Position numbers and translations under genes: made by a program | The notes under the pieces: generated by a model | What the model was told of the DNA's origin: nothing | Databases searched by the model: none | What the model saw: the letters and a program-made list of their open reading frames with translations, nothing else | Shown: piece after piece, positions 1 to 64,000 of the stretch | Numbering within the stretch: position 1 is the first letter of the stretch | Layout of the letters: each line of letters opens with the position of its first letter | Source of the DNA: Roseomonas nitratireducens | GTDB lineage: Bacteria > Pseudomonadota > Alphaproteobacteria > Acetobacterales > Acetobacteraceae | DNA: 64,000 nt | Direction of reading: 5' to 3' | NCBI RefSeq assembly: GCF_017813355.1 | Contig: NZ_JAGIYZ010000001.1 | Coordinates: 372,001-436,000 of the forward strand

Positions 1-39
1 GCCCGCGGATGCGGGCGCCGGCGTCTGAGGCAAGGAAAA

Positions 40-125
40 TGGTGCGGTCGAGAAGATTCGAACTTCCACAGGGTTTCCCCTACCAGCACCTCAAGCTGGC
101 GCGTCTACCATTCCGCCACGACCGC
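40..125 (-). tRNA. tRNA-Leu (anticodon GAG), CCA encoded
   Basis: Read on the minus strand this is a full class II cloverleaf. The seven-base acceptor stem GCGGTCG pairs with CGACCGC, and a D-arm, long variable arm and TTCGAAT T-loop are present. The anticodon stem CCAGC/GCTGG encloses the loop TTGAGGT, which gives anticodon GAG, reading leucine CUC/CUU codons. The 3' CCA is encoded (TGG at 40-42 on the plus strand). The long variable arm is as expected for tRNA-Leu. A short perfect stem (1-16) lies downstream at the window edge; no T-run is visible to call it a terminator. Confidence 0.97.
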
Positions 126-155
126 AAACCGGGTAGAGGGCGCGGCGTATAGCCC

Positions 156-818
156 ATGACCGCGCCGCCAGCAACAGACCCCGTCGAGTGGATCATCAGC
201 GAAGGCCGTACCCCCTACGGGCCGGCGCTGGAGGCCATGGAAGCCCACGCCGCCGCCATCCGGGCGGGGACGGGGCGCGAACGCGTCTGGCTGGTGGAAC
301 ACGACCCGACCTACACGGCCGGGACCTCGGCCAGGCCCGAGGACCTGCGCGACGCCCGCTTCCCCACCTTCGCGGCCGGGCGGGGCGGGCAATGGACCTA
401 TCACGGGCCGGGACAACGCACCGGCTACGTGATGCTGGACCTGACGCGCCAGCACGGCAGCGTGGCGCCGCGGGACGTGCGCGCCTTCGTCCATGGGCTC
501 GAGGAATGGCTGATCCGCACGCTGGACCGCTTCAACGTGCGGGCGGAACGGCGGGCGGGACGCGTCGGACTGTGGGTGCCGAACCGCGCGACCGGCACCG
601 AGGACAAGATCGCCGCGATCGGCGTGCGCGTGACACGCTGGGTGTCCTGGCACGGCGTCGCGCTGAACGTGGACCCGGACCTGTCCCATTTCGGCGGCAT
701 CGTGCCCTGCGGGATCAGCGAATTCGGCGTGACGAGCCTGCACGCGCAAGGCGTGCTCGCGACGATGGACGAAGCGGACGCGGCGCTGCGCGCGGCCTGG
801 GCGGAAGTGTTCGGGTGA
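156..818 (+). CDS. lipB: Octanoyltransferase LipB
   Basis: This 220-residue protein transfers octanoyl groups from acyl-carrier protein to the lipoyl domains of 2-oxoacid dehydrogenases and GcvH, the first step of cytoplasmic lipoate synthesis. Visible are the LipB signature [12 protein letters not shown] (77-88), the conserved lysine K151 in EDKIAAIG and the catalytic cysteine C185 in [10 protein letters not shown], at the spacing usual in the family. The length is normal. It starts 31 bases from the tRNA-Leu 5' end and is transcribed away from it. Dihydrolipoamide dehydrogenase, which acts on lipoylated complexes, is encoded at 20.5 kb. The downstream helicase gene is convergent, with a palindrome-rich gap between them. 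Confidence 0.95.
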
Positions 819-855
819 GGGGGCTCGCGGCCGGGCGGACGGGGCGATTGTAGGG

Positions 856-963
856 TTTCGGACAAATTCCCGGTGGTGGGGCGAGGGGGCGCCGCCCCCT
901 CGGACTCCCCCGCCAAAGGCCGAAAGGCCTTTGGAAACCATGCGTGTTGGTTTCGGACAAATT
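856..963. repeat. Paired palindromes inside 13-bp direct repeats (REP-like)
   Basis: Within the 386-base gap between lipB and the helicase gene, the 13-mer TTTCGGACAAATT occurs at 856-868 and again at 951-963. Between the two copies lie two strong palindromes: a GC-only one at 883-901 (GAGGGGGC / GCCCCCTC) and CCAAAGGC-CGAAAG-GCCTTTGG at 913-934. The same two-hairpin unit recurs at 27026-27169, 34293-34359 and 36761-36950. No coding evidence is seen in 819-1204; the rest of the gap is unremarkable apart from the hairpin at 1172-1195. The convergent position suggests a termination or mRNA-stability role, which is inference. Confidence 0.7.
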
Positions 964-1171
964 GCCGGCGGGCAGGGCTGGGGCGGATGCACGGGTTCAA
1001 AGAGCACCAGGTCCGTCTAGGACAATATACCCATATAAGAACCGCCGAGTTGAAAAGTCCAGCGAAACCCGCCGGGGCAGCGCCGGTTCAAGCCTGTGGT
1101 CGCGATCCGACGCGGACCACGACCTCGCACCGCCCTGATGCCAGGGCGGACAGCCAGAAAAGGAAGGGGGC

Positions 1172-1195
1172 CCGGGGGAAGTTCCCTTCCCCCGG
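1172..1195. repeat. Palindrome downstream of helicase gene
   Basis: CCGGGGGAAG / TTCCCCCGG arms around TTCC form a strong hairpin ten bases past the helicase stop codon, between the convergent helicase and lipB genes. It resembles the AAGGGAACTT-centred palindromes at 5095, 23545 and 48077. It has no T-run, so a classical intrinsic terminator is not shown. It could still pause polymerase or protect the transcript end. Confidence 0.5.
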
Positions 1196-1204
1196 CCTTC
1201 ACCC

Positions 1205-2611
1205 TTACTTCCCGCGCCGCAGGAACGCCGGCGCCGGCGACCCGTCGCGGAAATCCCCTTCGCGCCAGGACCTGTCCCGCCGCGGCTCGTCGGACGCCGC
1301 CGCCGGCCGCCGACGGGCTTCGTTGCCCCCCGGCTGTCCGCCGCGCTTGGGGTCCGCAGGCTTGCCGCCGTGGCCGTTCGGCCGGTGTTGCGGCTGGCGC
1401 TGCGGCCGGTGGTCGCCGCGCGGGGGCTTGGGCTGGCTGGCGCGTGCCGGGGCCGGGGCGTCGCCCGCCGCGGGGGCGGTCATGCCCGCGCGTGTTTCGG
1501 CCGGGATCTGCTGGCGGATCAGCTTCTCGATCGCGCGCAGCTTGTCGCGGTCCTCGTGGGAGCACAGGGCGATCGCTTCGCCCGACGCGCCCGCGCGGGC
1601 CGTGCGGCCGATGCGGTGGACGTAGGTTTCCGGCACTTCCGGCAGGTCGAACTGGATCACGTGCGTCACGCCGTCCACGTCGATGCCGCGGGCGGCGATG
1701 TCGGTGGCGACCAGCACGGGGGCGGAGCCGTCGCGGAAGGCGGCCAGCGCCCGTTCGCGCGCGTTCTGCGCCTTGTTGCCGTGGATGGCGTTGGCGCTGA
1801 TGCCGTCCTGGTCCAGCTGCTTCACGATGCGGTCGGCGCCGTGCTTGGTGCGGGAGAACACCAGGGTGCGGCCGATGCCTTCCGTGCGGAGGATCTCGGC
1901 GAGCACCTGGCGCTTGCCGGCGGCCGCCACGTGGATCACGCGCTGGGCGACCTTTTCCGCCGTGGTGGCGACCGGGGCGACGGACACGCGCGCCGGGTCC
2001 TTCAGCATCTCGCTGGCCAGCCGGTTGATTTCCGTCGGCATGGTCGCGCTGAAGAACATCGTCTGGCGCTGGGCCGGTATGGACTTCAGCAGGCGGCGGA
2101 TGGCCGGCAGAAAGCCCTTGTCGAGCATCTGGTCGGCCTCATCCAGGATCAGCGTCTGGATGTGGTCGAGCCGCCCGGCGTTCTGGTCGATCAGGTCCTG
2201 CAGCCGGCCCGGCGTGGCGACGAGGATGTCCACGCCGCGGGCGAGCGCGGTGCGCTGCGCGCCGAAGCCCACGCCGCCGAAGACGACCGCGACTGTCAGG
2301 CCGAGGTGCCGGCCATAGGCCTTGAGGCTGTCTGCGATCTGCGACGCCAGTTCGCGGGTGGGGGAGAGGATGAGCGCGCGGCAGCCGAAGCGCGGCGGCC
2401 GGCCCTTTTCCTGGGCGAGCCGGTGCAGCAGCGGCAGGCCGAAGGCGGCGGTCTTGCCGGTGCCGGTCTGGGCGATGCCGAGCAGGTCGCGCCCTTCGAG
2501 CACGATCGGGATGGCCTGGGCCTGGATGGGGGTGGGGGTGGTGTATCCTTCCTCGGCGAGCGCCTGGAGGATGCGGGTGTCGAGGCTCAGCGCCTCGAAT
2601 GCATTGGTCAC
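1205..2611 (-). CDS. DEAD-box ATP-dependent RNA helicase (RhlE-like)
   Basis: A 468-residue DEAD-box helicase that unwinds RNA duplexes in the cytoplasm, probably in ribosome assembly or mRNA turnover. Motifs in order: Q motif (PTPIQAQAIP, 26-35), Walker A AQTGTGKT (47-54), PTREL (84-88), GG (112-113), TPGR (133-136), DEAD (157-160), SAT (188-190), then ARGIDV and HRIGRTAR in the second RecA lobe. The last 100 or so residues are rich in Arg, Pro and Ala, a basic disordered tail common in RhlE-type proteins and usually used for RNA contact. It is monocistronic, convergent with lipB. The subfamily assignment to RhlE rather than RhlB/DeaD is by motif wording and length only. Confidence 0.93.
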   Translation of the reverse strand: MTNAFEALSLDTRILQALAEEGYTTPTPIQAQAIPIVLEGRDLLGIAQTGTGKTAAFGLPLLHRLAQEKGRPPRFGCRALILSPTRELASQIADSLKAYGRHLGLTVAVVFGGVGFGAQRTALARGVDILVATPGRLQDLIDQNAGRLDHIQTLILDEADQMLDKGFLPAIRRLLKSIPAQRQTMFFSATMPTEINRLASEMLKDPARVSVAPVATTAEKVAQRVIHVAAAGKRQVLAEILRTEGIGRTLVFSRTKHGADRIVKQLDQDGISANAIHGNKAQNARERALAAFRDGSAPVLVATDIAARGIDVDGVTHVIQFDLPEVPETYVHRIGRTARAGASGEAIALCSHEDRDKLRAIEKLIRQQIPAETRAGMTAPAAGDAPAPARASQPKPPRGDHRPQRQPQHRPNGHGGKPADPKRGGQPGGNEARRRPAAASDEPRRDRSWREGDFRDGSPAPAFLRRGK

Positions 2612-2984
2612 GATGATCCTGTCACGCGCGCGCGGGTGTTCCGGGCGCGTCGGTGCGGAGAGACGGTCCCGCGGGATTGGGACGATCCTGATGGTCGGGC
2701 GCGCCGGCGCCCCTGGCCCGGGCCCGCACCGCGTGTCGTCCTGATGGGACGATCTGGCGGGGACCGATACCGCAGCCGGGGCGGCGCGTGCGGCGCGGTT
2801 CGACCCGCGCGACGCCGCCCCTATGCGCCCTCAGGCGTGGAAAAACAATGAAAAAGGTGAGTCGTGCTGACCGATGGGGCCGGATGCCCAGGGCGGCGGA
2901 TGCAGGCGCATCGGCCGCCGCCCTCGGATGTCGGGTGGCCGCATCGGCGGCCTCGGCATCGGTCGTGACCCGATGCCGCCGGCA
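2612..2984. other. Non-coding gap with palindromes
   Basis: 373 bases separate the helicase start from the end of the CBS-domain gene; both genes are on the minus strand. No ORF with credible protein features is seen. The right part (about 2905-2984) holds nested inverted repeats, including GGCCGC-ATCG-GCGGCC and CGGGTCACGACCG-type arms. It shares the core GCGGCCTCGGCA and the following CCCG-TGCCG with the element at 7709-7858, so it is probably a divergent member of that repeat family. The helicase promoter should lie in the left part; no clear -35/-10 pair was recognised. Confidence 0.5.
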
Positions 2985-3680
2985 TCACGGCACGCCGAGC
3001 ATGAAGGCCGGCGCCGCGACCGTGTCGAAGCGGACCTCCTTCACGCCGGGCACCCGTTCGGCCAGCACGCGCAGCGCCGTGCGCGCCGTCTCGCTGCCGA
3101 GGAAGCCGTGGAAGGACACCACGCCGTCCTTCACCATGGGGAAGATGTAGCGGGTGCTGATCCAGGGTTCCTCCCGCATCGCGGCGTAGATGGCGCGGCG
3201 GATGCGCGGGTCGGAGGCATCGTCGGCCGCGCCGGCCGCGATCGGCGCCATCACCGCGCGCAGCAGGTCGGCGCGGGAGACGATGCCGACGAGCACGCCG
3301 TCGCGCAGCACCGGCACGCGGCGGATACGGCGGGATTCGAGCAGATGGGCCACTTCCTCGACCGTCGCGTCTTCGCCCACCGTGGCGAGGTCGGTCGTCA
3401 TCACGTCGCCCACGCGGCGGCCATGCGTCTTGGCGTAGCGCGCCGCCTGGTCGGCATTGGCGCCGAGCAGCGTGGCGAGGAAGGAGGCGGGCTTGTCCTC
3501 CTTCGCCGCGAGGCGGCGCATCAGGTCGCCATCGGTGACGATGCCGAGCAGCCGGCCCGTGCCGTCGACGACCGGCAGGCCGGAGACGGCGCGTTCGGCC
3601 ATCAGCGCCGCGACGGCTTCGAGCGGCGTCTCGGCCGCGACCGAGACGGGGTCGGTGGTCATGATGTCGCGTGCGCGCAT
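2985..3680 (-). CDS. CBS-domain pair with C-terminal BON domain
   Basis: 231 residues. Two CBS domains occupy about 1-60 and 88-145: each begins with a D(I/V)MTTD motif and contains LPVVDGTGRLLGIVT or VPVLRDGVLVGIVS. A BON domain follows at about 155-225 (KDGVVSFHGFLGSETART, then VPGVKEVRFD). CBS pairs bind adenine nucleotides and act as energy or redox sensors. BON domains are thought to contact membranes or other proteins. There is no signal peptide, so the protein is probably cytoplasmic. CBS-BON proteins are common in alphaproteobacteria and are often stress-induced; the ligand here is unknown. It is downstream of the histidine kinase gene on the same strand, but 82 bases separate them. 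Confidence 0.9.
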   Translation of the reverse strand: MRARDIMTTDPVSVAAETPLEAVAALMAERAVSGLPVVDGTGRLLGIVTDGDLMRRLAAKEDKPASFLATLLGANADQAARYAKTHGRRVGDVMTTDLATVGEDATVEEVAHLLESRRIRRVPVLRDGVLVGIVSRADLLRAVMAPIAAGAADDASDPRIRRAIYAAMREEPWISTRYIFPMVKDGVVSFHGFLGSETARTALRVLAERVPGVKEVRFDTVAAPAFMLGVP

Positions 3681-3762
3681 GGGCGGGTCCTCCGGCTGTT
3701 TTCCGAAGGGTCCGCGACATCACGGCGCGGCGCCTTGACGCGGATCAAGCCGCGCCCGGCTC

Positions 3763-5082
3763 TCACACCGGCAGCCGCACCCGCGCCCTGAGCCCGCCCA
3801 GCGGGCTTTCCTCCAGCACGATGTCCCCGCCATGGGCGCGCGCGATGTCCCGCGCGATGGCGAGCCCCAGCCCCGTGCCGCCGGCGGAGAAGGAGGCGAA
3901 GGGGCGGAAGGCTTCCTCCCGCTGTTCCTCCGGGATGCCGGGGCCGTCGTCGTCCACCGTCACCACCGCCCAGGCGCCGGCATCCCCGCGCGGGACACGG
4001 GCGAGGCCGATCGCGATCCGCCGCGCATGCTTGCGCGCATTGTCGAGCAGGTTGCCCAGGCAGCGGCGCAGCGCATCGGCGCGCAGCGGCATCACCAGCC
4101 CGTCCTCGGGCAGCGAAAGTTCCACCTTCGCCCCGTCGCGGCGCGCCTTGGCGGCCGCTTCCTCGACCAGCTCCGCGAGGTCCGCGGGGGCCGATTGCTC
4201 GATCCCTTCGCCGCGCGCGAAGGCGAGGTAGGCGGCGATCAGCCGGTCCATCTCCTCCACGTCCTGCGTCATCGCCGCGGCGTCGTCGCGCGCCGCGGCC
4301 GGCAGCATCGCAAGGCCGAGGCGCAGGCGCGTCAGCGGCGTGCGGAGGTCGTGGCTGATGCCGGCCAGCATCTCCGTCCGGCTTTCGACGAAGCGGCGGA
4401 TGCGCCCCTGCATGGCGTTGAAGGCGACGGCGGCCTGGCGCGCCTCGGCCGCGCCCTCGGGCTTCATCGGCCCCGGGTCGCGGCCGCGGCCGAAGGCTTC
4501 CGCCGCTTCCGCGAGCCGGCGGATGGCGCGCACCTGGTTCTTCATGAACAGCGCCGCGACGCCGAACAGCAGCAGCGACGATCCGACGACCCAGATGACG
4601 AACAGGTACAGCGTGCCGCTGAACAGCCGCTTGCGCGCCGCTTCCACATGCAGGACGCCATCGGGCAGCTGCACGCGGATGATCACGCTGCGCGGATCGG
4701 ACTGCCAGTCGGTGTCGAAGGGCAGGCCGACGCGCTCGCGCAGCGCGGCGTCGAGATCCTCCTCCAGCGGCAGCAGCGGCAGCGACGCCGGGCGGTTGCC
4801 CGCCTGGCCGAGCGCCGCGCCGTGTTCGAGCGCGAGCGAAAGGTCGAGCCGCCAGGCGGCCTCGCGGAAGATCCAGCCGCGATCCTCCGCGCGCGGATTG
4901 CGCGCGAGAAGTTCCACCACCATCGCGACATCGCCCGCCACCGCCGCGGCGAGGCGGCGGGAGATGACGTCGAGATGGCTGCCATAGAACAGGAACAGCG
5001 CGACCACCTGCACCGCGACGAGCGGCACGAGGATGATGAGCAGGGCGCGGCCGAGCAGGCCGCGGGGGATCAGGGCGCGCAT
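3763..5082 (-). CDS. Sensor histidine kinase, EnvZ-like
   Basis: Read from the ATG at 5082 this is a 439-residue inner-membrane kinase. TM1 is about 11-33, followed by a periplasmic loop of some 120 residues, TM2 about 157-180, and HAMP about 181-232. The dimerisation/phosphoacceptor segment [17 protein letters not shown] has His244. The ATPase domain shows [10 protein letters not shown] (N box), [10 protein letters not shown] (G1) and [13 protein letters not shown] (G2). It should phosphorylate the response regulator encoded just upstream, although a palindromic repeat (5095-5195) lies between the genes. An upstream in-frame ATG (5127) would add 15 residues encoded by that repeat and is less likely. 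Domain order matches EnvZ; the stimulus is unknown. Confidence 0.9.
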
Positions 5083-5094
5083 GTTGTTGTGCGC

Positions 5095-5195
5095 GGGGGG
5101 AAGGGAACTTCCCCCCGGGCCCCCCAACCTTCTTTGCCTGTTGGGAACTGACGGGCGACGTCAGTCTCCGGCGGGCATGAAGGGGAGGGGGCCCG
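5095..5195. repeat. Palindromic repeat between response regulator and kinase genes
   Basis: A perfect hairpin GGGGGGAAGGG-AACTTCCCCCC-type sequence at 5095-5116 is followed by CCCCCCAACCTTCTTTG, then a GACGTC-centred inverted repeat and a partial mirror copy (GAAGGGGAGGGGG). The CCAACCTTCTTTG-type tail is shared with the elements at 23545-23660 and 48077-48132. It sits inside the apparent operon, so it may lower kinase expression relative to the regulator; that is inference. Confidence 0.65.
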
Positions 5196-5206
5196 CCCGT
5201 CCTTCC

Positions 5207-5914
5207 TCACGGCCCCGGCCTCAGCACATAGCCGCGGTGGCGAATGGTCTGGATGAAGCGCGGCTCGCGCGGATCGGTCTCCACCTTCCGCCGCAGCCGC
5301 GTCACCTGCACGTCGATCGCGCGTTCGCCCGCTTCGGGCGTGCCGAGCGCGGTGCCGATCTCCTCCCGGCTCAGGATCTCCCCCGGCCGGCGGGCGAGCG
5401 CCTGCAGCAGCGAGGCCTCCCCGCCCGTCAGCCGCACGATGCCCTCCGGCCCGCGCAGCTCGGCGCGCTCCACGTCGAACCAGCGCGGGCCGAGCTGCAC
5501 CGGCACGCTCGGCGTGGCGGGGGCCGGCGCGGGGGCGGCGCGGCGGAGGATGGTGCGGATGCGCAGCTCCAGCTCCCGCGGGTCGAAGGGCTTGGCGAGG
5601 TAGTCGTCGACGCCCTGCTCGAAGCCCGCGATGCGGTCCTCCGGCGCGCCGCGCGCGGTCAGCATCAGGATCGGCACGGTGTTGCCCTCGGCGCGCAGCG
5701 ATTCCGTCAGCGACAGGCCTGATTCGCCGGGCATCATCACGTCCAGCACCAGCAGGTCGAACATCATGGACGCGATGGCGCGCCGCGCCGCGGCGGCGTC
5801 GGCGACCGCGGTGACGCGGAAGCCGTGCTCGGTGAGGAAGCGCTGCAGCAGGTCGCGCAGCCGCGCGTCGTCGTCGACGACCAGAAGATGCGCAGGTTCC
5901 ACAGTGCCGTTCAT
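5207..5914 (-). CDS. OmpR-family response regulator (PetR-like)
   Basis: 235 residues. The receiver domain occupies 8-118, with acidic triad VDDD (13-16), phosphoacceptor D58 in LVLDVMMP, T86 and K108 in YLAKPFDP. A winged-helix DNA-binding domain at about 135-233 has the OmpR-type ending [10 protein letters not shown]...[11 protein letters not shown]. It is a cytoplasmic transcription factor, presumably controlled by the downstream EnvZ-like kinase. The ATG at 5914 overlaps the stop of a short upstream ORF (ATGA) within a 20-bp triplication. The arrangement MarR-type gene then OmpR-type gene matches petP-petR of Rhodobacter, where PetR is required for cytochrome bc1 gene expression; no pet genes lie here. 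Confidence 0.9.
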
Positions 5915-5969
5915 CGGGCGGGTTCCCCATTCATCGGGCGGGTTCCCCTTTCATCGGGCGGGTTCGCCA
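5910..5969 (-). repeat. 20-bp triplication forming two chained micro-ORFs
   Basis: Three 20-base units begin at 5910, 5930 and 5950, each containing TTCATCGGGCGGGTTC. On the minus strand each carries GAACCCGCCCGATGA. The first copy read is the end of the MarR gene (residues GEPAR, stop). Its TGA overlaps an ATG that opens MKGEPAR-stop (5954-5931). That stop overlaps an ATG opening MNGEPAR-stop (5934-5911), and that stop overlaps the ATG of the response regulator (5914). So four reading frames are chained by three ATGA overlaps. This suggests reinitiation-based coupling; whether the micro-ORFs are translated is not known. Confidence 0.85.
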
Positions 5970-6490
5970 AGCAAGTCGCACGCCGCGCGCGCATCGTCGC
6001 CCATCATGCCGCGCATGACGCGGCGGAAGCCTTCCACCGCGGCGGGGCCGGCCTCGCGATAGGCGCGCATCACCGTCTCCCGCTGCCGCTCGAACAGGCG
6101 GCGTTCCAGCGCCGCGCCCTTGTCGGTCAGCGCCAGCAGGCGCTGGCGGCGGTCCGTGCGCCCCGGCGTCTGCGTCACGTAGCCTTCCTCGACCAGCGGC
6201 TGCAGCACGCGCCCCAGGCTCTGCTTGGTGATGCCGAGGATGCCGAGCAGGTCGCCCACCGTGATGCCCGGCCGGCGGCCGACGAAATGCAGCACGCGGT
6301 GATGCGCGCGCCCCATGCCGAGCTCGGCCAGGATCTCGTCCGCCCCGGCGGTGAAGTCCCGGTAGCCGAAGAACAGCAGGTCCTGGGCGAGGCGCAGCTC
6401 CTCCTCCCGCAGAAACAGGAGGTTGCGCCCGGCGGGCAGCGTGCTGCGTTCCGGCGCTTCGGCGACCTGCGCTGCGGTCTTGGCTGGCAT
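5951..6490 (-). CDS. MarR-family transcriptional regulator (PetP-like)
   Basis: 179 residues with a central winged helix (about 60-130). ITVGDLLGILGITKQSLGRVLQPLVEEGYV is the helix-turn-helix region and TPGRTDRRQRLLALTDKG the wing with its conserved D-x-R motif. Long N- and C-terminal helices make the dimer interface. Homologues called PetP are found next to PetR in purple bacteria. It is divergent from ilvE with overlapping promoters, and it is the first gene of a MarR, response regulator, kinase operon. An AGGAGG ribosome site lies about ten bases before the ATG. The C-terminal coding end is the source of the 20-bp triplication. Confidence 0.9.
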   Translation of the reverse strand: MPAKTAAQVAEAPERSTLPAGRNLLFLREEELRLAQDLLFFGYRDFTAGADEILAELGMGRAHHRVLHFVGRRPGITVGDLLGILGITKQSLGRVLQPLVEEGYVTQTPGRTDRRQRLLALTDKGAALERRLFERQRETVMRAYREAGPAAVEGFRRVMRGMMGDDARAACDLLGEPAR

Positions 6491-6517
6491 GTCCTCGGCT
6501 CGACCTCCTCTTGGGTC

Positions 6518-6553
6518 AGTATCATTGACGCATCCGGCGTGTCATTCTAACTT
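6518..6553. promoter_or_regulatory. Overlapping divergent promoters for marR-type gene and ilvE
   Basis: Plus strand: TTGACG (6525-6530), 17-base spacer, TAACTT (6548-6553), 72 bases ahead of the ilvE ATG. Minus strand: ATGACA (complement of 6540-6545), 16-base spacer, GATACT (complement of 6518-6523), about 30 bases before the MarR ATG. The two promoters physically overlap and enclose an imperfect inverted repeat TGACGC-ATCCG-GCGTGTCA, a possible binding site for the MarR protein. The boxes are near consensus for sigma70-type holoenzyme; their use is inferred. Confidence 0.55.
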
Positions 6554-6625
6554 ATCGCCATCCTGCGCAACATTCTTTCGTCACCACGCGCCCAAACCGA
6601 GCAGAAACCCGGAAGGAAACGCAGC

Positions 6626-7711
6626 ATGGGCCAGTTCCCGATCACCCGCACCGCCACGCCCAAGGCACGGCCGTCCGACGATTCGCTCGCCTTCGGCAAG
6701 GTCATGACGGACCACATGTTCCTGATGAACTACGAGGAGGGGAAGGGCTGGTTCAACCCGCGCATCGAACCCTATGGCCCGCTCAGCCTCGACCCGGCGA
6801 CCTCCGTGCTGCACTACGGCCAGGCGATCTTCGACGGGCTGAAGGCCTTCCGCGGCGATGACGGCCGCATCCGGCTGTTCCGCGCCGACCGCCACGCGCA
6901 GCGCTTCGACCGCTCGGCGCGCATCATGTCGATGCCCCCGCTGCCGGTCGACCTGATCCGCCAGTCCTTCGACGCGCTCGTCTCGGTCGATGCGGACTGG
7001 GTGCCGCGCAAGGCGGGCACCTCGCTCTACCTGCGCCCGACCATCATCGCGACGGACGTCATGCTCGGCGTGCATCCGGCGCACAGCTACCTCTATTTCC
7101 TCATCCTCTCGCCGGTGGGCTCCTACTACAAGGAAGGCGTGAAGCCGGTGCGCATCCTGGCGTCCGACAGCCATGTGCGCGCGGTGCGCGGCGGCACGGG
7201 CGAAGCCAAGACCGCGGCCAACTACGCGCAGTCGCTCGCCGGCCAGCAGGACGCGGCGAAGGCCGGCTACACGCAGGTGCTCTACCTCGACGGCGTGCAC
7301 CGCAAGTTCCTCGATGAGGTCGGCACCATGAACATCATGGTCCGCATCGGGGACGAGGTGATCACGCCCCCACTCGCCGGCACCATCCTCGATGGCGTCA
7401 CGCGCGCCTCGGCGATCGAGCTGATGCGCGACTGGGGCCTCAAGGTCCAGGAACGCGCCATCTCGATCGACGAGGTGATGCAGGCCGGCCGCGACGGCAC
7501 GTTGAAGGAGATGTGGGGCACGGGCACCGCCGCCGTCGTCTCCCCGGTCGGCACGATCGGCTACAAGGGCGAGGACGTGCTGATCAACGGCGGCACGACG
7601 GGCGAGGTGACGCAGCGCCTGTACGACGCCATCACCGGCATCCAGTACGGCCGCACCAACGACCCGCATGGCTGGACGAGCCTGGTGCCGGAAATGGCGG
7701 AGGCGGGTTGA
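6626..7711 (+). CDS. ilvE: Branched-chain amino-acid aminotransferase
   Basis: 361-residue fold-type IV PLP enzyme catalysing reversible transamination of leucine, isoleucine and valine with 2-oxoglutarate in the cytoplasm. The PLP lysine is K195 in GGTGEAKTAANYA. The other typical motifs are LHYGQAIFDGLKAFR (62-76), YLRPTI (135-140) and, near the C-terminus, MWGTGTAAVVSPVG. Length and the SVLHYGQ motif fit the longer class II BCAT rather than E. coli-type IlvE. A good promoter is visible upstream. The stop TGA is directly the start of a palindromic repeat element. Confidence 0.95.
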   Translation: MGQFPITRTATPKARPSDDSLAFGKVMTDHMFLMNYEEGKGWFNPRIEPYGPLSLDPATSVLHYGQAIFDGLKAFRGDDGRIRLFRADRHAQRFDRSARIMSMPPLPVDLIRQSFDALVSVDADWVPRKAGTSLYLRPTIIATDVMLGVHPAHSYLYFLILSPVGSYYKEGVKPVRILASDSHVRAVRGGTGEAKTAANYAQSLAGQQDAAKAGYTQVLYLDGVHRKFLDEVGTMNIMVRIGDEVITPPLAGTILDGVTRASAIELMRDWGLKVQERAISIDEVMQAGRDGTLKEMWGTGTAAVVSPVGTIGYKGEDVLINGGTTGEVTQRLYDAITGIQYGRTNDPHGWTSLVPEMAEAG

Positions 7712-7858
7712 CACCAGCGGCCGAATGCTTCGACCGCTGGCATCAATTTCTGCGTGCCCTCAGACGCCGGGCGCAAACCTCCGGTTTGCTTGGCTTCGCC
7801 AGACTCCTGGCGGGCCGCCTTCGCGGCCTCGGCACGGGTGGAGACCCGTGCCGTCATC
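7709..7858. repeat. Palindromic repeat element starting at the ilvE stop codon
   Basis: The element begins with TGACAC, whose TGA is the ilvE stop, followed by a hairpin (AGCGG-CCGAATGCTTCG-CCGCT type), then TTTCTGCGTGCCC, CGCCGGGCG and GGCGGGCCGC-CTTC-GCGGCCTCGGC. Most of it recurs in inverted orientation at 18206-18343, again starting exactly at a gene's stop codon. An extra segment (about 7777-7818) is absent from the second copy. It ends next to the GNAT ATG, so it also supplies that gene's leader; no clear ribosome site is seen there. Confidence 0.75.
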
Positions 7859-8398
7859 ATGATCCAAGTCCGCGAAGCGACGGCGCCCGACAGCGACGCC
7901 GTCGCCGACCTGCTCACCGCCTCCTGGCGCGACGCCTATGCGCCGCTGCTGCCCGCGGCGGTGCTGGACCGCCTGCCCGCGCTGCACCGTGACATGTGGC
8001 GCGCGCATTTCGCCGCCCCGCGCGACGGCATCGTGCTGCTGGCGGAGGAGGACGGCGCGCTCGCCGGCTTCTGCGCCGCCTGGCTCGAGGATGGCGAATG
8101 CTATGTCGACAACCTGCACCTGCGCCCCGGCCGGCGCGGCGGCGGGCTCGGGCCGCTGCTGCTCGGCGAGGCGGCGGCGGCGCTCGCGGCGCGCGGCGCG
8201 ACCCGCGCGGCGCTGACCATCATCGAGGGTAATGACCGCGCCGCGCGCTTCTACGCGCGGCTCGGCGGCATCGCGCAGCCGCCGCATCCGGCCGAACTGC
8301 ACGGCGCGCGGGTGATGTTCCGCCGCTTCGCCTGGCCGGACATCGCCGCGCTGGTCGCGGCCTGCGCGGTTCCAGCACCATCCGATCGCACTGAGTAA
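7859..8398 (+). CDS. GNAT-family N-acetyltransferase
   Basis: 179 residues from the ATG at 7859, with one acetyltransferase domain. N-terminal IQVREATAPDSDAVADLL is followed by YVDNLHLRPGRRGGGLGPLLLGEA (motif A, the acetyl-CoA pyrophosphate loop R/G-x-x-G-x-G/L) and then NDRAARFYARLGG (motif B). The substrate cannot be predicted. Longer starts upstream would translate the palindromic repeat and are rejected. The last 11 or so codons run into the next repeat element, so the C-terminus may have been altered by it. Confidence 0.85.
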   Translation: MIQVREATAPDSDAVADLLTASWRDAYAPLLPAAVLDRLPALHRDMWRAHFAAPRDGIVLLAEEDGALAGFCAAWLEDGECYVDNLHLRPGRRGGGLGPLLLGEAAAALAARGATRAALTIIEGNDRAARFYARLGGIAQPPHPAELHGARVMFRRFAWPDIAALVAACAVPAPSDRTE

Positions 8399-8480
8399 GC
8401 GTGATCGGATTTCGTGCCGTGGAACCGATGGTTTCCAGGGCAGGAAATCCGACCAGCCGTTTCCGGCCGGTCGGATGTCG
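8399..8480. repeat. Palindromic repeat between GNAT and acylphosphatase genes
   Basis: It contains TGGAACCGATGGTTTCCA and CCGACCAGC-CGTTTCC-GGCCGGTCGG inverted repeats, between convergent genes. The CATCCGACCGG / CCGGTCGGA arms recur at 30926-30957 after rsmB. No T-run follows, so this is called as a repeat and possible transcription-end structure rather than a terminator. Confidence 0.6.
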
Positions 8481-8482
8481 CC

Positions 8483-8758
8483 CTATGCCGAGGGCAGGCG
8501 CCGGAACCCCGGCTCCGTCGGCGGATCGGCGAATTCCTCGACGATCTCGGTGACGCGCGCGAGCATCGGCCCGCGCCGGCAGGCCGACAGCAGCGCCTGC
8601 ACGGCGGCTTCCTCGCCGGCGACCAGCGCCTCCACCCGGCCATCGGCGCGGTTGCGCACCCAGCCCTGCACGCCCAGGCGCACCGCCTCGCGCTCCATCC
8701 AGTCGCGATAGCCCACGCCCTGCACGCGCCCGGCGATCAGGACGTGCCGCGCCCTCAT
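8483..8758 (-). CDS. acyP: Acylphosphatase
   Basis: 91-residue small cytoplasmic enzyme hydrolysing carboxyl-phosphate bonds of acyl phosphates. The signature GRVQGVGYRDW (10-20) contains the phosphate-binding loop and catalytic Arg18. The catalytic Asn is in GWVRNRADGRVE (32-43). Length is exactly typical. It is the last gene of the rluC / asmA / atp12 / acyP run and its ATG overlaps the preceding stop (ATGA), implying translational coupling. Confidence 0.93.
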   Translation of the reverse strand: MRARHVLIAGRVQGVGYRDWMEREAVRLGVQGWVRNRADGRVEALVAGEEAAVQALLSACRRGPMLARVTEIVEEFADPPTEPGFRRLPSA

Positions 8759-9462
8759 GCCCGCACCAGCGCCAGGAAGCGTTCGGCCAGCGCGACGTCG
8801 GCGGCACCGCGCGCGCGGCGGTCCAGCGCCTCCGCATCCTCGCCCCAGCGTGTTTCCTGGAAGGTCTCGTCCAGGCTCGCCAGGCGATGCGCCTCCTCGG
8901 CTGCGAGCCGCCCCTCGGCCAGCGCGAGCCCCAGCACCAGGCTGCCCAGCACCGGCACGGCGAGGCCCAGCGCGGCCAGTTCCTCCACCGTGCGGCCGGC
9001 CAGCGCGTCGCGCAGCCGCGCGAGGCTTTCCGCCGGCTGCGCCACCGGCATCAGCCCTTCCGTCACCACCAGCGGGGCGCCATGCGCCGCCGCCGCCCAG
9101 TCCAGCCAGGCCTGCCATTCGCGCGCCTGCGTCACGGCCAGCGCGGGGTCCTCGGCGCGGTAGCAGAGCAGGTCGGTCTCGGCGTAGCGCACGAGGCCCT
9201 CGACCAACCCTGCCGGATCGGCCGCGACGCGGTCCTGCGCGGTGCCGAGCAGGCGCGTCAGCGGCACCTCCTCCATCGACATCTCGCCATCCTTGGCGCC
9301 GCCCGCCGCCTGCCATTCGGCGGCGATCGCCTCGGCCAGCGCGGCGGACCGCGTCGCCAGCGGCGCCCCGCCGGGCAGGCGCAGCGGCCGCCCGTCCAGC
9401 AGCACCGCATGCCCGCCTTCCGGCCGCGCCACCGCGACCGCGTGGTTCCAGAACCGCCTCAA
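8755..9462 (-). CDS. ATP12-family chaperone
   Basis: Read from a TTG at 9462, 235 residues. ATP12 proteins bind the F1-ATPase alpha subunit during assembly in mitochondria and are widespread in alphaproteobacteria. Supporting segments are the N-terminal RRFW-HAVAVARPEGGHAVLLDGRPL, the central YAETDLLCYRAEDP and the C-terminal SLDETFQETRWGEDAEA, all recognisable in the family. No ATG exists at the right place. The TTG overlaps the AsmA stop (TTGA) and yields the usual family N-terminus, which decides the start. Its stop overlaps acyP. It is coupled in an operon of unrelated housekeeping genes. Confidence 0.88.
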   Translation of the reverse strand: MRRFWNHAVAVARPEGGHAVLLDGRPLRLPGGAPLATRSAALAEAIAAEWQAAGGAKDGEMSMEEVPLTRLLGTAQDRVAADPAGLVEGLVRYAETDLLCYRAEDPALAVTQAREWQAWLDWAAAAHGAPLVVTEGLMPVAQPAESLARLRDALAGRTVEELAALGLAVPVLGSLVLGLALAEGRLAAEEAHRLASLDETFQETRWGEDAEALDRRARGAADVALAERFLALVRA

Positions 9463-11957
9463 CGCCGACCCCCGCCCAGGATGCCCCCGAGGCCGCGCAG
9501 GATGTCCTGCGTCGTCCCCTGCAATTCGCGCGGCACGCCCGGCACCACCGCCACGGGCGGCGGCACCGGGCCATCCGCGCCCATGCGCGCCAGCCGCAGC
9601 GCCGCGCCGCAATCCCCCGCCGGCCCCGCCGCGCCCGCCTGGCCGCGCAGCCATTCGACCGTGGAGTTCCGCCACAGCCGGTTCGCCACCGTATCGCCCA
9701 TCACGCGCGTCATGGCCCGGCCCGGATCGACGCCGATGCGGGGCTCGGCGAAGGTGCCGCCGACGCCGACCGGCGCGCGCACCGTGATGCCGGCGATGCG
9801 CACATCGGGCAGCAGCCGCGCGGCGATCGTCTCCTCCCGCAGGTTCATCGCGAGGACGCCGTCGATGCGCCCGGCCGTGGTCTCGATCAGCAGCGCCTCG
9901 CTCGTCGCCAATCCTTCCTCGGCCGACAGCCGCAGCGCGAGGCAGCGGATCGGCACGCCGCCCTGCTGCTGGCCCGGCAGCAGCAGCGCCAGCAGGTCCG
10001 CGCCCAGGCGCAGCCGCCCGCCGCCGGCGATCCGCCCCTCGATCATGGCGAGGCCGAACTCGCCCGAAAGGCTCGCCGCGACGGCGCGCAGCGTCGGCCC
10101 GCGGCCCCGCAGGTCGATCGCGACCTCCGCGCGGCCGTCGAGCCCCGCCGGCGCGCCCCGCGCGCGCTGCAGCGCGCCGAGATCCAGGCCCGGCCCCTCG
10201 CTGCGCAGCGCGAAGGCCAGCGCGGGCGGGCTGGCACGCGCATCGAGCGTCACCTCCCCGCGCACCGGCCCGCCCGGCGTGGTGGCGGCGAAGGAGGTGA
10301 CGCGCAGCGCGTCGTCGCGGAATTCCACCGCGGCGCGCAGCGCGCGCCAGTCGGCGCCGTCCACGCGCAGCGTGTCGGCCGAGAGGTCGAGCCGCCCGCG
10401 ATAGGCGCGCGGCAGGGCGAGCGGCAGCGGGATGTCGGGGATGACGCGCGTGTCGGCCGCCGTCGGCGCCGGTGCCGGCGCGGGGCCGGGCGCGGCCGGG
10501 CGCGCGGCCGGGGCGGGACGCTCCGCCGCCGCCGCGCCGCGCCGCGCCAGGGTGTCGATGTCGATGCGGCTCGCGGCGATCCGCCCCTCGATGCCGAGCG
10601 GCGTGCCGGGGCGCAGCGTCAGCGCGCCCTCGGCCGCCAGCGGCGCGGAGGCGATGCGGAAGGACGCGATGCGGAAGGGGCCGGCGAGCGAGGCGGCCTC
10701 GATCCGCGCCTCGCCCGAGATCTCGCCGAGCGGCGGCGGGGCCACGAGCAGCGGGGCGAGCGCCTCGATGTCCGGCGCGGCGAAGCTGAGCTGCAGGGCG
10801 AGCCCCTCCCGCGCCCGCGGCCGCGCGACGCGGCCCGTCGCGGTCAGCCGCGCCCCGCCCGCCTCGGCCAGCAGGCGCAGCGCGAGCGGCGTCTCCGCCG
10901 CGCCGGGCAGCAGCGGCGCGATCGCGTCGAGCCCGAGCGTGGCGCGGAAGGGCAGCGCGTCCTTGCGGCCCTCGACCACGATCTCGGCCGGCTGGCCGGG
11001 GGCGGCCATGGCGAGGGTCGCGCGCGCCAGCGACAGGCCGGGCGCGAGCGTGCCGAGGTCCATCGCGCCCAGCGTCACGCTGAGCGCGCCGGGCGCGAAG
11101 CCCGGGCCGAGCGCGAGCCGCGCCTCGATCGGCGGGATCAGCGGCGGCGGCGCGATGCCGGGGGCGATGGCGCGCAGCAGCGGCAGCAGAGCGGCGGGCT
11201 CGGGCAGGGCGGCCGCCAGCGCGATATCCCCCAGCATCCGGCCTTCCGCGGCGATGCGGTTCGCGCCCGCGGCGAGGCTCGCCTTGATCGGCCAGGGCGT
11301 GCCGGCCGGCGGCGGCAGGGGGGCCTCGGCGTCCAGCGTCAGCGCGGTGCCGTGCAGCGTGCCGCGCGCGGCGATGCGCGCGGGGGCCTCGCCGCCGATG
11401 CCGGTGACGCGCGCCTCGGCCAGGGCGAGGGTGCCGAGCCGCGCATCGGGCAGGGTCACGCGGCTGTCGGTGACGAGGATCTCGGCGATGGCGATGCGGC
11501 GCGCCGGGCGCGGTTCCGACGGCGCCGGGGCGGGTGCGGCCTGCGCGGCCGGCGCGGCGGGGCGGGCGAGCACCCAGTTCGGCGTGCCGTCCGCCGCGCG
11601 TTCCAGCAGGATCTCGGCGCCCTCGATCGCGATGCGGTCGAAGGTGACCTCCCCGCGCAGCAGCGGCAGCAGGGCGATGCTCGCTTCCAGGCGGCGGATG
11701 CGGGCCATCTCGGGCCGCGAGCCGCCCTCGATGTTGGCCAGCGTGACGTCGGCGGCCGAGACGCGCGGGGTGAGGCCCGGGCGCAGCGAGACGCCGCCCA
11801 GCGTCGCGGCGCGGCCCGTCGCACCCTCGATCGCCGCGACCAGCCGCGGGGTCAGCGCCCCGGCATCGAGCGCTACGGTCAGCGCGACGATGCCGCCGCC
11901 CGCCAGCAGCAGCAGCGCCGCCAGCGCGAGGAGGGCCCGGCGCGCCGCGCGCGGCAT
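9459..11957 (-). CDS. AsmA-family envelope protein
   Basis: 832 residues. A basic N-terminus and single hydrophobic helix (about 9-33) anchor it in the inner membrane with the rest periplasmic. The body is Ala/Gly/Pro/Leu-rich beta structure with AsmA hallmarks: ATGRAATLGGVSLRPGLTPRVSAADVTLAN near the N-terminus and, close to the C-terminus, LRLSAEEGLATSEALLIET and RLLPDVRIAGITVRAPVGVGG. AsmA-like proteins are implicated in phospholipid transport between membranes. Pro/Ala linkers at about 160 and 500 split the protein. The ATG overlaps the RluC stop (ATGA). Which AsmA paralogue it represents cannot be told from sequence alone. Confidence 0.85.
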   Translation of the reverse strand: MPRAARRALLALAALLLLAGGGIVALTVALDAGALTPRLVAAIEGATGRAATLGGVSLRPGLTPRVSAADVTLANIEGGSRPEMARIRRLEASIALLPLLRGEVTFDRIAIEGAEILLERAADGTPNWVLARPAAPAAQAAPAPAPSEPRPARRIAIAEILVTDSRVTLPDARLGTLALAEARVTGIGGEAPARIAARGTLHGTALTLDAEAPLPPPAGTPWPIKASLAAGANRIAAEGRMLGDIALAAALPEPAALLPLLRAIAPGIAPPPLIPPIEARLALGPGFAPGALSVTLGAMDLGTLAPGLSLARATLAMAAPGQPAEIVVEGRKDALPFRATLGLDAIAPLLPGAAETPLALRLLAEAGGARLTATGRVARPRAREGLALQLSFAAPDIEALAPLLVAPPPLGEISGEARIEAASLAGPFRIASFRIASAPLAAEGALTLRPGTPLGIEGRIAASRIDIDTLARRGAAAAERPAPAARPAAPGPAPAPAPTAADTRVIPDIPLPLALPRAYRGRLDLSADTLRVDGADWRALRAAVEFRDDALRVTSFAATTPGGPVRGEVTLDARASPPALAFALRSEGPGLDLGALQRARGAPAGLDGRAEVAIDLRGRGPTLRAVAASLSGEFGLAMIEGRIAGGGRLRLGADLLALLLPGQQQGGVPIRCLALRLSAEEGLATSEALLIETTAGRIDGVLAMNLREETIAARLLPDVRIAGITVRAPVGVGGTFAEPRIGVDPGRAMTRVMGDTVANRLWRNSTVEWLRGQAGAAGPAGDCGAALRLARMGADGPVPPPVAVVPGVPRELQGTTQDILRGLGGILGGGRR

Positions 11958-12931
11958 CAGCGCACCCGCCGGCATTTCGGCGTGCGCGGCCGGTCGAAGC
12001 CGAGGAAGCCGAAGGTCTCCTTCATGTGCGGCGGCAGCGGGGCGGCCAGTTCCAGCATGCCGCCCTCGGGATGCGGGATGCGCAGCGCGCGGGCGTGCAG
12101 GTGCAGGGTACGGTCGCCGAAGCCCTCGGGATGCGCCGCGGCGCCGCCATACTTGCCGTCGCCGAGGATCGGGCAGCCGAGTGCCGCGGCGCAATGGACG
12201 CGCAGCTGGTGCGTCCGGCCGGTCAGCGGCATGAGTTCCAGAAGTGCTGCGCGCTTCTGCGCGGAATCCATGGTGCGGAACAGCGTGGCGGCGCGCGCCG
12301 CGTCCTTCGCGTCCGACGGCACGGTGCGTTCGCCATGCGCGCCGCCCGCCTTGGCCAGCGCCATGTCGATGCGCCCTTCCAGCGGATGCGGCCTTCCGAC
12401 CACCACGGCCCAGTAGGTCTTTTCCGCATCCCGCCCGCGGAAGGCGGCGGCGAGCTTGCCGGCCGCGGCGGCGGTGCGGGCGAGCAGCAGCACGCCGGTC
12501 GTGTCGCGGTCGAGCCGATGCACCAGGCGCGGGCGGTCCTCGGACCCGAAGCGCAGCGCGTCCAGCATCCCGTCCAGGTGCTTGGTGATGCCCGGCCCGC
12601 CCTGCACCGCCATGCCCTGCGGCTTGTCGAGCGCGATGACGCTGTCGTCGCGGTAGATGACGAGGCGTTCCAGCGCCGCGGCCTCGCGCGGGTCGATCGG
12701 CCGGGGCGCGGCCTTGGGCGCGGGGGTGGCCGGCATGGGCGGGATGCGGACCGACTGGCCGGGCAGCAGGCGGGTGTTCGCCTCGGCGCGCTTGCCGTCG
12801 ACGCGGACCTGGCCGGTGCGCAGCATCTTCTGCAGGGCGCCCTGGGTCAGGGCGGGGAAGTGGCGGTGGAACCAGCGGTCGAGGCGAACCTCGCCCTCCT
12901 CGGGCCGCACGGTGCGGGTGGTGATGGGCAT
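11957..12931 (-). CDS. 23S rRNA pseudouridine synthase, RluC/RluD type
   Basis: 324 residues that isomerise uridines in large-subunit rRNA. An N-terminal S4 RNA-binding domain (about 14-70) is followed by the RsuA/RluD catalytic domain with HRLDRDTTGVLLLA (138-151; catalytic Asp141) and TGRTHQLRVH. A Pro/Ala-rich linker at about 64-82 is typical of RluC in alphaproteobacteria. The exact target positions (955/2504/2580 for RluC, 1911/1915/1917 for RluD) cannot be assigned by eye. It heads the operon with the AsmA, ATP12 and acylphosphatase genes. Confidence 0.9.
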   Translation of the reverse strand: MPITTRTVRPEEGEVRLDRWFHRHFPALTQGALQKMLRTGQVRVDGKRAEANTRLLPGQSVRIPPMPATPAPKAAPRPIDPREAAALERLVIYRDDSVIALDKPQGMAVQGGPGITKHLDGMLDALRFGSEDRPRLVHRLDRDTTGVLLLARTAAAAGKLAAAFRGRDAEKTYWAVVVGRPHPLEGRIDMALAKAGGAHGERTVPSDAKDAARAATLFRTMDSAQKRAALLELMPLTGRTHQLRVHCAAALGCPILGDGKYGGAAAHPEGFGDRTLHLHARALRIPHPEGGMLELAAPLPPHMKETFGFLGFDRPRTPKCRRVR

Positions 12932-12977
12932 GGGCCGGATATAGCACGGCCGGCGGGGGTTGCCGACGCGGCGCGGC

Positions 12978-13547
12978 TCACCTCTGCGGGGCGGTGAGCA
13001 GGCGGCGGGCCTCGGCGAAATCGGCCTCCGAGCCGGGGATGCCGGCCATGGCGCGGTTGGCGCCGCGCATGACGAAATGCTCCCAGCCGCCGGTCCCGGC
13101 GTCGATGACGGCGGTCAGGTCGCGCACCACGCCTTCGTTGTCGCCCCGGAGCATGCTGCGCCGTGCCGCGTCCGAAAGATCCCCGCGCCAGAGCAGGATC
13201 GTCGCGCGCAGGACCAGCATCTGCCCCAGCGGGCCGAGGCGCAGCGCTTCCTCGATATCGGCAAGCGCGGGGTCGAGCGCGGCGGGCGGCAGGCTGGCGT
13301 CCGGGTCGCCGCCGCGCTGCGCCTCGCTGCGCTGGAGCGCGACGGCGAAGAGCGCATCGGCCCGCCCGGCGAGCGCGCGGGCGCGCGCGGCGTCCGGCAG
13401 CGCGAGCCGCAGCGCCTGGGTGCAGGAGCCGAGCCGGGCCTGCGCTGGGCGCCGCTCATCCTCACAGGCGGTGAGCGCCGGCTGCGCGGTGGCGGGGCCG
13501 ATCGCGGCCAGCAGCAGGGCGAGGGCGAGGGCGGCGGGGCGGATCAT
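12978..13547 (-). CDS. Secreted TPR-like hypothetical protein
   Basis: 189 residues. The signal peptide is clear (MIRPAALALALLLAAIG, cut near ATAQ-PA). The mature part is helical with TPR-like spacing: ARARALAGRADALFAVAL, ALADIEEALRLGPLGQMLVLRATILLWRG and HFVMRGANRAMAG. Two cysteines (ACEDERRP, GSCTQAL) may form a disulfide. It is probably periplasmic and of unknown function. It lies 46 bases upstream of the rluC-like gene on the same strand, divergent from galD. Confidence 0.75.
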   Translation of the reverse strand: MIRPAALALALLLAAIGPATAQPALTACEDERRPAQARLGSCTQALRLALPDAARARALAGRADALFAVALQRSEAQRGGDPDASLPPAALDPALADIEEALRLGPLGQMLVLRATILLWRGDLSDAARRSMLRGDNEGVVRDLTAVIDAGTGGWEHFVMRGANRAMAGIPGSEADFAEARRLLTAPQR

Positions 13548-13661
13548 GCGGCGGCTCCGGTTGCGGGGCGCATGATAGGCGGGATGGCGGGCCGCGCGGT
13601 GCGTTCCGGCACATCCCGGATTGCCCTTCGCAGCGCGGCGCGGCACCGGTAGAGACGGGCC

Positions 13662-14759
13662 ATGACCCAGACCGCCATCCCCTGCACCTTCATGCGCGGC
13701 GGCACGAGCCGCGGGCCCTATTTCCTCGCCCGCGACCTGCCGGACAGCCGCGAGGACATCGCCCGCGTGCTGCTCGCCGTGATGGGCAGCCCGGATGCAC
13801 GGCAGATTGACGGCATCGGCGGTGCCACGACGCTGACGAGCAAGGTCTGCATCGTCTCCCCCGCCGCGGCGGGGGAGAAGCAGCAGGTCGACTACCTGTT
13901 CGCGCAGGTGTCCGTGGACAAGGCCTTCGTCGATTTCGGCCCGACCTGCGGCAACATGCTGGCCGGCATCGGCCCCTTCGCCATCGAGAAGGGCCTGGTG
14001 CCCGCGAAGGACGGCGAGACGAGCGTGCTGATCCGCGCGGTCAACACCGGCGCGCTGATCGAAAGCGTGGTGCAGACCCCGGGCGGGGCGGTGACCTATG
14101 ACGGCGGTACCGCGATCGCCGGCGTGCCGGGCACCGCCGCGCCCATCGTGCTGAACTTCGCCGATGCGGTCGGCGGCGCGACGGGCAGCCTGACACCCAC
14201 CGGCAACGCGCGCGACGTGATCGAGGGCGTGGAGGTCACCTGCCTCGACGTCGCCATGCCGGTCGTGATCGCGCGCGCGGCGGATCTCGGCAAGACGGCG
14301 CGGGAGAGTGCGAAGGAGCTGGATGCCGACCGCGACTTCATGGCGCGGATCGAGCGCATCCGCCGCGCCGCGTCGCTCGCGATGGGCATGGGCGATGCCG
14401 AGGGCAAGGTGATGCCGAAATTCGCCATGGTGGCCGAACCGGCGGGCGGGCAGGGGATCGCGGCGCGCTACTTCACGCCGCTCGCCTGCCATGAGGCGAT
14501 GGCCGTCACCGGCGGCATCTGCATCGCCACGGCCTGCATGCTGCCGGGCACGGTGGCCGAGGGGCTCGCGCGCATCGGGCCGAACGAGCGCGAGACCATC
14601 GCCATCGAGCATCCGACCGGGCAGATGGAAGCCGTCATCACCACGCGCCGCGCCGGCAACGACCGCGTCGAGGTGCTGGGCGGCGGCACGCTGCGCACGG
14701 CGCGGAAACTCATGGCGGGCGAGGTGTTCGTGCCCGCGCGGGTCTGGGCGGGCAGGTAG
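13662..14759 (+). CDS. galD: 4-oxalomesaconate tautomerase-like (PrpF family)
   Basis: 365 residues with a diaminopimelate-epimerase-like fold. The family motifs MRGGTSRGPYFLARDLP (11-27), VMGSPDARQIDGIGG, CGNMLAGIGPFAIEKG and EGVEVTCLDVAMPVV are at the places seen in Pseudomonas GalD, which converts the keto to the enol form of 4-oxalomesaconate in gallate and protocatechuate 4,5-cleavage. PrpF aconitate isomerases are close relatives, so the substrate is not certain. No ring-cleavage genes are adjacent; the gene stands alone between a divergent hypothetical gene and convergent crcB. Confidence 0.8.
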   Translation: MTQTAIPCTFMRGGTSRGPYFLARDLPDSREDIARVLLAVMGSPDARQIDGIGGATTLTSKVCIVSPAAAGEKQQVDYLFAQVSVDKAFVDFGPTCGNMLAGIGPFAIEKGLVPAKDGETSVLIRAVNTGALIESVVQTPGGAVTYDGGTAIAGVPGTAAPIVLNFADAVGGATGSLTPTGNARDVIEGVEVTCLDVAMPVVIARAADLGKTARESAKELDADRDFMARIERIRRAASLAMGMGDAEGKVMPKFAMVAEPAGGQGIAARYFTPLACHEAMAVTGGICIATACMLPGTVAEGLARIGPNERETIAIEHPTGQMEAVITTRRAGNDRVEVLGGGTLRTARKLMAGEVFVPARVWAGR

Positions 14760-14766
14760 CGGAAGG

Positions 14767-14848
14767 TCGAGGGGCTCCGCCCCTCGAGCACCCCGGCAGG
14801 AACCTCAGTTTCCTGGCGGGAGGGGCCGGGAGGGCAGCGCCCTCCCGT
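14767..14848. repeat. Triple palindrome between convergent galD and crcB
   Basis: Three inverted repeats stand in series: TCGAGGGGC-TCC-GCCCCTCGA, CAGGAA-CCTCAG-TTTCCTG and CGGGAGGGC-AGC-GCCCTCCCG. The arrangement (outer GC-rich palindromes, inner palindrome) resembles the two-hairpin units at 883-934 and 36761-36950, with a different inner sequence. It ends at the crcB stop. Likely a shared transcription-end structure; no T-run. Confidence 0.6.
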
Positions 14849-14849
14849 C

Positions 14850-15206
14850 CTACCGCCGGAACAGCCACAGCCCCGCGAGGCACGCCGCCGCGCCGAGCAG
14901 GACGGAGGCCGCCACATAGGCGATGGCGAGCGGCGGTGACTTCTCCCACAGCCCGACCGCTTCCAGCGAGAAGGCGGAGAAGGTGGTGAAGCCGCCGAGG
15001 AAGCCGGTGACGAGCAGCAGCCGCGCCTGGCCGTCCATCCCCGCGCCCGCCATCGCGCCGATCACCGCGCTGCCGGCGACGTTGACCGCCAGCGTCCCCC
15101 ACGGAAACCCCGCGCCGAACAGCGCGAGCGAGCCGATGGAGACGAGGTAGCGCAGCACCGACCCCGCCGCGCCGCCGAGGGCCACCAGCACCAGCGCCTG
15201 AATCAT
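14850..15206 (-). CDS. crcB: Fluoride channel CrcB/Fluc
   Basis: 118-residue four-helix membrane protein that exports fluoride as a dual-topology dimer. Hallmarks: GGAAGSVLRYLVS (11-23), WGTLAVNVAGS (36-46) and GFLGGFTTFSAFSLE (68-82), the last carrying the Phe-box residues and central Na+ site region. Its ATG overlaps the rarA stop (ATGA), so it is co-transcribed with rarA. No fluoride riboswitch can therefore lie immediately ahead of it. Confidence 0.95.
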   Translation of the reverse strand: MIQALVLVALGGAAGSVLRYLVSIGSLALFGAGFPWGTLAVNVAGSAVIGAMAGAGMDGQARLLLVTGFLGGFTTFSAFSLEAVGLWEKSPPLAIAYVAASVLLGAAACLAGLWLFRR

Positions 15207-16546
15207 CCGCGGCGACGCTTCCGGCGCAGCTGGTCCCAGCGCGCCATGCGTTCCGCGATGGCGGCTTCCGCGCCGCGGTCGGTCGGGCGGTAGAAGACGG
15301 GGCGGCGCATCTCCTCGGGGAAGTAGTCCTGGCCGGAGAAGCCTTCCTCGGCATCGTGGTCGTATTCGTAGCCGCTGCCGTAGCCGAGTTCGCCCATCAG
15401 CTTGGTCGGCGCGTTGACGATGTGCTTGGGCGGCATCAGGGATCCCGTCTCCTTCGCCGCGCGCATCGCCGCGCCGAAGGCGGCGTAGACCGCGTTGGAT
15501 TTCGGCGCGGTGGCGAGGTGCACGACGAGCTGCGCCAGCGCCAGTTCGCCCTCCGGCGATCCCATGCGCTCGAAGGTCTCCCAGGCCGCGATGGCCAGCG
15601 GCAGGGCGCGCGGGTCGGCCATGCCGACATCCTCGGCCGCGAAGCGCGTCAGGCGGCGGGCGATGTAGCGCGGATCCTCCCCGCCGGTGAGCATGCGCGC
15701 GAACCAGTAAAGTGCGGCGTCCGGGTCGCTGCCGCGCATCGACTTATGAAGGGCGGAGATGAGGTTGTAGTGCTCCTCCCTGTCCTTGTCGTAGAGCGCG
15801 GCGCGCTTGGCGAGCAGCGCGGACAGCGCGGCGGTATCGAGCGGCGCGGTGCCGTCCGGCAGCGCCGACAATTGCTCCGCCATGTTGAGCAGGTAGCGCC
15901 CGTCGCCATCGGCCATGGCGCGCAGCGTCGCGCGGGCTTCGGGCCGCAGCGGCAGGGCGCGGCCGGTCTCGGCTTCCGCGCGCGCGAGCAGCAGGTCGAG
16001 CGCGGCATCGTCCAGCCGCTTGAGCACCAGCACCTGGCAGCGCGACAGCAGCGCGCCGTTCAGCGCGAAGGACGGGTTCTCGGTGGTCGCCCCCACCAGC
16101 GTGACGGTGCCGTCCTCCACCACCGGCAGGAAGCCGTCCTGCTGGGCGCGGTTGAAGCGGTGGATCTCGTCCACGAACAGCAGCGTGCCCTGTCCGTTGG
16201 ACTTGCGCGCGCGGGCCTCGTCGAAGGCGCGCTTGAGGTCCGCCACGCCGGAGAACACCGCCGACAGCGCCGTGAAGCGCAGCCCGGCGGCTTCGGCCAG
16301 CAGCCGCGCGATGGTCGTCTTGCCCACCCCCGGCGGGCCCCACAGGATCAGCGAGGCGAGCGAGCCGCGCGCGAGCATGCGCGACAGCGCGCCTTCCGCG
16401 CCCAGCATGTGGTCCTGGCCCACCACCTCATCCAGCGTGCGCGGGCGCAGGCGGTCGGCGAGCGGGCGTGCGGCTTCCTCCGCCGGGGTGGCGGTGGGCG
16501 CGGGGTCGCCGAACAGGTCGGGGGCGGGGGCTGGCGATCGGGCCAT
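15203..16546 (-). CDS. rarA: Replication-associated recombination protein RarA (MgsA)
   Basis: 447-residue clamp-loader-like AAA+ ATPase acting at stalled replication forks. Walker A GPPGVGKTT, Walker B LLFVDEIHRFN and sensor GATTENPSFALN are intact. The C-terminal part shows HYNLISALHKSMRGSDPDAALYW, RMLTGGEDPRYIARRL and GYEYDHDAEEGFSGQDYFP, all specific to RarA/WRNIP1. The N-terminal DLFG peptide resembles a clamp-binding motif. The ATG at 16546 is preferred; upstream in-frame ATGs give no family similarity. Confidence 0.94.
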   Translation of the reverse strand: MARSPAPAPDLFGDPAPTATPAEEAARPLADRLRPRTLDEVVGQDHMLGAEGALSRMLARGSLASLILWGPPGVGKTTIARLLAEAAGLRFTALSAVFSGVADLKRAFDEARARKSNGQGTLLFVDEIHRFNRAQQDGFLPVVEDGTVTLVGATTENPSFALNGALLSRCQVLVLKRLDDAALDLLLARAEAETGRALPLRPEARATLRAMADGDGRYLLNMAEQLSALPDGTAPLDTAALSALLAKRAALYDKDREEHYNLISALHKSMRGSDPDAALYWFARMLTGGEDPRYIARRLTRFAAEDVGMADPRALPLAIAAWETFERMGSPEGELALAQLVVHLATAPKSNAVYAAFGAAMRAAKETGSLMPPKHIVNAPTKLMGELGYGSGYEYDHDAEEGFSGQDYFPEEMRRPVFYRPTDRGAEAAIAERMARWDQLRRKRRRG

Positions 16547-16629
16547 GGCGCCATTCTGCGCCGGGTGCGGCGCGCGATCCATGGGGCGCGATTGCGGTCG
16601 CGCCGCCCGCGTGCCAATCCAGCCCCGGC

Positions 16630-17214
16630 ATGACCGACACGCCCACCCCCGCACCGCTCGTCCTGCTCGAGGTCGATGTCACCGCGTCGGACATCGAGGC
16701 CTTCAACATGCATGTCGGCTGCGGCCCGACCATGCGGGCGCGCTGGCGGCGGCAGTACATCATGCTCGCCGCCACGACGGCCGCGATCGTCGTCGTGTGG
16801 AACTGGCTCGACGCCGGCACCGCGGGCTTCAACTGGTATGCGCATGTCCTCGTGCCGGTCGCCGCCATCGCCATTTTCTTCGCGGCCGTCTCGCCGCTGA
16901 ACCTGGCGATGCACCGCTGGAGCCTGCGCCGGGGGCTGCGCGCCCAGCTCCGCCGATCGCCGGGCAAGACCTATCTCGGCCCCCAGCGGATCGAGGTGAC
17001 GGCGGAGGGGATCGCCGTCACCGGCAGCGTGAGCCGCGGCGTCCATGGCTGGGCCGCGGTGAGCGGGCTGCAGGAAACGCCGGACCTCATCCTCGTCATG
17101 CTGGGGGAGTCGATGGCGGTCGTCGTGCCGAAGCGCGGCCAGGCGGACGCTGCGCTTGAGGCGCTGCGCGCCGCGGTGCGCGAGCGCGCCGGGGATGCTG
17201 CAACGCGGCTGTAA
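16630..17214 (+). CDS. YcxB-like membrane protein
   Basis: 194 residues. A soluble N-terminal segment (LVLLEVDVTASDIEAFNMHV) is followed by two closely spaced membrane helices (about 43-60 and 70-90). The C-terminal domain GPQRIEVTAEGIAVTGSVSRGVHGWAAVSGLQETPDLILVML matches the YcxB-like domain pattern (a test of an internal W with V-x-V-x-x-G-I strands). Function in this family is unknown. It is divergent from rarA. Confidence 0.75.
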   Translation: MTDTPTPAPLVLLEVDVTASDIEAFNMHVGCGPTMRARWRRQYIMLAATTAAIVVVWNWLDAGTAGFNWYAHVLVPVAAIAIFFAAVSPLNLAMHRWSLRRGLRAQLRRSPGKTYLGPQRIEVTAEGIAVTGSVSRGVHGWAAVSGLQETPDLILVMLGESMAVVVPKRGQADAALEALRAAVRERAGDAATRL

Positions 17215-17251
17215 CTTGACGGGGCGCGAGCGCGGCGGCACGGGATGCGCC

Positions 17252-18205
17252 ATGTTCCGCCGCAGCCTCCTCGCCCTTCCCTTCGCCGCCCCGGCCCTGG
17301 CCCAGACGGCCCCCGACCGCCCCTCGCGCCTGGTCATCGCCTTCCCGCCGGGCGGGTCGACGGACATCCTCGCCCGCCTGATCGCGCCGCGCATGTCGGA
17401 ACTGCTGGGCGCGACCGTGACGCCGGAGAACCGGACCGGCGCCTCGGGCGCGGTCGGCGCGGGGCATGTCGCGCAATCGGCGCCGGATGGCGCGACCATC
17501 CTGATCGATTCCGGCGGGCAGAGCGTGAACCCCTTCCTGATGCGGGGCCTCGCCTTCGACTATGAGCGCGACCTCGCGCCCGTCACGCTGCTCGCGACGC
17601 TGCCGCTGATCCTGGTGGTGCGCAACGAGTTCGGCGTGGCGACGCTGCCCGAATTGCTGGCGAAGCTGCGGGAGGACCCGGCCCAGGCGCGCTACGGCAG
17701 CGTCGGCATCGGCGCGCGCGTCCACCTGGCCATGGCGCAGCTGCTGCGCCAGGCGGGCATCCGCGGGGAGCACATTCCCTATCGCGGCGGGGCGGACCAG
17801 ATCGCCGGGCTGCTGCGCGGCGACACGCCGATGGGCTTCACCTCCCCCGCGCTCGCCACGCCGCTGATCCGCGACGGGCGGGTGAAGGCGGTCGCCGTTT
17901 CCTCCCCCGAGCGTTTCCCCGCGCTGCCCGGCGTGCCGACGGTGGCCGAGCAGGGCTTCCCCGGCTTCGCCATCGGCGACTGGCTGGGCCTGCTGGTGTC
18001 GGCGGCGACGCCGCGGCCGGTCGTCGCGCGCATCGCGGCCGCGGCGGCGGATGCGGTGGGCCAGCCGGCGCTGCGCCCGCGGCTCGACGCGCTCGGCCTG
18101 CTGCCGGCGGCTGAAGGGCCCGACGCCTTCGCCCGCTTCCTCGCCGCCGAGCGCGCGACCTTCTCGGCGCTGATCCGCGAGGAAGGCATCCGGCTGGATA
18201 GCTGA
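17252..18205 (+). CDS. Bug/TctC-family periplasmic substrate-binding protein
   Basis: 317 residues with a short signal peptide (MFRRSLLALPFAAPALAQ). Typical Bug features are IAFPPGGSTDILARLIAPRMSE after the signal, then ENRTGASGAVGAGHVAQSAPDG, a central HIPYRGGADQIAGLLRGD and PGVPTVAEQGFPGFAIGDW. Bug proteins bind carboxylates such as citrate or dicarboxylates; some feed TctAB transporters and many are orphans. No TctA/TctB genes are adjacent (the only TctA is at 39.6-41.1 kb). The ligand is not predictable. Confidence 0.9.
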   Translation: MFRRSLLALPFAAPALAQTAPDRPSRLVIAFPPGGSTDILARLIAPRMSELLGATVTPENRTGASGAVGAGHVAQSAPDGATILIDSGGQSVNPFLMRGLAFDYERDLAPVTLLATLPLILVVRNEFGVATLPELLAKLREDPAQARYGSVGIGARVHLAMAQLLRQAGIRGEHIPYRGGADQIAGLLRGDTPMGFTSPALATPLIRDGRVKAVAVSSPERFPALPGVPTVAEQGFPGFAIGDWLGLLVSAATPRPVVARIAAAAADAVGQPALRPRLDALGLLPAAEGPDAFARFLAAERATFSALIREEGIRLDS

Positions 18206-18343
18206 GCGGCGCGAGCCTTCTGGCCGGCGCACGACGTTCCGACCGGCGGCCCGAAGGGCCGAGGCCGCGAATGCGGCCCGCCCGGCGCCTGGGGGCACGC
18301 AGAAACGGATTTGAGCGGTCGAAGAATTCGACCGCTCGTGTCA
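18206..18343. repeat. Inverted copy of the stop-codon-associated repeat
   Basis: Read on the minus strand it starts TGACACGAGCGGTCGAATTCTT, its TGA being the stop codon of the receptor gene at 18341-19324. A perfect hairpin AGCGGTCGAA / TTCGACCGCT is followed by TTTCTGCGTGCCCCCAGGCG, CCGGGCGGGCCGC-ATTC-GCGGCCTCGG and CGGCCGGTCGGAA arms. It is the inverted, shorter copy of 7709-7858, placed between convergent receptor genes. Confidence 0.8.
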
Positions 18344-19324
18344 GTCGATGCTGAGGCCGAGCCGCGCGACGGTCGCGCGTTCATAGGCCACGCGCTCGGC
18401 CGCGAAGGCCAGGTATTCGCGCGGGCCGAGGTATTCGTCCGGCATCTCCCACCGCCGCATCACCGCCTGGCTCGCCTCGTCCTGCAGCGCCTTGCGCATG
18501 GAACGGTGCAGCGTGTCGACGATCTCGGGCGGCAGCCCCTTCGGGCCGACGAAGCCGTAGGGCGAGGTGACGGACATGTTGTAGCCGAGGTCGTTCAGCG
18601 TCGGCGCATCGGGGAAGGAGGGCAGCCGCGTGCGCGTCCAGACGGACAGCAGGCGGAACTCGCCGGTCTCCACCTGGGGGCGCCAAGCCTGCGCGTCCGC
18701 CACCATGTCGATCTGCCGGCCGAGCAGCGCGGTCACGCCTTCCTGCGCGCCGCGGAAGGGCACGTGCAGCAGCTCGCAGCGCTCGCGGGACGCCAGCTCC
18801 TCCATCGCCAGGTGGTTGGTGGTGGCGATGCCCGATGTGGAGAAGCTGATCCGCCCGGGGCGCGTGCGGGCATCGGCGAAGACCTCGGCCAGCGTGCGCC
18901 AGCGCGCGTCGTTGCGCACCACGGTGCCGAAGACGAAGCCCGACAGCTGCATGATGTAGGAGAAATCCGCCACAGGGTCCCAGGTGGGCTGCCGCGTCAG
19001 GAAGGGGTGGCGCAGGATCGACAGGTGGTGGTGCGCCAGCGTGTAGCCGTCCGGCTGCGCCTGCTGCGTCAGGAAGATCGCCGCGCGGGTGCCGCGCGCG
19101 CCGGGCATGTTCTCGGAAACGATGTTCTGGCCGAGGTCGCGGCCCATGATGTCGAACATCGTCCGCTGCAGCGCGTCGAGCGACCCGCCCGGCGGCCAGG
19201 GCGTGATGATGCGGATCGGCCGGGTCGGGAAGCGCCCCTGGCCGAGCGAGGGGCGCGCCAGCAGCGGCAGCGCCGCCGCGGCGAGGATCAGGCGCCGGTG
19301 CAGCATCGCCCGCCTCTCAGCCAT
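18341..19324 (-). CDS. Bug/TctC-family periplasmic substrate-binding protein
   Basis: 327 residues with an N-terminal signal segment (LHRRLILAAAALPLLARPSLGQ). The receptor core starts RPIRIITPWPPGGSLDALQRTMFD and includes [41 protein letters not shown] and TSPYGFVGPKGLPPEIVDTLH. It is plainly paralogous to the next gene upstream: long identical stretches at the same positions indicate tandem duplication. The two genes overlap by eight bases. A later ATG (19306) just before the signal sequence is an alternative start. Ligand unknown. Confidence 0.9.
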   Translation of the reverse strand: MAERRAMLHRRLILAAAALPLLARPSLGQGRFPTRPIRIITPWPPGGSLDALQRTMFDIMGRDLGQNIVSENMPGARGTRAAIFLTQQAQPDGYTLAHHHLSILRHPFLTRQPTWDPVADFSYIMQLSGFVFGTVVRNDARWRTLAEVFADARTRPGRISFSTSGIATTNHLAMEELASRERCELLHVPFRGAQEGVTALLGRQIDMVADAQAWRPQVETGEFRLLSVWTRTRLPSFPDAPTLNDLGYNMSVTSPYGFVGPKGLPPEIVDTLHRSMRKALQDEASQAVMRRWEMPDEYLGPREYLAFAAERVAYERATVARLGLSID

Positions 19325-20312
19325 CGAGGGTGAGGTTGAGGCGGCGGACCATGGCGCGCTCGTATTCGACGCGCTCGGCGATGAAGGCGCGATAGGTCTG
19401 CGTGTCCTGGTAGACCAGCGGCATGTCGAAGCGCGCGCGCACTTCCGCGTTCTCGGGCGACAGCAGCGCGTCGCGCATCGCGTCGTGCAGGATGCGCACC
19501 ACGCCCTCGTCCATCCCGCGCGGGCCGCTGACGCCGTAGGGGGAAGTGACGACGAGGTCGTAGCCCAGTTCCTTCAGCGTCGGCACGTCGGGGAAGCGGC
19601 GCACGCGCTCGGCCGTCCAGACCGACAGCGCGCGCATCTGGTTGTTCTCGACGAAGGGCGCCCAGGTGGAGCTGTCGCAGACCATGTCCACCTGCCCGCC
19701 GATGACCGCCGTCACCGCCTCGTTCGACCCGCGGAAGGGGACATGCGTCAGCTGGATGCCCTCCTTCTCCTGGATGGTCTCCATCGCGAGGTGGTTCGTC
19801 GTGCCGATGCCGGAGGTGGTGTAGTTGAGCCGCCCCGGATTGGCCCGCGCGAAGGCGATCATGTCGGCCCATGTGCGGAAGCGGCTGTCGGCGCGCACCG
19901 CGGTGCCGAACAGCCAGCCGGTCATGCCGATGATGTGGGTGAAGTCCGCGATCGGGTCCCATTGCGGCGTGCGCATCATCCAGGGACGGCGCAGGACGGA
20001 CAGGTGCATCTGCGTCAGCGTGTGCCCGTCCGGGCGCGCCTGCTGCGCCACCGTCATGGGCCCGAGCGTGCCGCCCGCCCCCGGCTGGTTGCGCACCACG
20101 ACCGGCTGGCCGAGCGCGCGGGTGCACAGATCCCCGATCGAGCGCAGCTGCACATCGGCCGAGCCGCCCGCCGGCCAAGGCACCACGATCTGGATCGGCC
20201 GGTCGGGGAAGCGGGCCTGCGCGCGGGCGATCCCGGGCGTGGCGAGCACGGCGCCGGCGGCGAGCAGCCCCCGGCGGCTGGACATGAAGCGGGTATCGTC
20301 CCGGACGGTCAT
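19317..20312 (-). CDS. Bug/TctC-family periplasmic substrate-binding protein (tandem paralogue)
   Basis: 331 residues. A signal peptide with a twin-arginine-like start ([22 protein letters not shown]) is followed by the Bug core [23 protein letters not shown], then [38 protein letters not shown] and [21 protein letters not shown]. It shares the [15 protein letters not shown] and LSVWT blocks with the downstream receptor. It is divergent from lpd across 173 bases. The ATG at 20312 puts a ribosome-site-like GGAGAGGAAA upstream. Confidence 0.9.
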
Positions 20313-20485
20313 GGCGTGTTTCCTCTCCTCCCGGGCGGCGCGTCTGGCGGCGCCTGCCCAATGGGCGGAAGGATAGGCACGGGAGGCAGCGGGCCGGAAG
20401 CGCTTCCTCGCGCCTTGATCCCGCCGCCCGGGGCGGGCAGTTTCCGCGCCGCACAACAACACCCCCGCCAGCGCAGGACCCCGCC

Positions 20486-21877
20486 ATGCCCGAAACCTTC
20501 GATGTCATCGTCATCGGCGCCGGTCCGGGCGGCTATGTCTGCGCCATTCGCGCCGCCCAGCTCGGCATGAAGGTCGCCTGCGTCGAGAAGCGGGAGACGC
20601 TGGGCGGCACCTGCCTGAACATCGGCTGCATCCCGTCCAAGGCGCTGCTGCATTCCTCCGAGGTGTTCGAGGAAGCCGGCAAGCACTTCGCCGAGCACGG
20701 CATCGGGGTGGGGCAGGTGACGCTCGACCTCGCGCGGATGCAGGCGCGCAAGGCCGAGGTGGTCGGCGCCAACGTCAAGGGCGTCGAGTTCCTGTTCAAG
20801 AAGAACAAGGTGACCTGGCTGAAGGGGGAAGGACGCATCGCCGCCCCCGGCGTGGTGAGCGTCGCCGGCACGGACTACGCCGCGAAGCATATCGTCATCG
20901 CGACCGGGTCCGAATCCACGCCGCTCCGCGGCGTCGAGGTGGATGAGAAGCGCATCGTCACCTCCACCGGCGCGCTGGAGCTGGAAGCCGTGCCGAAGCA
21001 CCTGGTGGTGATCGGCGGCGGCGTGATCGGGCTCGAGCTGGGCAGCGTCTGGCGCCGGCTCGGCGCCGAGGTGACGGTGATCGAGTTCCTCGACGGCATC
21101 CTGCCCGGCATGGACGGGGAGGTGCGCAAGCAGTTCGAGCGCATCCTGACCAAGCAGGGGATGAAGTTCCGCCTGAAGTCCAAGGTGACGAGCGCGGCCG
21201 CCGACGCGACCGGCGTGACGCTGAAGGTCGAGCCGGCGGAAGGCGGCGCGGGCGAGGAGCTGCGCGCCGATGTCGTGCTGCTCGCCATCGGCCGGCGCCC
21301 CTTCGTCGCGGGCCTCGGGCTCGACGCGGTGGGCGTGGCGCTGGACGAGCGCGGGCGGGTGAAGACCGACGCGCATTTCGCCACGAACGTCCCCGGCATC
21401 TACGCCATCGGCGATGCGATCGCCGGCGCGATGCTCGCCCACAAGGCCGAGGACGAGGGCTACGCGCTGGCCGAGATGCTCGCCGGGCAGAAGCCGCACA
21501 TCAACTACGACGCCATCCCGGGCGTCGTTTACACCTGGCCGGAAGTCGCCGCGGTGGGCGCGACCGAGGAAGCGCTGAAGGCCAAGGGCGTGGCCTACAA
21601 GGTCGGGAAGTTCCCCTTCATGGCGAATGGCCGCGCCCGTGCCATGGCCTCGACCGACGGCTTCGTGAAGGTGCTGGCCGACAAGGCCACGGACAAGGTG
21701 CTCGGCGCGCACATCGTCGGCCCGGATGCCGGCACGCTGATCGCCGAGATCGCCATGGCGATCGAATTCGGCGCGAGCGCCGAGGACATCGCCCGCGTCA
21801 GCCACGCCCACCCTTCGCTGAACGAGGCGGTGAAGGAAGCGGCGATGGCGGCCTGGGACAAGCCGGTGCACGTCTGA
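20486..21877 (+). CDS. lpdA: Dihydrolipoamide dehydrogenase
   Basis: 463-residue FAD/NAD disulfide oxidoreductase, the E3 component that reoxidises lipoyl groups of 2-oxoacid dehydrogenases and the glycine system. The FAD-binding motif is [19 protein letters not shown] (9-27), the redox disulfide C43/C48 in [13 protein letters not shown], and the NAD-binding motif [17 protein letters not shown]. The C-terminal [15 protein letters not shown] has the His-Glu catalytic dyad. It stands alone, not next to E1/E2 genes, so it may be shared among complexes. Confidence 0.95.
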
Positions 21878-21947
21878 CGGCGGCGCGGGGCGGGATCATC
21901 CCCGCCCCCCGTTGCAGCGGCGCCCTGCGCGGACCATCTGCGCGGCC

Positions 21948-22229
21948 ATGATCATCCTGCGTCCCTCGCTTCCCCGGAAGGTCATGGGCTGGGGGCTGCT
22001 GTTCCTCGGCGTGCTCGGCTTGGTGCTGCCCTTCCTGCAGGGCTTCCTGTTCCTTGCCCTCGGCGTCTTCGTGCTGCGCGACCAGCATATCTGGGCGGCG
22101 CGGCGCTGGGGCTGGCTGGCGGATCGCTGGCCGCAGCATGTGGGCCGCGTCGAGGAGATGGAGGCGAGCCTCGGCCGCCGCATGGCCGGCGCGACGGAAC
22201 GCGTCCGGCGCCTGTTCGGCCGCGCCTGA
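21948..22229 (+). CDS. Small membrane protein, PGPGW-like
   Basis: 93 residues. Two hydrophobic helices (about 13-29 and 31-46, LLFLGVLGLVLPFLQGFLFLALGVFVL) are followed by a basic, Trp-rich cytoplasmic tail (AARRWGWLADRWPQHVGRVEEMEASLGRRM). The pattern of a short tandem helix pair around L-P-F-x-x-G matches the putative transmembrane PGPGW family. Function unknown. It lies just downstream of lpdA on the same strand and upstream of the DUF423 gene. Confidence 0.7.
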   Translation: MIILRPSLPRKVMGWGLLFLGVLGLVLPFLQGFLFLALGVFVLRDQHIWAARRWGWLADRWPQHVGRVEEMEASLGRRMAGATERVRRLFGRA

Positions 22230-22271
22230 GCCCCCTGGCCGCCGCGCGCCGCACGGCGTAAGGCTCCCTCC

Positions 22272-22634
22272 ATGCATCGGCTCTGGCTTTTCCTGGGCGC
22301 GCTTGCCGGGCTCGGCGCCGTCGCCCTGTCCGCCTGGGCCGCCCATGGCACCCCCGCGGGCTTCGAGGGCGCGCAGCGCCGCGCCGTGGACAGCGCGCTG
22401 ACCATGCAGGGCTGGCACGCGCTGGCGCTGCTCGCCGCGGGGCTGATGGCCGAGCGGGGGCGGGGGCTCGCGCATCTCGCCGGGGCCTGCTTCGCGCTGG
22501 GCGCCGCGCTGTTCTGCGGGGCGGTGTGGTGGACCTCGCTCGGCGGCGCGCCGGTCGGGCCCGTGGCGCCGGCGGGCGGGACGCTGCTGATGGCGGGCTG
22601 GATCGCGCTCGCCCTGGCCGCGCTGAAGCGGTGA
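22272..22634 (+). CDS. DUF423 membrane protein (YgdD-like)
   Basis: 120 residues with four predicted helices. The N-terminal LGALAGLGAVALSAWAAHG and QGWHALALLAA (His in helix 2), with a terminal GGTLLMAGWIALAL, fit DUF423. Its stop overlaps the GTG start of the rlmM gene (GTGA). E. coli has the same pair, ygdD beside rlmM, so the linkage is conserved across proteobacteria although the function is unknown. Confidence 0.85.
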   Translation: MHRLWLFLGALAGLGAVALSAWAAHGTPAGFEGAQRRAVDSALTMQGWHALALLAAGLMAERGRGLAHLAGACFALGAALFCGAVWWTSLGGAPVGPVAPAGGTLLMAGWIALALAALKR

Positions 22635-23539
22635 TCCGCGCCGCCTACCTGGCCGCGGAGGGGTTCGAGGCCGAGCTCGCCGAGGACCTTCGCCGCGCCG
22701 GCGCCGCCATCGCGGGCTGGCATGGGCGGCTCGCCCTGTCGCCCGACCCGCCCGCGCCCGCGCCCTGGGCGCTCGAGACCTGGACGGCGCCGGCCGAAAT
22801 CCCCGTCCCTTCCGTGAAGGCGGGGGCGGATGCGCTGCGCGCCATCCAGCGCAACTGGGCGCATTACCCGCTGCTGCATCATCGCCGGTCCGCCCTGCTG
22901 GCCGACCGCCTGCCGCCGGTGAAGGCGCGGCCGCTGGTCTTCCCCGAACCCGCCCCGACCGCCCATCTGGGCGCCTGGACGCTGCTCGCGCCCGACCGGA
23001 TGCTGGCGAGCCCGACCAAGACCAGCCCCTTCGTGAACGGGGAGGTGCATTTCGCGGAGGACCGTGAGGGCCCGCCATCCCGCGCCTACCTGAAATTGTG
23101 GGAGGCGCTGACGCGGCTCGGCCGGCATCCGGGGGCGGGGGAGACCTGCCTCGACCTCGGCGCCGCGCCGGGTGGCTGGACCTGGGTGCTGGCGCGGCTC
23201 GGCGCGACGGTGACGGCAGTGGACAAGGCGCCCCTCGACCCGGCCATTTCCGCCATGCCCGGCGTTTCCTGCCGGCAGGAGAGCGCCTTCGGCCTGGACC
23301 CCCGGCAGGAAGTGCCGGTCGACTGGCTGTTCTCGGACATCATCTGCTACCCGGCCCGGCTGCTCGCGCTGGTGCGGCGGTGGATGGAGGCCGGGGCGGC
23401 GCGGAATTTCGTCTGCACGCTGAAGTTCCAGGGCGAGACGGACCATGCGACGGCGGCGGAATTCGCCGCGATCCCGGGTGCGGTGCTGTTCCACGGGTTC
23501 AACAACAAGCATGAGCTGACATTCGCCAGGCTCGGCTAA
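22631..23539 (+). CDS. rlmM: 23S rRNA C2498 2'-O-methyltransferase RlmM-like
   Basis: 302 residues from a GTG that overlaps the DUF423 stop. An N-terminal THUMP-like region (YLAAEGFEAELAEDLRRAG) is followed by the RrmJ/FtsJ SAM domain, with CLDLGAAPGGWTWVLARLGATVTAVD (motif I), DWLFSDIICYP (motif IV Asp), FVCTLKFQGETDH (Lys of the K-D-K-E tetrad) and a terminal HGFNNKHELTFARLG. These order and residues are diagnostic. The enzyme methylates the ribose of C2498 in 23S rRNA before 50S assembly. It is slightly shorter than E. coli RlmM. Confidence 0.88.
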   Translation: MIRAAYLAAEGFEAELAEDLRRAGAAIAGWHGRLALSPDPPAPAPWALETWTAPAEIPVPSVKAGADALRAIQRNWAHYPLLHHRRSALLADRLPPVKARPLVFPEPAPTAHLGAWTLLAPDRMLASPTKTSPFVNGEVHFAEDREGPPSRAYLKLWEALTRLGRHPGAGETCLDLGAAPGGWTWVLARLGATVTAVDKAPLDPAISAMPGVSCRQESAFGLDPRQEVPVDWLFSDIICYPARLLALVRRWMEAGAARNFVCTLKFQGETDHATAAEFAAIPGAVLFHGFNNKHELTFARLG

Positions 23540-23544
23540 GTGTC

Positions 23545-23660
23545 GGGGGGAGAAGGGAACTTCTCCCCCCGAACCCCCCTCAACCTTCTTTGCGACCTGG
23601 GGAATCAGTCCCCAATAGACAAAGAAGGGAGGGGGTTCGGGGGAGGTTCATCCTCCCCCG
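23545..23660. repeat. Head-to-head pair of palindromic repeats (BIME-like)
   Basis: The left unit is the hairpin GGGGGGAGAAGGG-AACTTCTCCCCCC, then GAACCCCCCTCAACCTTCTTTG. The right unit is the mirror: CAAAGAAGGGAGGGGGTTCG, then GGGGGAGGTTCATCCTCCCCC. Between them is the small hairpin TGGGGA-ATCAG-TCCCCA. The whole is therefore a roughly 115-base composite palindrome. The left unit is nearly identical to 48077-48132 and similar to 5095-5143. It separates rlmM from the EF-hand gene on the same strand. Confidence 0.8.
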
Positions 23661-23757
23661 ACCTTCTCTGGCACGCCCCGTGCAATGTCCCCGGTGCGCC
23701 AGGACGGCGCCGCCCGACAGAAGGACGGGTGAAGACACCATCACGGAGGTTGCAGCC

Positions 23758-24063
23758 ATGCAGATCGTCCCCGACCGGGCCCCTACGGCGCCGCAGGCCA
23801 TCCGGGCGTTCCGCATGCAGAGCCAGCAGGATGCGGCTCGGCTTCAGGCTGCCGGCGCGCGACAGGATTTCGCCGCCACGCTGCAAGGATTGCGGCCGAG
23901 CCCCGCCAACATGGCGGGGCCGGGAACACCCACGGGCAACACGCTCGCCGCCATGCTCCAGCGGCTGGATACCGACCAGGATGGACGGATCACGTCGCTG
24001 GAGCTGCGCGCGAGCGGGAAACTCGAGGAAGCACCCCGCGCGGCGGGCATCCCGACGCGCTGA
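23758..24063 (+). CDS. Small EF-hand protein
   Basis: 101 residues, no signal peptide or membrane helix. One canonical EF-hand loop at 71-82 (DTDQDGRITSLE) has Asp at positions 1, 3 and 5, Gly at 6, Ile at 8 and Glu at 12, so calcium binding is plausible. The N-terminal half is Gln/Ala-rich helix (FRMQSQQDAARLQAAGARQDF). A GGAGG ribosome site sits nine bases before the ATG. One hand alone implies dimerisation or a structural role. Unknown function. Confidence 0.75.
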   Translation: MQIVPDRAPTAPQAIRAFRMQSQQDAARLQAAGARQDFAATLQGLRPSPANMAGPGTPTGNTLAAMLQRLDTDQDGRITSLELRASGKLEEAPRAAGIPTR

Positions 24064-24102
24064 GACTTCCCTTGCGCCTCACGAAGGCGCTACGCCGGCG
24101 GC

Positions 24103-24963
24103 ATGGATTCCCTGCCGCCCGCCACCCCGCGCGCCGGCGCCATCGCCATCGCGCGCCGCGTGATGCGCGCGGCGGCGTCCGACCGCATTTCCCTGACCGC
24201 GGCGGGCTGCGCCTTCTACGCCATGCTCGCGCTGTTCCCGGCGATCTTCCTGCTCGTGCTCGTCTATGGGCTGTGGTTCGACAAGGCGACGGTCGAGCCG
24301 CAGCTTGAGGTGCTGCGCGAGCTGGTGCCGGAGGAAACCTTCGACCTGATCGCCGACCGGCTGCACCAGCTGGTGGAACAACCGCGGCCGCGCCTCGAAT
24401 GGGGGGCGATCGTCTCGGGCGGTGTGGCCATCTGGTCGGCCTCGGCCGGCACGCGGGCGATGCTGGGGGCGCTGAACATGGCGCATGGCGTCGAGGAATC
24501 GCGGAACTTCTTCGTCTATCACCTGCTCGCCATCGGCATGACGCTGTCCATCACCATCGCGGCGACGCTGGCCATCGCGGCGCTGGTCGCGCTGCCGGGG
24601 GTCGCGGCGCTGCTGGGGCTGCCGGCGCCGCAGGCCTGGACGCTGCGGGGGATGTCGATGGGCACGCTGCTCGGACTCGTCTTCATCGGGCTGGTGGTGG
24701 TCTATCGGCTCGGGCCGTCGGGGCGGCATCCGGGCATCCTGTGGACGCTGCCGGGCGCGGTGGTGGCGACGCTGCTCTGGGCGGCGGCGTCGGCCGGCTT
24801 CACGCTCTATGTCTCGAACTTCGCGACCTATGACCTGATGTACGGGCCGCTCGGCGCGGTCGTGGCGCTGCTGATGTGGTTCTGGGTCAGCGTCTATGTC
24901 GTGCTGCTCGGCGCCGAGTTGAATGTCGCGCTGGCGGTCGTCCACGCCTCGACGCGGCGCTGA
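24103..24963 (+). CDS. YihY/BrkB-family membrane protein
   Basis: 286-residue inner-membrane protein with six or so helices. The family pattern is visible: DRISLTAAGCAFYAMLALFPAIFLLVLVYG (30-60), GAIVSGGVAIWSASAGTRAMLGALNMAHG and the C-terminal YGPLGAVVALLMWFWVSVYVVLLGAELN. It was formerly annotated as ribonuclease BN, but that activity belongs to another protein; function is unresolved. The genomic context gives no clue. Confidence 0.88.
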   Translation: MDSLPPATPRAGAIAIARRVMRAAASDRISLTAAGCAFYAMLALFPAIFLLVLVYGLWFDKATVEPQLEVLRELVPEETFDLIADRLHQLVEQPRPRLEWGAIVSGGVAIWSASAGTRAMLGALNMAHGVEESRNFFVYHLLAIGMTLSITIAATLAIAALVALPGVAALLGLPAPQAWTLRGMSMGTLLGLVFIGLVVVYRLGPSGRHPGILWTLPGAVVATLLWAAASAGFTLYVSNFATYDLMYGPLGAVVALLMWFWVSVYVVLLGAELNVALAVVHASTRR

Positions 24964-24997
24964 GGCGCGGGCAGGATCTCGGGCGGAGGAACCGCCC

Positions 24998-26086
24998 ATG
25001 ACGCTGCCGAGGATCGCCGAGCTTCGCGTGCGCGCCGTCGACGCGCCGCTGGACCCGCCGCTGCGCAACAGCCTCAACACCATCCCGCGCGCGCCGCTCG
25101 TCATCGTCGACCTCCGCACGAAAGATGGCGCGGCGGGCACGGCCTATGTCTTCCCCTACACGCCGGCGGCACTCGGCCCGACGGCGTCGCTCGCGCGCAG
25201 CCTCGGCGCGGGGCTGGTCGGCAAGCCGCTGGCCCCCGCGACGCTGTGGCGGGAGATGCACGATGCCGGCCGCATCCTGGGCACCGAGGGGCTGGTGCAG
25301 ATCGCGCTCTCCGCGCTCGACATGGCGATGTGGGATGCGCTGGCGGTCACCGCCGGGCTGAAGCTGTGCGAGATGCTGGGGGCGGAGGCGCGCCCCGTTC
25401 CGATCTATGCCTCCCTGCGCGGCTGGGGGGCTTCGATGCTGGCCGAGGAAGCGGGCCGCGCGGTCGCGACGCTCGGCGCGCGCTGGATCAAGTTCAAGAT
25501 CGGGCAAAAGCGGCTGGAGGACGACCTCGACACCGTGCGCGCCGTGCGCGCCGCGGTGGGCGAGGAGGTCGGCATCCTGGTCGACTACAACCAGGCGCTG
25601 GATTTGCCGGAGGCCGAGCGCCGCGGCCGCGCGCTGGAAGCCGAGGGCGTGCGCTGGCTCGAGGAACCGCTGCCGGTGCAGGACGATGCGGGGCTCGCGG
25701 AACTCGCGCGGCGCCTGGCGCTGCCGGTGCAGGGCGGGGAGAACTGGTGGGGGCCGGCCGCGATGCAGCGCGCGCTGTCGATGGGCGCGGTCGACCTGTG
25801 CATGCCGGATGCGATGAAGATCGGCGGCGTCACCGGCTGGCAGCGCGCGGCGGCGATCGCGGCGGCGCATCGCGTGCCGATGTCCTCGCACATCTTCGTG
25901 GAGGCCAGCGTGCACCTGCTGAACGCGACGCCGACGGCGCATCTGCTGGAACACCTGGACGTGGCGGGGCCGCTGCTGGCCGAACCGCTGCGGGTGAAGG
26001 ACGGGATGGCGCTGGTGCCCGACCGGCCAGGGATGGGATTGGTGTGGGACGAGGCGATGCTGACCAAGCACGCCGCGGACGTGTGA
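24998..26086 (+). CDS. Mandelate-racemase-type enolase-superfamily enzyme
   Basis: 362 residues with an N-terminal capping domain (1-125) and a (beta/alpha)7-beta barrel. Visible residues align with Pseudomonas mandelate racemase shifted by one: K165 and K167 (IKFKIG; K164/K166), metal ligands D196, E222 and E248 (D195/E221/E247), the D271-H298 dyad (D270/H297) and E318 (E317). Both the (S)- and (R)-specific bases are thus present, so 1,1-proton transfer on a 2-hydroxycarboxylate is chemically expected. A GGAGGA site precedes the ATG. The next gene, 15 bases downstream, is a 2-hydroxyacid dehydrogenase. True mandelate activity needs testing, since acid-sugar dehydratases share most ligands. 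Confidence 0.85.
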   Translation: MTLPRIAELRVRAVDAPLDPPLRNSLNTIPRAPLVIVDLRTKDGAAGTAYVFPYTPAALGPTASLARSLGAGLVGKPLAPATLWREMHDAGRILGTEGLVQIALSALDMAMWDALAVTAGLKLCEMLGAEARPVPIYASLRGWGASMLAEEAGRAVATLGARWIKFKIGQKRLEDDLDTVRAVRAAVGEEVGILVDYNQALDLPEAERRGRALEAEGVRWLEEPLPVQDDAGLAELARRLALPVQGGENWWGPAAMQRALSMGAVDLCMPDAMKIGGVTGWQRAAAIAAAHRVPMSSHIFVEASVHLLNATPTAHLLEHLDVAGPLLAEPLRVKDGMALVPDRPGMGLVWDEAMLTKHAADV

Positions 26087-26100
26087 GAGGACAGACAGAG

Positions 26101-27021
26101 ATGCGCGCAGCCTTCGTCGACGCCAACGCCTCGCTCGCCGAGGTCATGCGGCGCCTGCACCGTCCCGACGACCTGCCGGTCGCGATCCACGAGGACCCGG
26201 ACATCACGCCCGAGGCACTTCCCGCCCTGCTCGCCGGCGTGCAGATCGCGATCGACGACCACACGCATTTCCCGGTGGACGTCGTGAAGCGCTGCCCGGA
26301 CCTGCGGCACATCGTCTTCCTCGGCACCGGCGCGCGGTCCTACATGGACCCGGAGGCGCTGGAAGCCGAATGCGGCGTGAAGGTGCACATCATCAAGGGC
26401 TATGGCGACACCGCGGTCGCCGAGATGGCCTTCGCGCTGATGTGGGGCGCGGCGCGCGGCCTCGGCCTGATGCACCACGCCATCAAGGGCGGCGGATGGC
26501 CGCGCACGGACGGGATGCAGCTGACGGGCAAGACCGTCGGCATCATCGGCTTCGGCGGCATCGGGGCCGAGATGGCGCGGCTGTGCAACGGCGCGGGGAT
26601 GAAGGTGCTGGCCTGGAACCGCACGCCCAAGTCCGCGCCGGGCGTCACCTTCACCGACGTCGACACGCTGCTCGCGCAAAGCGACGTCGTCTCCCTGCAC
26701 CTGCTGCTGAACGACGAGACGCGCGGGTTCCTCAACGCCGAGCGCCTCGCGCGCATGAAGCCGGGCGCGCTGTTCGTGAACACCGCGCGCGGGGCGATCG
26801 TGGACGAGGCGGCGCTGACGGAAGCGATCCGCAGCGGACGCATCGGGGCGGCGGGGCTCGACGTGTTCGTCGAGGAACCGCTGCCGGCGGGGCATCCGCT
26901 CACGGCGCTCGACAATGTGGTGCTGGCCTCGCATTCCGCGTTCCGTACGCCGGAAGCGACGGACAACCTGATCGAGGCGTCGCTGGTGCATTGCAGGCGG
27001 ATTCTCCGCGACGGCGCGTAA
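26101..27021 (+). CDS. NAD(P)-dependent D-2-hydroxyacid dehydrogenase
   Basis: 306 residues. The Rossmann motif is GFGGIG (150-155), followed by a basic residue at AWNRTP that hints at NADP preference. The catalytic set is complete: R230 in NTARGAIVDE, E259 in VFVEEP and H278 in LASHSAFRTPEA. It oxidises a D-2-hydroxyacid to the 2-oxoacid or the reverse. Its position directly after the mandelate-racemase homologue suggests that racemisation feeds it the D-enantiomer. No decarboxylase or ring-cleavage genes follow, so the pathway is incomplete here. Confidence 0.88.
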   Translation: MRAAFVDANASLAEVMRRLHRPDDLPVAIHEDPDITPEALPALLAGVQIAIDDHTHFPVDVVKRCPDLRHIVFLGTGARSYMDPEALEAECGVKVHIIKGYGDTAVAEMAFALMWGAARGLGLMHHAIKGGGWPRTDGMQLTGKTVGIIGFGGIGAEMARLCNGAGMKVLAWNRTPKSAPGVTFTDVDTLLAQSDVVSLHLLLNDETRGFLNAERLARMKPGALFVNTARGAIVDEAALTEAIRSGRIGAAGLDVFVEEPLPAGHPLTALDNVVLASHSAFRTPEATDNLIEASLVHCRRILRDGA

Positions 27022-27025
27022 AAGC

Positions 27026-27169
27026 GCGGGGCTCTGCCCCGCCCCCCGCCGAGGGCCGAAAGGCCCTCGGAACCCAACACCTGGGGCGCCATTCATCGTG
27101 GCGCGGAGTCCCGGTTTCCAAAGGCCCTTGGGCCTTTGGCGGGGAGGCCCGGAGGGGCAGCGCCCCTCC
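27026..27169. repeat. Complete paired REP-like element
   Basis: Outer palindrome GCGGGGC-TCT-GCCCCGC (27026-27042), inner CGAGGGCC-GAAA-GGCCCTCGG, then GGAACCCAACACCTGGGGCGCC, GGTTTCC, a second inner AAAGGCCC-TTGG-GCCTTT and a closing outer GGAGGGGC-AGC-GCCCCTCC (27151-27169). The two halves are inverted relative to each other, as in a BIME. It lies between the convergent dehydrogenase and dedA genes. The same architecture is at 36761-36950, and half-units lie at 883-934 and 34293-34359. Confidence 0.8.
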
Positions 27170-27177
27170 GGCCAAAA

Positions 27178-27792
27178 TCACGCCCGCCGCCGCCGCGCCC
27201 TGCGGAACGCGAACACCAGGTGCGCGCCGTAGCCGCCCGCCGCGATGCCCACCACCACCCAGGCCAGCGGCTCGATCCAGTGCTGCACCTTGTCGTAGTG
27301 GTCTTCCAGCATGTACCCGGCCGTCGCCAGGAAGGTCAGCCAGATCAGCGACCCCAGCGAGGTCCACAGGTAGAACACCCCGCGCGGGATCTCGACCATC
27401 CCCGCGGGCACCGAGATCAGCGTCCGCACGCCCGGCAGCATCCGCCCGAAGCAGATCGCGATCGGGCCGAAGCGGCGCAGCAGGCCCGTCGCACGGTCGA
27501 GGTCTTCCTCCTCCACCGCGAACCACTTGCCGTAGCGCGCGACCAGCGGGCGGAAGCGTTCCACCCCCAGCCAGCGGCCCAGCTCGTACCAGACCACGTT
27601 GCCCGCGACGGTGCCGGCGACCGCGAAGACGATCAGCCCGACCAGCGACATCTCGCCCCGCGCCGCCGCGAAGCCGGCCGCGGCCATGATCAGCTCCGAC
27701 GGGATGGGCGGGAACAGGTTCTCCAGCACCATCAGCGCGAAGACGCCGGCCAGCCCGCCGGCCGCGACCAGGTTCGTCACCCACTCGAACAT
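27178..27792 (-). CDS. DedA-family membrane protein
   Basis: 204 residues with about five helices. Hallmarks: VLENLFPPIPSELIMAAAGFAAARG (22-46), GNVVWYELGRWLGVERF (64-80) and the amphipathic FGRMLPGVRTLISVPAGM (115-132), which carries the conserved Arg residues. DedA/SNARE-associated proteins include polyprenyl-phosphate and phosphatidylethanolamine flippases. Its start abuts the stop of the GT-C glycosyltransferase gene, which uses polyprenyl-linked donors, so a lipid-carrier recycling role fits the context (inference). Confidence 0.9.
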   Translation of the reverse strand: MFEWVTNLVAAGGLAGVFALMVLENLFPPIPSELIMAAAGFAAARGEMSLVGLIVFAVAGTVAGNVVWYELGRWLGVERFRPLVARYGKWFAVEEEDLDRATGLLRRFGPIAICFGRMLPGVRTLISVPAGMVEIPRGVFYLWTSLGSLIWLTFLATAGYMLEDHYDKVQHWIEPLAWVVVGIAAGGYGAHLVFAFRRARRRRA

Positions 27793-29481
27793 CTATTCCA
27801 CCTTGAACAGCGAGAGCGTGACCCAGCGCCCGCGCACATAGTTCAGGCCGGTCACCGAGCCGAGCTCGGCCACCGTGAGGCCCCGCTCCGCCGCGGCGCG
27901 ACGGAAGGCCGCTTCCTGCCGGTCGTTCACGGCGGCAATGCGGCCATCCCCGCCGGCGAGGAATTCCGCCGCCGCCGGCCCGTCCCGCAGCAGCCGGATG
28001 GCCCCGCCCATGGCGAATTGCAGGGATGGTTCGTGGTGGCCGACCACGCCGAAGCGTTCGGGCGGCAGGCGCGGCGCGACCTCGGCCACCCGGGCGGCCA
28101 GCCGCGGGGAGATCCACACCGCCTCCATCCGCGGAATCGTGCCTTCCAGCACCGAGGCATAGAGCGGCACGACGAGGATCGCGCCGGCAAGCGCCGCCCG
28201 CCCCCAGGCCTGCGCGCGGGCCATCCGGAACAGCAGCACCGCCATGACGATGCCGGCGAGGATGCCGGCCACCGCCATCGGCTTGATGCGGTGTTCCACC
28301 ACATAGACGGCGACCACGAAGACGAGCGGAAGGCCGACCGCGACGCCGGCCAGCGCGACATTGCCGAGCCAGTTGATCCAGCGCGGCGGAGCCTGCCGCA
28401 GCGGGTCCATCGCCCAGCGCGCGCCCAGCAGCATCAGCGCGGGGAAGGCGGGCAGGACGTAGTGCGGCAGCTTGGTCTGCACCGCCTCGAACAGCAGCCA
28501 GGTCGGCACCGCCCAGGCGAGCAGGAAGCGCACCGGCGCCTGCATCCGGTCCGCCCAGGCGCCGGGCAGGGCGCGCAGCACGATCCAGGCGGCGGGGAAG
28601 GCGGTGATGCCGAAGATCGCGGCATACATCCCCGGCGGGCCCCAATGCGCTTCCTCGCCGGAGCCCACCTTGTCGAGCATGTCGCCGCCGAGCGCTTCGC
28701 CGAAGAAGCGCCCTTCCGTCGCGATGCCGATGGCGACGAACCAGGGGGCGGCGAAGGCGACCATCAGCGGCAGGCCCCAGCCCGCGCGCAGCGCCGGCAG
28801 CCACGGGGCGGACAGCCGCCAGAACCGCCGCCCCGAAGGCCGGTCCATGATGGCGAGCGTCAGCCCCGCCAGCAGCGGCACCATCGGCGCGATCGGCCCC
28901 TTGAGCAGCACGCCGAGGCCGAGCGCCGACCAGAACCCCGCCGCCATGGCCGGCGTGAAGCGGTCCGGCGCGAGATAGGCGCGCCCCATCAGCCCCATCG
29001 CGACGGTGATGGCCGCCAGCAGCGCCGCATCCGTCTTGGCGATGTGGGTTTCCACCACCAGCACCATGCAGGGCGCGAGCATGGCCGCCGCGACGAAGGC
29101 CGCCCGCCGCCCGACCAGCGCGCGCCCCAGCAGGCAGGTCGCGAGCACCGCGATGATGCCGCCGAGCAGCGACGGGATGCGGTAGGCCCAGATGGAATTG
29201 CGCGCCGGGATGCCGACGGCTTCCAGCCCGTGCACCACGGCCGATTGCGCCCAGTGGATGCCGGCCGGCTTCTTGTTGCGCTCGACGTCGCCCAGCCGGA
29301 TCCGCACATGGTCGCCGGTCTCGACCATCTGGCGCGTGGCCTGGGCGAAGCGGCTTTCGTCCCGGTCCCCCTGGGGGATGGTGAAGAAGCCGGGGAGCCA
29401 CAGCAGCAGGCAGAGCGCGACCAGCCACAGCGCCGGCCGTCGCGTCTCCGGCAGCCGGTCGAGGAATTCGGCGGGGCGCAT
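27793..29481 (-). CDS. GT-C glycosyltransferase, ArnT/PMT family
   Basis: 562-residue integral membrane enzyme with about 12 helices and a periplasmic C-terminal domain. The first periplasmic loop has QGDRDESRFAQATRQMVETGD, the acidic D-E pair typical of ArnT-like transferases, then RNKKPAGIHWAQ. Such proteins move a sugar from undecaprenyl phosphate to lipid A or other envelope acceptors. A further TKLPHYVLPAFPALMLL segment matches the family. Acceptor and donor are unknown. It forms a two-gene unit with dedA. Confidence 0.87.
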   Translation of the reverse strand: MRPAEFLDRLPETRRPALWLVALCLLLWLPGFFTIPQGDRDESRFAQATRQMVETGDHVRIRLGDVERNKKPAGIHWAQSAVVHGLEAVGIPARNSIWAYRIPSLLGGIIAVLATCLLGRALVGRRAAFVAAAMLAPCMVLVVETHIAKTDAALLAAITVAMGLMGRAYLAPDRFTPAMAAGFWSALGLGVLLKGPIAPMVPLLAGLTLAIMDRPSGRRFWRLSAPWLPALRAGWGLPLMVAFAAPWFVAIGIATEGRFFGEALGGDMLDKVGSGEEAHWGPPGMYAAIFGITAFPAAWIVLRALPGAWADRMQAPVRFLLAWAVPTWLLFEAVQTKLPHYVLPAFPALMLLGARWAMDPLRQAPPRWINWLGNVALAGVAVGLPLVFVVAVYVVEHRIKPMAVAGILAGIVMAVLLFRMARAQAWGRAALAGAILVVPLYASVLEGTIPRMEAVWISPRLAARVAEVAPRLPPERFGVVGHHEPSLQFAMGGAIRLLRDGPAAAEFLAGGDGRIAAVNDRQEAAFRRAAAERGLTVAELGSVTGLNYVRGRWVTLSLFKVE

Positions 29482-29572
29482 CGTGGCGGGCGTCTAGCGC
29501 ACTATCCGGCCGGGGGGAAACCTTGGCGGTGCGGGCGCCGGCCCGCTCTGGCCTGCCGGGGCGCGGGGTGCC

Positions 29573-30841
29573 ATGAAGCGGCCCGTGACACCTCCCCCGC
29601 CCGGATTGCCCACGCGCCGCGCCGCGCGCGACCTGATCGCCGCGTCCCTCGACGAGCGCCGCCCGCTCGAGGACGCGCTGGAAGCCCTGCCGCGCAGGCT
29701 CGACCCGCGCGACCGCGCCGCCGCCCACCGCATCGCGGCGATGGTGCTGCGCCGGCTCGGGTCGATCGAGGAAGTGCTCTCGCCCTACCTGCGCAAGGAA
29801 CCGCCGCCGCCCGCGCGCCACGCGCTGCGCATCGGCGTGGCGGAACTGCTGCTGCTGGACACGCCCGCCCATGCCGCGGTCGCGACCGCCGTCGCGCTGG
29901 CGCCGAAGGCCTTCGCCGGGCTGGTCAACGCCGTGCTGCGCAAGGTGGCGACGGAAGGCCCGGCGGTGCTGGAGTCGCTGGACGCCGCGCGGCTCGACAC
30001 GCCACCCTGGCTCTGGGCGGCCTGGCACGCGGCCTATGGCCCGGCGGTGCGGTCCATCGCCGAAGCCCATCGCGGGCCCGCGCCGCTCGACCTGACCCCG
30101 GCGCCCGGCGCGACCCCGCCGGGGGGGGCGGAGGTGCTGCCCACCGGGTCGTGGCGCATGGCCGCGGGCACGCGGGTGACCGACCTGCCGGGCTTCGCCG
30201 AGGGCCGCTTCTGGGTGCAGGACGCCGCGGCCGCGCTGCCCGCCCTGCTGCTCGCCCCGCGGGCGGGGGAGAGGATCGCCGACCTGTGCGCCGCGCCGGG
30301 CGGCAAGACGGCGCAGCTCGTCGCCGCCGGCGCCACGGTGACGGCGGTGGAACGCGACCCGGCCCGCGCCGCGCGGCTGCGGGAGAACCTCGCCCGGCTG
30401 CAGCTGGCGGCCGAGGTGGTGCAGGCCGATGCCGCCGCCTGGACCCCGGCCGAGCCCTTCGACGCCATCCTGCTCGACGCGCCCTGCACCGCGACGGGCA
30501 CGATCCGCCGGCACCCGGACGTGGCGCATGCCAAGCGGCCGCGGGACGTGGCGAGCGCGGCCGAGGCGCAGGCCCGGCTGCTCGCCGCCGCGGCGCGGAT
30601 GCTGCGGCCCGGCGGGCGGCTGGTCTTCGCCACCTGTTCCCTGCAGCCCGAGGAAGGGGAGGCGCATCTCGCGCGCGCCGCGGGCCTCGGCCTGGCGCAT
30701 GAGCCTTTCGCGCCGGGCGAGTTGCCCGGGCTGCCGGAGGCGATCACCCCGGCGGGCTGCCTGCGCACGCGCCCGGACTACTGGGCGGAACGCGGCGGGA
30801 TGGACGGGTTCTTCGCGGCGCGGTTCCGGCGCGTCGCCTGA
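29573..30841 (+). CDS. rsmB: 16S rRNA m5C967 methyltransferase RsmB-like
   Basis: 422 residues. An N-terminal NusB-like RNA-binding domain (about 15-150) is followed by the NOL1/NOP2/Sun SAM-dependent domain, with ADLCAAPGGKTAQL (motif I), AVERDPARAARLRENL, the motif IV cysteine in LLDAPCTATGTIRRHPD and the nucleophile cysteine in FATCSLQPEEGE. This NusB fusion distinguishes RsmB from other RsmB/RsmF proteins. It modifies C967 in 16S rRNA. It is divergent from the GT-C gene. Confidence 0.92.
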   Translation: MKRPVTPPPPGLPTRRAARDLIAASLDERRPLEDALEALPRRLDPRDRAAAHRIAAMVLRRLGSIEEVLSPYLRKEPPPPARHALRIGVAELLLLDTPAHAAVATAVALAPKAFAGLVNAVLRKVATEGPAVLESLDAARLDTPPWLWAAWHAAYGPAVRSIAEAHRGPAPLDLTPAPGATPPGGAEVLPTGSWRMAAGTRVTDLPGFAEGRFWVQDAAAALPALLLAPRAGERIADLCAAPGGKTAQLVAAGATVTAVERDPARAARLRENLARLQLAAEVVQADAAAWTPAEPFDAILLDAPCTATGTIRRHPDVAHAKRPRDVASAAEAQARLLAAAARMLRPGGRLVFATCSLQPEEGEAHLARAAGLGLAHEPFAPGELPGLPEAITPAGCLRTRPDYWAERGGMDGFFAARFRRVA

Positions 30842-30925
30842 CCGGCGTCCGGTCGCGCGCAACCGCGACGCGGCCGTGCCGGCGCGACACGACCCGCTCC
30901 GGCATCATGCTGTTCCCGAGCAGGA

Positions 30926-30957
30926 CATCCGACCGGATGATGGCGCCCGGTCGGACA
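30926..30957. repeat. Palindrome after rsmB, shared with 8399-8480
   Basis: CATCCGACCGG and CCGGTCGGACATG arms flank GATGATGGCGCC. The arms match those of the 8399-8480 element. It lies in the 254-base gap between rsmB and the next gene, which otherwise shows only GC-rich non-coding sequence. Confidence 0.5.
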
Positions 30958-31095
30958 TGGCTGCGGGCCGGCGGCGGGGCGGCTGGACGGGCCGATGGGC
31001 CTTGACCCGGCGCGCGCCGCATCCGGGCGCGGTCCCGCCCGGCGCGGCCCCCCGCCGCGATTGTTCCGCACTTCGCGGCCTGCGATGCTCTCCCC

Positions 31096-31512
31096 ATGGC
31101 ATCGCCCGAGGAAACCCCGGAGCCAGGACGGGCCGGCGAGATCCGCCGCATGGTCGGCGCCTGCCTCGCGGGGCTGGTCGTCGCGCTGGCGGCCAGCCTC
31201 GTGGGTGGCGGCGGCCTGCCCGAGGCGCTGTTGATCGTGGTGCTGGTGATGCTGCCGGTCGGTGTCTTCGCGCTGGCGACCCGGCTGCCGGACCGGGTGC
31301 TCGGCGCCGTGGTCGCGGTCACCCTCGCGGGGGCCGCGCTGCCGATGGTCCTGCCGGCCGACGCGATGGGCAGCGGGCCGATCGATTTTTCGACCCTGGC
31401 GGAGCGGAAGGGCCTGCTCGCCTATCTCGGCGTGCTGGTGGTCTTCCTGGGCCTGGCGCTCGAAGGCTTGCGCCGCTTGGCCCGCTGGGAACGCTCACGC
31501 GGGTCGGACTGA
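31096..31512 (+). CDS. Hypothetical four-helix membrane protein
   Basis: 138 residues. A short charged N-terminus (EETPEPGRAGEIRRM) is followed by four hydrophobic segments (about 20-38, 42-60, 68-84 and 108-124), with a C-terminal basic tail. No family was recognised. Codon use (G/C third positions) is that of a real gene in this genome. It is the only candidate on either strand here apart from antisense shadows. Overlap at its 3' end with the receptor remnant is antisense. Confidence 0.6.
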   Translation: MASPEETPEPGRAGEIRRMVGACLAGLVVALAASLVGGGGLPEALLIVVLVMLPVGVFALATRLPDRVLGAVVAVTLAGAALPMVLPADAMGSGPIDFSTLAERKGLLAYLGVLVVFLGLALEGLRRLARWERSRGSD

Positions 31513-31613
31513 ACCGCCGGCGCGGCGGCGCGCGCGACACCCGCCCGCAGCGCCGCGAGGTCCGGCAGGCGCAGCAGCGCGGAACGCATCAGCAGGTCGC
31601 GGCGGATGGACAT
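31510..31613 (-). pseudogene. Remnant of a TctC receptor N-terminus
   Basis: On the minus strand the start MSIRRDLLMRSALL closely matches MTLRRDLLLRSALL, the signal peptide of the receptor at 32703-33689. After some 14 residues the similarity fades and the frame runs antisense into the neighbouring membrane-protein gene, with no Bug core. This reads as the 5' stub of a deleted or recombined duplicate. It may still have its promoter, since the 108 bases ahead of it are less GC-rich than the surroundings. Confidence 0.45.
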
Positions 31614-31721
31614 GGTGGGTGAATCCGGGTCCCGATTCGTAGGGTGGAACGTGTTGAAGGCGGCCTTGGTTGCATAGGAAGGACTTCATGGTGGCAGCAC
31701 CGTGACATTCCGCACGCGGCG

Positions 31722-32333
31722 TCATGCGGTGCCGGCCTGCCTCGCCTGTTCGGCGCGCAGGGCGGCCATCGCCTCCCCGCGCAGCCGGATGCCGGCGACG
31801 GGCACCGGCAGCCCCGCCTCGGCCAGCGCCCGCATGACCCAGGTGTTGCAGGTGAAGCCGAGCGAATAGGGCAGGCGGGAGGGGACCAGCACCTGGCCGC
31901 CGCGCGGGTCGGCCGGCGGCGGGTGCGCGACCTGCCCCGCGACGAAGGCCGCGATGGCCGCGGTTCCGCCCGCCGGCAGGCGCAGCGCCAGGCTTTCCTC
32001 CGCGCCGCCCGGCACCGGGCCGGGCAGTGCGCGGACCGAGACCACCGCCGGCCCGCCGGCCAGCGCGCCGAGCGCCTCGGCCGAGCCCGGCCGGGCCGCG
32101 CGCATCCAGGATTCCAGACCGAAGCCGAAGGCGAAGGAGGCCGCCCAGGGCGCCCCCGCGGCGACGGGCGCGAGCGGCCCGGTGCCGATCGCCCCCGCCG
32201 GCAGGCAGAGGTCGAGATGCCAGGCTTCCGCCGCCACCCAGGTGGCCTCGGCCGACAGCGCCGGCGCGGGGCGCGGCGGCGGGCCGGCGCAGGCGGCGAC
32301 CAGTCCGGGGAGGAGAAGGCGGCGGGAGGGCAT
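31722..32333 (-). CDS. DUF2459-like lipoprotein or secreted protein
   Basis: 203 residues. N-terminal MPSRRLLLPGLVAACAGPPP carries a possible lipobox (LVAAC, Cys15). The mature part has WHLDLCLPAGAI and FGFGLESWM near the front and FTCNTWVMRALAEAGLPVPVAGIRLRG near the end. The His-x-x-(I/L)-x-LPA and CNTW...ALAEAGLPV pattern is that of DUF2459 (a TIGR02117-type conserved protein), of unknown function. It is monocistronic; flanking gaps hold the receptor remnant and the 24-bp repeats. Confidence 0.7.
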   Translation of the reverse strand: MPSRRLLLPGLVAACAGPPPRPAPALSAEATWVAAEAWHLDLCLPAGAIGTGPLAPVAAGAPWAASFAFGFGLESWMRAARPGSAEALGALAGGPAVVSVRALPGPVPGGAEESLALRLPAGGTAAIAAFVAGQVAHPPPADPRGGQVLVPSRLPYSLGFTCNTWVMRALAEAGLPVPVAGIRLRGEAMAALRAEQARQAGTA

Positions 32334-32584
32334 GGCCCGCGGGAGATGGGCGCGCGGGGCGCGCGGCGCATCCCCCGGCAGGCCGGGCGGCCTCGCACGG
32401 TGCCCCGCCGGGGGCGGCGCGACGCCGGGGGCGGAGGCATGCCGCCCCTATGGCGGCGATGGCGCGTGCCGGCGTGCCGGGCGGGCCTCGCCCGCCGCGC
32501 GAAGCCAATCCCGCGGCCCCGCCCGAGCGGTGCACGCCGAAGGCGTCAGGCCGGGCGCAACCGCCGCACACGCGCGCTCCCTTC
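32334..32584. other. Non-coding GC-rich spacer
   Basis: 251 bases between the DUF2459 gene start and the 24-bp array. It includes small palindromes such as GCGCGCGGGGCGCGC and GCGGGCGAGGCCCGC-type arms and a run GCCGGGGGCG. No credible ORF, promoter or RNA was recognised. Confidence 0.5.
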
Positions 32585-32728
32585 ATGTCAGGCGCGCTCC
32601 AGCGCCTCATTCCAGGCGTGCCCCCGCGGCTTACTCCAGGCGTGCGCCCGCGGGTCACTCCAGGCGCACTCCCGCAGCCTATTCCAGGCGCGCTCCGGCG
32701 CGTCATTCCAGGCGCGCATTCGCGCGAC
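32585..32728. repeat. 24-bp tandem array duplicating a gene's stop-codon end
   Basis: Six consecutive 24-base units start at 32585, 32609, 32633, 32657, 32681 and 32705, with core TCCAGGCG. Units 2 to 6 start ATTCCAGGCG or ACTCCAGGCG; unit 1 is the degenerate ATGTCAGGCG. The last unit lies inside the receptor gene: on the minus strand it encodes ARLE and its stop. Because 24 is a multiple of three, the next units are in frame and read RLE-stop again with TGA, TAG, TGA, TAA and (for the degenerate unit) TGA. The array therefore extends the gene end with serial in-frame stops. There are no spacers, so it is not CRISPR. Confidence 0.9.
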
Positions 32729-33689
32729 GCACCACCTCCGGCCAGCGGGCCGCCTCGGCGCGGACATGGGCGGCGAAGCGGTCGGGGCCGGTCGCGGTCA
32801 CGGTGAAGCCCTGGCGTTCCAGGTCGCCCGCCACCTCGGGCAAGGCGAGGATCGCGGCCAGTTCCCCGGCCAGGCGCGCGATGGCCGCCGGCGGCGTGCC
32901 GGCGGGGGCGAGGATGCCCTGCCAGGTCACCACGTCGAAGCCGGGCAGCAGCGCCTCGGCCACCGTGGGCACGTCCGGCAGGGCGCCGCTGCGCTGCGCG
33001 GAGGTCACGGCGAGGGCGCGCAGCCGGCCCGCGCGGATGTGCTCGATCGCGGCGGGCAGGGTGACGAACAGCGCCTCGACATGCCCGGCCACCACGTCCA
33101 CCACCGCCGGCCCGCCGCCGCGATAGGGGACATGGGTGTAGGCGATCCCCGCCTCCTGCCCGAACAGCGCGCCGGCCAGATGCCCGATCGAGCCATTGCC
33201 CTGGGAGGCGACGGACAGCTTGCCCTCGGCTTCCCGCGCCCAGGCGACGAAGCCGGCCAGGTCGCGCGCGGGGGAGCGCGGGTTGACGACCAGCACCTGC
33301 GGCGCGCGCACCGCCTCGATCACCGGGGCGAAGTCGCGCACCGGGTCGAAGGCGATGCGGGGGTAGAGCGCCGGGTTGATCGTCAGCGGGTCGGAACCGA
33401 CCACCAGCGTGTGCCCGTCCGGCCGCGCCCGCGCGGTCAGTTCGAAGGCGAGGTTGCTGCCCGCGCCCGGATGGTTTTCCGCCACCACCGGCTGGCCCAG
33501 CCGCGGCGCCAGCTGCCGCGCCAGGACGCGGCCGAGGATGTCGAGGCTGCCGCCGGGCGCCACGGGGACGATGACGCGCAGCGGCCGGTCGGGCACCCAG
33601 GTCGTGCCGACCGCGCCCGCGGCGCGCGGCAGCAGGCCGGCCCCGGCCAGCAGCGCGGAGCGGAGGAGGAGGTCGCGGCGAAGGGTCAT
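32703..33689 (-). CDS. Bug/TctC-family periplasmic substrate-binding protein
   Basis: 328 residues with a signal peptide MTLRRDLLLRSALLAGAGLLPRAAGA. The core has RPLRVIVPVAPGGSLDILGRVLARQLA, ENHPGAGSNLAFELTARARPDG, HVPYRGGGPAVVDVVAGHVEALFV and DVPTVAEALLPGFDVVTWQG. The ATG at 33689 gives the proper secretion signal; upstream in-frame codons lie in the Lrp gene's complement. It is divergent from an Lrp/AsnC gene that may regulate it. Its 3' end carries the 24-bp array. Confidence 0.9.
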   Translation of the reverse strand: MTLRRDLLLRSALLAGAGLLPRAAGAVGTTWVPDRPLRVIVPVAPGGSLDILGRVLARQLAPRLGQPVVAENHPGAGSNLAFELTARARPDGHTLVVGSDPLTINPALYPRIAFDPVRDFAPVIEAVRAPQVLVVNPRSPARDLAGFVAWAREAEGKLSVASQGNGSIGHLAGALFGQEAGIAYTHVPYRGGGPAVVDVVAGHVEALFVTLPAAIEHIRAGRLRALAVTSAQRSGALPDVPTVAEALLPGFDVVTWQGILAPAGTPPAAIARLAGELAAILALPEVAGDLERQGFTVTATGPDRFAAHVRAEAARWPEVVRRANARLE

Positions 33690-33800
33690 GGCGGGGATTT
33701 CCGTTCCGAAAGAGAAGCCTGTTCTCTTCACGGCGCGAAAACTTGCAAGCAAAAGATTTTTCTGCCACGTGAAGCGCTCAGACCGCCAAGGACTTGCCCG

Positions 33801-34271
33801 TTGAGCCGCAGTTTCGAGCCCGATCACACCGACCGCGCCATCCTCCGCCTGATCCAGAAGGACGCCGCCCTGTCGCTCGCCGACATCGCGAAGGAGGTGG
33901 GGCTGACGCCGACCCCCTGCTGGAAGCGCATCCGCCGGATGGAGCAGGAAGGCGTGATCACCGGCCGCGTCGTGATCCTGGACCCGGAGAAGGTCGGGCT
34001 CGGCGTGTCGGTCTTCGTCGCGATCGAGACGGGCGACCACTCCGCCCCATGGATCGAGACCTTTGCCGCGACGGTCGCGAAGATGCCCGAGATCGTCGAA
34101 TGCTGGCGGCTGGGCGGGGACGTGGACTATCTGCTGCGCGTGGTGGTGCCGGACATGCAGGCCTTCGACCTGTTCTACCGCCGCCTGACCGCCCAGGTGC
34201 CGAGCCTGCGCAAGGTCACGTCCCGCTTCGCGATGGAACGGGTGAAGAGCACGACGGCGCTGCCGGTGTGA
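33801..34271 (+). CDS. Lrp/AsnC-family transcriptional regulator
   Basis: 156 residues from a TTG start with AAGGA about nine bases upstream. An N-terminal winged helix ([43 protein letters not shown], 10-53) is followed by the RAM ligand-binding domain ([14 protein letters not shown]..., [29 protein letters not shown]). Such proteins form octamers or dimers that sense amino acids or related acids. It is divergent from the TctC gene with 111 bases between, a usual local-regulator arrangement. No ATG exists near the family N-terminus, which supports the TTG. Confidence 0.88.
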
Positions 34272-34292
34272 CCGCATGCCGGCGCTGATGCG

Positions 34293-34359
34293 CCCAGGTC
34301 ATGGGTTCCGGGGGCCTTCCGGCCCCCGGCGGGTCGGCCTGGGAGGGCGGCGCCCTCCT
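34293..34359. repeat. REP-like half element upstream of rpe
   Basis: CCCAGGTCATGGGTTCC precedes the palindrome CCGGGGGCC-TTCC-GGCCCCCGG and the outer palindrome GGAGGGC-GGC-GCCCTCC. The leading CCCAGGT-A-GGGTTCC is shared with 36885-36900 and, inverted, with 27070-27085. It lies in the leader ahead of rpe, 36 bases from the chosen start. Confidence 0.7.
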
Positions 34360-34395
34360 CTCGCGCGCACCGCCCCCGGCCGGTTGTCGCGTTCC

Positions 34396-35088
34396 GTGAC
34401 AACCCGCTACAACCGCAACGTGCTCGCGCCCCTGATCGCCCCGTCGCTTCTTGCCGCCGACTTCGCCCGTTTGGGGGAGGAGGTGGCCGCCATCGCCGCC
34501 GCCGGCGCCGACTGGCTGCATCTCGACATCATGGACGGCCATTTCGTCCCCAACATCTCCTTCGGCCCGGGGCTGGTGAAGGCGCTGCGGAAGCACGCCG
34601 CGATTCCTTTCGACGTGCACCTGATGATCGCCCCCGCCGACCCGTATCTGGCGGCCTTCGCGGAAGCCGGGGCGGATGTCATCAGCCTGCATCCGGAAGC
34701 CGGGCCGCATCTGCACCGCTCCCTGCAGACGATCCGCGCGCTGGGCAAGAAGGCGGGGGTGGTGCTGAACCCGGCGACGCCGGTCGACTGCGTCGCGCAT
34801 GTGCTGGACCTGACGGACCTGATCCTCGTCATGTCGGTCAATCCGGGCTTCGGCGGGCAGTCCTTCCTGGACAGCCAACTGCCCAAGATCGCCGCGCTGC
34901 GCCGGATGATCGAGGCCTCGGGCCGCGACATCCGCCTGCAGGTCGATGGCGGCGTCACGGCCGCGACCGCGCCGCGCTGCGTCGAGGCGGGGGCCGATGT
35001 GCTCGTCGCCGGCACCGCGGTGTTCGGCCAGAAGGACTACGCCGCCGCCATCGCCGGTCTGCGCGCGCCGGCCCGGACGGCCGCATGA
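34396..35088 (+). CDS. rpe: Ribulose-phosphate 3-epimerase
   Basis: 230 residues from a GTG at 34396; a second GTG at 34420 would give 222. The TIM barrel interconverts ribulose 5-phosphate and xylulose 5-phosphate. Motifs: [38 protein letters not shown] (metal His and catalytic Asp), [25 protein letters not shown] and [14 protein letters not shown] (second catalytic Asp, phosphate loop). The start is uncertain because there is no ATG and no clear ribosome site. Its stop overlaps the heparinase-like ATG. Confidence 0.93.
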
Positions 35089-36737
35089 TCAACATCCTGC
35101 GCGGGGCCCGTCAGACTCTCGCGCGGCTCAAGCCCGTGCGCGTGCCCGACGCGCCGGCGCGGGCGTTCCGCGACCTTTGGCCCGGCGACCCGGCGCGCGG
35201 CGCCCGCCTGCTGCGCGGGGAGTTCGAGGTGCTGGGCACGGCGCGCGCGCTGCGCCCGGGGCTGGCGGGCGCGGAAGGGTGGGATGCGCCCTCGGGGTCC
35301 CCCGCCTGGCGCGCCGCCGCGCATGGCTTCGCCTGGATGCGCGACCTGCGCGCGCTCGGCACCGATGCGGCGCGGCTGCATGCCCGCGCGCTGACCGATG
35401 ACTGGCTCGCGCGCGGGGCCGAGGAAGCCGTGGCGGATGCGCCGGAAGTCGCGGGCGCGCGGCTGTCGGCCTGGCTCGGCCATTGGGATTTCTTCGCCGC
35501 GACGTCCGAGGATTCCTTCCGCCGCGCGGTGATGACGCGCCTTGCCCAGGATGCGCGCGACCTATCCGCCGCCCTGCCGGCCGAGGCCGAGCACCGCGGC
35601 GCGCTGGCCGCGCTGAAGGGCGCGATGGCCGCGGCGATCGCGTTGCAGGAGGACGCCTACCTGCAGCGCGCCGCGCGCTTCCTGCCGGCCGAGATCGAGC
35701 GCCAGTTCCACCCCGATGGCGGGCATGTGGAACGGTCCCCCTCCCAGCAATTGTTCGCGCTGCAGGACCTGATCGAGATCCGCAACCTGCTGCACGGGGC
35801 GGGGATGGAACCGCCGCCGCACCTGGCCGCCGTGCTGGACCGCGCCGCGCCGGCGCTGCGGCTGTTCCGGCACGGGGATGGCGGGCTCGCGCTGTTCAAC
35901 GGGTCCCGCGACGAGGGCGGCGCGCTGCTCGACCTCGTCCTCACCCAGGGCCAGGCGCGGGGGCGGGCGCCGCTCGACCTGCCGGAGACCGGCTTCCAGC
36001 GGCTGCAGGCCGGGCGGACGCTGGTGATCGTGGACACCGGCGCGCCGCCGGCCGCGCGCGCCGGGGCGACGGCGGAAGGCGGGCTGCCGGCGGGCGCGGA
36101 CCGCTTCGCCCATGCCGGGACGCTGGCCTTCGAGATGTCGGTCGGGCGCGACCGGCTGATCGTCAATTGCGGCGCGGCGCCGGCGGCCGAGGAAGCCTGG
36201 CGCGACGCGCTGCGTGCGACGGCCGCGCATTCGACGCTGGTGCTGTCGGACACCAACTCCTCCGAATTGCGGCCCGAGGGGCTGGGGCGGCGGCCGGAGC
36301 AGGTCGAGACCGCGCGGCACGAATCGGCCGGGGCGCAATGGCTCGAGGCGAGCCACGATGGCTGGCGCCGCGCCTTCGGCGCGATGCACCGGCGCAGGCT
36401 CTACCTTGCCGAATCGGGCGACGATCTGCGCGGGGAGGATGCGGTGGAGATCGCCGGCGACGCGCCGGTGCCGGCCTTCGCGGTGCGCTTCCACCTGCAT
36501 CCGGGCGTCGTCGTCTCCCTGCTGCAGGACGAGAGCGCGGCGCTGCTGCGGCTGCCTTCCGGCATCGGGTGGAAGATCCGCGGCAAGGGCGCGCGGGTGG
36601 CGCTCGAGGAAAGCGTCTACCTGGGCGGCGAGCCGCGCCGGTCGAGCCAGGTGGTGCTGCAGGCGGAGGAAGGCGTGACGTCGGTGCAGTGGGCGATCAC
36701 GCGCGTGTCGATGCCGGCGCCGGGCGGTGAGGCGTAG
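35085..36737 (+). CDS. Heparinase II/III-family protein
   Basis: 550 residues. An N-terminal alpha/alpha toroid (about 1-270, with [16 protein letters not shown] and [28 protein letters not shown]) precedes the heparinase II/III beta-sandwich domain ([16 protein letters not shown]..., [37 protein letters not shown]). No signal peptide is seen. The family degrades uronic-acid polysaccharides, but the version next to rpe in many alphaproteobacteria is uncharacterised. Its ATG overlaps the rpe stop (ATGA), so the two are translationally coupled. Confidence 0.88.
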
Positions 36738-36760
36738 GGCGCTGGCCGTCGTGGCGCCGC

Positions 36761-36950
36761 GAGGGGGGCGCTGCCCCCCTCGACCCCCCGCCAAAGGCCG
36801 CAGGGCCTTTGGAAACCGATACCGATCGGAGCGGTTGCGGGGCCTGGCCGCCGCAATGGCGCATACCTGCCCCATCTGCGGCACCCAGGTGACGGGTTCC
36901 GAGGGCCTTAAGCCCTCGGCGGGGGAGCGCGAGGGGGCGGCGTCCCCTCG
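36761..36950. repeat. Complete paired REP-like element
   Basis: Outer GAGGGGGGC-GCT-GCCCCCCTC (36761-36781), inner CCAAAGGCC-GCAG-GGCCTTTGG (36791-36812), a 70-base middle, then inverted inner CCGAGGGCC-TTAA-GCCCTCGG and outer CGAGGGGG-CGGCG-TCCCCTCG. The two halves mirror each other as at 27026-27169. It lies between the heparinase-like gene and an MFS gene on the same strand and ends ten bases before the MFS ATG. Confidence 0.8.
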
Positions 36951-36959
36951 TGACGCCGC

Positions 36960-38207
36960 ATGAACCGCCGCGCGCTGGCCTGGGCCAGTTTCGACTGGGC
37001 CAACAGTGCCTTCCCCACGGTGGTCTCCACCTTCGTGATCGCCGCCTATTTCGCCCAAGGAGTCGCACCCGACCCGGCCACGGGCCAGGCGCAATGGGGC
37101 TGGATGCAGACGGTGGCGGCGCTGGTCATCGCGGTTCTCTCGCCCCTGCTGGGCGCGGTGGCGGACCGTGGCGGGCGGCGGCGGGCGCTGCTCGCGGGCA
37201 CGGTGCTGGTGACGGCGGGCTTCACCGCGCTGGTGTGGTTCGCGCGGCCGGACCCGTCCTGGACGCTGTGGCTGCTGGTCGTGGTCGGGATCGCGACGAT
37301 CGCCTTCGAACTCGGCACGGTCTTCTACAATTCGATGCTGCCCGAGGTCGCGCCGCCGGAGCGGATGGGGCGTGTGTCGGGCCTGGCCTGGGGGCTGGGC
37401 TATGCGGGGGGGCTGACCTGCCTCGCGGTGGCGCTGGTGGCGCTGGTCCAGCCGAACCCGGCCTGGTTCGGGCTGGACCGCGCGGAGTCCGAGCATGTCC
37501 GCGCGACCGCGCTGCTCGTCGCCGCCTGGACGCTGTTGTTCGCCTGGCCGGTGCTGCTGGCGGTGCCGGACCCGCCGGGCCCGCATGCGCGGATGGGGGA
37601 GGCGATCACGCATTGCGTGGCGGAGACGCGGAGCCTGCTGCGCGGCCTGCCGCGCCGGCCGGCGATGCTGCGCTTCCTGGTCGCGCGCTTGTTCTACACG
37701 GATGGCCTGAACACGCTGTTCGCCTTCGGCGCCATCTACGCCGCCGGCGTGCACGGCATGGCGTTCGAGGAGATTTTGCTCTTCGGCATCGCCATGAACG
37801 TGACGGCGGGGCTCGGTGCCGCGGGGTTCGGGCTGGTCGAGGACCGGCTGGGGTCCAAGCGCACGGTGATGATCGCGCTGCTGGCGATGATCGTGCTGGG
37901 TGCGGCGCTGCTGCTGACGGACAGCAAGGCGGTGTTCTGGGGGATGGCGATGGCGCTCGGGGCCTTCATGGGCCCGGCGCAGGCGGCGTCCCGCACGCTG
38001 ATGGCGCGCATGGCGCCGGAGCATGAATGCGCGGCGCATTTCGGGCTGTTCGCGCTGTCGGGCCGCATCACCGGCTTCCTCGGCCCGGCGGTGCTGGCGC
38101 TGGTGACGACGGCGACGGACAGCCAGCGCGCGGGGATGGCGACGGTGCTGGTCTTCCTGGCCCTCGGCGCGGCCATCCTCGCGACGGTGAAGCCGGTGCG
38201 GGGGTAG
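36960..38207 (+). CDS. MFS transporter, UMF1/Atg22-like
   Basis: 415 residues and about 12 helices. The N-terminal WASFDWANSAFPTVVSTFVIAAYF is the hallmark of the UMF1 family that includes yeast vacuolar amino-acid effluxer Atg22. DRGGRRRALL is the MFS loop 2-3 motif, and VFYNSMLPEVAPPERMGRVSGLAWGLGY a further family block. The substrate in bacteria is unknown. Upstream is a REP-like element; downstream, convergent, is the ccdAB-like pair. Confidence 0.88.
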   Translation: MNRRALAWASFDWANSAFPTVVSTFVIAAYFAQGVAPDPATGQAQWGWMQTVAALVIAVLSPLLGAVADRGGRRRALLAGTVLVTAGFTALVWFARPDPSWTLWLLVVVGIATIAFELGTVFYNSMLPEVAPPERMGRVSGLAWGLGYAGGLTCLAVALVALVQPNPAWFGLDRAESEHVRATALLVAAWTLLFAWPVLLAVPDPPGPHARMGEAITHCVAETRSLLRGLPRRPAMLRFLVARLFYTDGLNTLFAFGAIYAAGVHGMAFEEILLFGIAMNVTAGLGAAGFGLVEDRLGSKRTVMIALLAMIVLGAALLLTDSKAVFWGMAMALGAFMGPAQAASRTLMARMAPEHECAAHFGLFALSGRITGFLGPAVLALVTTATDSQRAGMATVLVFLALGAAILATVKPVRG

Positions 38208-38213
38208 CGGCGG

Positions 38214-38513
38214 TCAGAACCCGGTCAGCAGCAGGTCGAGCGCGCGGGTGATGGCCTCGCGCTCCGGCGCGAGGCTGGCGATGGCGGGGCCGAGCTCGGC
38301 GCGCGGGATCGCGGTCAGGTAGTGCGTCATCAGCGCGACGTCATTGCCGTCGAGCCGCAGCACGGGATTGAGGTCGCGGATCGCGGGCAGCGCGGCGCTC
38401 GGCGGCAGCAGCGGGACGACGATGCGCGACGGCAGCGCCGCGAGATGGTCCGCCTGGACGTCGAGAAGAAAGCCGCGCTGCCCCGCGACGCGATGCACGT
38501 CGAAGCGCGCCAT
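38214..38513 (-). CDS. ccdB: CcdB-family toxin
   Basis: 99 residues, close to the 101 of F-plasmid CcdB, a gyrase poison. Alignable blocks: FLLDVQADHLAALPSRIVVPLLPPS, NPVLRLDGNDVALMTHYLTAIPRAELG and REAITRALDLLLTGF. In F CcdB the last three residues W-G-I are needed for gyrase binding. Here they are T-G-F; the chromosomal Vibrio fischeri homologue has T-G-I by recollection, so gyrase targeting is still plausible. The ATG shares one base with the antitoxin stop (TGATG), antitoxin first, the normal order. Confidence 0.88.
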   Translation of the reverse strand: MARFDVHRVAGQRGFLLDVQADHLAALPSRIVVPLLPPSAALPAIRDLNPVLRLDGNDVALMTHYLTAIPRAELGPAIASLAPEREAITRALDLLLTGF

Positions 38514-38854
38514 CAGAACATGCGATACTTCGCGAGCGGCAGGCCGTGCTGCTCGACCCAGCGATGGTGCGCTTCGATCGCCTCGCGGTTCTCCTCGAGC
38601 CAGCGGCGGGCCTTGTCCGCCCGTGCGGCGTCGTCATCGATGAGCGGCGCCTGCGCTTCCGCGAGGCCGGGCGGGGGCAGGGCGGGGTCGAGGTCATGCG
38701 GCGCGATGCCGGTCAGCCGCGCCACCGCGCCGATGCGATCGGCCGGCACCCGCCGCCATTGGGAGACGGCGCCCTTCGTGATGCCGAGCGCGCGGGCGAG
38801 CGCCGCGACGCCACCGGCCGCGACCAGCGCGCGTTCCAGGCCGGGGTCCTTCAT
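38513..38854 (-). CDS. Chimeric antitoxin: YdaS/Cro-type HTH plus CcdA tail
   Basis: 113 residues. Residues 8-51 (LVAAGGVAALARALGITKGAVSQWR..., then VARLTGIAPHDL) are a Cro/YdaS-type helix-turn-helix. Residues 78-113 (RADKARRWLEENREAIEAH... to GLPLAKYRMF) are the CcdA C-terminal toxin-binding segment. Classical CcdA has a ribbon-helix-helix DNA-binding domain in about 72 residues, so the DNA-binding part has been exchanged. A Pro-rich linker (58-71) joins the halves. It precedes ccdB with a one-base overlap. The 119 bases upstream hold short inverted repeats that could be its operator. Confidence 0.82.
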   Translation of the reverse strand: MKDPGLERALVAAGGVAALARALGITKGAVSQWRRVPADRIGAVARLTGIAPHDLDPALPPPGLAEAQAPLIDDDAARADKARRWLEENREAIEAHHRWVEQHGLPLAKYRMF

Positions 38855-38973
38855 GCCGGGGAGTTTAGCCCCGCTGAACCACCCCGGCGAAGCCAATTCG
38901 GCGTGAGCCGCGCCGCCCGTGAACCGAGCGGATCTCCGCCGCAGCCGCGTCTGGCGCCTTGGTGGCGTCGCCC

Positions 38974-39606
38974 CTACCGGTCCCGCTGCCCCAGCGCGTA
39001 GGACCCGCCATCGGTCGGGCGCAGCGCCTCGAACATCCCGGTCACCGCCGAATAGTCGCGATAGCCGCAGCGCGCGACGGGGGCGGCGGCGAGCGTGTCG
39101 AAGCGGCCGTCGCGCAGGAAGGCCTCGTCGATATGCACGCCGACCACCTCCCCGATGATGATCCAGCCCTCGAGCGGCGCGCCCGCCGCATCCGCCAGCT
39201 GCATCGACTGGGTCACGCGGCATTCCAGCGCGGCGGGCGATGCCGCGACGCGCGGCGCCTTGACCACGCGGCAGGGCGCGGGCTCCAGCCCCGCGGCGGC
39301 GAATTCGCTCTCCCCTTCCGGCAGCGCGCCGGAGGAGATGTTCATCGCCTCGAACAACGGGCGGGAGACGAGGTTGAAGACGAATTCCCCGCTTGCAATG
39401 GCATTGGCGGCGGAATGCTTCATCGTCTCGCTGGTGAACATCAGCATGGGCGGGCGCGAGTGCACCGCGTTGAAGAAGGAATAGGGCGCGAGGTTCGCCC
39501 GGCCCTGCCTGTCCAGCGTCGAGATCCAGCCGATCGGCCGCGGCGCGATGATCGCCTTGAAGGGGTCGTGCGGCAGGCCGTGGCCGCTGCGCGGTTCGTA
39601 GAACAT
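38974..39606 (-). CDS. Flavin reductase-like FMN-binding protein
   Basis: 210 residues with a split-barrel fold. Motifs: HDPFKAIIAPRPIGWISTLDRQGRANLAPYSFFNAV (13-48), PPMLMFTSETMKHSAANAIASGEFVFNLV and CRVTQSMQLADAAGAPLEGWIIIGEVVGVHI. These proteins bind FMN and often partner with monooxygenases or act on aromatic carboxylates. No monooxygenase gene is adjacent. It lies 23 bases downstream of tctA on the same strand, so co-transcription is likely, but the functional link is unclear. Confidence 0.88.
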   Translation of the reverse strand: MFYEPRSGHGLPHDPFKAIIAPRPIGWISTLDRQGRANLAPYSFFNAVHSRPPMLMFTSETMKHSAANAIASGEFVFNLVSRPLFEAMNISSGALPEGESEFAAAGLEPAPCRVVKAPRVAASPAALECRVTQSMQLADAAGAPLEGWIIIGEVVGVHIDEAFLRDGRFDTLAAAPVARCGYRDYSAVTGMFEALRPTDGGSYALGQRDR

Positions 39607-39629
39607 GGATCGTGTCCCGATATCGAGGT

Positions 39630-41126
39630 TCAGGCCGCGCGCTTGGTCCAGGCGACCCACAGCCGCGGCCCGAGCAGCGCCAGCAGCGCGACGCCGAGGA
39701 TGATGGCGCTGCCCGGCCGTGTGACGAAGGTGGACCAGTCGCCCTGGCTGATCGTCAGCGCCTGCCGCAGCGCCTGTTCGGCCATGGGCCCGAGGATCAT
39801 GCCGATCACCACCGGTGCCACGGGGAAGTCGAACCGCCGCATGAACATCGCGACGACGCCGAGCGCGTAGAGGATCACCAGGTCCATCACGCTGTTCGAG
39901 ATGCCGTAGGTGCCGATCGTCGCGAAGACCAGGATGCCGCCATACAACTGCGGCACGGGGATCTTGAGGATGCGCACCCACAGCCCGACCAGCGGCAGGT
40001 TCAGCACCACCAGCATCACGTTGGCGATGAACAGGGACGCGATCAGCGTCCAGACCAGCTCCGCCTGCTGGGTGAACAGCAGGGGGCCCGGATTGATGCC
40101 GTAGGACTGGAAGGCCGACAGCATGATCGCCGCCGTCGCGCTGGTGGGAATCCCCAGCGTCAGCATGGGCACCAGGATGCCGGCCGCGGCGGCGTTGTTC
40201 GCCGCTTCCGGCCCGGCCACGCCCTCGATCGCGCCGGTGGTGCCGAATTCGTGGCGGTGCTCCGGCTTCGCGAGCTTCCGCTCGGCGTAGTAGGACAGCA
40301 TGGTCGGCATCTCGGTCCCGCCCGCGGGCAGCACGCCGAACGGAAAGCCGAGCCCCGCGCCGCGCATCCAGGGCCAGAAGGACCGCTTCACGTCCTCCCG
40401 CGACATGGTCAGGCGCCCGACCTCGAGCACCTCCACCTTCCCCTCCGCATGGCGCCAGGCCATGTGCAGCGCCTCCCCCACCGCGAACAGCGCGACGGCG
40501 ACGAGCACGACGTTCACGCCGTCGAGCAGTTCCGGCACGCCGAAGGTCAGGCGCGGCTGGCCTGTCTGCAGGTCGATCCCCACGAGCCCGAGCAGCAGAC
40601 CCAGCGCGAGGGACGTAAGCCCGCGCAGCGCGGAGGAGCCCAGCACGGCCGAGACGGTGACGAAGCACAGCACCATCAGCGCGAAGTATTCCGCCGGCCC
40701 CAGCACCAGCGCCCATTCCACGATGACGGGCCCAAGGAAGGCGATGCCGAGCGTGCCCACCATGCCGGCCACGAAGGACCCGATCGCGGCGGTGGCGAGT
40801 GCCGGTCCCGCGCGCCCGTTGCGCGCCATCTTCGCCCCTTCGAGCGCGGTGATGATCGACCCGCTCTCGCCCGGCGTGTTCAGCAGGATGGACGTCGTGC
40901 TGCCGCCATACATCGCGCCGTAGAAGACTCCGCAGAACAGGATGAAGGCGCCGGTCGCGCTGACCGTGAAGGTGATGGGCAGCAGCAGCGCGATGGTCAG
41001 CGCCGGGCCGATGCCGGGCAGCACGCCCACCGCGGTGCCGAGGAAGCAGCCGAGCAGGGCCCAGGCGAGATTCGCCAGGGTGAGCGCGTTGCCGAAGCCG
41101 AGAGCGAGGCCGTTGACGGATTCCAT
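39630..41126 (-). CDS. tctA: Tripartite tricarboxylate transporter large permease TctA
   Basis: 498 residues and about 12 helices. Family motifs: [29 protein letters not shown] (20-48), [29 protein letters not shown] (63-91) and, mid-protein, [26 protein letters not shown] plus [37 protein letters not shown]. The protein needs a small TctB subunit and a TctC receptor. Neither gene is adjacent, although four receptors are encoded in the window (17.3-20.3 and 32.7 kb). TctB may be elsewhere. Confidence 0.93.
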
Positions 41127-41217
41127 GCCCCACTGTTGCAGGGATGGAGCGGGCGGTGAACCATCCCGTGCCACCTTGCCGGCGCGCCCCGCGTCGGCTT
41201 GATGACAGGACCGGGTC

Positions 41218-41300
<83 letters not shown>

Positions 41301-41309
41301 TCCCGCCGA

Positions 41310-41732
41310 TCAGAACCGGAAGTTCAGGCTTATCCCCGGCGCGGGCGCGTAGAACACCGGCGGCGGCGGCGCGTAGTACACGGGCGGCGGCGGCGCGTAG
41401 TAGACCGGCGGCGGCGGCCGGTAGTACCGCGGCGGCGGCGGCGCGTAGTAGTAGCCCGGCGGCGGGCCCCAATAGGGCGTCACATAGACCCCCGGCCCGC
41501 CATGGCGGCGCCAACGGCCGCGCCCGCCCTCGCCGCCCTCGCCCACCGGCAGCAGCGCGCCGCTCGACGTCTCGGGCACAACGAGGAAGGGGCTCGCCCC
41601 GGCGCGCGCGAGCGTCACGCCCTGGCCGCCATCCGCGAGCACCGCCGCCGGCATGGCGGGCGGCGCCGCTGCGGCGGGTAGCGCCACATGCGCCACGCCC
41701 AGCAGCACCGCGCTGATCGTCACCGGTCGCAT
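41310..41732 (-). CDS. Secreted Tyr/Pro-repeat protein
   Basis: 140 residues. A signal peptide (MRPVTISAVLLGVAHVALPAAAA) is followed by a short domain with FLVVPETSSGALLPVGEGG. The C-terminal half repeats (V/Y)YYAPPPP- and YYRPPPP-like units (about 98-130), ending APGISLNFRF. The repeat count can vary by slippage, and the DNA repeats in step (41346-41450). Similar YAPPPPVYY proteins are common in alphaproteobacterial envelopes with unknown roles. A GGAGG site precedes the ATG. Its 3' end lies ten bases from tRNA-Leu(TAA), convergent. Confidence 0.75.
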   Translation of the reverse strand: MRPVTISAVLLGVAHVALPAAAAPPAMPAAVLADGGQGVTLARAGASPFLVVPETSSGALLPVGEGGEGGRGRWRRHGGPGVYVTPYWGPPPGYYYAPPPPRYYRPPPPVYYAPPPPVYYAPPPPVFYAPAPGISLNFRF

Positions 41733-41758
41733 CGCATGCCCTCCTGGCCCCCGGCCCA

Positions 41759-41800
41759 TTCCGGCCGCATGAAGAATCGTTCCGGCCGCATGAAGAATCG
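41759..41800. repeat. 21-bp tandem duplication
   Basis: TTCCGGCCGCATGAAGAATCG occurs twice without a gap at 41759-41779 and 41780-41800. It sits between the divergent Tyr/Pro-repeat gene and the PaaK-like gene, in the shared promoter region. A third example of short tandem duplication next to a gene end in this window. Confidence 0.75.
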
Positions 41801-41860
41801 TCCACAAACTGCCACGGAGCCGTGGCGATGTCATGGCAAGGGGGATGGAGACACCTCGCC

Positions 41861-43264
41861 ATGGACCGCACCGCGCCGCCGCTGGAGGTCGCCACCGCCA
41901 CCCCCGGCATCGCCTGGCCGGGCCTGCCCGGCCCTGCAGGAACGTCCCTGCTCGGCCTTCTCTTCCAGCTGGACCGCACGCAATGGTGGCCGGCGGAGCG
42001 GATCGAGGCGGCGCAGCGCCGGCAACTGGCCGCGCTGCTCGACCATGCGCGGGCGGAAGTGCCCTTCTGGCGCGCCCGCCTGCCCGGATTTCCCCCGCCG
42101 GAGGACGCCGCGGCCTTCGAGGCCGCCTGGGCCGCCCTGCCCATCCTGACGCGCGCCGAGATCCAGGCGGCGGATGCCAGCGAGGCGTTGCTCGCCGACC
42201 GCCTGCCCCAGGGCCATGGCGAGTACCGGGAGATCTTCACCTCCGGGTCCACCGGCCGGCCGATCCGCGGCGTGCGCAGCCAGTTGTGGGAACTGGTCTG
42301 GAGCGCCTTCACCCTGCGCGACCATCTCTGGCACCGGCGGGACCTGGCCGGCAGCCTCGCCGTGATCCGGGAGAGCGGCGCGGGCAAGGCGCCGTATCCG
42401 GACGGCGACACGCAGGCGGGCTGGGGGTTCTCCTCCGCCGCGATCTTCGCGACGGGGCCGCTGTTCAGCCTCAACGTCACCACGCCGCCGGCGCTGCAGA
42501 TGGAATGGCTGCGGCGGCGGGACCCGGACTACCTGCTCTCCCACCCCTCCATCCTCGCGCGGCTGGCCGCCGAGGTCGGCGCGCATCCCCTGCCGCGGCT
42601 GAAGCAGGTCGTCGCGATCTCCGAGGCGCTGGCCGAGCCGCAGCGCAAGGCGATCGAGGCCGCCTTCCGCGTGCCCGTGGTCGATGTCTATTCGACGCGG
42701 GAAGCCGGCTACCTCGCCCTGCAATGCCCCGACCATGCCGGGCTGCACGTGCAGTCCGAAGGGCTGCGGCTGGAGGTGCTGCGCGACGACGGCACGCCCT
42801 GCGCGGCCGGGGAGGTCGGGCGCGTCGTCGTGACGCCGCTGCACAACCTCGCCATGCCGCTGATCCGCTACGAGATCGGCGACCTGGCCGAGGCCGGCGC
42901 GCCCTGCCCCTGCGGGCGCGGGCTGCCGGTGCTCAACCGCGTCATGGGGCGGCGGCAGAACATGCTGCGCCTGGCCGATGGCGGGCGGCGCTGGCCGCTG
43001 CTGTCCTCGGGCGACATCGAGAAGCTGGTCGCCGCCGCGCCGGCGCTGCGGCAATACCGCATCGTGCAGACGGGCTTCGACGCGCTGACGGTGATGCTCG
43101 CCGTGGCGCGGCCGCTGACGGACGCCGAGCGCGCCGCCGTCATCGCCTGGGCGCGGGGCAAGTTCGGCGAAGGCTTCGCCGTGGCGGTCGAGACGATGGA
43201 CGAACTGCCGAAATCCGCCGCCGGCAAGGTCGAGGACTTTATCTGCGAGGTGCCGGAAGGCTGA
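41861..43264 (+). CDS. PaaK/CapK-family adenylate-forming enzyme
   Basis: 467 residues from the ATG at 41861; the nearest alternatives are 41828 and a GTG at 41822. An ANL-type nucleotide-binding loop (EIFTSGSTGRPIRGVRS) is followed by LLSHPSILARLAAEV, VVAISEALAEPQRKAIEAAF, VVDVYSTREAGYLALQC and a zinc-site-like CPCGRGLPVL, then MGRRQNML. The family contains phenylacetate-CoA ligase and CapK proteins. Lack of the full PaaK set around it makes phenylacetate unlikely. It activates a carboxylic acid with ATP; the substrate is unknown. Confidence 0.82.
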   Translation: MDRTAPPLEVATATPGIAWPGLPGPAGTSLLGLLFQLDRTQWWPAERIEAAQRRQLAALLDHARAEVPFWRARLPGFPPPEDAAAFEAAWAALPILTRAEIQAADASEALLADRLPQGHGEYREIFTSGSTGRPIRGVRSQLWELVWSAFTLRDHLWHRRDLAGSLAVIRESGAGKAPYPDGDTQAGWGFSSAAIFATGPLFSLNVTTPPALQMEWLRRRDPDYLLSHPSILARLAAEVGAHPLPRLKQVVAISEALAEPQRKAIEAAFRVPVVDVYSTREAGYLALQCPDHAGLHVQSEGLRLEVLRDDGTPCAAGEVGRVVVTPLHNLAMPLIRYEIGDLAEAGAPCPCGRGLPVLNRVMGRRQNMLRLADGGRRWPLLSSGDIEKLVAAAPALRQYRIVQTGFDALTVMLAVARPLTDAERAAVIAWARGKFGEGFAVAVETMDELPKSAAGKVEDFICEVPEG

Positions 43265-43271
43265 CCGCGCC

Positions 43272-43844
43272 TCAGCCCGCCGTCGCCTTCGCCATCTCGG
43301 CAGGGCGTTCCAGCTCGAACCACACGCAGGCTTCCTCCCGCCCGCGCGCGGGGCACCAGATGCGGCCTTCCCCGAGCGAGGACATGCCCAGCAGCCGCGC
43401 GATGCCGAGAGAGGCGTCGTTGTCCCCCTGCACCGCCGCGCGCAGCGTCGCCACGTCCAGCAGCGCGAAGGCGTGCCGCACCGCGGCCGGCGCCGCCTCG
43501 CTCATGTAGCCATGGCCCTGGAAGGCATCGCCGAGCCAGTAGGTGACCAGCGCCACGCTGTCCTCCCCCGGCGCGCGGGAGATGCTGATCCAGCCCATCA
43601 CCACGCCGTCGGACAGGCGTTCGATGACGAAGGGCAGGGAGCGCCGCTGCGCCGCGGCCACGCGCACGCCGGCGATGCGGTCGGCGGCCATCGGCACGGT
43701 GTAGGGATAGGGCCAGGAGGCGAGGCGGCGGCTGATCGCCTCGTTCATCAGGCCGGAAATGGCGGCCGCGTCACGTTCCTCGGCGCAACGCAGCCGCAGG
43801 CGATCGGTCTCTATGGCAGGAAGCGACTGCGGCAGCACAACCAT
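43272..43844 (-). CDS. GNAT acetyltransferase, RimJ/RimL type
   Basis: 190 residues. It opens with IETDRLRLRCAEERDAAAISGLMN, the RimJ/RimL N-terminal pattern, then VALVTYWLGDAFQGHGYMSEAAPAAVRHAF (acetyl-CoA binding, Q-G-x-G) and AAVQGDNDASLGIARLLGM. It may acetylate a protein N-terminus or a small molecule. It lies 24 bases upstream of nothing co-oriented except the aldehyde dehydrogenase end, whose transcription would run into it. Confidence 0.88.
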   Translation of the reverse strand: MVVLPQSLPAIETDRLRLRCAEERDAAAISGLMNEAISRRLASWPYPYTVPMAADRIAGVRVAAAQRRSLPFVIERLSDGVVMGWISISRAPGEDSVALVTYWLGDAFQGHGYMSEAAPAAVRHAFALLDVATLRAAVQGDNDASLGIARLLGMSSLGEGRIWCPARGREEACVWFELERPAEMAKATAG

Positions 43845-43868
43845 GTGGGGAGGATGGACCCGGACAAT

Positions 43869-45209
43869 TCAGCGCACCAGCATCCTTAACACACGTTCTG
43901 CAACCGGTGCATGTGGTCGGTCGAAGATTCGCGCGAGAGAAAAGCGTCCGTGACGCACCCGTGATCTCAAATTCGAGAAAGTCCGGAAGCCGTCCTCCCC
44001 ATGCGTCCGGCCGATGCCGGAGGCGCCGACGCCGCCGAAGGCGAGGTCGGGGAAGGCCACATGCTCCACGCAGCGCCCGGTCACGATGGCACCCGACCGC
44101 GTGCCGGCGGCGACCGCCGCTTCCTCGGCTGACGTCGCGCCGAACAGATAGATGGCGAGCGGGGCGGGGCGTGCCGCGACCCAGGCCAGCGCGGCCGGCA
44201 GGTCGGCCGCCTCGACGACCGGCAGGATGGGGCCGAAGACTTCCTCCCGCAGCAGGGGCGATCCCTCCGGCGCCTCGGCCAGCGCGACGGCGCGGCGGCG
44301 GCCGGGCCCGTCGGCGCCGAGCGGCGTGAGCTTCGCGCCCTCCGCCAGGCGGTCGAGCCGCGCGGCCTGCGACGGGTTCGCCAGCGCGGTCTCCGGCGGC
44401 GCGACATCCGCGGCGCGGCAGGCGGCCTCGAAGGCGGCGCGCGCATGGCCCACCAGCAGCACCGTGTCGGGGGCGACGCAGGTCTGCCCGGCATTGAGCG
44501 ACTTGCCGATCAGGATGTCGTGCGCGGCGCGCGCGAGATCCGCCCCCGGCAGTACGATGGCCGGGCATTTGCCGCCCAGTTCCAGCGTGACGGGCACGAG
44601 GTTGGCGGCGGCGGCGAGCGCGACGCGCCGCCCGGTCTCGGTCCCCCCCGTGAACACGAGGTGATCCCACGGCTGCGCCGCGAAATCCGCCGCGACCGAT
44701 GCGTCGCCCGTGACGCAGCGCGCCATGTCCGCCCCGAGCGCGGCATCGAGCAGCGCCGCGATTTCCGCCGCGCAGCGCGGCGCGTGTTCCGACGGCTTCA
44801 CCACCACGCGGTTGCCGGCCGCGAGCGCGTCGACCGCCGGCACCAGGGTGAGCTGCACCGGGTAGTTCCACGGCCCGATGATGCCGACGACCCCTTTCGG
44901 CACGGGTTCCGTCCAGGCCCGCGCGGGCAGGAAGGGGAAGGGCACGTGCGCGGCGCGCGGCCGCGCCCAGCGGGCGACGCGACGGCGGGCGTGGATCGCG
45001 CAATCGGCCACCAGCAGCACGTCGGCGAGCAGCGTTTCCGCCCGCGACCTCCCGCCGAAATCGGCCGCGGCCGCGTCGGCGATGGCATGCGCGCGGCGCT
45101 TCACCTCGGCGGCGAGGCGCGCAAGCAGTTCCCGCCGCCGCGCGATGCCGGGCGCGCCGTCGCGCGCCTCGGCGGCGCGCAGGGCGGCGAGGGCCTCGGC
45201 GGGGGTCAT
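43869..45209 (-). CDS. Aldehyde dehydrogenase of the C30 carotenoid cluster
   Basis: 446 residues, short for the superfamily and like the coniferyl/fatty-aldehyde type. N115 (GPWNYPVQ), E210 (TLELGGK) and C244 (NAGQTCVAPD) are the catalytic residues. In staphylococci and Methylomonas an enzyme of this type (AldH/CrtNc) oxidises diaponeurosporenal to the acid. Here it is the last gene of the cluster, its ATG overlapping the hpnE stop, which supports the same role. The C-terminal RFSLARIFDRPHAP may be a membrane-association tail. Confidence 0.85.
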   Translation of the reverse strand: MTPAEALAALRAAEARDGAPGIARRRELLARLAAEVKRRAHAIADAAAADFGGRSRAETLLADVLLVADCAIHARRRVARWARPRAAHVPFPFLPARAWTEPVPKGVVGIIGPWNYPVQLTLVPAVDALAAGNRVVVKPSEHAPRCAAEIAALLDAALGADMARCVTGDASVAADFAAQPWDHLVFTGGTETGRRVALAAAANLVPVTLELGGKCPAIVLPGADLARAAHDILIGKSLNAGQTCVAPDTVLLVGHARAAFEAACRAADVAPPETALANPSQAARLDRLAEGAKLTPLGADGPGRRRAVALAEAPEGSPLLREEVFGPILPVVEAADLPAALAWVAARPAPLAIYLFGATSAEEAAVAAGTRSGAIVTGRCVEHVAFPDLAFGGVGASGIGRTHGEDGFRTFSNLRSRVRHGRFSLARIFDRPHAPVAERVLRMLVR

Positions 45210-46435
45210 GCGCGGCCCCGCGGCAGCAGCGCCTTCGCGGCCGCCTCGCCCGACCGCGCCGCGGCCTCGATCGTCGCGGGCAGGCCGTGCCAGGTCCAGT
45301 CGCCGGCCAAGGCGAGGTTCTTCAGCGGCCGGCGCGGCGCATGCGGCGGGATGCCGACGCCGTGGCGCGGCGTGGCGCGGCGTTCCTTCACCGCGCGGCA
45401 GGGGGGCGTTGCCTCGGGCCAGTCGCCGGCCAGGGCAAAGGCCTGCGCGGCGCGGCGGATTTCCGCCCAGGCGCGGGGGGCGAGGGTCTCCACGGCTTCC
45501 TCCGTTTCCGCATCCGCGGCGCTGACCGTCACGCTCACGCCCGAAGGCCGCGCCAGCACCCATTGGCACAGGCCGCCGACGAGCCCGACGAAGCGCACCG
45601 GGCCTTCGCCCGCGCGCGCGAAATGCAGGTTCAGGATCGGCGCGTGGCGTTCGGGCACCTTCAGCCCGGTGATCAGCCGCGCGGCTTCCCAGGGCGGCAG
45701 GGCGAGGACCACCTGGTCCTGCTCGGCGAGCGCGACCGTCTCCTCCCCCAGGTGCAGCGCCGTGGCACGGCCATCGGCCTGCGTCATCGCGCGCAGCCGG
45801 CTGCCGAAGCGGATCGTCGCACCCGCGGCTTCCAGCGTGGCGAGCGCGGGGGCGATCATGTCCGGCCCCAGCCCGTCCCGCGCGACCAGCAGCCGCGCCG
45901 CGCCCGCCCCGCCGAGCCGCCGCAGCACCTGCCCCAGCCGCGCGGAGGAGGCTTCGGCCACCGGCGTGTTCAGCGCGGCGACGGTCAGCGGCTCCACGAA
46001 GCCGCGCAGCAATGCGGGGTGCTTCGCCAGCGCCTCGGCCACCGGCCGGTCGGTCAGCGGCAGCGCCATGCCGAGCAGCGCGAGCAGCCCCCCCGCGGTC
46101 AGCCCCGGCGGGCGCAGCGCCGGGTCGCGCCAGGCGAGCGGCGAGGCCGCGATGCGCCGTGCCGCTCCGTCCGCGAGGTCGAGCACCGGCAGCCCCCCGG
46201 GTTCCGGTTCCACCCAGCCCGCGCGCGCGCCGATCGCGTCCAGGAAGCGCAGCGCGGCGTGGTTCGCGCCCATCAGCGCATGGGTGCCGTTGTCCGTCCC
46301 GTCGGGCAGGGCGCGGCAGCGGCCGCCGGCGACGGGCGTCGCCTCGTGCAGCGTCACGGCGCAGCCGCCGCGCGCGAGCGCCAGGGCGGCGACGAGCCCC
46401 GCCACGCCCGCGCCGACCACATGCGCCCGCGCCAT
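45206..46435 (-). CDS. hpnE: Hydroxysqualene dehydroxylase HpnE
   Basis: 409-residue FAD-dependent amine-oxidase-like protein. The dinucleotide fold GAGVAGLVAALALARGG (8-24) and the ATPVAGGRCRALPD motif that follows are typical, and the C-terminal NLALAGDWTWHGLPATIEAAARSG is the flavin-binding end. HpnE reduces hydroxysqualene to squalene, the third step of the HpnCDE route. It is two bases downstream of the HpnCD fusion gene and overlaps the aldehyde dehydrogenase gene. The sequence also resembles phytoene desaturases, but HpnC and HpnD as neighbours decide the call. Confidence 0.85.
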   Translation of the reverse strand: MARAHVVGAGVAGLVAALALARGGCAVTLHEATPVAGGRCRALPDGTDNGTHALMGANHAALRFLDAIGARAGWVEPEPGGLPVLDLADGAARRIAASPLAWRDPALRPPGLTAGGLLALLGMALPLTDRPVAEALAKHPALLRGFVEPLTVAALNTPVAEASSARLGQVLRRLGGAGAARLLVARDGLGPDMIAPALATLEAAGATIRFGSRLRAMTQADGRATALHLGEETVALAEQDQVVLALPPWEAARLITGLKVPERHAPILNLHFARAGEGPVRFVGLVGGLCQWVLARPSGVSVTVSAADAETEEAVETLAPRAWAEIRRAAQAFALAGDWPEATPPCRAVKERRATPRHGVGIPPHAPRRPLKNLALAGDWTWHGLPATIEAAARSGEAAAKALLPRGRA

Positions 46436-46437
46436 GG

Positions 46438-48063
46438 TCAGCGCGCCGCCACGGGCGCGAGGCGCAGCGCATAGGCCGCCATGCGCGCCTTCTCCCCCGC
46501 CGTCAGCCGCGGCCGGGCGCGCGGCGGGCCGAAGCCGCGCGCGACCAGCCGGTCGAAGATGCGGCGATAGGCCCACATCATGATGCGCGCGGGCAGCAGC
46601 GCCGGGTTGTCGAAGGCGGCGAGTTCCGCCTCCGCCCGCGCGAAGCCCTGTTCGGCCTGCGCCGCCAGCACGCGCGCGGCCGCCGCGAGGCCGGGTGCCG
46701 CCAGCATCGCCGCGGGCGGGCCTTCCGCCACGCCATGGGCGGCGAGCAGGTCGCGCGGCACGTAGACGCGGTCGCGCGCCGCGTCCTCGTCCATGTCGCG
46801 CAGGATGTTCACCAGCTGCAGCGTGCGGCCGAGGGCGAGGCCGAAATCCGCCGCTTCCGGCGCGCCGAAGATGCGCACCGCCATCGCCCCGACGCTGCCC
46901 GCGACCCGCCGGCAATACAGGTCGAGCGCCGCGCCGTCGGCGATGCGCAGCGCGGGCGCGGCATCCGTCTCCATGCCCGCGATCATCGCCTCGCATTCCT
47001 CGACCGGCAGCGCGTAGCGGTCGCGCGCGCGGGCGAGCTCGCGCGACAGCGCGCAGTCGGGCCGCGCGAGCTTGCCGCGCCAGTCCTGCAGGAAGCGGCG
47101 CTTCTCCGCTTCCGGCATGGCGCCGTCGGCGATGTCGTCCACCGCCCGGCAGAAGGCATAGACGGCCCAGAGCGCGCGCCGCCGGTCGCCGCGCAGCGCC
47201 GACATCCCCCGCGCGAAGGAGGACCCGGCGGCGGCGACGCGCGCGCGCACCAGCGCGGCATCGGATGGGCCGCGGAAGGGCGCGCCGGCGAAGGCGCGGG
47301 CGAAATCCGCGCGGCCCAGCGCCACGCGCCCGAGCACGGGGTCGGCCGCGCGCAGCCGCGCGAGCAGCCGCCGCGCCAGCGCGATGGTCACCGTCGATTC
47401 CATCGCCAGCCGCGCCGAGCGCAGCAGCCGCGGCAGCGCCGCCGCCGCGTCGAGCCGTTCCTCCACGCGGTCCAGCGCGGCGTCGAGCACGGCGCGGCGC
47501 TCGGCGTTGGCGGGGTCGAAGAAGGCGGCCTCGCCGCCCGCCAGCGCCATCCACGCTTCGGGGAGGTAGATGCGGTCGATCGCCTCGCGGTCGGGGACCA
47601 GGTCCTGCAGGTGGTTGAGGATCTGCAGGGCGGTGCAGAGCGCATCCGCGGACTCGACCGCGCCGGGGGCGGCTTCGCCATGCAGGCGCAGCAGCATCCG
47701 CCCGACGGGGTTGGCGGAGGCGGCGCAATAGGCTTCCAGCGCCGCCCAGTCGGCGTAGCGGCGCTGCGTCGCATCCTGGCGGAAGGCGGCGAGCATCGCG
47801 CGCGCTTCCTCCGTGCCGCAGCCGCTGTCGTGGATCGGGCGGGCGGCGGGGTCGGCGGTGGCGGGGTCGTCGAGCGCGCGTTCGAGGGCTGCGAGACGGT
47901 CGAGCTTTTCGGCGGGCGTCAGCGATGACGAATCCGCGACGTCATCCGCCGTGCGCACGAAGCGGTAGAAGCCGAGCACCTTCGGGCGCAGCGCGCGCGA
48001 CATCAGCAGCGAGGCGACGGGGAAGTTCTCGCTGGTGGAATCGCGGGTGGGGGTGTCGGTCAT
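46438..48063 (-). CDS. Fused HpnC-HpnD squalene-pathway synthase
   Basis: 541 residues made of two trans-isoprenyl diphosphate synthase-like domains. The N-terminal half (1-265) is HpnC-like: SENFPVASLL (11-20), first Asp motif D40-D41-x-x-D44 in FVRTADDVADS, second at HLQDLVPDRE (D154, D158) and YLP. The C-terminal half (270-541) is HpnD-like: SSFARGMSALRGDRRRALWAVYAFCRAVDD (D309-D310-x-x-D313) and NILRDMDEDAARDRVYVP (D423, D427). HpnD makes presqualene diphosphate from two farnesyl diphosphates and HpnC converts it to hydroxysqualene. In most genomes these are separate genes. Both catalytic motifs are intact in both halves. No joint or frameshift is visible. Confidence 0.88.
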   Translation of the reverse strand: MTDTPTRDSTSENFPVASLLMSRALRPKVLGFYRFVRTADDVADSSSLTPAEKLDRLAALERALDDPATADPAARPIHDSGCGTEEARAMLAAFRQDATQRRYADWAALEAYCAASANPVGRMLLRLHGEAAPGAVESADALCTALQILNHLQDLVPDREAIDRIYLPEAWMALAGGEAAFFDPANAERRAVLDAALDRVEERLDAAAALPRLLRSARLAMESTVTIALARRLLARLRAADPVLGRVALGRADFARAFAGAPFRGPSDAALVRARVAAAGSSFARGMSALRGDRRRALWAVYAFCRAVDDIADGAMPEAEKRRFLQDWRGKLARPDCALSRELARARDRYALPVEECEAMIAGMETDAAPALRIADGAALDLYCRRVAGSVGAMAVRIFGAPEAADFGLALGRTLQLVNILRDMDEDAARDRVYVPRDLLAAHGVAEGPPAAMLAAPGLAAAARVLAAQAEQGFARAEAELAAFDNPALLPARIMMWAYRRIFDRLVARGFGPPRARPRLTAGEKARMAAYALRLAPVAAR

Positions 48064-48076
48064 CGCGGCGAAGGGT

Positions 48077-48132
48077 GGGGGGGAGAAGGGAACTTCTCCC
48101 CCCCATACCCCCCCTCAACCTTCTTTGCGACC
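48077..48132. repeat. Palindromic repeat inside the carotenoid cluster
   Basis: The hairpin GGGGGGGAGAAGGG-AACTTCTCCCCCCC is followed by CCCCCCCTCAACCTTCTTTGCGACC, nearly identical to 23545-23602. It lies between the glycosyltransferase stop and the HpnCD ATG, the only sizeable gap (94 bases) in an otherwise overlapping gene row. It may end part of the upstream transcription or set relative expression. Confidence 0.75.
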
Positions 48133-48157
48133 GGGGGAGGATCCGGCGCGCGGGCGC

Positions 48158-49261
48158 TCACGTCGCCTCGGGCGCGGCATAGGCACGGCCCTTCCAGCCT
48201 TCCTTCCGGCCCATCAGGAAGCGGACGAGGGCGGTCCACTGGATGGCCAGCGCGACCAGCACGGCGACGGGATGCAGCAGGATCGTCCAGGACGGTTCGC
48301 GCGCGCGGCGCGTGATCGCCATGCGCAGGCCGAACACCATGGCGAGCGCGATCGCCGCCTGCCAGGCGGGCAGCAGGAAGAAGGGCCACAGATGCGCGCC
48401 CGCCAGCACCACCGTCCAGACCGGCAGGCCGACCGGCGTCGCCATGCCTTCGCGCGCGTTCTTGAGGAAGCCGCGCCAGGCCTCGGCGAAATCCCGGTAC
48501 ATGCGGCAGGTCGCCACGCCGCTGCCCTCCACGATCTCGGTCCGGTGGCCGCGCGCGCGCAGCAGCCGCGCGAACTTCAGCCCGTCATGCAGCGTGGTGC
48601 GCAGCGCGCCGTGCCCGCCCACGGCTTCATAGGCGCCACGCTCGAACATCATCATCTGGCCGCAGCCGGCGGCGAAGCCGGGATGGCGCGTGAAGGCGCG
48701 CCCGCCGCCCGGCAGGTAGCCCACCAGCAGCAGGTTGATCATCGGCACCGTCACGCCTTCGCCCCAGGTGAGCATGACCTGGCGCGGCACGCCGCTGACG
48801 AGGCCGAGGCGCTGGCGCGCCATGTGGCCCGACAGCGCGGCGGCGGCGCGCGGTTCCAGCCGCACATCGGCGTCGATGAACAGGAAATGCGTCCCCCGCG
48901 CGGCTTCGGCCAGCCGCGCGCAGGCGTGCATCTTGCCAGACCAGCCTTCGGGCAGCGCCGGCGCCTCGACCAGCCGCACGCGCGGATCGGCCGCGGCGAT
49001 GCGGCGTACGATGTCGGGCGTGCCGTCGGTCGAGCCATCGTCCATCACGACGACCTCGATCGCCACGCCCTGCTGCGCGAGCGCGGCGGCGAGGCAGCCC
49101 TCGATGTTCGTGGCCTCGTCGCGCGCGGGGATCAGGATGGACACCAGCGCGCCGTCCGGCACGGCGCCCTGCGGCCCGCGCACCAGGCGCAGGTTGATCG
49201 CGCCGAGCGCGGCCGGGAAGATGGCCAGCGCGAAGGCGATCCAGGCATAGTCGAGGCTCAC
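48158..49261 (-). CDS. Family 2 glycosyltransferase, putative carotenoid glycosylation
   Basis: 367 residues from a GTG that overlaps the acyltransferase stop (GTGA). An N-terminal helix, then the GT2 domain: VSILIPARDEATNIEGCL (40-57), VVMDDGSTDGTPDIV (71-85), LPEGWSGKMHACARLA, and DAD at 130-132 (FLFIDADVRLEP). Two to three C-terminal helices follow. Similarity in layout to CrtQ-type enzymes, which glucosylate diaponeurosporenoate, together with the neighbours, suggests esterification of a C30 carotenoid acid with a sugar. A hopanoid role (HpnB-like) is the alternative, but no cyclase is present. Confidence 0.82.
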   Translation of the reverse strand: MSLDYAWIAFALAIFPAALGAINLRLVRGPQGAVPDGALVSILIPARDEATNIEGCLAAALAQQGVAIEVVVMDDGSTDGTPDIVRRIAAADPRVRLVEAPALPEGWSGKMHACARLAEAARGTHFLFIDADVRLEPRAAAALSGHMARQRLGLVSGVPRQVMLTWGEGVTVPMINLLLVGYLPGGGRAFTRHPGFAAGCGQMMMFERGAYEAVGGHGALRTTLHDGLKFARLLRARGHRTEIVEGSGVATCRMYRDFAEAWRGFLKNAREGMATPVGLPVWTVVLAGAHLWPFFLLPAWQAAIALAMVFGLRMAITRRAREPSWTILLHPVAVLVALAIQWTALVRFLMGRKEGWKGRAYAAPEAT

Positions 49262-50073
49262 CGTGCGTCTCCCGTCTGATGGTCGTGGCGGGGGTCGAAG
49301 CGTTCTCCGCGCATCGTTGCCCGCAGGCGGCGCCACAATTGATAGACGCCGCCCATGCCTTCCTTGCCCTGCACCAGCGTCTCGAACCTGGCCGGATCGC
49401 GGGAGATCGCATCTTCCGTGAGCCGGTCGCAGACCGCGCCGAGCGCGGCGGACAGATGGGCCGTGCGTGCATCCCGTTCCAGGTCCAGCAGCGTCGCCGC
49501 CGGGATCGGCTCGCCGAAGGCGACGAGCATCTCGGCCTTGCGCTCCGACCAGAAGGGGTAGTCGAACGCGAGCGGGACGAAATGCGCGCCCGGCGCCATC
49601 TCCGGCAGGCGCGTCATGCCCGGCGCGATGGGGATGGGCCGCTCCCGCGGGTCGCAGAAGCGTCCCGGGGCGTTCATCCACAGGATGTGCGAGGGGTCCT
49701 TCAGCACATGCTCGGCCGTGCGCAGGAAGGCGACGGTGCCGCGCGACGAGCCGGTCTCGATCCCGAAGACGCCGAGCCGCCGCATGAAGGCGTATTTGTC
49801 GAGCGCCCATTCCGCCATGGGCGTGAACAGCGGCCGGTCCTTCAGCAGCCGGCGGTACAGCAGCATGAAGGCCACGCCGTCCCACCAGGACGGGTGGTTG
49901 GCGAAGATCACCGCCGGGGCGCCGCGCGGCACCGCCGGCAGGCCCCATTTCGCGATGCGCACCGCGCGCATGTGCGTGCGCGTGAAGCGCGTGAACATGA
50001 AGTTGAAGAAGTCGAGGTGACGCTCCGAGCGGAGCGTCACCGGGTCACGGTGCGGCTTGGACGCCCGCGCCAT
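49258..50073 (-). CDS. PlsC-type acyltransferase of the carotenoid cluster
   Basis: 271 residues. The HX4D motif is NHPSWWD (59-65; H60, D65), followed by an FFxEGTR-equivalent replaced by HILWMNAPGRFCDP and then the PLAFDYPFWSERKAEMLV block. Members of this family acylate glycerophosphates; in C30-carotenoid clusters an acyltransferase finishes the glycosyl ester with a fatty acid. Its ATG shares one base with the upstream desaturase stop (TAATG). Membrane-associated. Confidence 0.82.
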   Translation of the reverse strand: MARASKPHRDPVTLRSERHLDFFNFMFTRFTRTHMRAVRIAKWGLPAVPRGAPAVIFANHPSWWDGVAFMLLYRRLLKDRPLFTPMAEWALDKYAFMRRLGVFGIETGSSRGTVAFLRTAEHVLKDPSHILWMNAPGRFCDPRERPIPIAPGMTRLPEMAPGAHFVPLAFDYPFWSERKAEMLVAFGEPIPAATLLDLERDARTAHLSAALGAVCDRLTEDAISRDPARFETLVQGKEGMGGVYQLWRRLRATMRGERFDPRHDHQTGDAR

Positions 50074-51653
50074 TATTCGGCGGCGAGCAGCGCGTCCCGC
50101 AGCCCCGCCCGTTCCGCCGCGGGGGACATGCCGCGGCCGCCGAGGTCGCGGTCCATCGCATCCGCCGCGATCCAGCCCGACATCATCACCATCGGCATGC
50201 CCGGGCCCGGATGGGCCGCGCCGCCGGCGAGGTACAGGCCCTTGATCGCCTTCGACCGGTTGGACGGCTTGAAGGCGCCGAGGAAGGCGCCGTGCGAGGC
50301 GAGGCCGTAGATCGCCCCTTCCAGCACCTTGTAGCGGTTGTGGATGTCGACCGGCGTCAGCGCGCGCTCGACCACGATCCGCTCCTCGATGTCCTCGAGC
50401 CCCGCGGTGCGCTTCAGCTTGTCGAGGATCTTCTGCCGGTAGGGCGCGAACATCTTCGACCAGTCATGGCCCGGGCGCAGATGCGGGGTGTGCACCAGCA
50501 CGTACAGCGCTTCCCCCCCTTCCGGCGCGACGGTGTCGTCGGAGCAGGACGGCGCGCACAGATAGGCGGTCGGGTCGGGCGCGGGCTCGCCCTTCTTGTA
50601 GATGCTGTCGAACTCCTCCTCCGCGTCGCGGGAGAAGACGAAGCAGTGATGCGCGAGGTGCTCGTAGCGCTTCTTCAGCCCGAGATAGAGCACCACGCCC
50701 GAGCAGGCCGGCTGGTAGCCGCGCTTCTGCATCGCCTTGGCGGGCGGGCCCTTCACCAGTTCGGTGTAGGTGCGGATCGCGTCCATATTGGAGATCAGCG
50801 CGTCGCAGGCGATGCGCTCGCCATTCGCGGTCACGCTGCGCACCGCGCCGTTCGTGATCTCGATGTCGGTCACCTCGCTGTCGGTGCGCAGGTCCGCGCC
50901 GAGGTCGCGGGCGAGCTTCGCCAGCCCCTCCGCCACGGCGCGGGTGCCGCCGACCGGATACCAGACGCCCTCGCTCGCCTGCATGTCGCCGATGCCGCAG
51001 AGCACGGCGGGCGCGAGATAGGGGTTCGAGCCGACATACTGGGTGAAGTGGTCCAGCATCTGCGCGAGCCGTTCGTCCGGCACATGGCCGCGGATCACCT
51101 TCGCGACGGTGCGGCCCATGCGCAGCGCGAGGATGTCGCGCAGCACCTCCGGCTTGAAGTTGTCGGTGAAGGACATCGTGTCGCCGATGCCCTCGACCGG
51201 CTTCCAGAAGAAGAAGCGCTCGCTGATCTCGTGCAGGTGGCGGGAGACTTCCTGGAACTTGCGGTAGCCCTCGCCGTTCGACTTGCCCGGCGCGAAGGCG
51301 TCCATGGCCTTCGCCATGGTGTCCACCTTCTCCATCAGGTCGATGCGCGTGTTGTCGTCGAAGAAGCAGCGCCACTGCGGGTCGAGCCGGATCAGCGGCA
51401 GCTCGTCCTGCTGCACGCGGTTCGCCTCGGCGAAGATCCGGCGCAGCACGCGCGGCACGGTCAGGATGGTCGGGCCCATGTCGAAGCGGAAGCGCCCCGG
51501 CCCGTCCGGGTTGTCGAGATGCAGGACGGCCGCCTTGCCGCCGAGCCAGGGGTTGCGCTCCAGTAGCGTCACCTGGTGCCCGCGCGCCTGCGCGACGGCG
51601 GCGGCGGCGAGCCCGCCGAGCCCGCTGCCGATGACGACGACGTTCGCACCCAT
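50073..51653 (-). CDS. CrtN/CrtI-family desaturase or oxidase
   Basis: 526 residues. The FAD motif is IGSGLGGLAAAAVAQARG (8-25), followed by LLERNPWLGGKAAVL, the substrate-side FRFDMGPTILTVP (56-68) and the C-terminal GLYLAGGAAHPGPGMPMVMMSGWIAADAM. A GGAGGA site lies seven bases before the ATG. In C30 pathways one CrtN-like enzyme dehydrogenates the backbone and a second (CrtNb/CrtP type) oxidises the terminal methyl to an aldehyde. Which role this copy has cannot be told from motifs. Confidence 0.87.
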   Translation of the reverse strand: MGANVVVIGSGLGGLAAAAVAQARGHQVTLLERNPWLGGKAAVLHLDNPDGPGRFRFDMGPTILTVPRVLRRIFAEANRVQQDELPLIRLDPQWRCFFDDNTRIDLMEKVDTMAKAMDAFAPGKSNGEGYRKFQEVSRHLHEISERFFFWKPVEGIGDTMSFTDNFKPEVLRDILALRMGRTVAKVIRGHVPDERLAQMLDHFTQYVGSNPYLAPAVLCGIGDMQASEGVWYPVGGTRAVAEGLAKLARDLGADLRTDSEVTDIEITNGAVRSVTANGERIACDALISNMDAIRTYTELVKGPPAKAMQKRGYQPACSGVVLYLGLKKRYEHLAHHCFVFSRDAEEEFDSIYKKGEPAPDPTAYLCAPSCSDDTVAPEGGEALYVLVHTPHLRPGHDWSKMFAPYRQKILDKLKRTAGLEDIEERIVVERALTPVDIHNRYKVLEGAIYGLASHGAFLGAFKPSNRSKAIKGLYLAGGAAHPGPGMPMVMMSGWIAADAMDRDLGGRGMSPAAERAGLRDALLAAE

Positions 51654-51667
51654 ATCGAATTCCTCCT

Positions 51668-53251
51668 TCAGTCGCCCATCGCGGGCTGCGCGGCGCCAAT
51701 CCTGTCGCCGCTTTCGGCCATCGGCCGCATGCCGAGGTCCTCCATCAGCAATTTGGCGCTGATGCGGGCCCCTTCGTAGATCACCGGCAGGCCGCTGCCC
51801 GGATGGGTGCCGCCGCCGACGAGATAGACGCCCTCCGCCTTGCCGAAGCGGTTCTGCGGGCGGAAATGCATCATCTGCCGCACATTGTGCGCCAGGTTGA
51901 AGGTCGCCCCGTAGCCCACCGCGTAGTCGTCCTGCCAGCCCTGCGGCGTGACGACCTTCTCGTAGCGGATGCGGCTCTCGATGTCAGTCAGGCCGAGCGC
52001 CTTCAGCCGGTCGAGCGCCAGGCGCCGGTAGCGCGGCGCTTCCTTGGCCCAGTCCTGCCCGCCATGCAGGTTCGGCACCGGCACCAGCATGTACAGCGTC
52101 GAATGCCCCGCCGGCGCGAGCGAGGGGTCGGTGCCCGCCGCGGCCTGGACGTAAAGCGAGGGATTGTCCGGGATCACCCCGCCCTCGATCTGCTCGAGGT
52201 TGCGCTGGTAGTCCTCGGCCAGCAGCACGGTGTGGTGCGCGAGGTCCGGCAGCGGGCCCTCGAGGCCCAGGTAGAGCATGAAGGTCGAGCAGGAATAGCG
52301 CGCCTTCTCGATCTTCTGGTCGGTCCATTGCGGGCGCAGCGCCTCGGGCATCAGGCCCGGGATGGCGTGGGCGAAGTCGGCGTTGACCACGACCGCGTCG
52401 GCGGCGTGGCGCGTGCCGTCCACCTCGACGCCCGACGCGCGCTTGCCTTCGAAGGCGATGCGCTCGACCTTCTCGCCCAGGCGGATCTCGACGCCGAGCC
52501 GGGTCGCGACGCGCGCCATGGCTTCCGACACCGCGCCGCAGCCGCCGCGCGGGTGGAAGATGCCGTGCTCGTATTCCAGGAAGGACAGGATCGAGAACAT
52601 GCTCGGGCAGCGGAACGGGCTCATGCCCAGGTATTTCGACTGGAAGGTGAAGGCGAGCCGCGTGCGCGGGTCGCTGAAATGCCGCTTCAGGTCGGTGTCC
52701 AGCGAGGCCCAGGGGCGCAGGTAGCGCAGCCCGTTCATCACCTCCGGCGCCAGGTAGGTCATCAGCCCGTGGAAGGGCCGTTCAAGCACGGGGCGGAAGG
52801 CTTCGAGCTTGACCCGGTTGTCCTCCATGAACGACCGCAGCCCCTTCGCGTCGGCCGGGTTGATCTTGGCGATCTCGGCTTCCATCCGCCCGATGTCGGG
52901 GGATGCGTCGATGGTGAGCGGGTTCTTCCCCTCGAACACCAGCCGGTATTGCGGGTCGAGCCGGATGAGGTCGACCTCGTCGTCGAGCGAGGCGCCGCAG
53001 CTCTCGAAGATCTCCCGCAGGATGCGGGGATAGAGGAAGAAGGTCGGCCCGATGTCGAAGCGGTAGCCGTCCTCGGTCGAGATGGTGCGGGTGCGCCCGC
53101 CCACCGCGGTTTCCCGCTCGAAGACGGTCACGCGCGCGCCCTGGGCGGCGAGGATCATGGCGGAGGCGAGGCCGCCCGGGCCGGCGCCGATGACGGCGAC
53201 GCGCGGGCGGGTGCGGGCGATGGCTGGCAGAGGGGCGTTCATCCGGCTCAT
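51668..53251 (-). CDS. CrtN-family desaturase
   Basis: 527 residues and the first gene of the cluster. FAD motif [19 protein letters not shown] (20-38), then ERETAVGGRTRTISTEDGYRFDIGPTFFLYP and the C-terminal GVYLVGGGTHPGSGLPVIYEGARISAKLL, all of the phytoene-dehydrogenase type. Internal FRCPSMFSILSFLEYEHGIFHPRGGCGAVSEA matches CrtN-type enzymes that use C30 substrates. It may desaturate squalene or dehydrosqualene. A second desaturase follows 14 bases downstream. The upstream 59 bases are AT-richer and probably carry the cluster promoter, but no boxes were assigned. Confidence 0.87.
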   Translation of the reverse strand: MSRMNAPLPAIARTRPRVAVIGAGPGGLASAMILAAQGARVTVFERETAVGGRTRTISTEDGYRFDIGPTFFLYPRILREIFESCGASLDDEVDLIRLDPQYRLVFEGKNPLTIDASPDIGRMEAEIAKINPADAKGLRSFMEDNRVKLEAFRPVLERPFHGLMTYLAPEVMNGLRYLRPWASLDTDLKRHFSDPRTRLAFTFQSKYLGMSPFRCPSMFSILSFLEYEHGIFHPRGGCGAVSEAMARVATRLGVEIRLGEKVERIAFEGKRASGVEVDGTRHAADAVVVNADFAHAIPGLMPEALRPQWTDQKIEKARYSCSTFMLYLGLEGPLPDLAHHTVLLAEDYQRNLEQIEGGVIPDNPSLYVQAAAGTDPSLAPAGHSTLYMLVPVPNLHGGQDWAKEAPRYRRLALDRLKALGLTDIESRIRYEKVVTPQGWQDDYAVGYGATFNLAHNVRQMMHFRPQNRFGKAEGVYLVGGGTHPGSGLPVIYEGARISAKLLMEDLGMRPMAESGDRIGAAQPAMGD

Positions 53252-53310
53252 TCGTCTTTACCAAGGTTGCCGCAAGATTGCCCCGTCGGGCCGGGGTGCA
53301 AGGGCACGAC

Positions 53311-54921
53311 TCATGCCGCGAGGGCCCCTTCGATCTCGGCAAAGCGCCCGGTGGCGCGGGGAAGCAGGCGGCGGAGGTAGAAATCCGCGGCCGGACCGTA
53401 GGCGGAAGGATCCTCGGCGGCGGCGCGGGCGAGCATCCAGCCGCCCAGCACCCAGCCCGCCGCGTCCAGGTATGCGACGGCGACCGACTGGCCGGCATCG
53501 GCATCCCGGCCCTGGGCGGCCAGCACCGTTCCGGTCGCGGCTTCCAGCGCGGCGGCGGCGGCGCGCAGCCGCGCATCGGGCACGCGCTTCACCTCATCCA
53601 GCAGGGCGCGCATCTCCGCCCCGCCATCCTTGGCCAGCTTGCGCACCAGCAGGTCGATCGCCTGGATGCCGTTGGTGCCTTCGTAGATTGGGGCGATGCG
53701 GGCGTCCCGCAGCACCTGGGCGGCGCCGGCATCCTCGACGAAGCCCATGCCGCCATGCACCTGGATGCCGGTCGACGCCGTCTCGACGCCCCGGTCCGTG
53801 CCCCAGGCCTTGAGGATCGGCGTCAGCAGCGCGAGCCGGTTCTGCGCCGCGGCGTCGCCCAGCAGCGCGTGGCGGTCGACGCAGGCGGCGGTCTCCAGCG
53901 CCAGCAGCCGCGCGGCGAGCGTGACGCTGCGCATCTCCATCAGCATGCGCGCGACGTCCGGGTGGTCGGCGATGGGCCGCCCACCCTGCACGCGCATCGC
54001 GGCATAGGCTTCCGCGAGCCGCAGCGCGGCGGCGCCATGCGCCACCCCCTGCGTGCCGACGCCCAGGCGGGCGTTGTTCATCATGGCGAACATCGCCGGC
54101 AGGCCGCGATGCGGCTCGCCCACCAGCTCCGCCTCCGCGCCCTCGAACAGCATGACGCAGGTGGGGCTCGCATGGATGCCCATCTTGCGCTCGATGCCGC
54201 CGCAGCGCAGCGCGTTGCGCGTGCCGTCCGCCTTCACCTTGGTGGTCGCGAACAGGCTGATGCCCTTCGAGCCCGGCGGCGCGTCCGGCAGCCTTGCGAG
54301 CACGAGGTAGAGGATGTTCCCGGTGCAGTCGTGCTCGCCCCAGGTGATATAGATTTTTTGCCCGTGCAGCGCGTACTTGCCCTCGCCCAGCGGTTCCGCC
54401 CGTGCGCGCAGCACGCCGAGGTCGCTGCCGGCATTGGGCTCCGTCAGGCACATCGCGCCGGTCCATTCGCCGCTGACCATGGGCGGCAGCCAGCGCGCCG
54501 CCTGGTCGGGTGTGGCGTGATGCACCAGGCAGTCGATCGCGCCCGCGGTCAGCAGCGGGCCCAGCATGAACGACGTGTCGGCCGCCATGCCGAGCTCCGT
54601 CATCGCGGTCCAGAGCGAGGCGGGCAGCCCTTGTCCGCCATGCTCGACGGGGGCGGAAAGCGACTGCCAGCCGCCTTCCATCCACTTGGCGTAGGCGTCG
54701 CGGTAGGGCGTGGTGACGGTGCCGTTGGCGTAGACCGCGCCCTGCCGGTCGGCGGCCTGGGCGTTCGGTTGCAGCACCTCCCGGCAGAAGCGGTCGGCTT
54801 CCTCGACGATCTGGGCGATGTCCGCGGCCGAGAGCGGCGCGCCGGCGCGGTCGGTCAGCGCGGGCAGGCCGACGATGCGCGTCAGGCCGAAGATCAGGTC
54901 GGTGGCGGCGGTGCTGCTCAT
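53311..54921 (-). CDS. Acyl-CoA dehydrogenase
   Basis: 536 residues, a little shorter than the 590-residue DmdC-like group it resembles. The FAD/acyl-CoA signature is GEWTGAMCLTEPNAGSDLGVLRARA, with CGGIERKMGIHASPTCVM and HGGMGFVEDAGAAQVLRDARIAPIYEGTNGIQAIDLL, where the Glu of IYEGTNGI is the catalytic base. A C-terminal helical extension of about 120 residues follows. It oxidises an acyl-CoA to the enoyl-CoA; chain length unknown. Its ATG overlaps the upstream flavoprotein stop. Confidence 0.92.
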   Translation of the reverse strand: MSSTAATDLIFGLTRIVGLPALTDRAGAPLSAADIAQIVEEADRFCREVLQPNAQAADRQGAVYANGTVTTPYRDAYAKWMEGGWQSLSAPVEHGGQGLPASLWTAMTELGMAADTSFMLGPLLTAGAIDCLVHHATPDQAARWLPPMVSGEWTGAMCLTEPNAGSDLGVLRARAEPLGEGKYALHGQKIYITWGEHDCTGNILYLVLARLPDAPPGSKGISLFATTKVKADGTRNALRCGGIERKMGIHASPTCVMLFEGAEAELVGEPHRGLPAMFAMMNNARLGVGTQGVAHGAAALRLAEAYAAMRVQGGRPIADHPDVARMLMEMRSVTLAARLLALETAACVDRHALLGDAAAQNRLALLTPILKAWGTDRGVETASTGIQVHGGMGFVEDAGAAQVLRDARIAPIYEGTNGIQAIDLLVRKLAKDGGAEMRALLDEVKRVPDARLRAAAAALEAATGTVLAAQGRDADAGQSVAVAYLDAAGWVLGGWMLARAAAEDPSAYGPAADFYLRRLLPRATGRFAEIEGALAA

Positions 54922-56081
54922 GCGGGAATGCTCTCGATGGCGGCCAGCAGCCCGGGCGCCGGCGGCGCCTCGCCCGCCGCCCAGGGGACCAGGTTCGTCG
55001 TCAGCGCGGGGTCGCGCGCCGCGGCGGCGAGGCCGAGGCCCAGCAGCGGCGCGAACTTGAAGCCATGGCCGGTGAAGCCGGACATGACGAAGGCGCGGCC
55101 CCCCAGCGGCTCGACCACGAATCGCTCGCCATCCTCGACGTCGTAGTAGCAGGCCCGGGCGCCGAGGATGCGGTACTCACCCAGGTCGCGGATGCGCGGG
55201 CGGGCGAAGGCGAGGATCTCCTCCGCCTCGGCCGGCGTGGCCTCGCGCGGGTCGGCCTCGGCGTCGCCGGTGCGGGAGAAGCGGTGGTCGCCGATCTTGA
55301 GCGGCGTGCCCGCGACCGGCGGCACGGCGTAGAAGCCGCCTTCCTCCGCGAGGTCGAGCAGCATGGGCGCGCGCGCCCAGGCCTCCGCATGGCGGGCGGG
55401 CGGTTCCAGCCGAACCAGGATCTGGCGGGAAGCGACGACGCGCGGGGCCAGGGCGGCGGGCAGCAGGCGCGGGCCCCAGGGGCCGGCGGCGAGCACGAGC
55501 AGGTCCGCCGATTCGACGCTGCCGTCCGCAAGGCGCAGCGCGCCGGCTTCCGGCATCACATCGACGGCGCGGGCGCGGGCGAATGCCACGCCGCGGGCGG
55601 CGAGGTGCCGCGCGAGGCCCGCCACGATGCGCTCGGCCAGCAGCACGCCGCCCGGCGCCATGTGGAAGGCCGCGCCGATGCCGGCCTGCGTCAGCATCGG
55701 GTAGCGGGCGGGGATCTCGGCGGGCGACAGGTCCTGGAAGGCGCGGCCGTCGGCGGCCAGCGCCGCGCGGCTGTCACCGAGCCAGCCGGCCGTGCCGCCG
55801 GAGACGGCGAGCACGCCGGTCGTCACGTGCAGCACTTCCCCCAGGTCGCGCCACAGCATGTCCCAGGCGGCATAGGCCGGGTCGACCATCCGCATGTAGC
55901 CGGCCTGCGCGCCATACGCGTGGCGGATCAGCCGGTGGTGGTCCACCGAGGCGCCGCGCGGATTCGGCACCGGGTCCTGGTCCAGCACGCGCACGGCGTA
56001 GCCCTGCCGGGCCAGGCCCCAGGCGGCCGAAAGGCCCATGATGCCGGCGCCGAGGACCAGGGCGGTGGGGGAGGAGGCCAT
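54918..56081 (-). CDS. Sarcosine oxidase-like FAD flavoprotein
   Basis: 387 residues of the monomeric sarcosine / N-methyltryptophan oxidase type. FAD motif VLGAGIMGLSAAWGLARQG (9-27), RHAYGAQAGYMRMVDPAYAAWDML, and CYYDVEDGERFVVEPL with C311 at the place of the Cys that holds FAD covalently in MSOX (C315). A C-terminal GFTGHGFKFAPLLGLGLA completes the pattern. It oxidises secondary amines or amino acids, making H2O2 and aldehyde. It overlaps the acyl-CoA dehydrogenase by four bases. Substrate unknown. Confidence 0.88.
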   Translation of the reverse strand: MASSPTALVLGAGIMGLSAAWGLARQGYAVRVLDQDPVPNPRGASVDHHRLIRHAYGAQAGYMRMVDPAYAAWDMLWRDLGEVLHVTTGVLAVSGGTAGWLGDSRAALAADGRAFQDLSPAEIPARYPMLTQAGIGAAFHMAPGGVLLAERIVAGLARHLAARGVAFARARAVDVMPEAGALRLADGSVESADLLVLAAGPWGPRLLPAALAPRVVASRQILVRLEPPARHAEAWARAPMLLDLAEEGGFYAVPPVAGTPLKIGDHRFSRTGDAEADPREATPAEAEEILAFARPRIRDLGEYRILGARACYYDVEDGERFVVEPLGGRAFVMSGFTGHGFKFAPLLGLGLAAAARDPALTTNLVPWAAGEAPPAPGLLAAIESIPA

Positions 56082-56101
56082 GCGCCATCCTATGCCCCGG
56101 C

Positions 56102-56929
56102 CTAGGGCAGGTGTGAACACTCCGCTGTCATGGATATGCGCCCGGTCAAGATTTCCCCGGGGCCGAGCAGCCGCATCGGGCCCAGATCGGCCAGGTCCGG
56201 CCGGTTCGGCGCGTCCGGCAGGTGGGAACAGGGCTCGACGCAGAGCACCGCCCGGTCGCGCGGGGCATAGACCTGCAGGTTGGTGGCGAGCGCGCCGGTC
56301 GCTTCCAGCGCCAGGGCGAGCCCCGGCCAGGCGATTCGGGCCGCGCCGTCCCAGCCGGTGAAATGCGTGTCGAGGCCGAGGAAGGCTTCCTCCCCGCCCG
56401 AAAGCCCCCGGACGAGGTCGGCGGCGACGGGCAGCGTCCGCGCATCGTGCCGGCAGCGATGCGTCGCGCGGAAGCCGAGCCACGTGCCGGGCGGGCGGCG
56501 GAACCAGGGGTGCCAGCCGGCGCCGAAGGGCAGCGCTTCCTCCCCCAGGTTCACGATGGCGAGGTCGAGCGTGACGGCATCCGGCGTGACGCGGATGCCG
56601 AGCCGCGCGGCGTAGCGGTAGGGCGCGGCGTCCACCTCCTGCGCCAGGGTCGCCGAATCGGGCGCCTGGGCCGCGACCTGCCAGGGGCGGTCGCGCGACA
56701 GGCCATGGATCGCCGTGCCGTCCTGCGGCCGGTTCACCGGCAGGCGATGCCGGCCGAGCCGCCCGCCATCCAGCCGGTTGGCCCAGGGGATCATCCAGAA
56801 GGCGGGCTCGTCGGCCAGCAGGTCCTGGCCGGCGAAGGCGAGGCGCGTGACGGCCGCGCCCCGCGCCGGGTCGATCGCGACCGCCCAGTCGCCGGCGGCG
56901 AGCGCGACCGCGCCGGCCTCAATCGTCAA
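56102..56929 (-). CDS. Aldose 1-epimerase-like protein
   Basis: 275 residues of galactose-mutarotase fold. Motifs: PWANRLDGGRLGRHRL (48-63), HGLSRDRPWQV (catalytic His region), FGAGWHPWFRRPPG and VLCVEPCSHLPDAPN (catalytic Glu). It interconverts alpha and beta anomers of a sugar. It overlaps the uronate dehydrogenase gene by 11 bases, in one operon with a TRAP transporter, so it may present the right anomer of a uronic acid to the dehydrogenase (inference). Confidence 0.88.
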   Translation of the reverse strand: MTIEAGAVALAAGDWAVAIDPARGAAVTRLAFAGQDLLADEPAFWMIPWANRLDGGRLGRHRLPVNRPQDGTAIHGLSRDRPWQVAAQAPDSATLAQEVDAAPYRYAARLGIRVTPDAVTLDLAIVNLGEEALPFGAGWHPWFRRPPGTWLGFRATHRCRHDARTLPVAADLVRGLSGGEEAFLGLDTHFTGWDGAARIAWPGLALALEATGALATNLQVYAPRDRAVLCVEPCSHLPDAPNRPDLADLGPMRLLGPGEILTGRISMTAECSHLP

Positions 56930-57761
56930 GCGAGAAGCAGTCGCGCGGGGAGGGGGCGGGGCGGGAATACTCGATCGCGGTGTAGCCGCCGCCCTGGTAG
57001 CGCTCGGTCACCGGGTCGGCGGTGATGGAGCCGACCTCCGGCCGCCAGGGCTCGGCGCTGTCCTGCGGCGCCCAGCCGATGCGATCGCGATGGTCCTTCC
57101 CCCAGTAGGAGGCAGGGTTGTCGGAACAGGCCCAGATCACGGCATGGCCGGCGCGTTCCGCAAGCACGCAGCGTTCGATGAGGCGCGTGAGGTCGCCATA
57201 GGACAGCCAGGTGGAGAGCATCCGCCGGTCGATCGGCTTGGGGAAGCAGGACCCGATGCGGAGGTTGACGTTCTCGACCCCGTGCTTGTCCCAGTACATC
57301 CGGCCCATCAACTCGCCATAGGCCTTGGACAGGCCGTAGTAGCCGTCCGGGCGGAAGGCGCAGTCGAAGTCGAGCCTCTCGCTGTTCCCGGTCGGGCGTT
57401 CGTGGAAGCCGATCGAGTGGTTGGAACTGGCGAAGATCACGCGCGCGCCTTCGCGCCGCGCGGCCTCGTACACGTGATAGAGGCCGCGGAGGTTGGGGCC
57501 GAGCACCTCCTCGAACGGCTTTTCCACGGACACGCCGCCGAAATGCAGGATGGCGCCGCAGCCTTCCGCCTGGCGGATCAGCGCGACGCCGTCGTTCAGG
57601 TCCGCCTTCACGAAGGTCGCGCCGGCGGGAATGGCGTCGGGGAAGGGGATGATGTCGGTCAGGCGCAGCCGCCAGCCCTGCGCCGCGAGTGCCGCGGCAA
57701 GGTGGCGCCCCAGGTTGCCCGAGGCGCCGGTGAGAAGGACGGGCTTGGCGGGTGCGGTCAT
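56919..57761 (-). CDS. udh: Uronate dehydrogenase-like SDR
   Basis: 280-residue extended SDR. NAD loop TGASGNLGRHLA (11-22), the active Tyr142 and Lys146 in YYGLSKAYGE, and Ser in IFASSNHSIGFH (109-120), which fits uronate dehydrogenase. RIGSCFPKPIDRRMLSTWLS and ACSDNPASYWGKDHRDRIGW also match that family. The enzyme oxidises glucuronate or galacturonate to the 1,5-lactone of the aldaric acid. Its neighbours (TRAP transporter, dehydratase, GntR) support an oxidative uronate route. Confidence 0.87.
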   Translation of the reverse strand: MTAPAKPVLLTGASGNLGRHLAAALAAQGWRLRLTDIIPFPDAIPAGATFVKADLNDGVALIRQAEGCGAILHFGGVSVEKPFEEVLGPNLRGLYHVYEAARREGARVIFASSNHSIGFHERPTGNSERLDFDCAFRPDGYYGLSKAYGELMGRMYWDKHGVENVNLRIGSCFPKPIDRRMLSTWLSYGDLTRLIERCVLAERAGHAVIWACSDNPASYWGKDHRDRIGWAPQDSAEPWRPEVGSITADPVTERYQGGGYTAIEYSRPAPSPRDCFSLDD

Positions 57762-57765
57762 GGCG

Positions 57766-59064
57766 TCAGCCTCCGTAGCCGAGCAGCAGGCGCGGCAGGG
57801 TCAGGGACATGGCCGGCCAGTAGGTGGTGAGCATCAGCGCGAAAAGGATCGCGCCCCAGAAGGGGATGATGGTGCGCATGATCTGCTCCATCGGGATCTG
57901 GCCGATGGCGCAGCCGACGAAGAGCACGGCGCCGACCGGCGGCGTCGTCAGCCCGAGGCCGAGATTCATCATCATCACCATCCCGAACTGCACCGGGTCC
58001 ATGCCGATGGCGACGACGACGGGCAGGAAGATCGGCGTGGTGATGAGGATGAGCGCGGCCATGTCCATGACGCAGCCGAGCAGCAGCAGGCAGACGTTGA
58101 TCATCAGCAGGATGACGATGGGGTTGCTGCTGATGGCGAGCATCCCCTCCGTCAGGATGTCCGGCAGACGGTACATCGCCAGCAGCCAGGCGAAGGCGGT
58201 CGCGGTGCCGACCAGCAGGAACACGACCGAGGTGGTGCGCACGCTCGCCCGCACGGCGATGACGAAATCCGCCCAGGACAGGGCGCGGTAGACCAGAAGC
58301 GTGACGAGCAGCGCCCAGATCGCCCCGAAGGCCGCGCTTTCGGTCACGGTGAAGATGCCCGACAGCACGCCGCCGAGGATGATGACGGCGGTCATCAGCC
58401 CGGGCAGGGCATCGACGAAGGTCCAGCCGAGGTGGCGGAAGCCGCGCCAGGCATCGGCCGGATAGCCGCGCTTCACCGCCATGACATAGGCCGCGACGCC
58501 GAGGCTGAGGCACATCACGAGCCCCGGCACGATGCCCGCGATGAACAGCGCCGAGACCGAGATCCCCCCGCCCGCCGCCAGCGAGTACAGGATCATGTTG
58601 TGGCTGGGCGGGATGAGGATGCCGGCGATCGAGGAGGTGACGGTGAGCGAGACCGCGTAGTCCACGCCGTAGCCCTTGGCCTTCATGGCCGGGATCAGGA
58701 TGGTCCCGGTGGCCGAGGTGTCGGCGACCGCCGAGCCCGAGATGCCGCCGAACAGCATCGAGGTCGAGACATCGACCATGCCGAGCCCGCCGCGCATCCA
58801 GCCGACGCAGGCCGAGGCGAGGGCGACGAGCCGTCGCGCGATGCCGCCATGGAGCATGATCTCGCCGGCGAAGATGAAGAAGGGGATGGCGAGCAGGGCG
58901 AAGATGCTCATGCCCGAGGCCATCTGCTGGAAGACGACGGCGGGGTTCAGCCCTTCGTAGATGAAGCCCGCGGCGGCGGCGATGCCCAGGCAGAAGGCGA
59001 CCGGCACGCCGGCCATCACCAGCACGCCGAAGACGACGAAGATCAGGATGAGGCCGAATTCCAC
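57766..59064 (-). CDS. dctM: TRAP transporter large permease DctM
   Basis: 432 residues, about 12 helices, from a GTG. Motifs: AIPFFIFAGEIMLHGGIARRLVALA, SMLFGGISGSAVADTSATGTILIPAMKAKGY and SSIAGILIPPSHNMILYSLAAGG, then NLGLGLTTPPVGAVLFVGCAIG, all DctM-specific. It uses the Na+ gradient to drive uptake of the ligand delivered by DctP. It is between dctQ (seven bases upstream) and udh (four bases downstream). Confidence 0.94.
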   Translation of the reverse strand: MEFGLILIFVVFGVLVMAGVPVAFCLGIAAAAGFIYEGLNPAVVFQQMASGMSIFALLAIPFFIFAGEIMLHGGIARRLVALASACVGWMRGGLGMVDVSTSMLFGGISGSAVADTSATGTILIPAMKAKGYGVDYAVSLTVTSSIAGILIPPSHNMILYSLAAGGGISVSALFIAGIVPGLVMCLSLGVAAYVMAVKRGYPADAWRGFRHLGWTFVDALPGLMTAVIILGGVLSGIFTVTESAAFGAIWALLVTLLVYRALSWADFVIAVRASVRTTSVVFLLVGTATAFAWLLAMYRLPDILTEGMLAISSNPIVILLMINVCLLLLGCVMDMAALILITTPIFLPVVVAIGMDPVQFGMVMMMNLGLGLTTPPVGAVLFVGCAIGQIPMEQIMRTIIPFWGAILFALMLTTYWPAMSLTLPRLLLGYGG

Positions 59065-59071
59065 GGGCGGG

Positions 59072-59635
59072 CTACTCCAGGAAGGCGGCCGCGACGCCGC
59101 GCTTCTCGGGCGCGTCGTGGCGGTAGATGTCGTGCAGCACCTGCTCGATGGCATACAGCGTCATCAGCGCGCCGCCGACGACCATCGGCGCGTAGGTCCA
59201 GCCCTGGCTGATGCCGAGCAGCGGAATGCGGAAATTCGCCACCGTGCCGACCAGTTCCCAGGACCAGATCGCCATGCCCAGGCCGAACAGCCCCATCAGC
59301 GCGTCGCAGCCCATCGCGATCCAGCGCTGCGCGGCCGGCGGCAGCGCTTCCCGCAGACCGAGGACCGAAAGGTGGAAGCGTTCGCGCACGCCGACGGCGG
59401 CGACCGGCATGGCGATGGCGAGGATGGCGAGCGTCGCCGCGCGCTCGATCCAGGTCGGCGTGTCGTTCAGCACGTAGCGGCCGAAGACCAGCCATCCCAT
59501 CATCGCGATCAGCACGACGAGGGCCACGCCCGCCAGCCCCACGGTCAGCGCCGAGAGGATGTCGAGCGCGCGGGTGAAGGCGCGCAGCGCCGGGGGTTCT
59601 TCCGCCCCCGGCGTCGCGTTCGGCGCGGTGCTCAC
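59072..59635 (-). CDS. dctQ: TRAP transporter small permease DctQ
   Basis: 187 residues, four helices. The GTG start overlaps the dctP stop (GTGA). Typical pieces: VFGRYVLNDTPTWIERAATLAILAIAMPVAAVGVRERFHL (50-90), where the R-Y-x-L-N and W-x-E elements are conserved in DctQ. It forms the DctQM membrane complex. Soluble N-terminus of about 20 residues is Ala/Pro-rich. Confidence 0.92.
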   Translation of the reverse strand: MSTAPNATPGAEEPPALRAFTRALDILSALTVGLAGVALVVLIAMMGWLVFGRYVLNDTPTWIERAATLAILAIAMPVAAVGVRERFHLSVLGLREALPPAAQRWIAMGCDALMGLFGLGMAIWSWELVGTVANFRIPLLGISQGWTYAPMVVGGALMTLYAIEQVLHDIYRHDAPEKRGVAAAFLE

Positions 59636-60633
59636 TGCATCCCGCGGATGGCGCGCACCAGCTCCGCCAGCCGCGCATCGGCGGCATACTTCGCGTAGAC
59701 GGGTTCCATCAGCGCCGCCCAGGGGGCGCGGTCGGCGATCTCGATCACCGTCACGCCGGCCGCGACCACCCGCTCGCGCGAGACGCGCTCGCGGTCCGCC
59801 CAGGAGCGGCGCTGGATGGCGGCGGATTCCCGCGCCGCGTCGCGCAGGATGGCGCGTTCCTGCTCGTTCAGCCGGCGCCAGCGCTGGGCGGAGACGGCGA
59901 GCACCTCCGGCACGTTGGAATGCTCGGTGGTGGAGTAGAAGCGCGCCACCTCGAAGTGCCGGGTCGATTCATAGGACGGCCAGTTGTTCTCCGCCCCGTC
60001 GATGACGCCGGACTGGAGGGAGGTGAACACTTCGCCGAAGGGCAGCGGCGTCGGGTTGGCGCCGAGCGCGCGCATCAGGTCGATCCACAGGTCGGAGGTC
60101 TGCACGCGGATCTTCATGCCGCGCAGGTCCGCCGGCGCGCGCACCGGGCGCGTCGTGTACAGGCTGCGCGCGCCCGCGTCGTACCAGGACAGGGCGACGA
60201 TGCCGATCGCCTCGAGGTCGCGGGCGATCGCCTCCCCCGCCGGGCCGTCGATGGCGCGCTGCATGTGCCCGACGTCGCGGAACAGGAAGGGCAGCGTCAC
60301 CACGTTGGTGGACGGTGCCAGGTTGTTGAAGGGGGAGAGGTTGAAGTTGGCGAAGTCGATGGTGCCGAGGCGCATCTGCTGGATCGCCTCGTCCTGCTGG
60401 CCGAGCTGCGCCGAATGGAAGGTGCGCATGCGGATGCGGTTGTTGGTCCGTTCCGCCACCAGCCGCGTGAAGGCGTCCATGCCGACGCCGTTCGGATAGT
60501 CGGCCGCATGGATGTTCCAGCCGCGCCATTCCTGGGCCGCGGCGGGTGTCGCGGCGAGGCCGAGCACGCCAAGGGCTGCGGCCGCGACGGCGGCGAACAG
60601 GCTGCGGCGGCGCCGCCCGGTGGTGGGGGTCAT
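59632..60633 (-). CDS. dctP: TRAP transporter substrate-binding protein DctP
   Basis: 333 residues with a signal peptide (RRRRSLFAAVAAAALGVLGLAATPAAAQ). The mature periplasmic protein has TFHSAQLGQQDEAIQQMRLGTIDF, then LRGMKIRVQTSDLWIDLMRALGANPTPLPFGEVFTSLQSGVIDGAENNW, with the Arg of KIRVQ that salt-bridges a carboxylate ligand. That feature and the cluster point to a uronate or aldonate. First gene of the operon; a perfect palindrome lies 46 bases upstream of the ATG. Confidence 0.93.
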   Translation of the reverse strand: MTPTTGRRRRSLFAAVAAAALGVLGLAATPAAAQEWRGWNIHAADYPNGVGMDAFTRLVAERTNNRIRMRTFHSAQLGQQDEAIQQMRLGTIDFANFNLSPFNNLAPSTNVVTLPFLFRDVGHMQRAIDGPAGEAIARDLEAIGIVALSWYDAGARSLYTTRPVRAPADLRGMKIRVQTSDLWIDLMRALGANPTPLPFGEVFTSLQSGVIDGAENNWPSYESTRHFEVARFYSTTEHSNVPEVLAVSAQRWRRLNEQERAILRDAARESAAIQRRSWADRERVSRERVVAAGVTVIEIADRAPWAALMEPVYAKYAADARLAELVRAIRGMQ

Positions 60634-60678
60634 GGATGCTCCTCCTCCTGCGGGGACGGTCGGCCGTCCCTCATGTTC

Positions 60679-60694
60679 AACTGCAATAGCAGTT
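60679..60694. promoter_or_regulatory. Candidate GntR operator upstream of dctP
   Basis: The perfect palindrome AACTGC-AATA-GCAGTT lies between the dctP start and the gntR stop. It matches 14 of 16 bases of the site at 61441-61456 at the other end of gntR. The size, symmetry and position fit a FadR-type GntR dimer site that would control the TRAP / uronate operon. Binding is inferred. Confidence 0.65.
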
Positions 60695-60722
60695 GGGAGT
60701 GTGGCGCCCGGCCCGGGCCGCG

Positions 60723-61442
60723 TCAACGCCCGTTGCGTGTCCGGGGCGGTGCCGGCAGCACCCCGTTGGTCACGAGGGAGCGCAGGATGTGCTGGCGCAT
60801 CCGCGCTTCCGCCAGCGCCGGGTCGCGCCGCTTCAGCGCGGCGACGATGCCTTGGTGTTCGCGCAGGGCCTTGGGCAGGTCGCGCGGCGTGCTGCCCACC
60901 GCCCGGTGGCGGCCGAGATGGTCGTAGGCGCGCAGCGAGCCCACCGAGCGGATCAGGAACTGGTTGGCCGTGGCGCGGTGGATCAGCGCGTGGAATTCCT
61001 CGTTCGCGACGTCCAGCGCCTCGGTGTCCCGCGCCTCGGTCCCCGCCTTCATGCGCGCCAGGATGGCGTTGAGCGCCGCGAGGTCCGCCGTCGCGAGCCG
61101 TTCCGCCGCCAGCGCGGCCGCGACGCCTTCGAGTGCGGCGCGGATGCGGCCGAGCTCGGCGAGCTGCGCGGCGCCCACTTCCGCCACCACCGTGCCGCGG
61201 CGCGGCAGGGTGACGACCATGCCGTCCTGTTCGAGCCTGCGCAGCGCCTCCCGCACCGGCTGGGCGGAGATGCCGAGGGCGGTGGCGAGGCTGCGCTCGC
61301 TGATCTTGCGCCCGGGCGGCAGCGCGCCCTGCACGATCGAATCGCGCAGGCGCCGATAGGCACGCTCGCCGAGGGAGAGGCTGTCCTCCTCGGCCAGCGG
61401 CGCGAGCCTCGTTCGGGCGGCATCGGCGGGGGGCATGGACAT
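60723..61442 (-). CDS. GntR-family (FadR subfamily) regulator
   Basis: 239 residues. The wHTH is at about 22-90 (LSLGERAYRRLRDSIVQGALPPGRKISERSLATALGISAQPVREALRRLEQDGMVVTLPRRGTVVAE) and the helical FCD ligand-binding domain at about 95-225 (EEFHALIHRATANQFLI..., DHLGRHRA). FCD regulators sense carboxylates or sugar acids, fitting the neighbours. It is divergent from the dehydratase gene. An alternative ATG at 61436 would free the operator more. It probably represses dctPQM-udh, the dehydratase and itself. Confidence 0.88.
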   Translation of the reverse strand: MSMPPADAARTRLAPLAEEDSLSLGERAYRRLRDSIVQGALPPGRKISERSLATALGISAQPVREALRRLEQDGMVVTLPRRGTVVAEVGAAQLAELGRIRAALEGVAAALAAERLATADLAALNAILARMKAGTEARDTEALDVANEEFHALIHRATANQFLIRSVGSLRAYDHLGRHRAVGSTPRDLPKALREHQGIVAALKRRDPALAEARMRQHILRSLVTNGVLPAPPRTRNGR

Positions 61443-61456
61443 CTGCCATAGCAGTT
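61441..61456. promoter_or_regulatory. Candidate GntR operator at gntR/dehydratase divergence
   Basis: ATCTGC-CATA-GCAGTT, with inner arms CTGC/GCAG, covers the gntR start codon and stands 35 bases ahead of the dehydratase ATG. It is the second copy of the palindrome found at 60679-60694. A site here would control the dehydratase gene and autoregulate gntR. Confidence 0.6.
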
Positions 61457-61490
61457 GGCAGCGTGCCGGGGAAGCGAGGAGGAAAAGGCC

Positions 61491-63218
61491 ATGGCCCGGA
61501 AACGCCCCGAGGAATTGCGCAGCCACCGCTGGTTCGGCGTGGAGGACCTGCGCGCCTTCGGCCATCGCAGCCGCATGCTCCAGGCGGGCTACGCGGAAGC
61601 GGATTTCCGCGGCAAGCCGGTGATCGGCATCATCAACACCTGGTCCGAGATGTCGCCCTGCCACTTCCACTTCCGCACGCGGGCGGAGGAAGTGAAGCGC
61701 GGCGTCTGGCAGGCGGGCGGCTTCCCCGTGGAACTGCCGGCGCATCCGGTGACGGAGCAGTACCAGAAGCCGACCTCGATGCTCTATCGCAACATGCTGG
61801 CGATGGAGACGGAGGAACTGGCGCGCAGCCACCCCTGCGACGGGCTCGTGCTGCTGGGCGGCTGCGACAAGACGCCGCCGGGGCTGATGATGGGCGCGAT
61901 CAGTTCCGGCCTGCCCAGCATCTTCGTCCCCGCCGGGCCGATGCTGCGCGGCAATTGGCGCGGCAAGACGCTGGGGTCGGGCTCCGACGTGTGGAAGTAC
62001 CATGCGGAACTGCGCGCGGGGAACATCACCCAGGGGCAGTGGAAGGACATGGAAGGCGGCATTGCCCGGTCCTTCGGCACCTGCATGACCGCCGGCACGG
62101 CGGCGACGATGATGCTGGCAGTGGAAGCGCTCGGCTTCACCCTGCCCGGCGCGTCCAGCATACCCGCCGCCGATTCCGCCCATCCGCGCATGGCGACCGA
62201 GTCCGGGCGACGGATCGTCGAGATGGTGTGGGAGGACGCGACGCCGCGATCGCTCATCACCGAGGGCAGCGTAGACAATGCCGTCACGGCGGCGATGGCC
62301 TTCGGCGGGTCGACCAACGCCATCCCGCATCTGATCGCGATGGCGCGGCGCGCGGGCGTGATGCTGGACCTCGAGCGCTTCGACGCGCTGTCGCGCCGCG
62401 TGCCGCTGGTCGCCAACCTCCGCCCCAATGCCGGCGAATACCTGATGGAGGATTTCTTCTATGCCGGCGGCGCGCGGGCGTTCCTCAACCGCATCCGGGA
62501 CTATCTCGACCTCACGGCGCGCACCGTCACGGGGCGCACGATCGGGGAGAACATCGAAGGCGCGGAGGTGTTCGAGGACAGCGTGATCCTGCCGCTCGAC
62601 AAGCCCCTGCAGGCCGAAGGCGGGCTCGCGGTGCTGAAGGGCTCGCTCGCGCCGAACGGCGCGGTCATCAAGACCAGCGCCTCGGAGCCGCGGCTTCTCC
62701 AGCACACCGGGCCGGCCGTGGTGTTCGAGGATTACGCCGACCTCAAGAAGCGGCTCGACGACCCGGACCTGCCGGTGACGGCGGACAGCGTGCTGGTGCT
62801 GCGCCAGGCCGGGCCGCAGGGCGGGCCCGGCATGCCGGAATGGGGCATGCTGCCGCTCCCGCAGAAGCTGCTGAAGCAGGGCGTGCGCGACATGGTGCGG
62901 ATTTCCGATGCGCGCATGTCCGGCACCTCCTACGGCACCTGCGTGCTGCACGTGGCCCCGGAATCCCATGTCGGCGGGCCGCTCGCCCTGGTGCGGGCCG
63001 GGGACATGATCCGGCTCGACGTCGCGAACCGCCGGCTCGACCTGCTGGTGGACGAGGCCGAGATGGCCCGCCGCCGCGCCGCCTGGACGCCGCCCGCGCG
63101 GCGTTACGCGCGCGGTTGGACCTCGCTCTATCTCGACACCGTCACCCAGGCGGACGAGGGTTGCGACATGCGCTTCCTGGAAGGGACGCAGCCCACGCCG
63201 GAGCCGGATATCTACTGA
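61491..63218 (+). CDS. IlvD/Edd-family sugar-acid dehydratase
   Basis: 575 residues, GAGGAGG ribosome site before the ATG. Cluster cysteines C57 (MSPCHFH), C125 (GGCDKTPPG) and C198 (SFGTCMTAGTA), with K127, follow the pattern of Rhizobium L-arabinonate dehydratase, a [2Fe-2S] enzyme (C59, C127, C200 there). INTWSEMSPCH, GASSIPAADSAHPRMA and VRISDARMSGTSYGTCVLH also match. It dehydrates an aldonate or aldarate to a 2-keto-3-deoxy acid. In context the substrate may derive from a uronate, though pentonates are the family's best known substrates. Confidence 0.9.
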   Translation: MARKRPEELRSHRWFGVEDLRAFGHRSRMLQAGYAEADFRGKPVIGIINTWSEMSPCHFHFRTRAEEVKRGVWQAGGFPVELPAHPVTEQYQKPTSMLYRNMLAMETEELARSHPCDGLVLLGGCDKTPPGLMMGAISSGLPSIFVPAGPMLRGNWRGKTLGSGSDVWKYHAELRAGNITQGQWKDMEGGIARSFGTCMTAGTAATMMLAVEALGFTLPGASSIPAADSAHPRMATESGRRIVEMVWEDATPRSLITEGSVDNAVTAAMAFGGSTNAIPHLIAMARRAGVMLDLERFDALSRRVPLVANLRPNAGEYLMEDFFYAGGARAFLNRIRDYLDLTARTVTGRTIGENIEGAEVFEDSVILPLDKPLQAEGGLAVLKGSLAPNGAVIKTSASEPRLLQHTGPAVVFEDYADLKKRLDDPDLPVTADSVLVLRQAGPQGGPGMPEWGMLPLPQKLLKQGVRDMVRISDARMSGTSYGTCVLHVAPESHVGGPLALVRAGDMIRLDVANRRLDLLVDEAEMARRRAAWTPPARRYARGWTSLYLDTVTQADEGCDMRFLEGTQPTPEPDIY

Positions 63219-64000
63219 TGCCACGCACGCTGACCGACGCCGCCGCGGCCCTCGCCGCCGGCACCACCACCGCCGCCGCGCTGACCGAGGCGGCACTCGC
63301 CCGCATCGCCGACCCCGCGGGCGAAGGCGCGCGCGCCTTCATCACCGTGCATGCGGACAGCGCGCGCGCCTCGGCCGCCGCGATGGACGCGCTGCGCGCC
63401 GCCGGCCGCGCGCCCTCGGCCTATGCCGGCATCCCGATCAGCGTGAAGGACCTCTATGACGAGGCCGGCTTCACGACGGCGTCCGGTTCGGTCGCCCTGA
63501 AGGGCGCACCGGTGGCGCAGCGCAGCGCGCCCACGGTGCAGCGGCTGCTGCGCGCGGGCTTCGTCATCCTCGGCCGCACCAACCAGGTGGAATTCGCCTT
63601 CTCCGGCCTTGGCGTGAACCCGCATTTCGGCACGCCGAAAAGCCCCTGGGACCGCGCGACGGGGCGGCTGCCGGGCGGGTCTTCCTCGGGCGCCGGGGTC
63701 GCGGTGGCGGATGGGATGGGCTTCGCGGCCCTCGGCACCGACACGGGCGGGTCCTGCCGCATCCCGGCCGCGCTCTGCGGCGTGGTGGGCTGGAAGCCGA
63801 CCGCGAAGCGCGTGCCGATCGAGGGCATCCTGCCGCTCGCACCTTCGCTCGATTCCGCCGGGCCGCTCGCCCGCAGCGTGGCCGATTGCGCCATCGTGGA
63901 CGCGATCATGGCGGGGGAGGAGGATCCGGTCGCCCCCGCGCCGCTGCCGCTGAAGGGCCTGCGGCTTGGCCTGCCGCGCGGCACCTTCCTGACCGACGGG
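63218..64000 (+). CDS. Amidase-signature protein (5' part)
   Basis: The first 261 codons are in the window; the gene runs off the end. The amidase Ser-cisSer-Lys triad is visible: K77 in ISVKDLYDE, cis-Ser in GGSSSGAGV (153-161) and nucleophile S179 in TDTGGSCRIPAA. N-terminal LTDAAAALAAGTTTAAALTEAAL is typical. The ATG shares one base with the dehydratase stop (TGATG), so they are translationally coupled. The substrate is unknown; an amide or lactam linked to sugar-acid use is a guess. Confidence 0.9.
   Translation, partial: MPRTLTDAAAALAAGTTTAAALTEAALARIADPAGEGARAFITVHADSARASAAAMDALRAAGRAPSAYAGIPISVKDLYDEAGFTTASGSVALKGAPVAQRSAPTVQRLLRAGFVILGRTNQVEFAFSGLGVNPHFGTPKSPWDRATGRLPGGSSSGAGVAVADGMGFAALGTDTGGSCRIPAALCGVVGWKPTAKRVPIEGILPLAPSLDSAGPLARSVADCAIVDAIMAGEEDPVAPAPLPLKGLRLGLPRGTFLTDG

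Follow-up and report, generated by a model that had tools for sequence, protein, structure and literature searches.

The closest described system to the locus treated here is mandelate racemase (MR) of Pseudomonas putida (1mdr/1mns/3uxk). In one report, the 20s loop of MR (V22, T24, A25, V26, V29) packs on apolar groups of a bound inhibitor, and the enzyme turns over trifluorolactate with a kcat about 100-fold below that for mandelate (PMC9835602); a second states that MR can eliminate chlorine from 3-chlorolactate (PMC8142540). The name is also heavily over-assigned: in one survey that covered several enolase families, none had a higher rate of misannotation in NR than 'mandelate racemase', at 90% (PMC2781113). 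Other solved proteins of this kind are BRADO_4202 of Bradyrhizobium (3toy, 3tte) and an enolase of strain BAL199 (3ugv); the title of the 3tte entry names magnesium and mandelic acid, and among the papers listed in a literature search by these identifiers none gave a function for 3toy, 3tte or 3ugv. The acid-sugar enzymes used here for comparison are the talarate/galactarate dehydratases TalrD (2pp0) and 2og9 and the 3,6-anhydrogalactonate cycloisomerase 5xd7. By its shared sequence entry, 2og9 is the same Polaromonas enzyme as 3cb3, which is named L-talarate dehydratase among the fold matches.

Locus and phylogenetic placement

We analysed a 64,000-bp stretch of contig NZ_JAGIYZ010000001.1 (hereafter the window) from the 4.98-Mb genome of Roseomonas nitratireducens, where an initial annotation had described an MR homologue beside a D-2-hydroxyacid dehydrogenase; open reading frames, residues and homology far above chance all bear this observation out. 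The MR-like gene runs on the plus strand from an ATG at 24998 to a stop codon ending at 26086 and encodes 362 aa, assigned to the MR clade of the enolase superfamily from sequence, alignment, tree and fold model. A 14-bp spacer (26087–26100) separates it from the dehydrogenase gene (26101–27021, 306 aa) on the same strand, an operon-like arrangement. Directly upstream lies a BrkB/YihY-family membrane protein gene (24103–24963), preceded by an FtsJ-like methyltransferase (22526–23539, ORF as listed), both on the plus strand and identified by domain scan; neighbour clustering places a BrkB/YihY homologue at the first upstream position in 34 loci. Among the loci compared, the closest named organism is Roseomonas rubea, at 95% identity for the MR-like protein. 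Elsewhere in the window, a domain scan identifies on the minus strand (19317–20462) a gene for a tripartite tricarboxylate receptor (TctC), and the ORF at 32703–34277 resembles a TctC gene by look alone; TctC-lookalike genes also flank the MR-like gene in three other loci (L045, L048, L146, by clustering).

Both mandelate racemase/muconate lactonizing domains are present in the MR-like protein (PF13378, E 8e-56). Its best solved sequence relative is MR (E 1.4e-96), followed by 3toy (4.5e-86) and 3ugv (4e-77), with far weaker matches to 2og9 (7e-44) and 2pp0 (2e-43). The AlphaFold model (mean pLDDT 95.9) gives the same ranking: its best fold match is MR (TM 0.96, 1.1 Å, 47% identity over 351 aligned columns), then 3toy/3tte and 3ugv, and then, after a clear drop, 2ovl and the talarate dehydratases. 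NCBIfam dehydratase models in general score the protein far under their cut-offs, and the L-talarate/galactarate dehydratase model NF047820 (TalGalacDh) gives 207.7 bits against a cut-off of 500.

Phylogenies agree with this ranking. Removal of identical proteins kept 151 of 219 sequences, and rows shorter than 300 aa, among them that of locus L050 and a paralogue from the same genome (L007), were dropped before alignment. In a 98-row tree, which leaves out nine near-duplicates and 28 of the 48 window-branch rows, the window protein falls into one clade with P. putida MR, apart from TalrD, 2og9, 5xd7 and L239–241 (SH-aLRT 99), and a careful 35-row tree gives the same split at 100/100. AU tests reject a union of the window protein with TalrD/2og9 (2e-7) and with 5xd7/L239–241 (5e-8). 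These narrower tests were run because a broader one, uniting the window protein with all six sister rows (p 0.07), is unrooted and amounts to setting the window branch deepest within the MR clade, a placement that it allows, and says nothing on nesting among the dehydratases. Sisterhood of the window branch with P. putida MR alone is not resolved (AU 0.20). The named acid-sugar enzymes in these trees are TalrD, 2og9 and 5xd7, with D-tartrate dehydratase left out; within that set, the grouping with galactarate dehydratases that the initial annotation had raised against its own proposal does not appear, and membership of the talarate/galactarate dehydratases is ruled out by trees, AU tests and model scores alike. 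The window protein is a bona fide MR-clade branch of its own within Acetobacteraceae.

Catalytic residues and substrate pocket

Residues K165, K167, D196, E222, E248, D271, H298 and E318 of the window protein align with K164, K166, D195, E221, E247, D270, H297 and E317 of MR, and the one-residue offset originally described for all eight holds in sequence and alignment. By analogy with MR, D196, E222 and E248 are the predicted Mg ligands and K167 and H298 (with D271) the predicted bases, to which K165, N198 and E318 would be added; N197, F52 and Y54 (MR numbering) are likewise common to MR and the window protein. Of 48 window-branch rows, 47 retain the full set, and so do all seven sister-clade rows examined (dehydratases 2pp0 and 2og9, cycloisomerase 5xd7 and L239–242); none of 18 more distant rows, five paralogues from the same genome included, has it. 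Retention of both bases and the E317 equivalent, which the initial annotation had considered uncommon among relatives, is thus uncommon in the far relatives but universal in the sister-clade rows. The further step from these residues to a racemase does not survive, since dehydratases and a cycloisomerase keep all eight; the residues indicate a capacity to abstract the alpha-proton rather than to racemise, and their register was discarded as proof of racemisation.

Nor is the MR clade uniformly of the two-lysine type, as Arg replaces K166 in 55 of its 126 rows, largely within one clade of the tree (L056, L057, L063, L067 and others). One Arg-166 sub-branch (L198, L181, L211, L221, L148, L154) has Lys or Arg at position 25, Glu at 52 and Gln or Arg at 319 (MR numbering), residues from which a polar substrate appears probable for that sub-branch.

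The pocket is more informative. It is lined in the window protein by L22, N24, S25, L26, I29, F52, Y54, I93, I299 and L320 (window numbering), compared with V22, T24, A25, V26, V29, F52, Y54, L93, L298 and L319 in MR, so that seven of the ten lining positions differ and only F52, Y54 and L319 (MR numbering) are common to both. Within the branch the lining hardly varies: positions 22, 24, 25, 26, 29, 54 and 319 show no change in any of the 48 rows, the first five of these being L, N, S, L and I throughout, unlike MR, and the others are nearly so (46 F and 2 W at position 52; 44 I and 4 L at 93; 47 I and 1 L at 298). Positions 52/54 are F/Y in the window protein and MR, whereas 2pp0 and 2og9 have Y/K there and 5xd7 has Y/G; the sequence stretches of 2pp0 and 2og9 lack the 20s loop, which was compared with that of 5xd7 only. 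The lining is apolar save for N24 and S25 and bulkier than that of MR at positions 22, 26 and 29, which suggests a side chain different from that of mandelate and perhaps smaller. This mostly apolar, near-invariant pocket is better evidence for function than the eight residues, and mandelate as the natural substrate has no positive support in our data beyond kinship with MR.

The dehydrogenase and the gene neighbourhood

The downstream gene (ATG at 26101, 14 bases past the stop codon) encodes, as the initial annotation had it, a complete D-2-hydroxyacid dehydrogenase with R230, E259 and H278, its D-specificity being predicted from the family. The D-isomer-specific domain PF02826 is matched at E 3e-59 (200 bits against a cut-off of 25.1), and PF00389 is not reported at 1e-3. 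The catalytic Arg/Glu/His is kept in all 49 non-redundant orthologues, the window's own included, and so is a beta-2 motif of the form NR(T/S)x(K/R), present here as NRTPKS beyond the Rossmann GFGGIG. We take this motif to be NADP-type, in which case reduction would be the likelier reaction in vivo. Counting this gene, the genome has 19 strong PF02826 matches (E <1e-40).

Across Acetobacteraceae, the dehydrogenase directly follows the MR-like gene in 27 of 45 orthologous loci (L050, cut by its contig, is left out), with the stop codon deducted at a spacing of about 10–22 bp in 18 of the 27 and about 53–525 bp in the other nine. Of the 18 loci without an adjacent dehydrogenase, one belongs to a genome with an orthologue elsewhere and 17 to genomes with none at 1e-60, several of the 18 being draft MAGs whose completeness that search does not give. 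In 299 genomes of the family, partly the same as the locus set, the dehydrogenase occurs in 138 and an MR-clade match in 33. Among the 21 genomes with an MR-like protein of at least 65% identity, 14 have the pair adjacent, one has it on separate contigs and six, which are 85–99% complete, lack the dehydrogenase at 1e-60. Adjacency changes state at least four times on the dehydrogenase tree (49 rows, 29 with an MR-like gene adjacent). Neighbour clustering used locus-matched gene models, since a crude gene caller and another trained on the window had both overlooked genes in loci of lower GC. The pairing first noted in the window is real, common across genera and dissociable in both directions, each gene also occurring without the other. 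A literature search (titles and abstract starts among the matches listed, with few subscription papers) returned nothing on this pair or branch.

The dehydrogenase also has associations of its own. It stands directly behind FtsJ in five of 20 fetched regions without an adjacent MR-like gene (L121, L122, L126, L127, L129), and so may have held that place before the MR-like gene arrived. The pair is intact in two loci where FtsJ does not adjoin it: FtsJ lies several genes upstream in L047, and none was seen in the L065 locus. Where it lacks an MR neighbour in three further loci (L125, L128, L130), the dehydrogenase lies with genes for a DadA-like D-amino-acid dehydrogenase and an Asp/Glu-racemase-family protein. 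In L131 (1490–6906) and L135 (5276–11502) it is clustered with DadA-like, RidA-like, aminotransferase and ThDP-enzyme genes, with no MR-like gene adjoining, in a type of cluster that stands behind a GntR regulator (family scanned in L135); this context fits 2-oxo-acid metabolism. Neighbour families were scanned for L125 and L135 and assigned by clustering for L128, L130 and L131. Elsewhere in the L135 genome lies an MR-clade gene of 47% identity.

Some other MR-clade genes keep company with unrelated 2-hydroxyacid oxidoreductases. A PanE/ApbA-family reductase lies directly upstream, at 2–11 bp, in six of 78 other MR-clade rows, identified by family models in L057, L067 and L208 and by 62–68% identity to L057 in L058, L063 and L066. 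In a Burkholderiales MAG (L068, 5345–10348) the MR-like gene is set inside glcD-glcE-[MR]-glcF, overlapping glcE by 4 bp upstream and separated from glcF by 8 bp downstream; GlcE and GlcF score above NCBI cut-offs and GlcD below. The setting is that of a glycolate oxidase operon and hints at glycolate or lactate as the substrate. In L197 (4980–10679) an MR-clade gene is followed by CCG-domain LutA-like, LutB-like (399 bits against a cut-off of 444.8), LUD-domain and indolepyruvate/phenylpyruvate decarboxylase genes (803.8 against 554.5 bits; PDB 2nxw, 5e-199), and by its gene content this cluster looks like a catabolic operon for an aromatic 2-hydroxyacid such as phenyllactate or indolelactate. 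A GlcD-like gene lies divergently 103 bp away in L188, and another lies 2.6 kb downstream in L054. A scan of 30 genes adjoining other MR-clade rows pointed to a hydroxyacid oxidoreductase once, in the LutA-like gene of L197. Such families make up nine of 58 adjacent same-strand genes against three of 351 genes at rank 3 or beyond (Fisher 2e-6), a figure of limited statistical weight that we use descriptively, as the query families were picked after the neighbours had been seen, the PanE, GlcDEF and LutAB queries came from the hit loci themselves, and the rows are not independent (one to three events may account for all six PanE rows, and L068 is counted twice); Pfam names cover part of the 58. 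In five loci of one branch (L142, L192, L197, L200, L219) a regulator gene of TetR-like appearance lies divergently 86–99 bp upstream of the MR-clade gene.

Candidate function

We propose, at a probability of roughly one half, that the protein encoded at 24998–26086, which forms its own Acetobacteraceae branch of the MR clade, racemises (or epimerises) 2-hydroxyacids in a metal-dependent reaction, with an apolar, probably non-mandelate substrate and a linked dehydrogenase. The racemase reading is favoured by MR being the best match in both sequence and fold, by the clade split, by the conservation of the pocket, by the pairing, by the oxidoreductase neighbours seen elsewhere in the clade and by the gene context of dehydrogenase relatives that lack an MR neighbour. 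Mg2+ held by D196, E222 and E248 would bind the carboxylate and alpha-hydroxyl of the 2-hydroxyacid, K167 and H298 (with D271) would each serve one face in the exchange of the alpha-proton, and the aci-carboxylate would be stabilised by E318 and K165. The mostly apolar lid and pocket (L22, L26, I29, F52 and Y54, with N24 and S25 polar) would take an apolar side chain, probably not the phenyl of mandelate. If the downstream dehydrogenase interconverts the D-enantiomer and the 2-oxo acid, the two enzymes together would join L- and D-2-hydroxyacids to the 2-oxo-acid pool. Several observations count against this reading: the eight residues also serve dehydratases, Arg is frequent at K166, 17 of the 18 genomes without an adjacent dehydrogenase have none at 1e-60, the dehydrogenase is far more widespread in the family than MR-clade genes (138 against 33 of 299 genomes), only one of the 30 scanned neighbours was suggestive, and the branch may be the deepest of its clade. 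A purely aliphatic 2-hydroxyacid is, moreover, a hard substrate for MR-type chemistry.

Some of these same points would suit a dehydratase, or other beta-elimination enzyme, acting on a 2,3-dihydroxy acid that ends in an apolar group; the dehydrogenase would then reduce or oxidise the 2-keto product. Such an activity fits the retention of all eight residues in TalrD, 2og9 and 5xd7, the frequent replacement of K166 by Arg within the MR clade and the chlorine elimination reported for MR itself; we nevertheless consider it unlikely, as trees and AU tests set the protein outside the TalrD and 5xd7 groups, dehydratase models score it far under cut-off, and positions 52/54 follow MR. Less probable still is the initial proposal, in which the protein would racemise mandelate itself (or a ring-substituted mandelate) and supply the (R)-form to an NAD(P)-dependent mandelate dehydrogenase. 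MR is indeed the nearest solved relative and has F52, Y54 and L319 in common with the window protein, but the five 20s-loop positions are unlike MR in every branch row, none of the other mandelate-pathway families stood out among ten window proteins scanned, and the best of 16 matches to the benzoylformate decarboxylase model in the genome reaches 196.6 of the 493 bits required, a cut-off that no control genome passed either. What stands of the initial interpretation is the MR-clade membership and the gene pair; the eight residues do not predict a racemase, mandelate as substrate lacks positive support, and the D-specific oxidation predicted there may instead run as reduction. The flavin route, with which that proposal had been contrasted, may also operate, given two strong FMN-dependent hydroxyacid dehydrogenase-family proteins in the genome, one LldD-like and below curated cut-offs, the other matching no NCBIfam model at 1e-20.

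It is also conceivable, if doubtful, that the two genes adjoin merely through shared descent of the locus and serve separate pathways, the dehydrogenase being a general 2-oxo-acid reductase behind FtsJ; this view overlaps the other alternatives. It would account for the FtsJ–dehydrogenase regions without an adjacent MR-like gene and for the occurrence of each gene without the other. The pair nevertheless stays joined where FtsJ does not adjoin it, two-thirds of the paired loci (18 of 27) have a short spacer, and some other MR-clade genes adjoin unrelated 2-hydroxyacid oxidoreductases, all of which argue against separate pathways.

Set beside known systems, the dehydrogenase resembles the D-isomer-specific 2-hydroxyacid dehydrogenases 1wwk, 5tx7 and 2cuk in its NAD-binding domain and catalytic Arg/Glu/His, and differs in falling under every NCBIfam cut-off reported for it. 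The L-talarate/galactarate dehydratases are like the MR-like protein in fold (TM about 0.9) and in all eight residues, and unlike it in identity (27–34%), clade and positions 52/54; BRADO_4202 and the BAL199 enolase have an MR-like fold at 38–43% identity. P. putida MR is closer than any of these in fold and sequence, yet it parts from the window protein in the 20s loop (V/T/A/V/V against L/N/S/L/I), in the window gene's partner, a D-isomer 2-hydroxyacid dehydrogenase, and in the window genome having no benzoylformate decarboxylase over the uncontrolled cut-off given above. We tentatively suggest that the MR clade may be a broad, mostly uncharacterised 2-hydroxyacid racemase family whose usual substrate is not mandelate and whose lineages have joined at least four unrelated oxidoreductases (a D-isomer dehydrogenase, a PanE-like reductase, GlcDEF, and a LutAB type with phenylpyruvate decarboxylase), the window branch combining its own near-invariant pocket with an NADP(H)-type partner, and with Mg2+-only racemisation as an alternative to nickel-dependent LarA. 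This branch truly groups with MR, yet its pocket is distinct and near-invariant and its partner is a dehydrogenase. Knowledge of its substrate would shed light on the role of the larger MR clade and show whether racemases of the enolase type replace nickel LarA enzymes in the metabolism of 2-hydroxyacids.

Follow-up and report, generated by a model that had tools for sequence, protein, structure and literature searches.

A fused HpnC–HpnD protein in a probable C30-carotenoid gene cassette of Roseomonas nitratireducens

The genes hpnC, hpnD and hpnE are classical hopanoid-operon genes, and the products of the first two usually act as separate enzymes in squalene synthesis. A 64,000-nucleotide stretch of the Roseomonas nitratireducens genome, hereafter the window (contig NZ_JAGIYZ010000001.1, positions 372,001 to 436,000), encodes the first two as a single 541-residue protein, which raises the questions of what the joined protein does, which pathway it serves and why its halves are joined. 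We conclude, with a probability of roughly 0.88, that this protein, HpnCD, is a bifunctional squalene-pathway enzyme that would take farnesyl diphosphate (FPP) to hydroxysqualene for a C30 carotenoid rather than for hopanoids, and that it was born by the merger of operon genes; catalysis, pigment formation and any advantage of being fused are what we infer from genes and genomes.

Results

One minus-strand frame carries the fusion

hpnCD (46438–48063) runs on the minus strand from an ATG at 48063 to a TGA at 46438, through 541 codons without an internal stop, and the ATG of hpnE follows almost directly 3′ of its stop (TGACCATGG). The uninterrupted frame described at this position by the sequence-only reading is therefore real, but its strand has to be corrected to minus, as the plus strand at 46438–48063 does not carry the gene. 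The HpnC part comes first and the HpnD part second, with no stop between them, as expected of a fused HpnCD.

The fused gene is present in 30 of 34 congeneric genomes, nearly always at full length and with 73–87% identity; two copies end at contig ends. So wide a conservation among congeners, with a dN/dS of only 0.12–0.31 in each half, is far from what a chance open frame would show. An assembly artefact was also considered and is ruled out by the 30 congeners with the fusion together with a complete Microvirga plasmid that carries it. Among named relatives, the protein is 84% identical in Neoroseomonas alkaliterrae, 85% in Roseomonas rosulenta and 66% in R. harenae, identities that place the window in the Neoroseomonas/Roseomonas group of Acetobacteraceae; this protein query of the named-genome collection returned close relatives only, with five useful loci.

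The two halves are distinct and both are maintained

The HpnC half (residues 1–265; 47268–48063, minus strand) and the HpnD half (residues 270–541; 46441–47256, minus strand) contain domains spanning residues ~8–259 and ~276–530, respectively, separated by a junction of about 16–20 residues. Scored against NCBIfam profiles, the first half reaches 227.6 bits with TIGR03464 (HpnC) versus 88.1 with TIGR03465 (HpnD), and the C-terminal half 228.7 bits with TIGR03465 versus 112.6 with TIGR03464, margins of 139 and 116 bits. The assignment of the halves to HpnC and HpnD, in that order, which had been proposed from the letters of the window, is thus borne out by the profiles. Each half alone falls below its curated cut-off (227.6 versus 250.45 bits for TIGR03464; 228.7 versus 278.6 for TIGR03465), and although the whole protein exceeds both (328 bits for HpnC, 304.4 for HpnD), that score sums the two halves. 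We regard the sub-threshold scores as a weak point rather than an exclusion, since the cut-offs were set for whole single-domain proteins.

The Asp-rich motifs are D40-D41-x-x-D44 and D154-x-x-x-D158 in the HpnC half (contexts FVRTADDVAD and NHLQDLVPD) and D309-D310-x-x-D313 and D423-x-x-x-D427 in the HpnD half (FCRAVDDIAD and NILRDMDED). All ten aspartates are in place, as had been claimed, and are invariant across 86 aligned rows (42 fused proteins and 44 split relatives), bar a gap at D423/D427 in one fused relative whose contig ends there. The dN/dS values given above were obtained against five congeners; over the short junction they are 0.23–0.47. Both halves are under purifying selection. 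An AlphaFold2 model built from six sequences only predicts two domains, each complete and all-helical (mean pLDDT 84.6, pTM 0.81), and its Foldseek matches are CrtM-type dehydrosqualene synthases and the HpnC structure 4HD1.

These data bear on the possibility that the protein is a duplicated phytoene-synthase-like enzyme, or that one half is a dead regulatory domain. Both halves do fall in one Pfam family, SQS_PSY, which is what a duplication would give. However, each half prefers its own profile over the other one by more than 110 bits, the outcome opposite to that named beforehand as fatal to an HpnC–HpnD fusion; every catalytic aspartate is retained and dN/dS is low on both sides; and trees of each half with split HpnC and HpnD give the same picture. 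A duplication or a dead half is scarcely credible, and we reject it on the profile scores, motifs and dN/dS; the earlier view that neither half is dead agrees with the kept aspartates and with selection on both halves.

We also asked whether the HpnD half might be translated on its own from a start codon inside the frame. In the window, a GTG precedes the HpnD domain by four codons; this codon is absent from many relatives, however, and no ribosome-binding motif was found before the HpnD half in any of 76 fused sequences. Such a start, neither conserved nor preceded by a binding motif, is unlikely.

Proposed reactions of the fused protein

According to published work (Pan et al. 2015, via PMC6439483), HpnD condenses two FPP to presqualene diphosphate (PSPP), HpnC turns PSPP into hydroxysqualene and HpnE yields squalene. 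Given these reactions, the fused protein should perform the first two steps and pass hydroxysqualene to HpnE. The C-terminal HpnD domain would make PSPP, the N-terminal HpnC domain would convert it to hydroxysqualene, and HpnE, encoded next door, would reduce this to squalene; the squalene would go to CrtN and CrtP, which together with AldH, the glycosyltransferase and the acyltransferase could build a glycosylated, acylated C30 carotenoid. The enzymes of Zymomonas mobilis and Rhodopseudomonas palustris described in that account belong to the same domain families, and the same three reactions are expected here, but in those species the first two steps reside on two polypeptides and here on one (PMC6439483). 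The fusion probably originated when adjacent hpnC and hpnD operon genes merged, and its plain effect would be that the two enzymes are made at a fixed 1:1 ratio.

hpnCD lies in a probable C30-carotenoid cassette

The genes around hpnCD are all on the minus strand, in the order crtN–crtP–acyltransferase–glycosyltransferase–hpnCD–hpnE–aldH. At the upstream end is an acyl-CoA dehydrogenase-like gene (53311–54921, minus; PF00441/PF02771), a conserved neighbour that precedes crtN in almost every cluster of the Roseomonas group; we know of no part for it in carotenoid synthesis. The CrtN-like desaturase of the crtI family (51668–53251, minus; TIGR02734, 524 bits), for which squalene is the proposed substrate, lies 5.0–5.5 kb from hpnCD in 26 of 29 genomes. 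The CrtP-like oxidase/desaturase, also of the crtI family (50073–51653, minus; TIGR02734, 392 bits), shares 70–79% identity with its counterparts in syntenic clusters from other genera. Next come a PlsC-type acyltransferase (49258–50073, minus; PF01553) and a CruG/HpnB-like family-2 glycosyltransferase (48158–49261, minus), counterparts by position and order of META1p3664 and META1p3663, respectively, of Methylobacterium (M.) extorquens. Downstream of hpnCD, the hydroxysqualene dehydroxylase gene hpnE (45206–46435, minus) is syntenic in relatives, and its product scores below the curated TIGR03467 cut-off (254.8 versus 283.05 bits). An aldehyde dehydrogenase gene, aldH (43869–45209, minus; PF00171), overlaps the end of hpnE and is conserved in the cassette; its product is a candidate for the step from diapolycopenedial to the dioic acid of the C30 carotenoid. 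Homologues of aldH lie near plasmid cassettes of Microvirga and Palleronia, with 51% and 44% identity. A GNAT-family acetyltransferase gene (43272–43844, minus; PF13302) marks the cluster end.

The cassette order is conserved in most of the Roseomonas-group fused clade; in three of its loci (L145, L146 and L150) crt genes are not nearby. N. alkaliterrae DSM 25895 (L065) shares the cluster of the window. With hpnCDE, CrtN/CrtP-type desaturases and glycosyl- and acyltransferase genes together, the locus has the make-up of a C30 carotenoid cluster. A characterized parallel is M. extorquens AM1, in which gene deletion has connected the cassette with a C30 carotenoid that is both glycosylated and acylated (PMC10448405). 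There, too, CrtN, CrtP, a glycosyltransferase and an acyltransferase draw on squalene from HpnCDE, and glycosyltransferase, acyltransferase and CrtP stand in identical order (PMC10448405). In contrast to the present locus, however, hpnCDE of AM1 is unfused, adjoins the hopene cyclase gene and lies at a distance from the crt genes. For the acid step, the AM1 work identified no aldehyde dehydrogenase, whereas aldH is part of the cassette here (PMC10448405).

Hopanoid synthesis is very improbable in this genome

As hpnC, hpnD and hpnE are known from hopanoid operons, the fused protein might simply serve hopanoid synthesis. In the source genome (99.5% complete) and in 22 congeners, no squalene-hopene cyclase (TIGR01507) was found, so the source lacks a cyclase both in the cluster and elsewhere, and the neighbours of hpnCD are carotenoid genes. 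hpnCD is also the sole HpnC/HpnD found in the genome; there is one other homologue, which is CrtB-like. None of the ~20 kb stretches read around hpnCD of the fused clade contains a hopene cyclase, whereas the split hpnC/hpnD of other genomes often lie beside one (16 of 30 stretches read). Across genomes, and with the caution that these counts ignore relatedness, the cyclase is missing in 8 of 32 fused-clade genomes versus 2 of 107 split-only ones, and a CrtN homologue is present in 30 of 32 versus 21 of 107. A point in favour of a hopanoid role is that 24 of the 32 family members with the fused clade encode a hopene cyclase elsewhere in the genome; an exclusively carotenoid role therefore fails for the clade as a whole. 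For the source genome itself we consider a hopanoid role very improbable, and the fused protein very probably feeds a predicted C30 carotenoid pigment.

Two genomes of the genus g311 (G532 and G467, loci L145 and L146) keep a carotenoid-clade fused HpnCD beside hpnE, are without a CrtN homologue and have a hopene cyclase elsewhere in the genome; apparently, these genomes have lost the cassette and use the fused gene for hopanoids instead.

Fused and split forms have interchanged repeatedly

Of 150 Acetobacteraceae genomes sampled, 35 have a fused gene (32 in the Roseomonas-group clade and three with other fused versions), 107 have split hpnC and hpnD only, and eight had nothing that reached the threshold. 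In the trees, the Roseomonas-group proteins share a clade (support 100/96) with the fused proteins of another family, f15; the split, hopanoid-linked proteins of the Acetobacteraceae themselves fall elsewhere. The half-wise trees with unfused homologues that the sequence-only reading had called for agree with each other and with the joint tree of both halves, placing HpnCD with other fused proteins. Two histories were rejected: that the gene was inherited vertically from the split hopanoid copy of its family, which keeps the family together (AU p = 0.001), and that all fused proteins go back to one origin (AU p about 1e-114).

A careful tree, which left out the long-branch fused sequences of G153, G326 and f31 as unsafely placed, requires at least six changes between fused and split states within Alphaproteobacteria, all forced by well-supported branches. 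Change counts alone do not tell fusion from fission, but fused groups nest inside split ones (family f46, G426 and G452/G523), which makes repeated fusion the simple reading. In f46, fused and split forms occur in neighbouring genera (L127/L128 versus L167/L168). The domains of split pairs are mostly 80–140 bases apart, the genes often overlap, and in three cases (L040, L104 and L105) the two are in the same frame, parted by just one stop codon; with such spacing and overlap, a small indel or the loss of a stop would be enough to fuse them. The HpnC–HpnD order is always that of the operon and not that of the reactions, in which HpnD acts first. Junction length is nearly fixed inside the Roseomonas-group clade and ranges from 17 to 38 residues across clades.

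Two side observations concern related genes. A third squalene/phytoene-synthase-like gene, divergently oriented and scoring 103–172 bits with the HpnD model, adjoins hpnC/hpnD in f46 and f31 (L127, L128, L133, L134, L141, L167 and L168), next to fused and split forms alike. In G513 (L153), from the same Acetobacteraceae family, the split hpnC and hpnD group with those of f60 and f152, which suggests another horizontal replacement.

Discussion

The HpnCD fusion is not new. A 2017 survey by Sinninghe Damste et al. (PMC5462960) had already described fused hpnCD genes from Rhodospirillum centenum, specific actinobacteria and acidobacteria of subdivision 2. With that report covering several phyla, 35 of 150 Acetobacteraceae carrying a fusion and repeated origin in Alphaproteobacteria, the view that the fusion is unusual was overstated; what we describe is a fairly ordinary example of a widespread arrangement, set among carotenoid genes instead of hopanoid genes. 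This setting and the lack of a hopene cyclase had escaped the sequence-only reading. Compared by published description, the earlier fusions (including those of Actinopolyspora and Blastococcus) are likewise one merged hpnC and hpnD gene of about double size, but they were treated within the hopanoid pathway, whereas here the gene sits in a C30-carotenoid cassette and the genome has no hopene cyclase (PMC5462960). In the open papers searched, fused HpnCD appears just as a remark in that one hopanoid survey, and no reports of C30 carotenoids from Roseomonas or Acetobacteraceae were found among them. The present case places the fused protein in a C30-carotenoid pathway, with several fusions inside Alphaproteobacteria.

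A similar locus is on a Microvirga ossetica plasmid (NZ_CP016619.1), where CrtN, CrtP, acyltransferase, glycosyltransferase, fused HpnCD and HpnE are encoded in the same order. Its HpnCD (WP_162299269.1), annotated merely as a squalene/phytoene synthase family protein, is the sister of the Roseomonas-group clade (support 100/99); the differences are that the Microvirga cassette is plasmid-borne and has an extra methyltransferase gene and ispH. A Palleronia plasmid bears the same kind of cassette, but with hpnC and hpnD split. The two plasmids suggest that the cassette travels between orders, whether or not its hpnC and hpnD are fused.

Why were the genes joined? We lean towards a nearly neutral accident within an operon, maintained only because it secures co-expression, with the domains working as if separate, an account that is compatible with a bifunctional enzyme. 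Close relatives run the same pathway with split genes, as in f46; the Palleronia cassette does so too; and the split neighbours sharing one frame stand a single stop away from fusion. Against pure accident, the fusion arose independently several times and has been retained over many genera, which hints that it brings a benefit or, at the least, costs nothing. One such benefit would be channelling of PSPP from the HpnD to the HpnC active site, the fusion being kept for that reason. Six or more fusion or fission events point to a joined form that is either tolerated or favoured; the junction is almost constant within the Roseomonas-group clade, and the predicted whole-chain pTM hints at a defined packing of the domains. 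However, the close spacing and overlap of split genes make fusion easy without selection, the domain order never departs from operon order, and the junctions vary between clades, so retention for channelling seems unlikely. Doubtful, too, is a broader proposal that joins fusion to mobility: a self-contained, horizontally moving C30-carotenoid cassette with its own squalene supply, in which repeated fusion would have been selected to retain PSPP and commit FPP to squalene. Natural fused and split pairs in close relatives (within f46, and between the Roseomonas group and other Acetobacteraceae) are well suited to direct tests of PSPP channelling.

The locus carries two warnings for annotation: hpnCDE alone does not mean hopanoids, and fused genes may be labelled only as encoding a squalene/phytoene synthase family protein.

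Elsewhere in the window, we note a gene for a short Pro/Tyr-rich protein (41310–41834, minus strand) with 24-bp tandem repeats encoding YYAPPPP units, which adjoins tRNA-Leu(taa) at 41218–41300. Short tandem repeats also occur at 5910–5969 (three copies of 20 bp) and at 32589–32717 (24/48-bp units).
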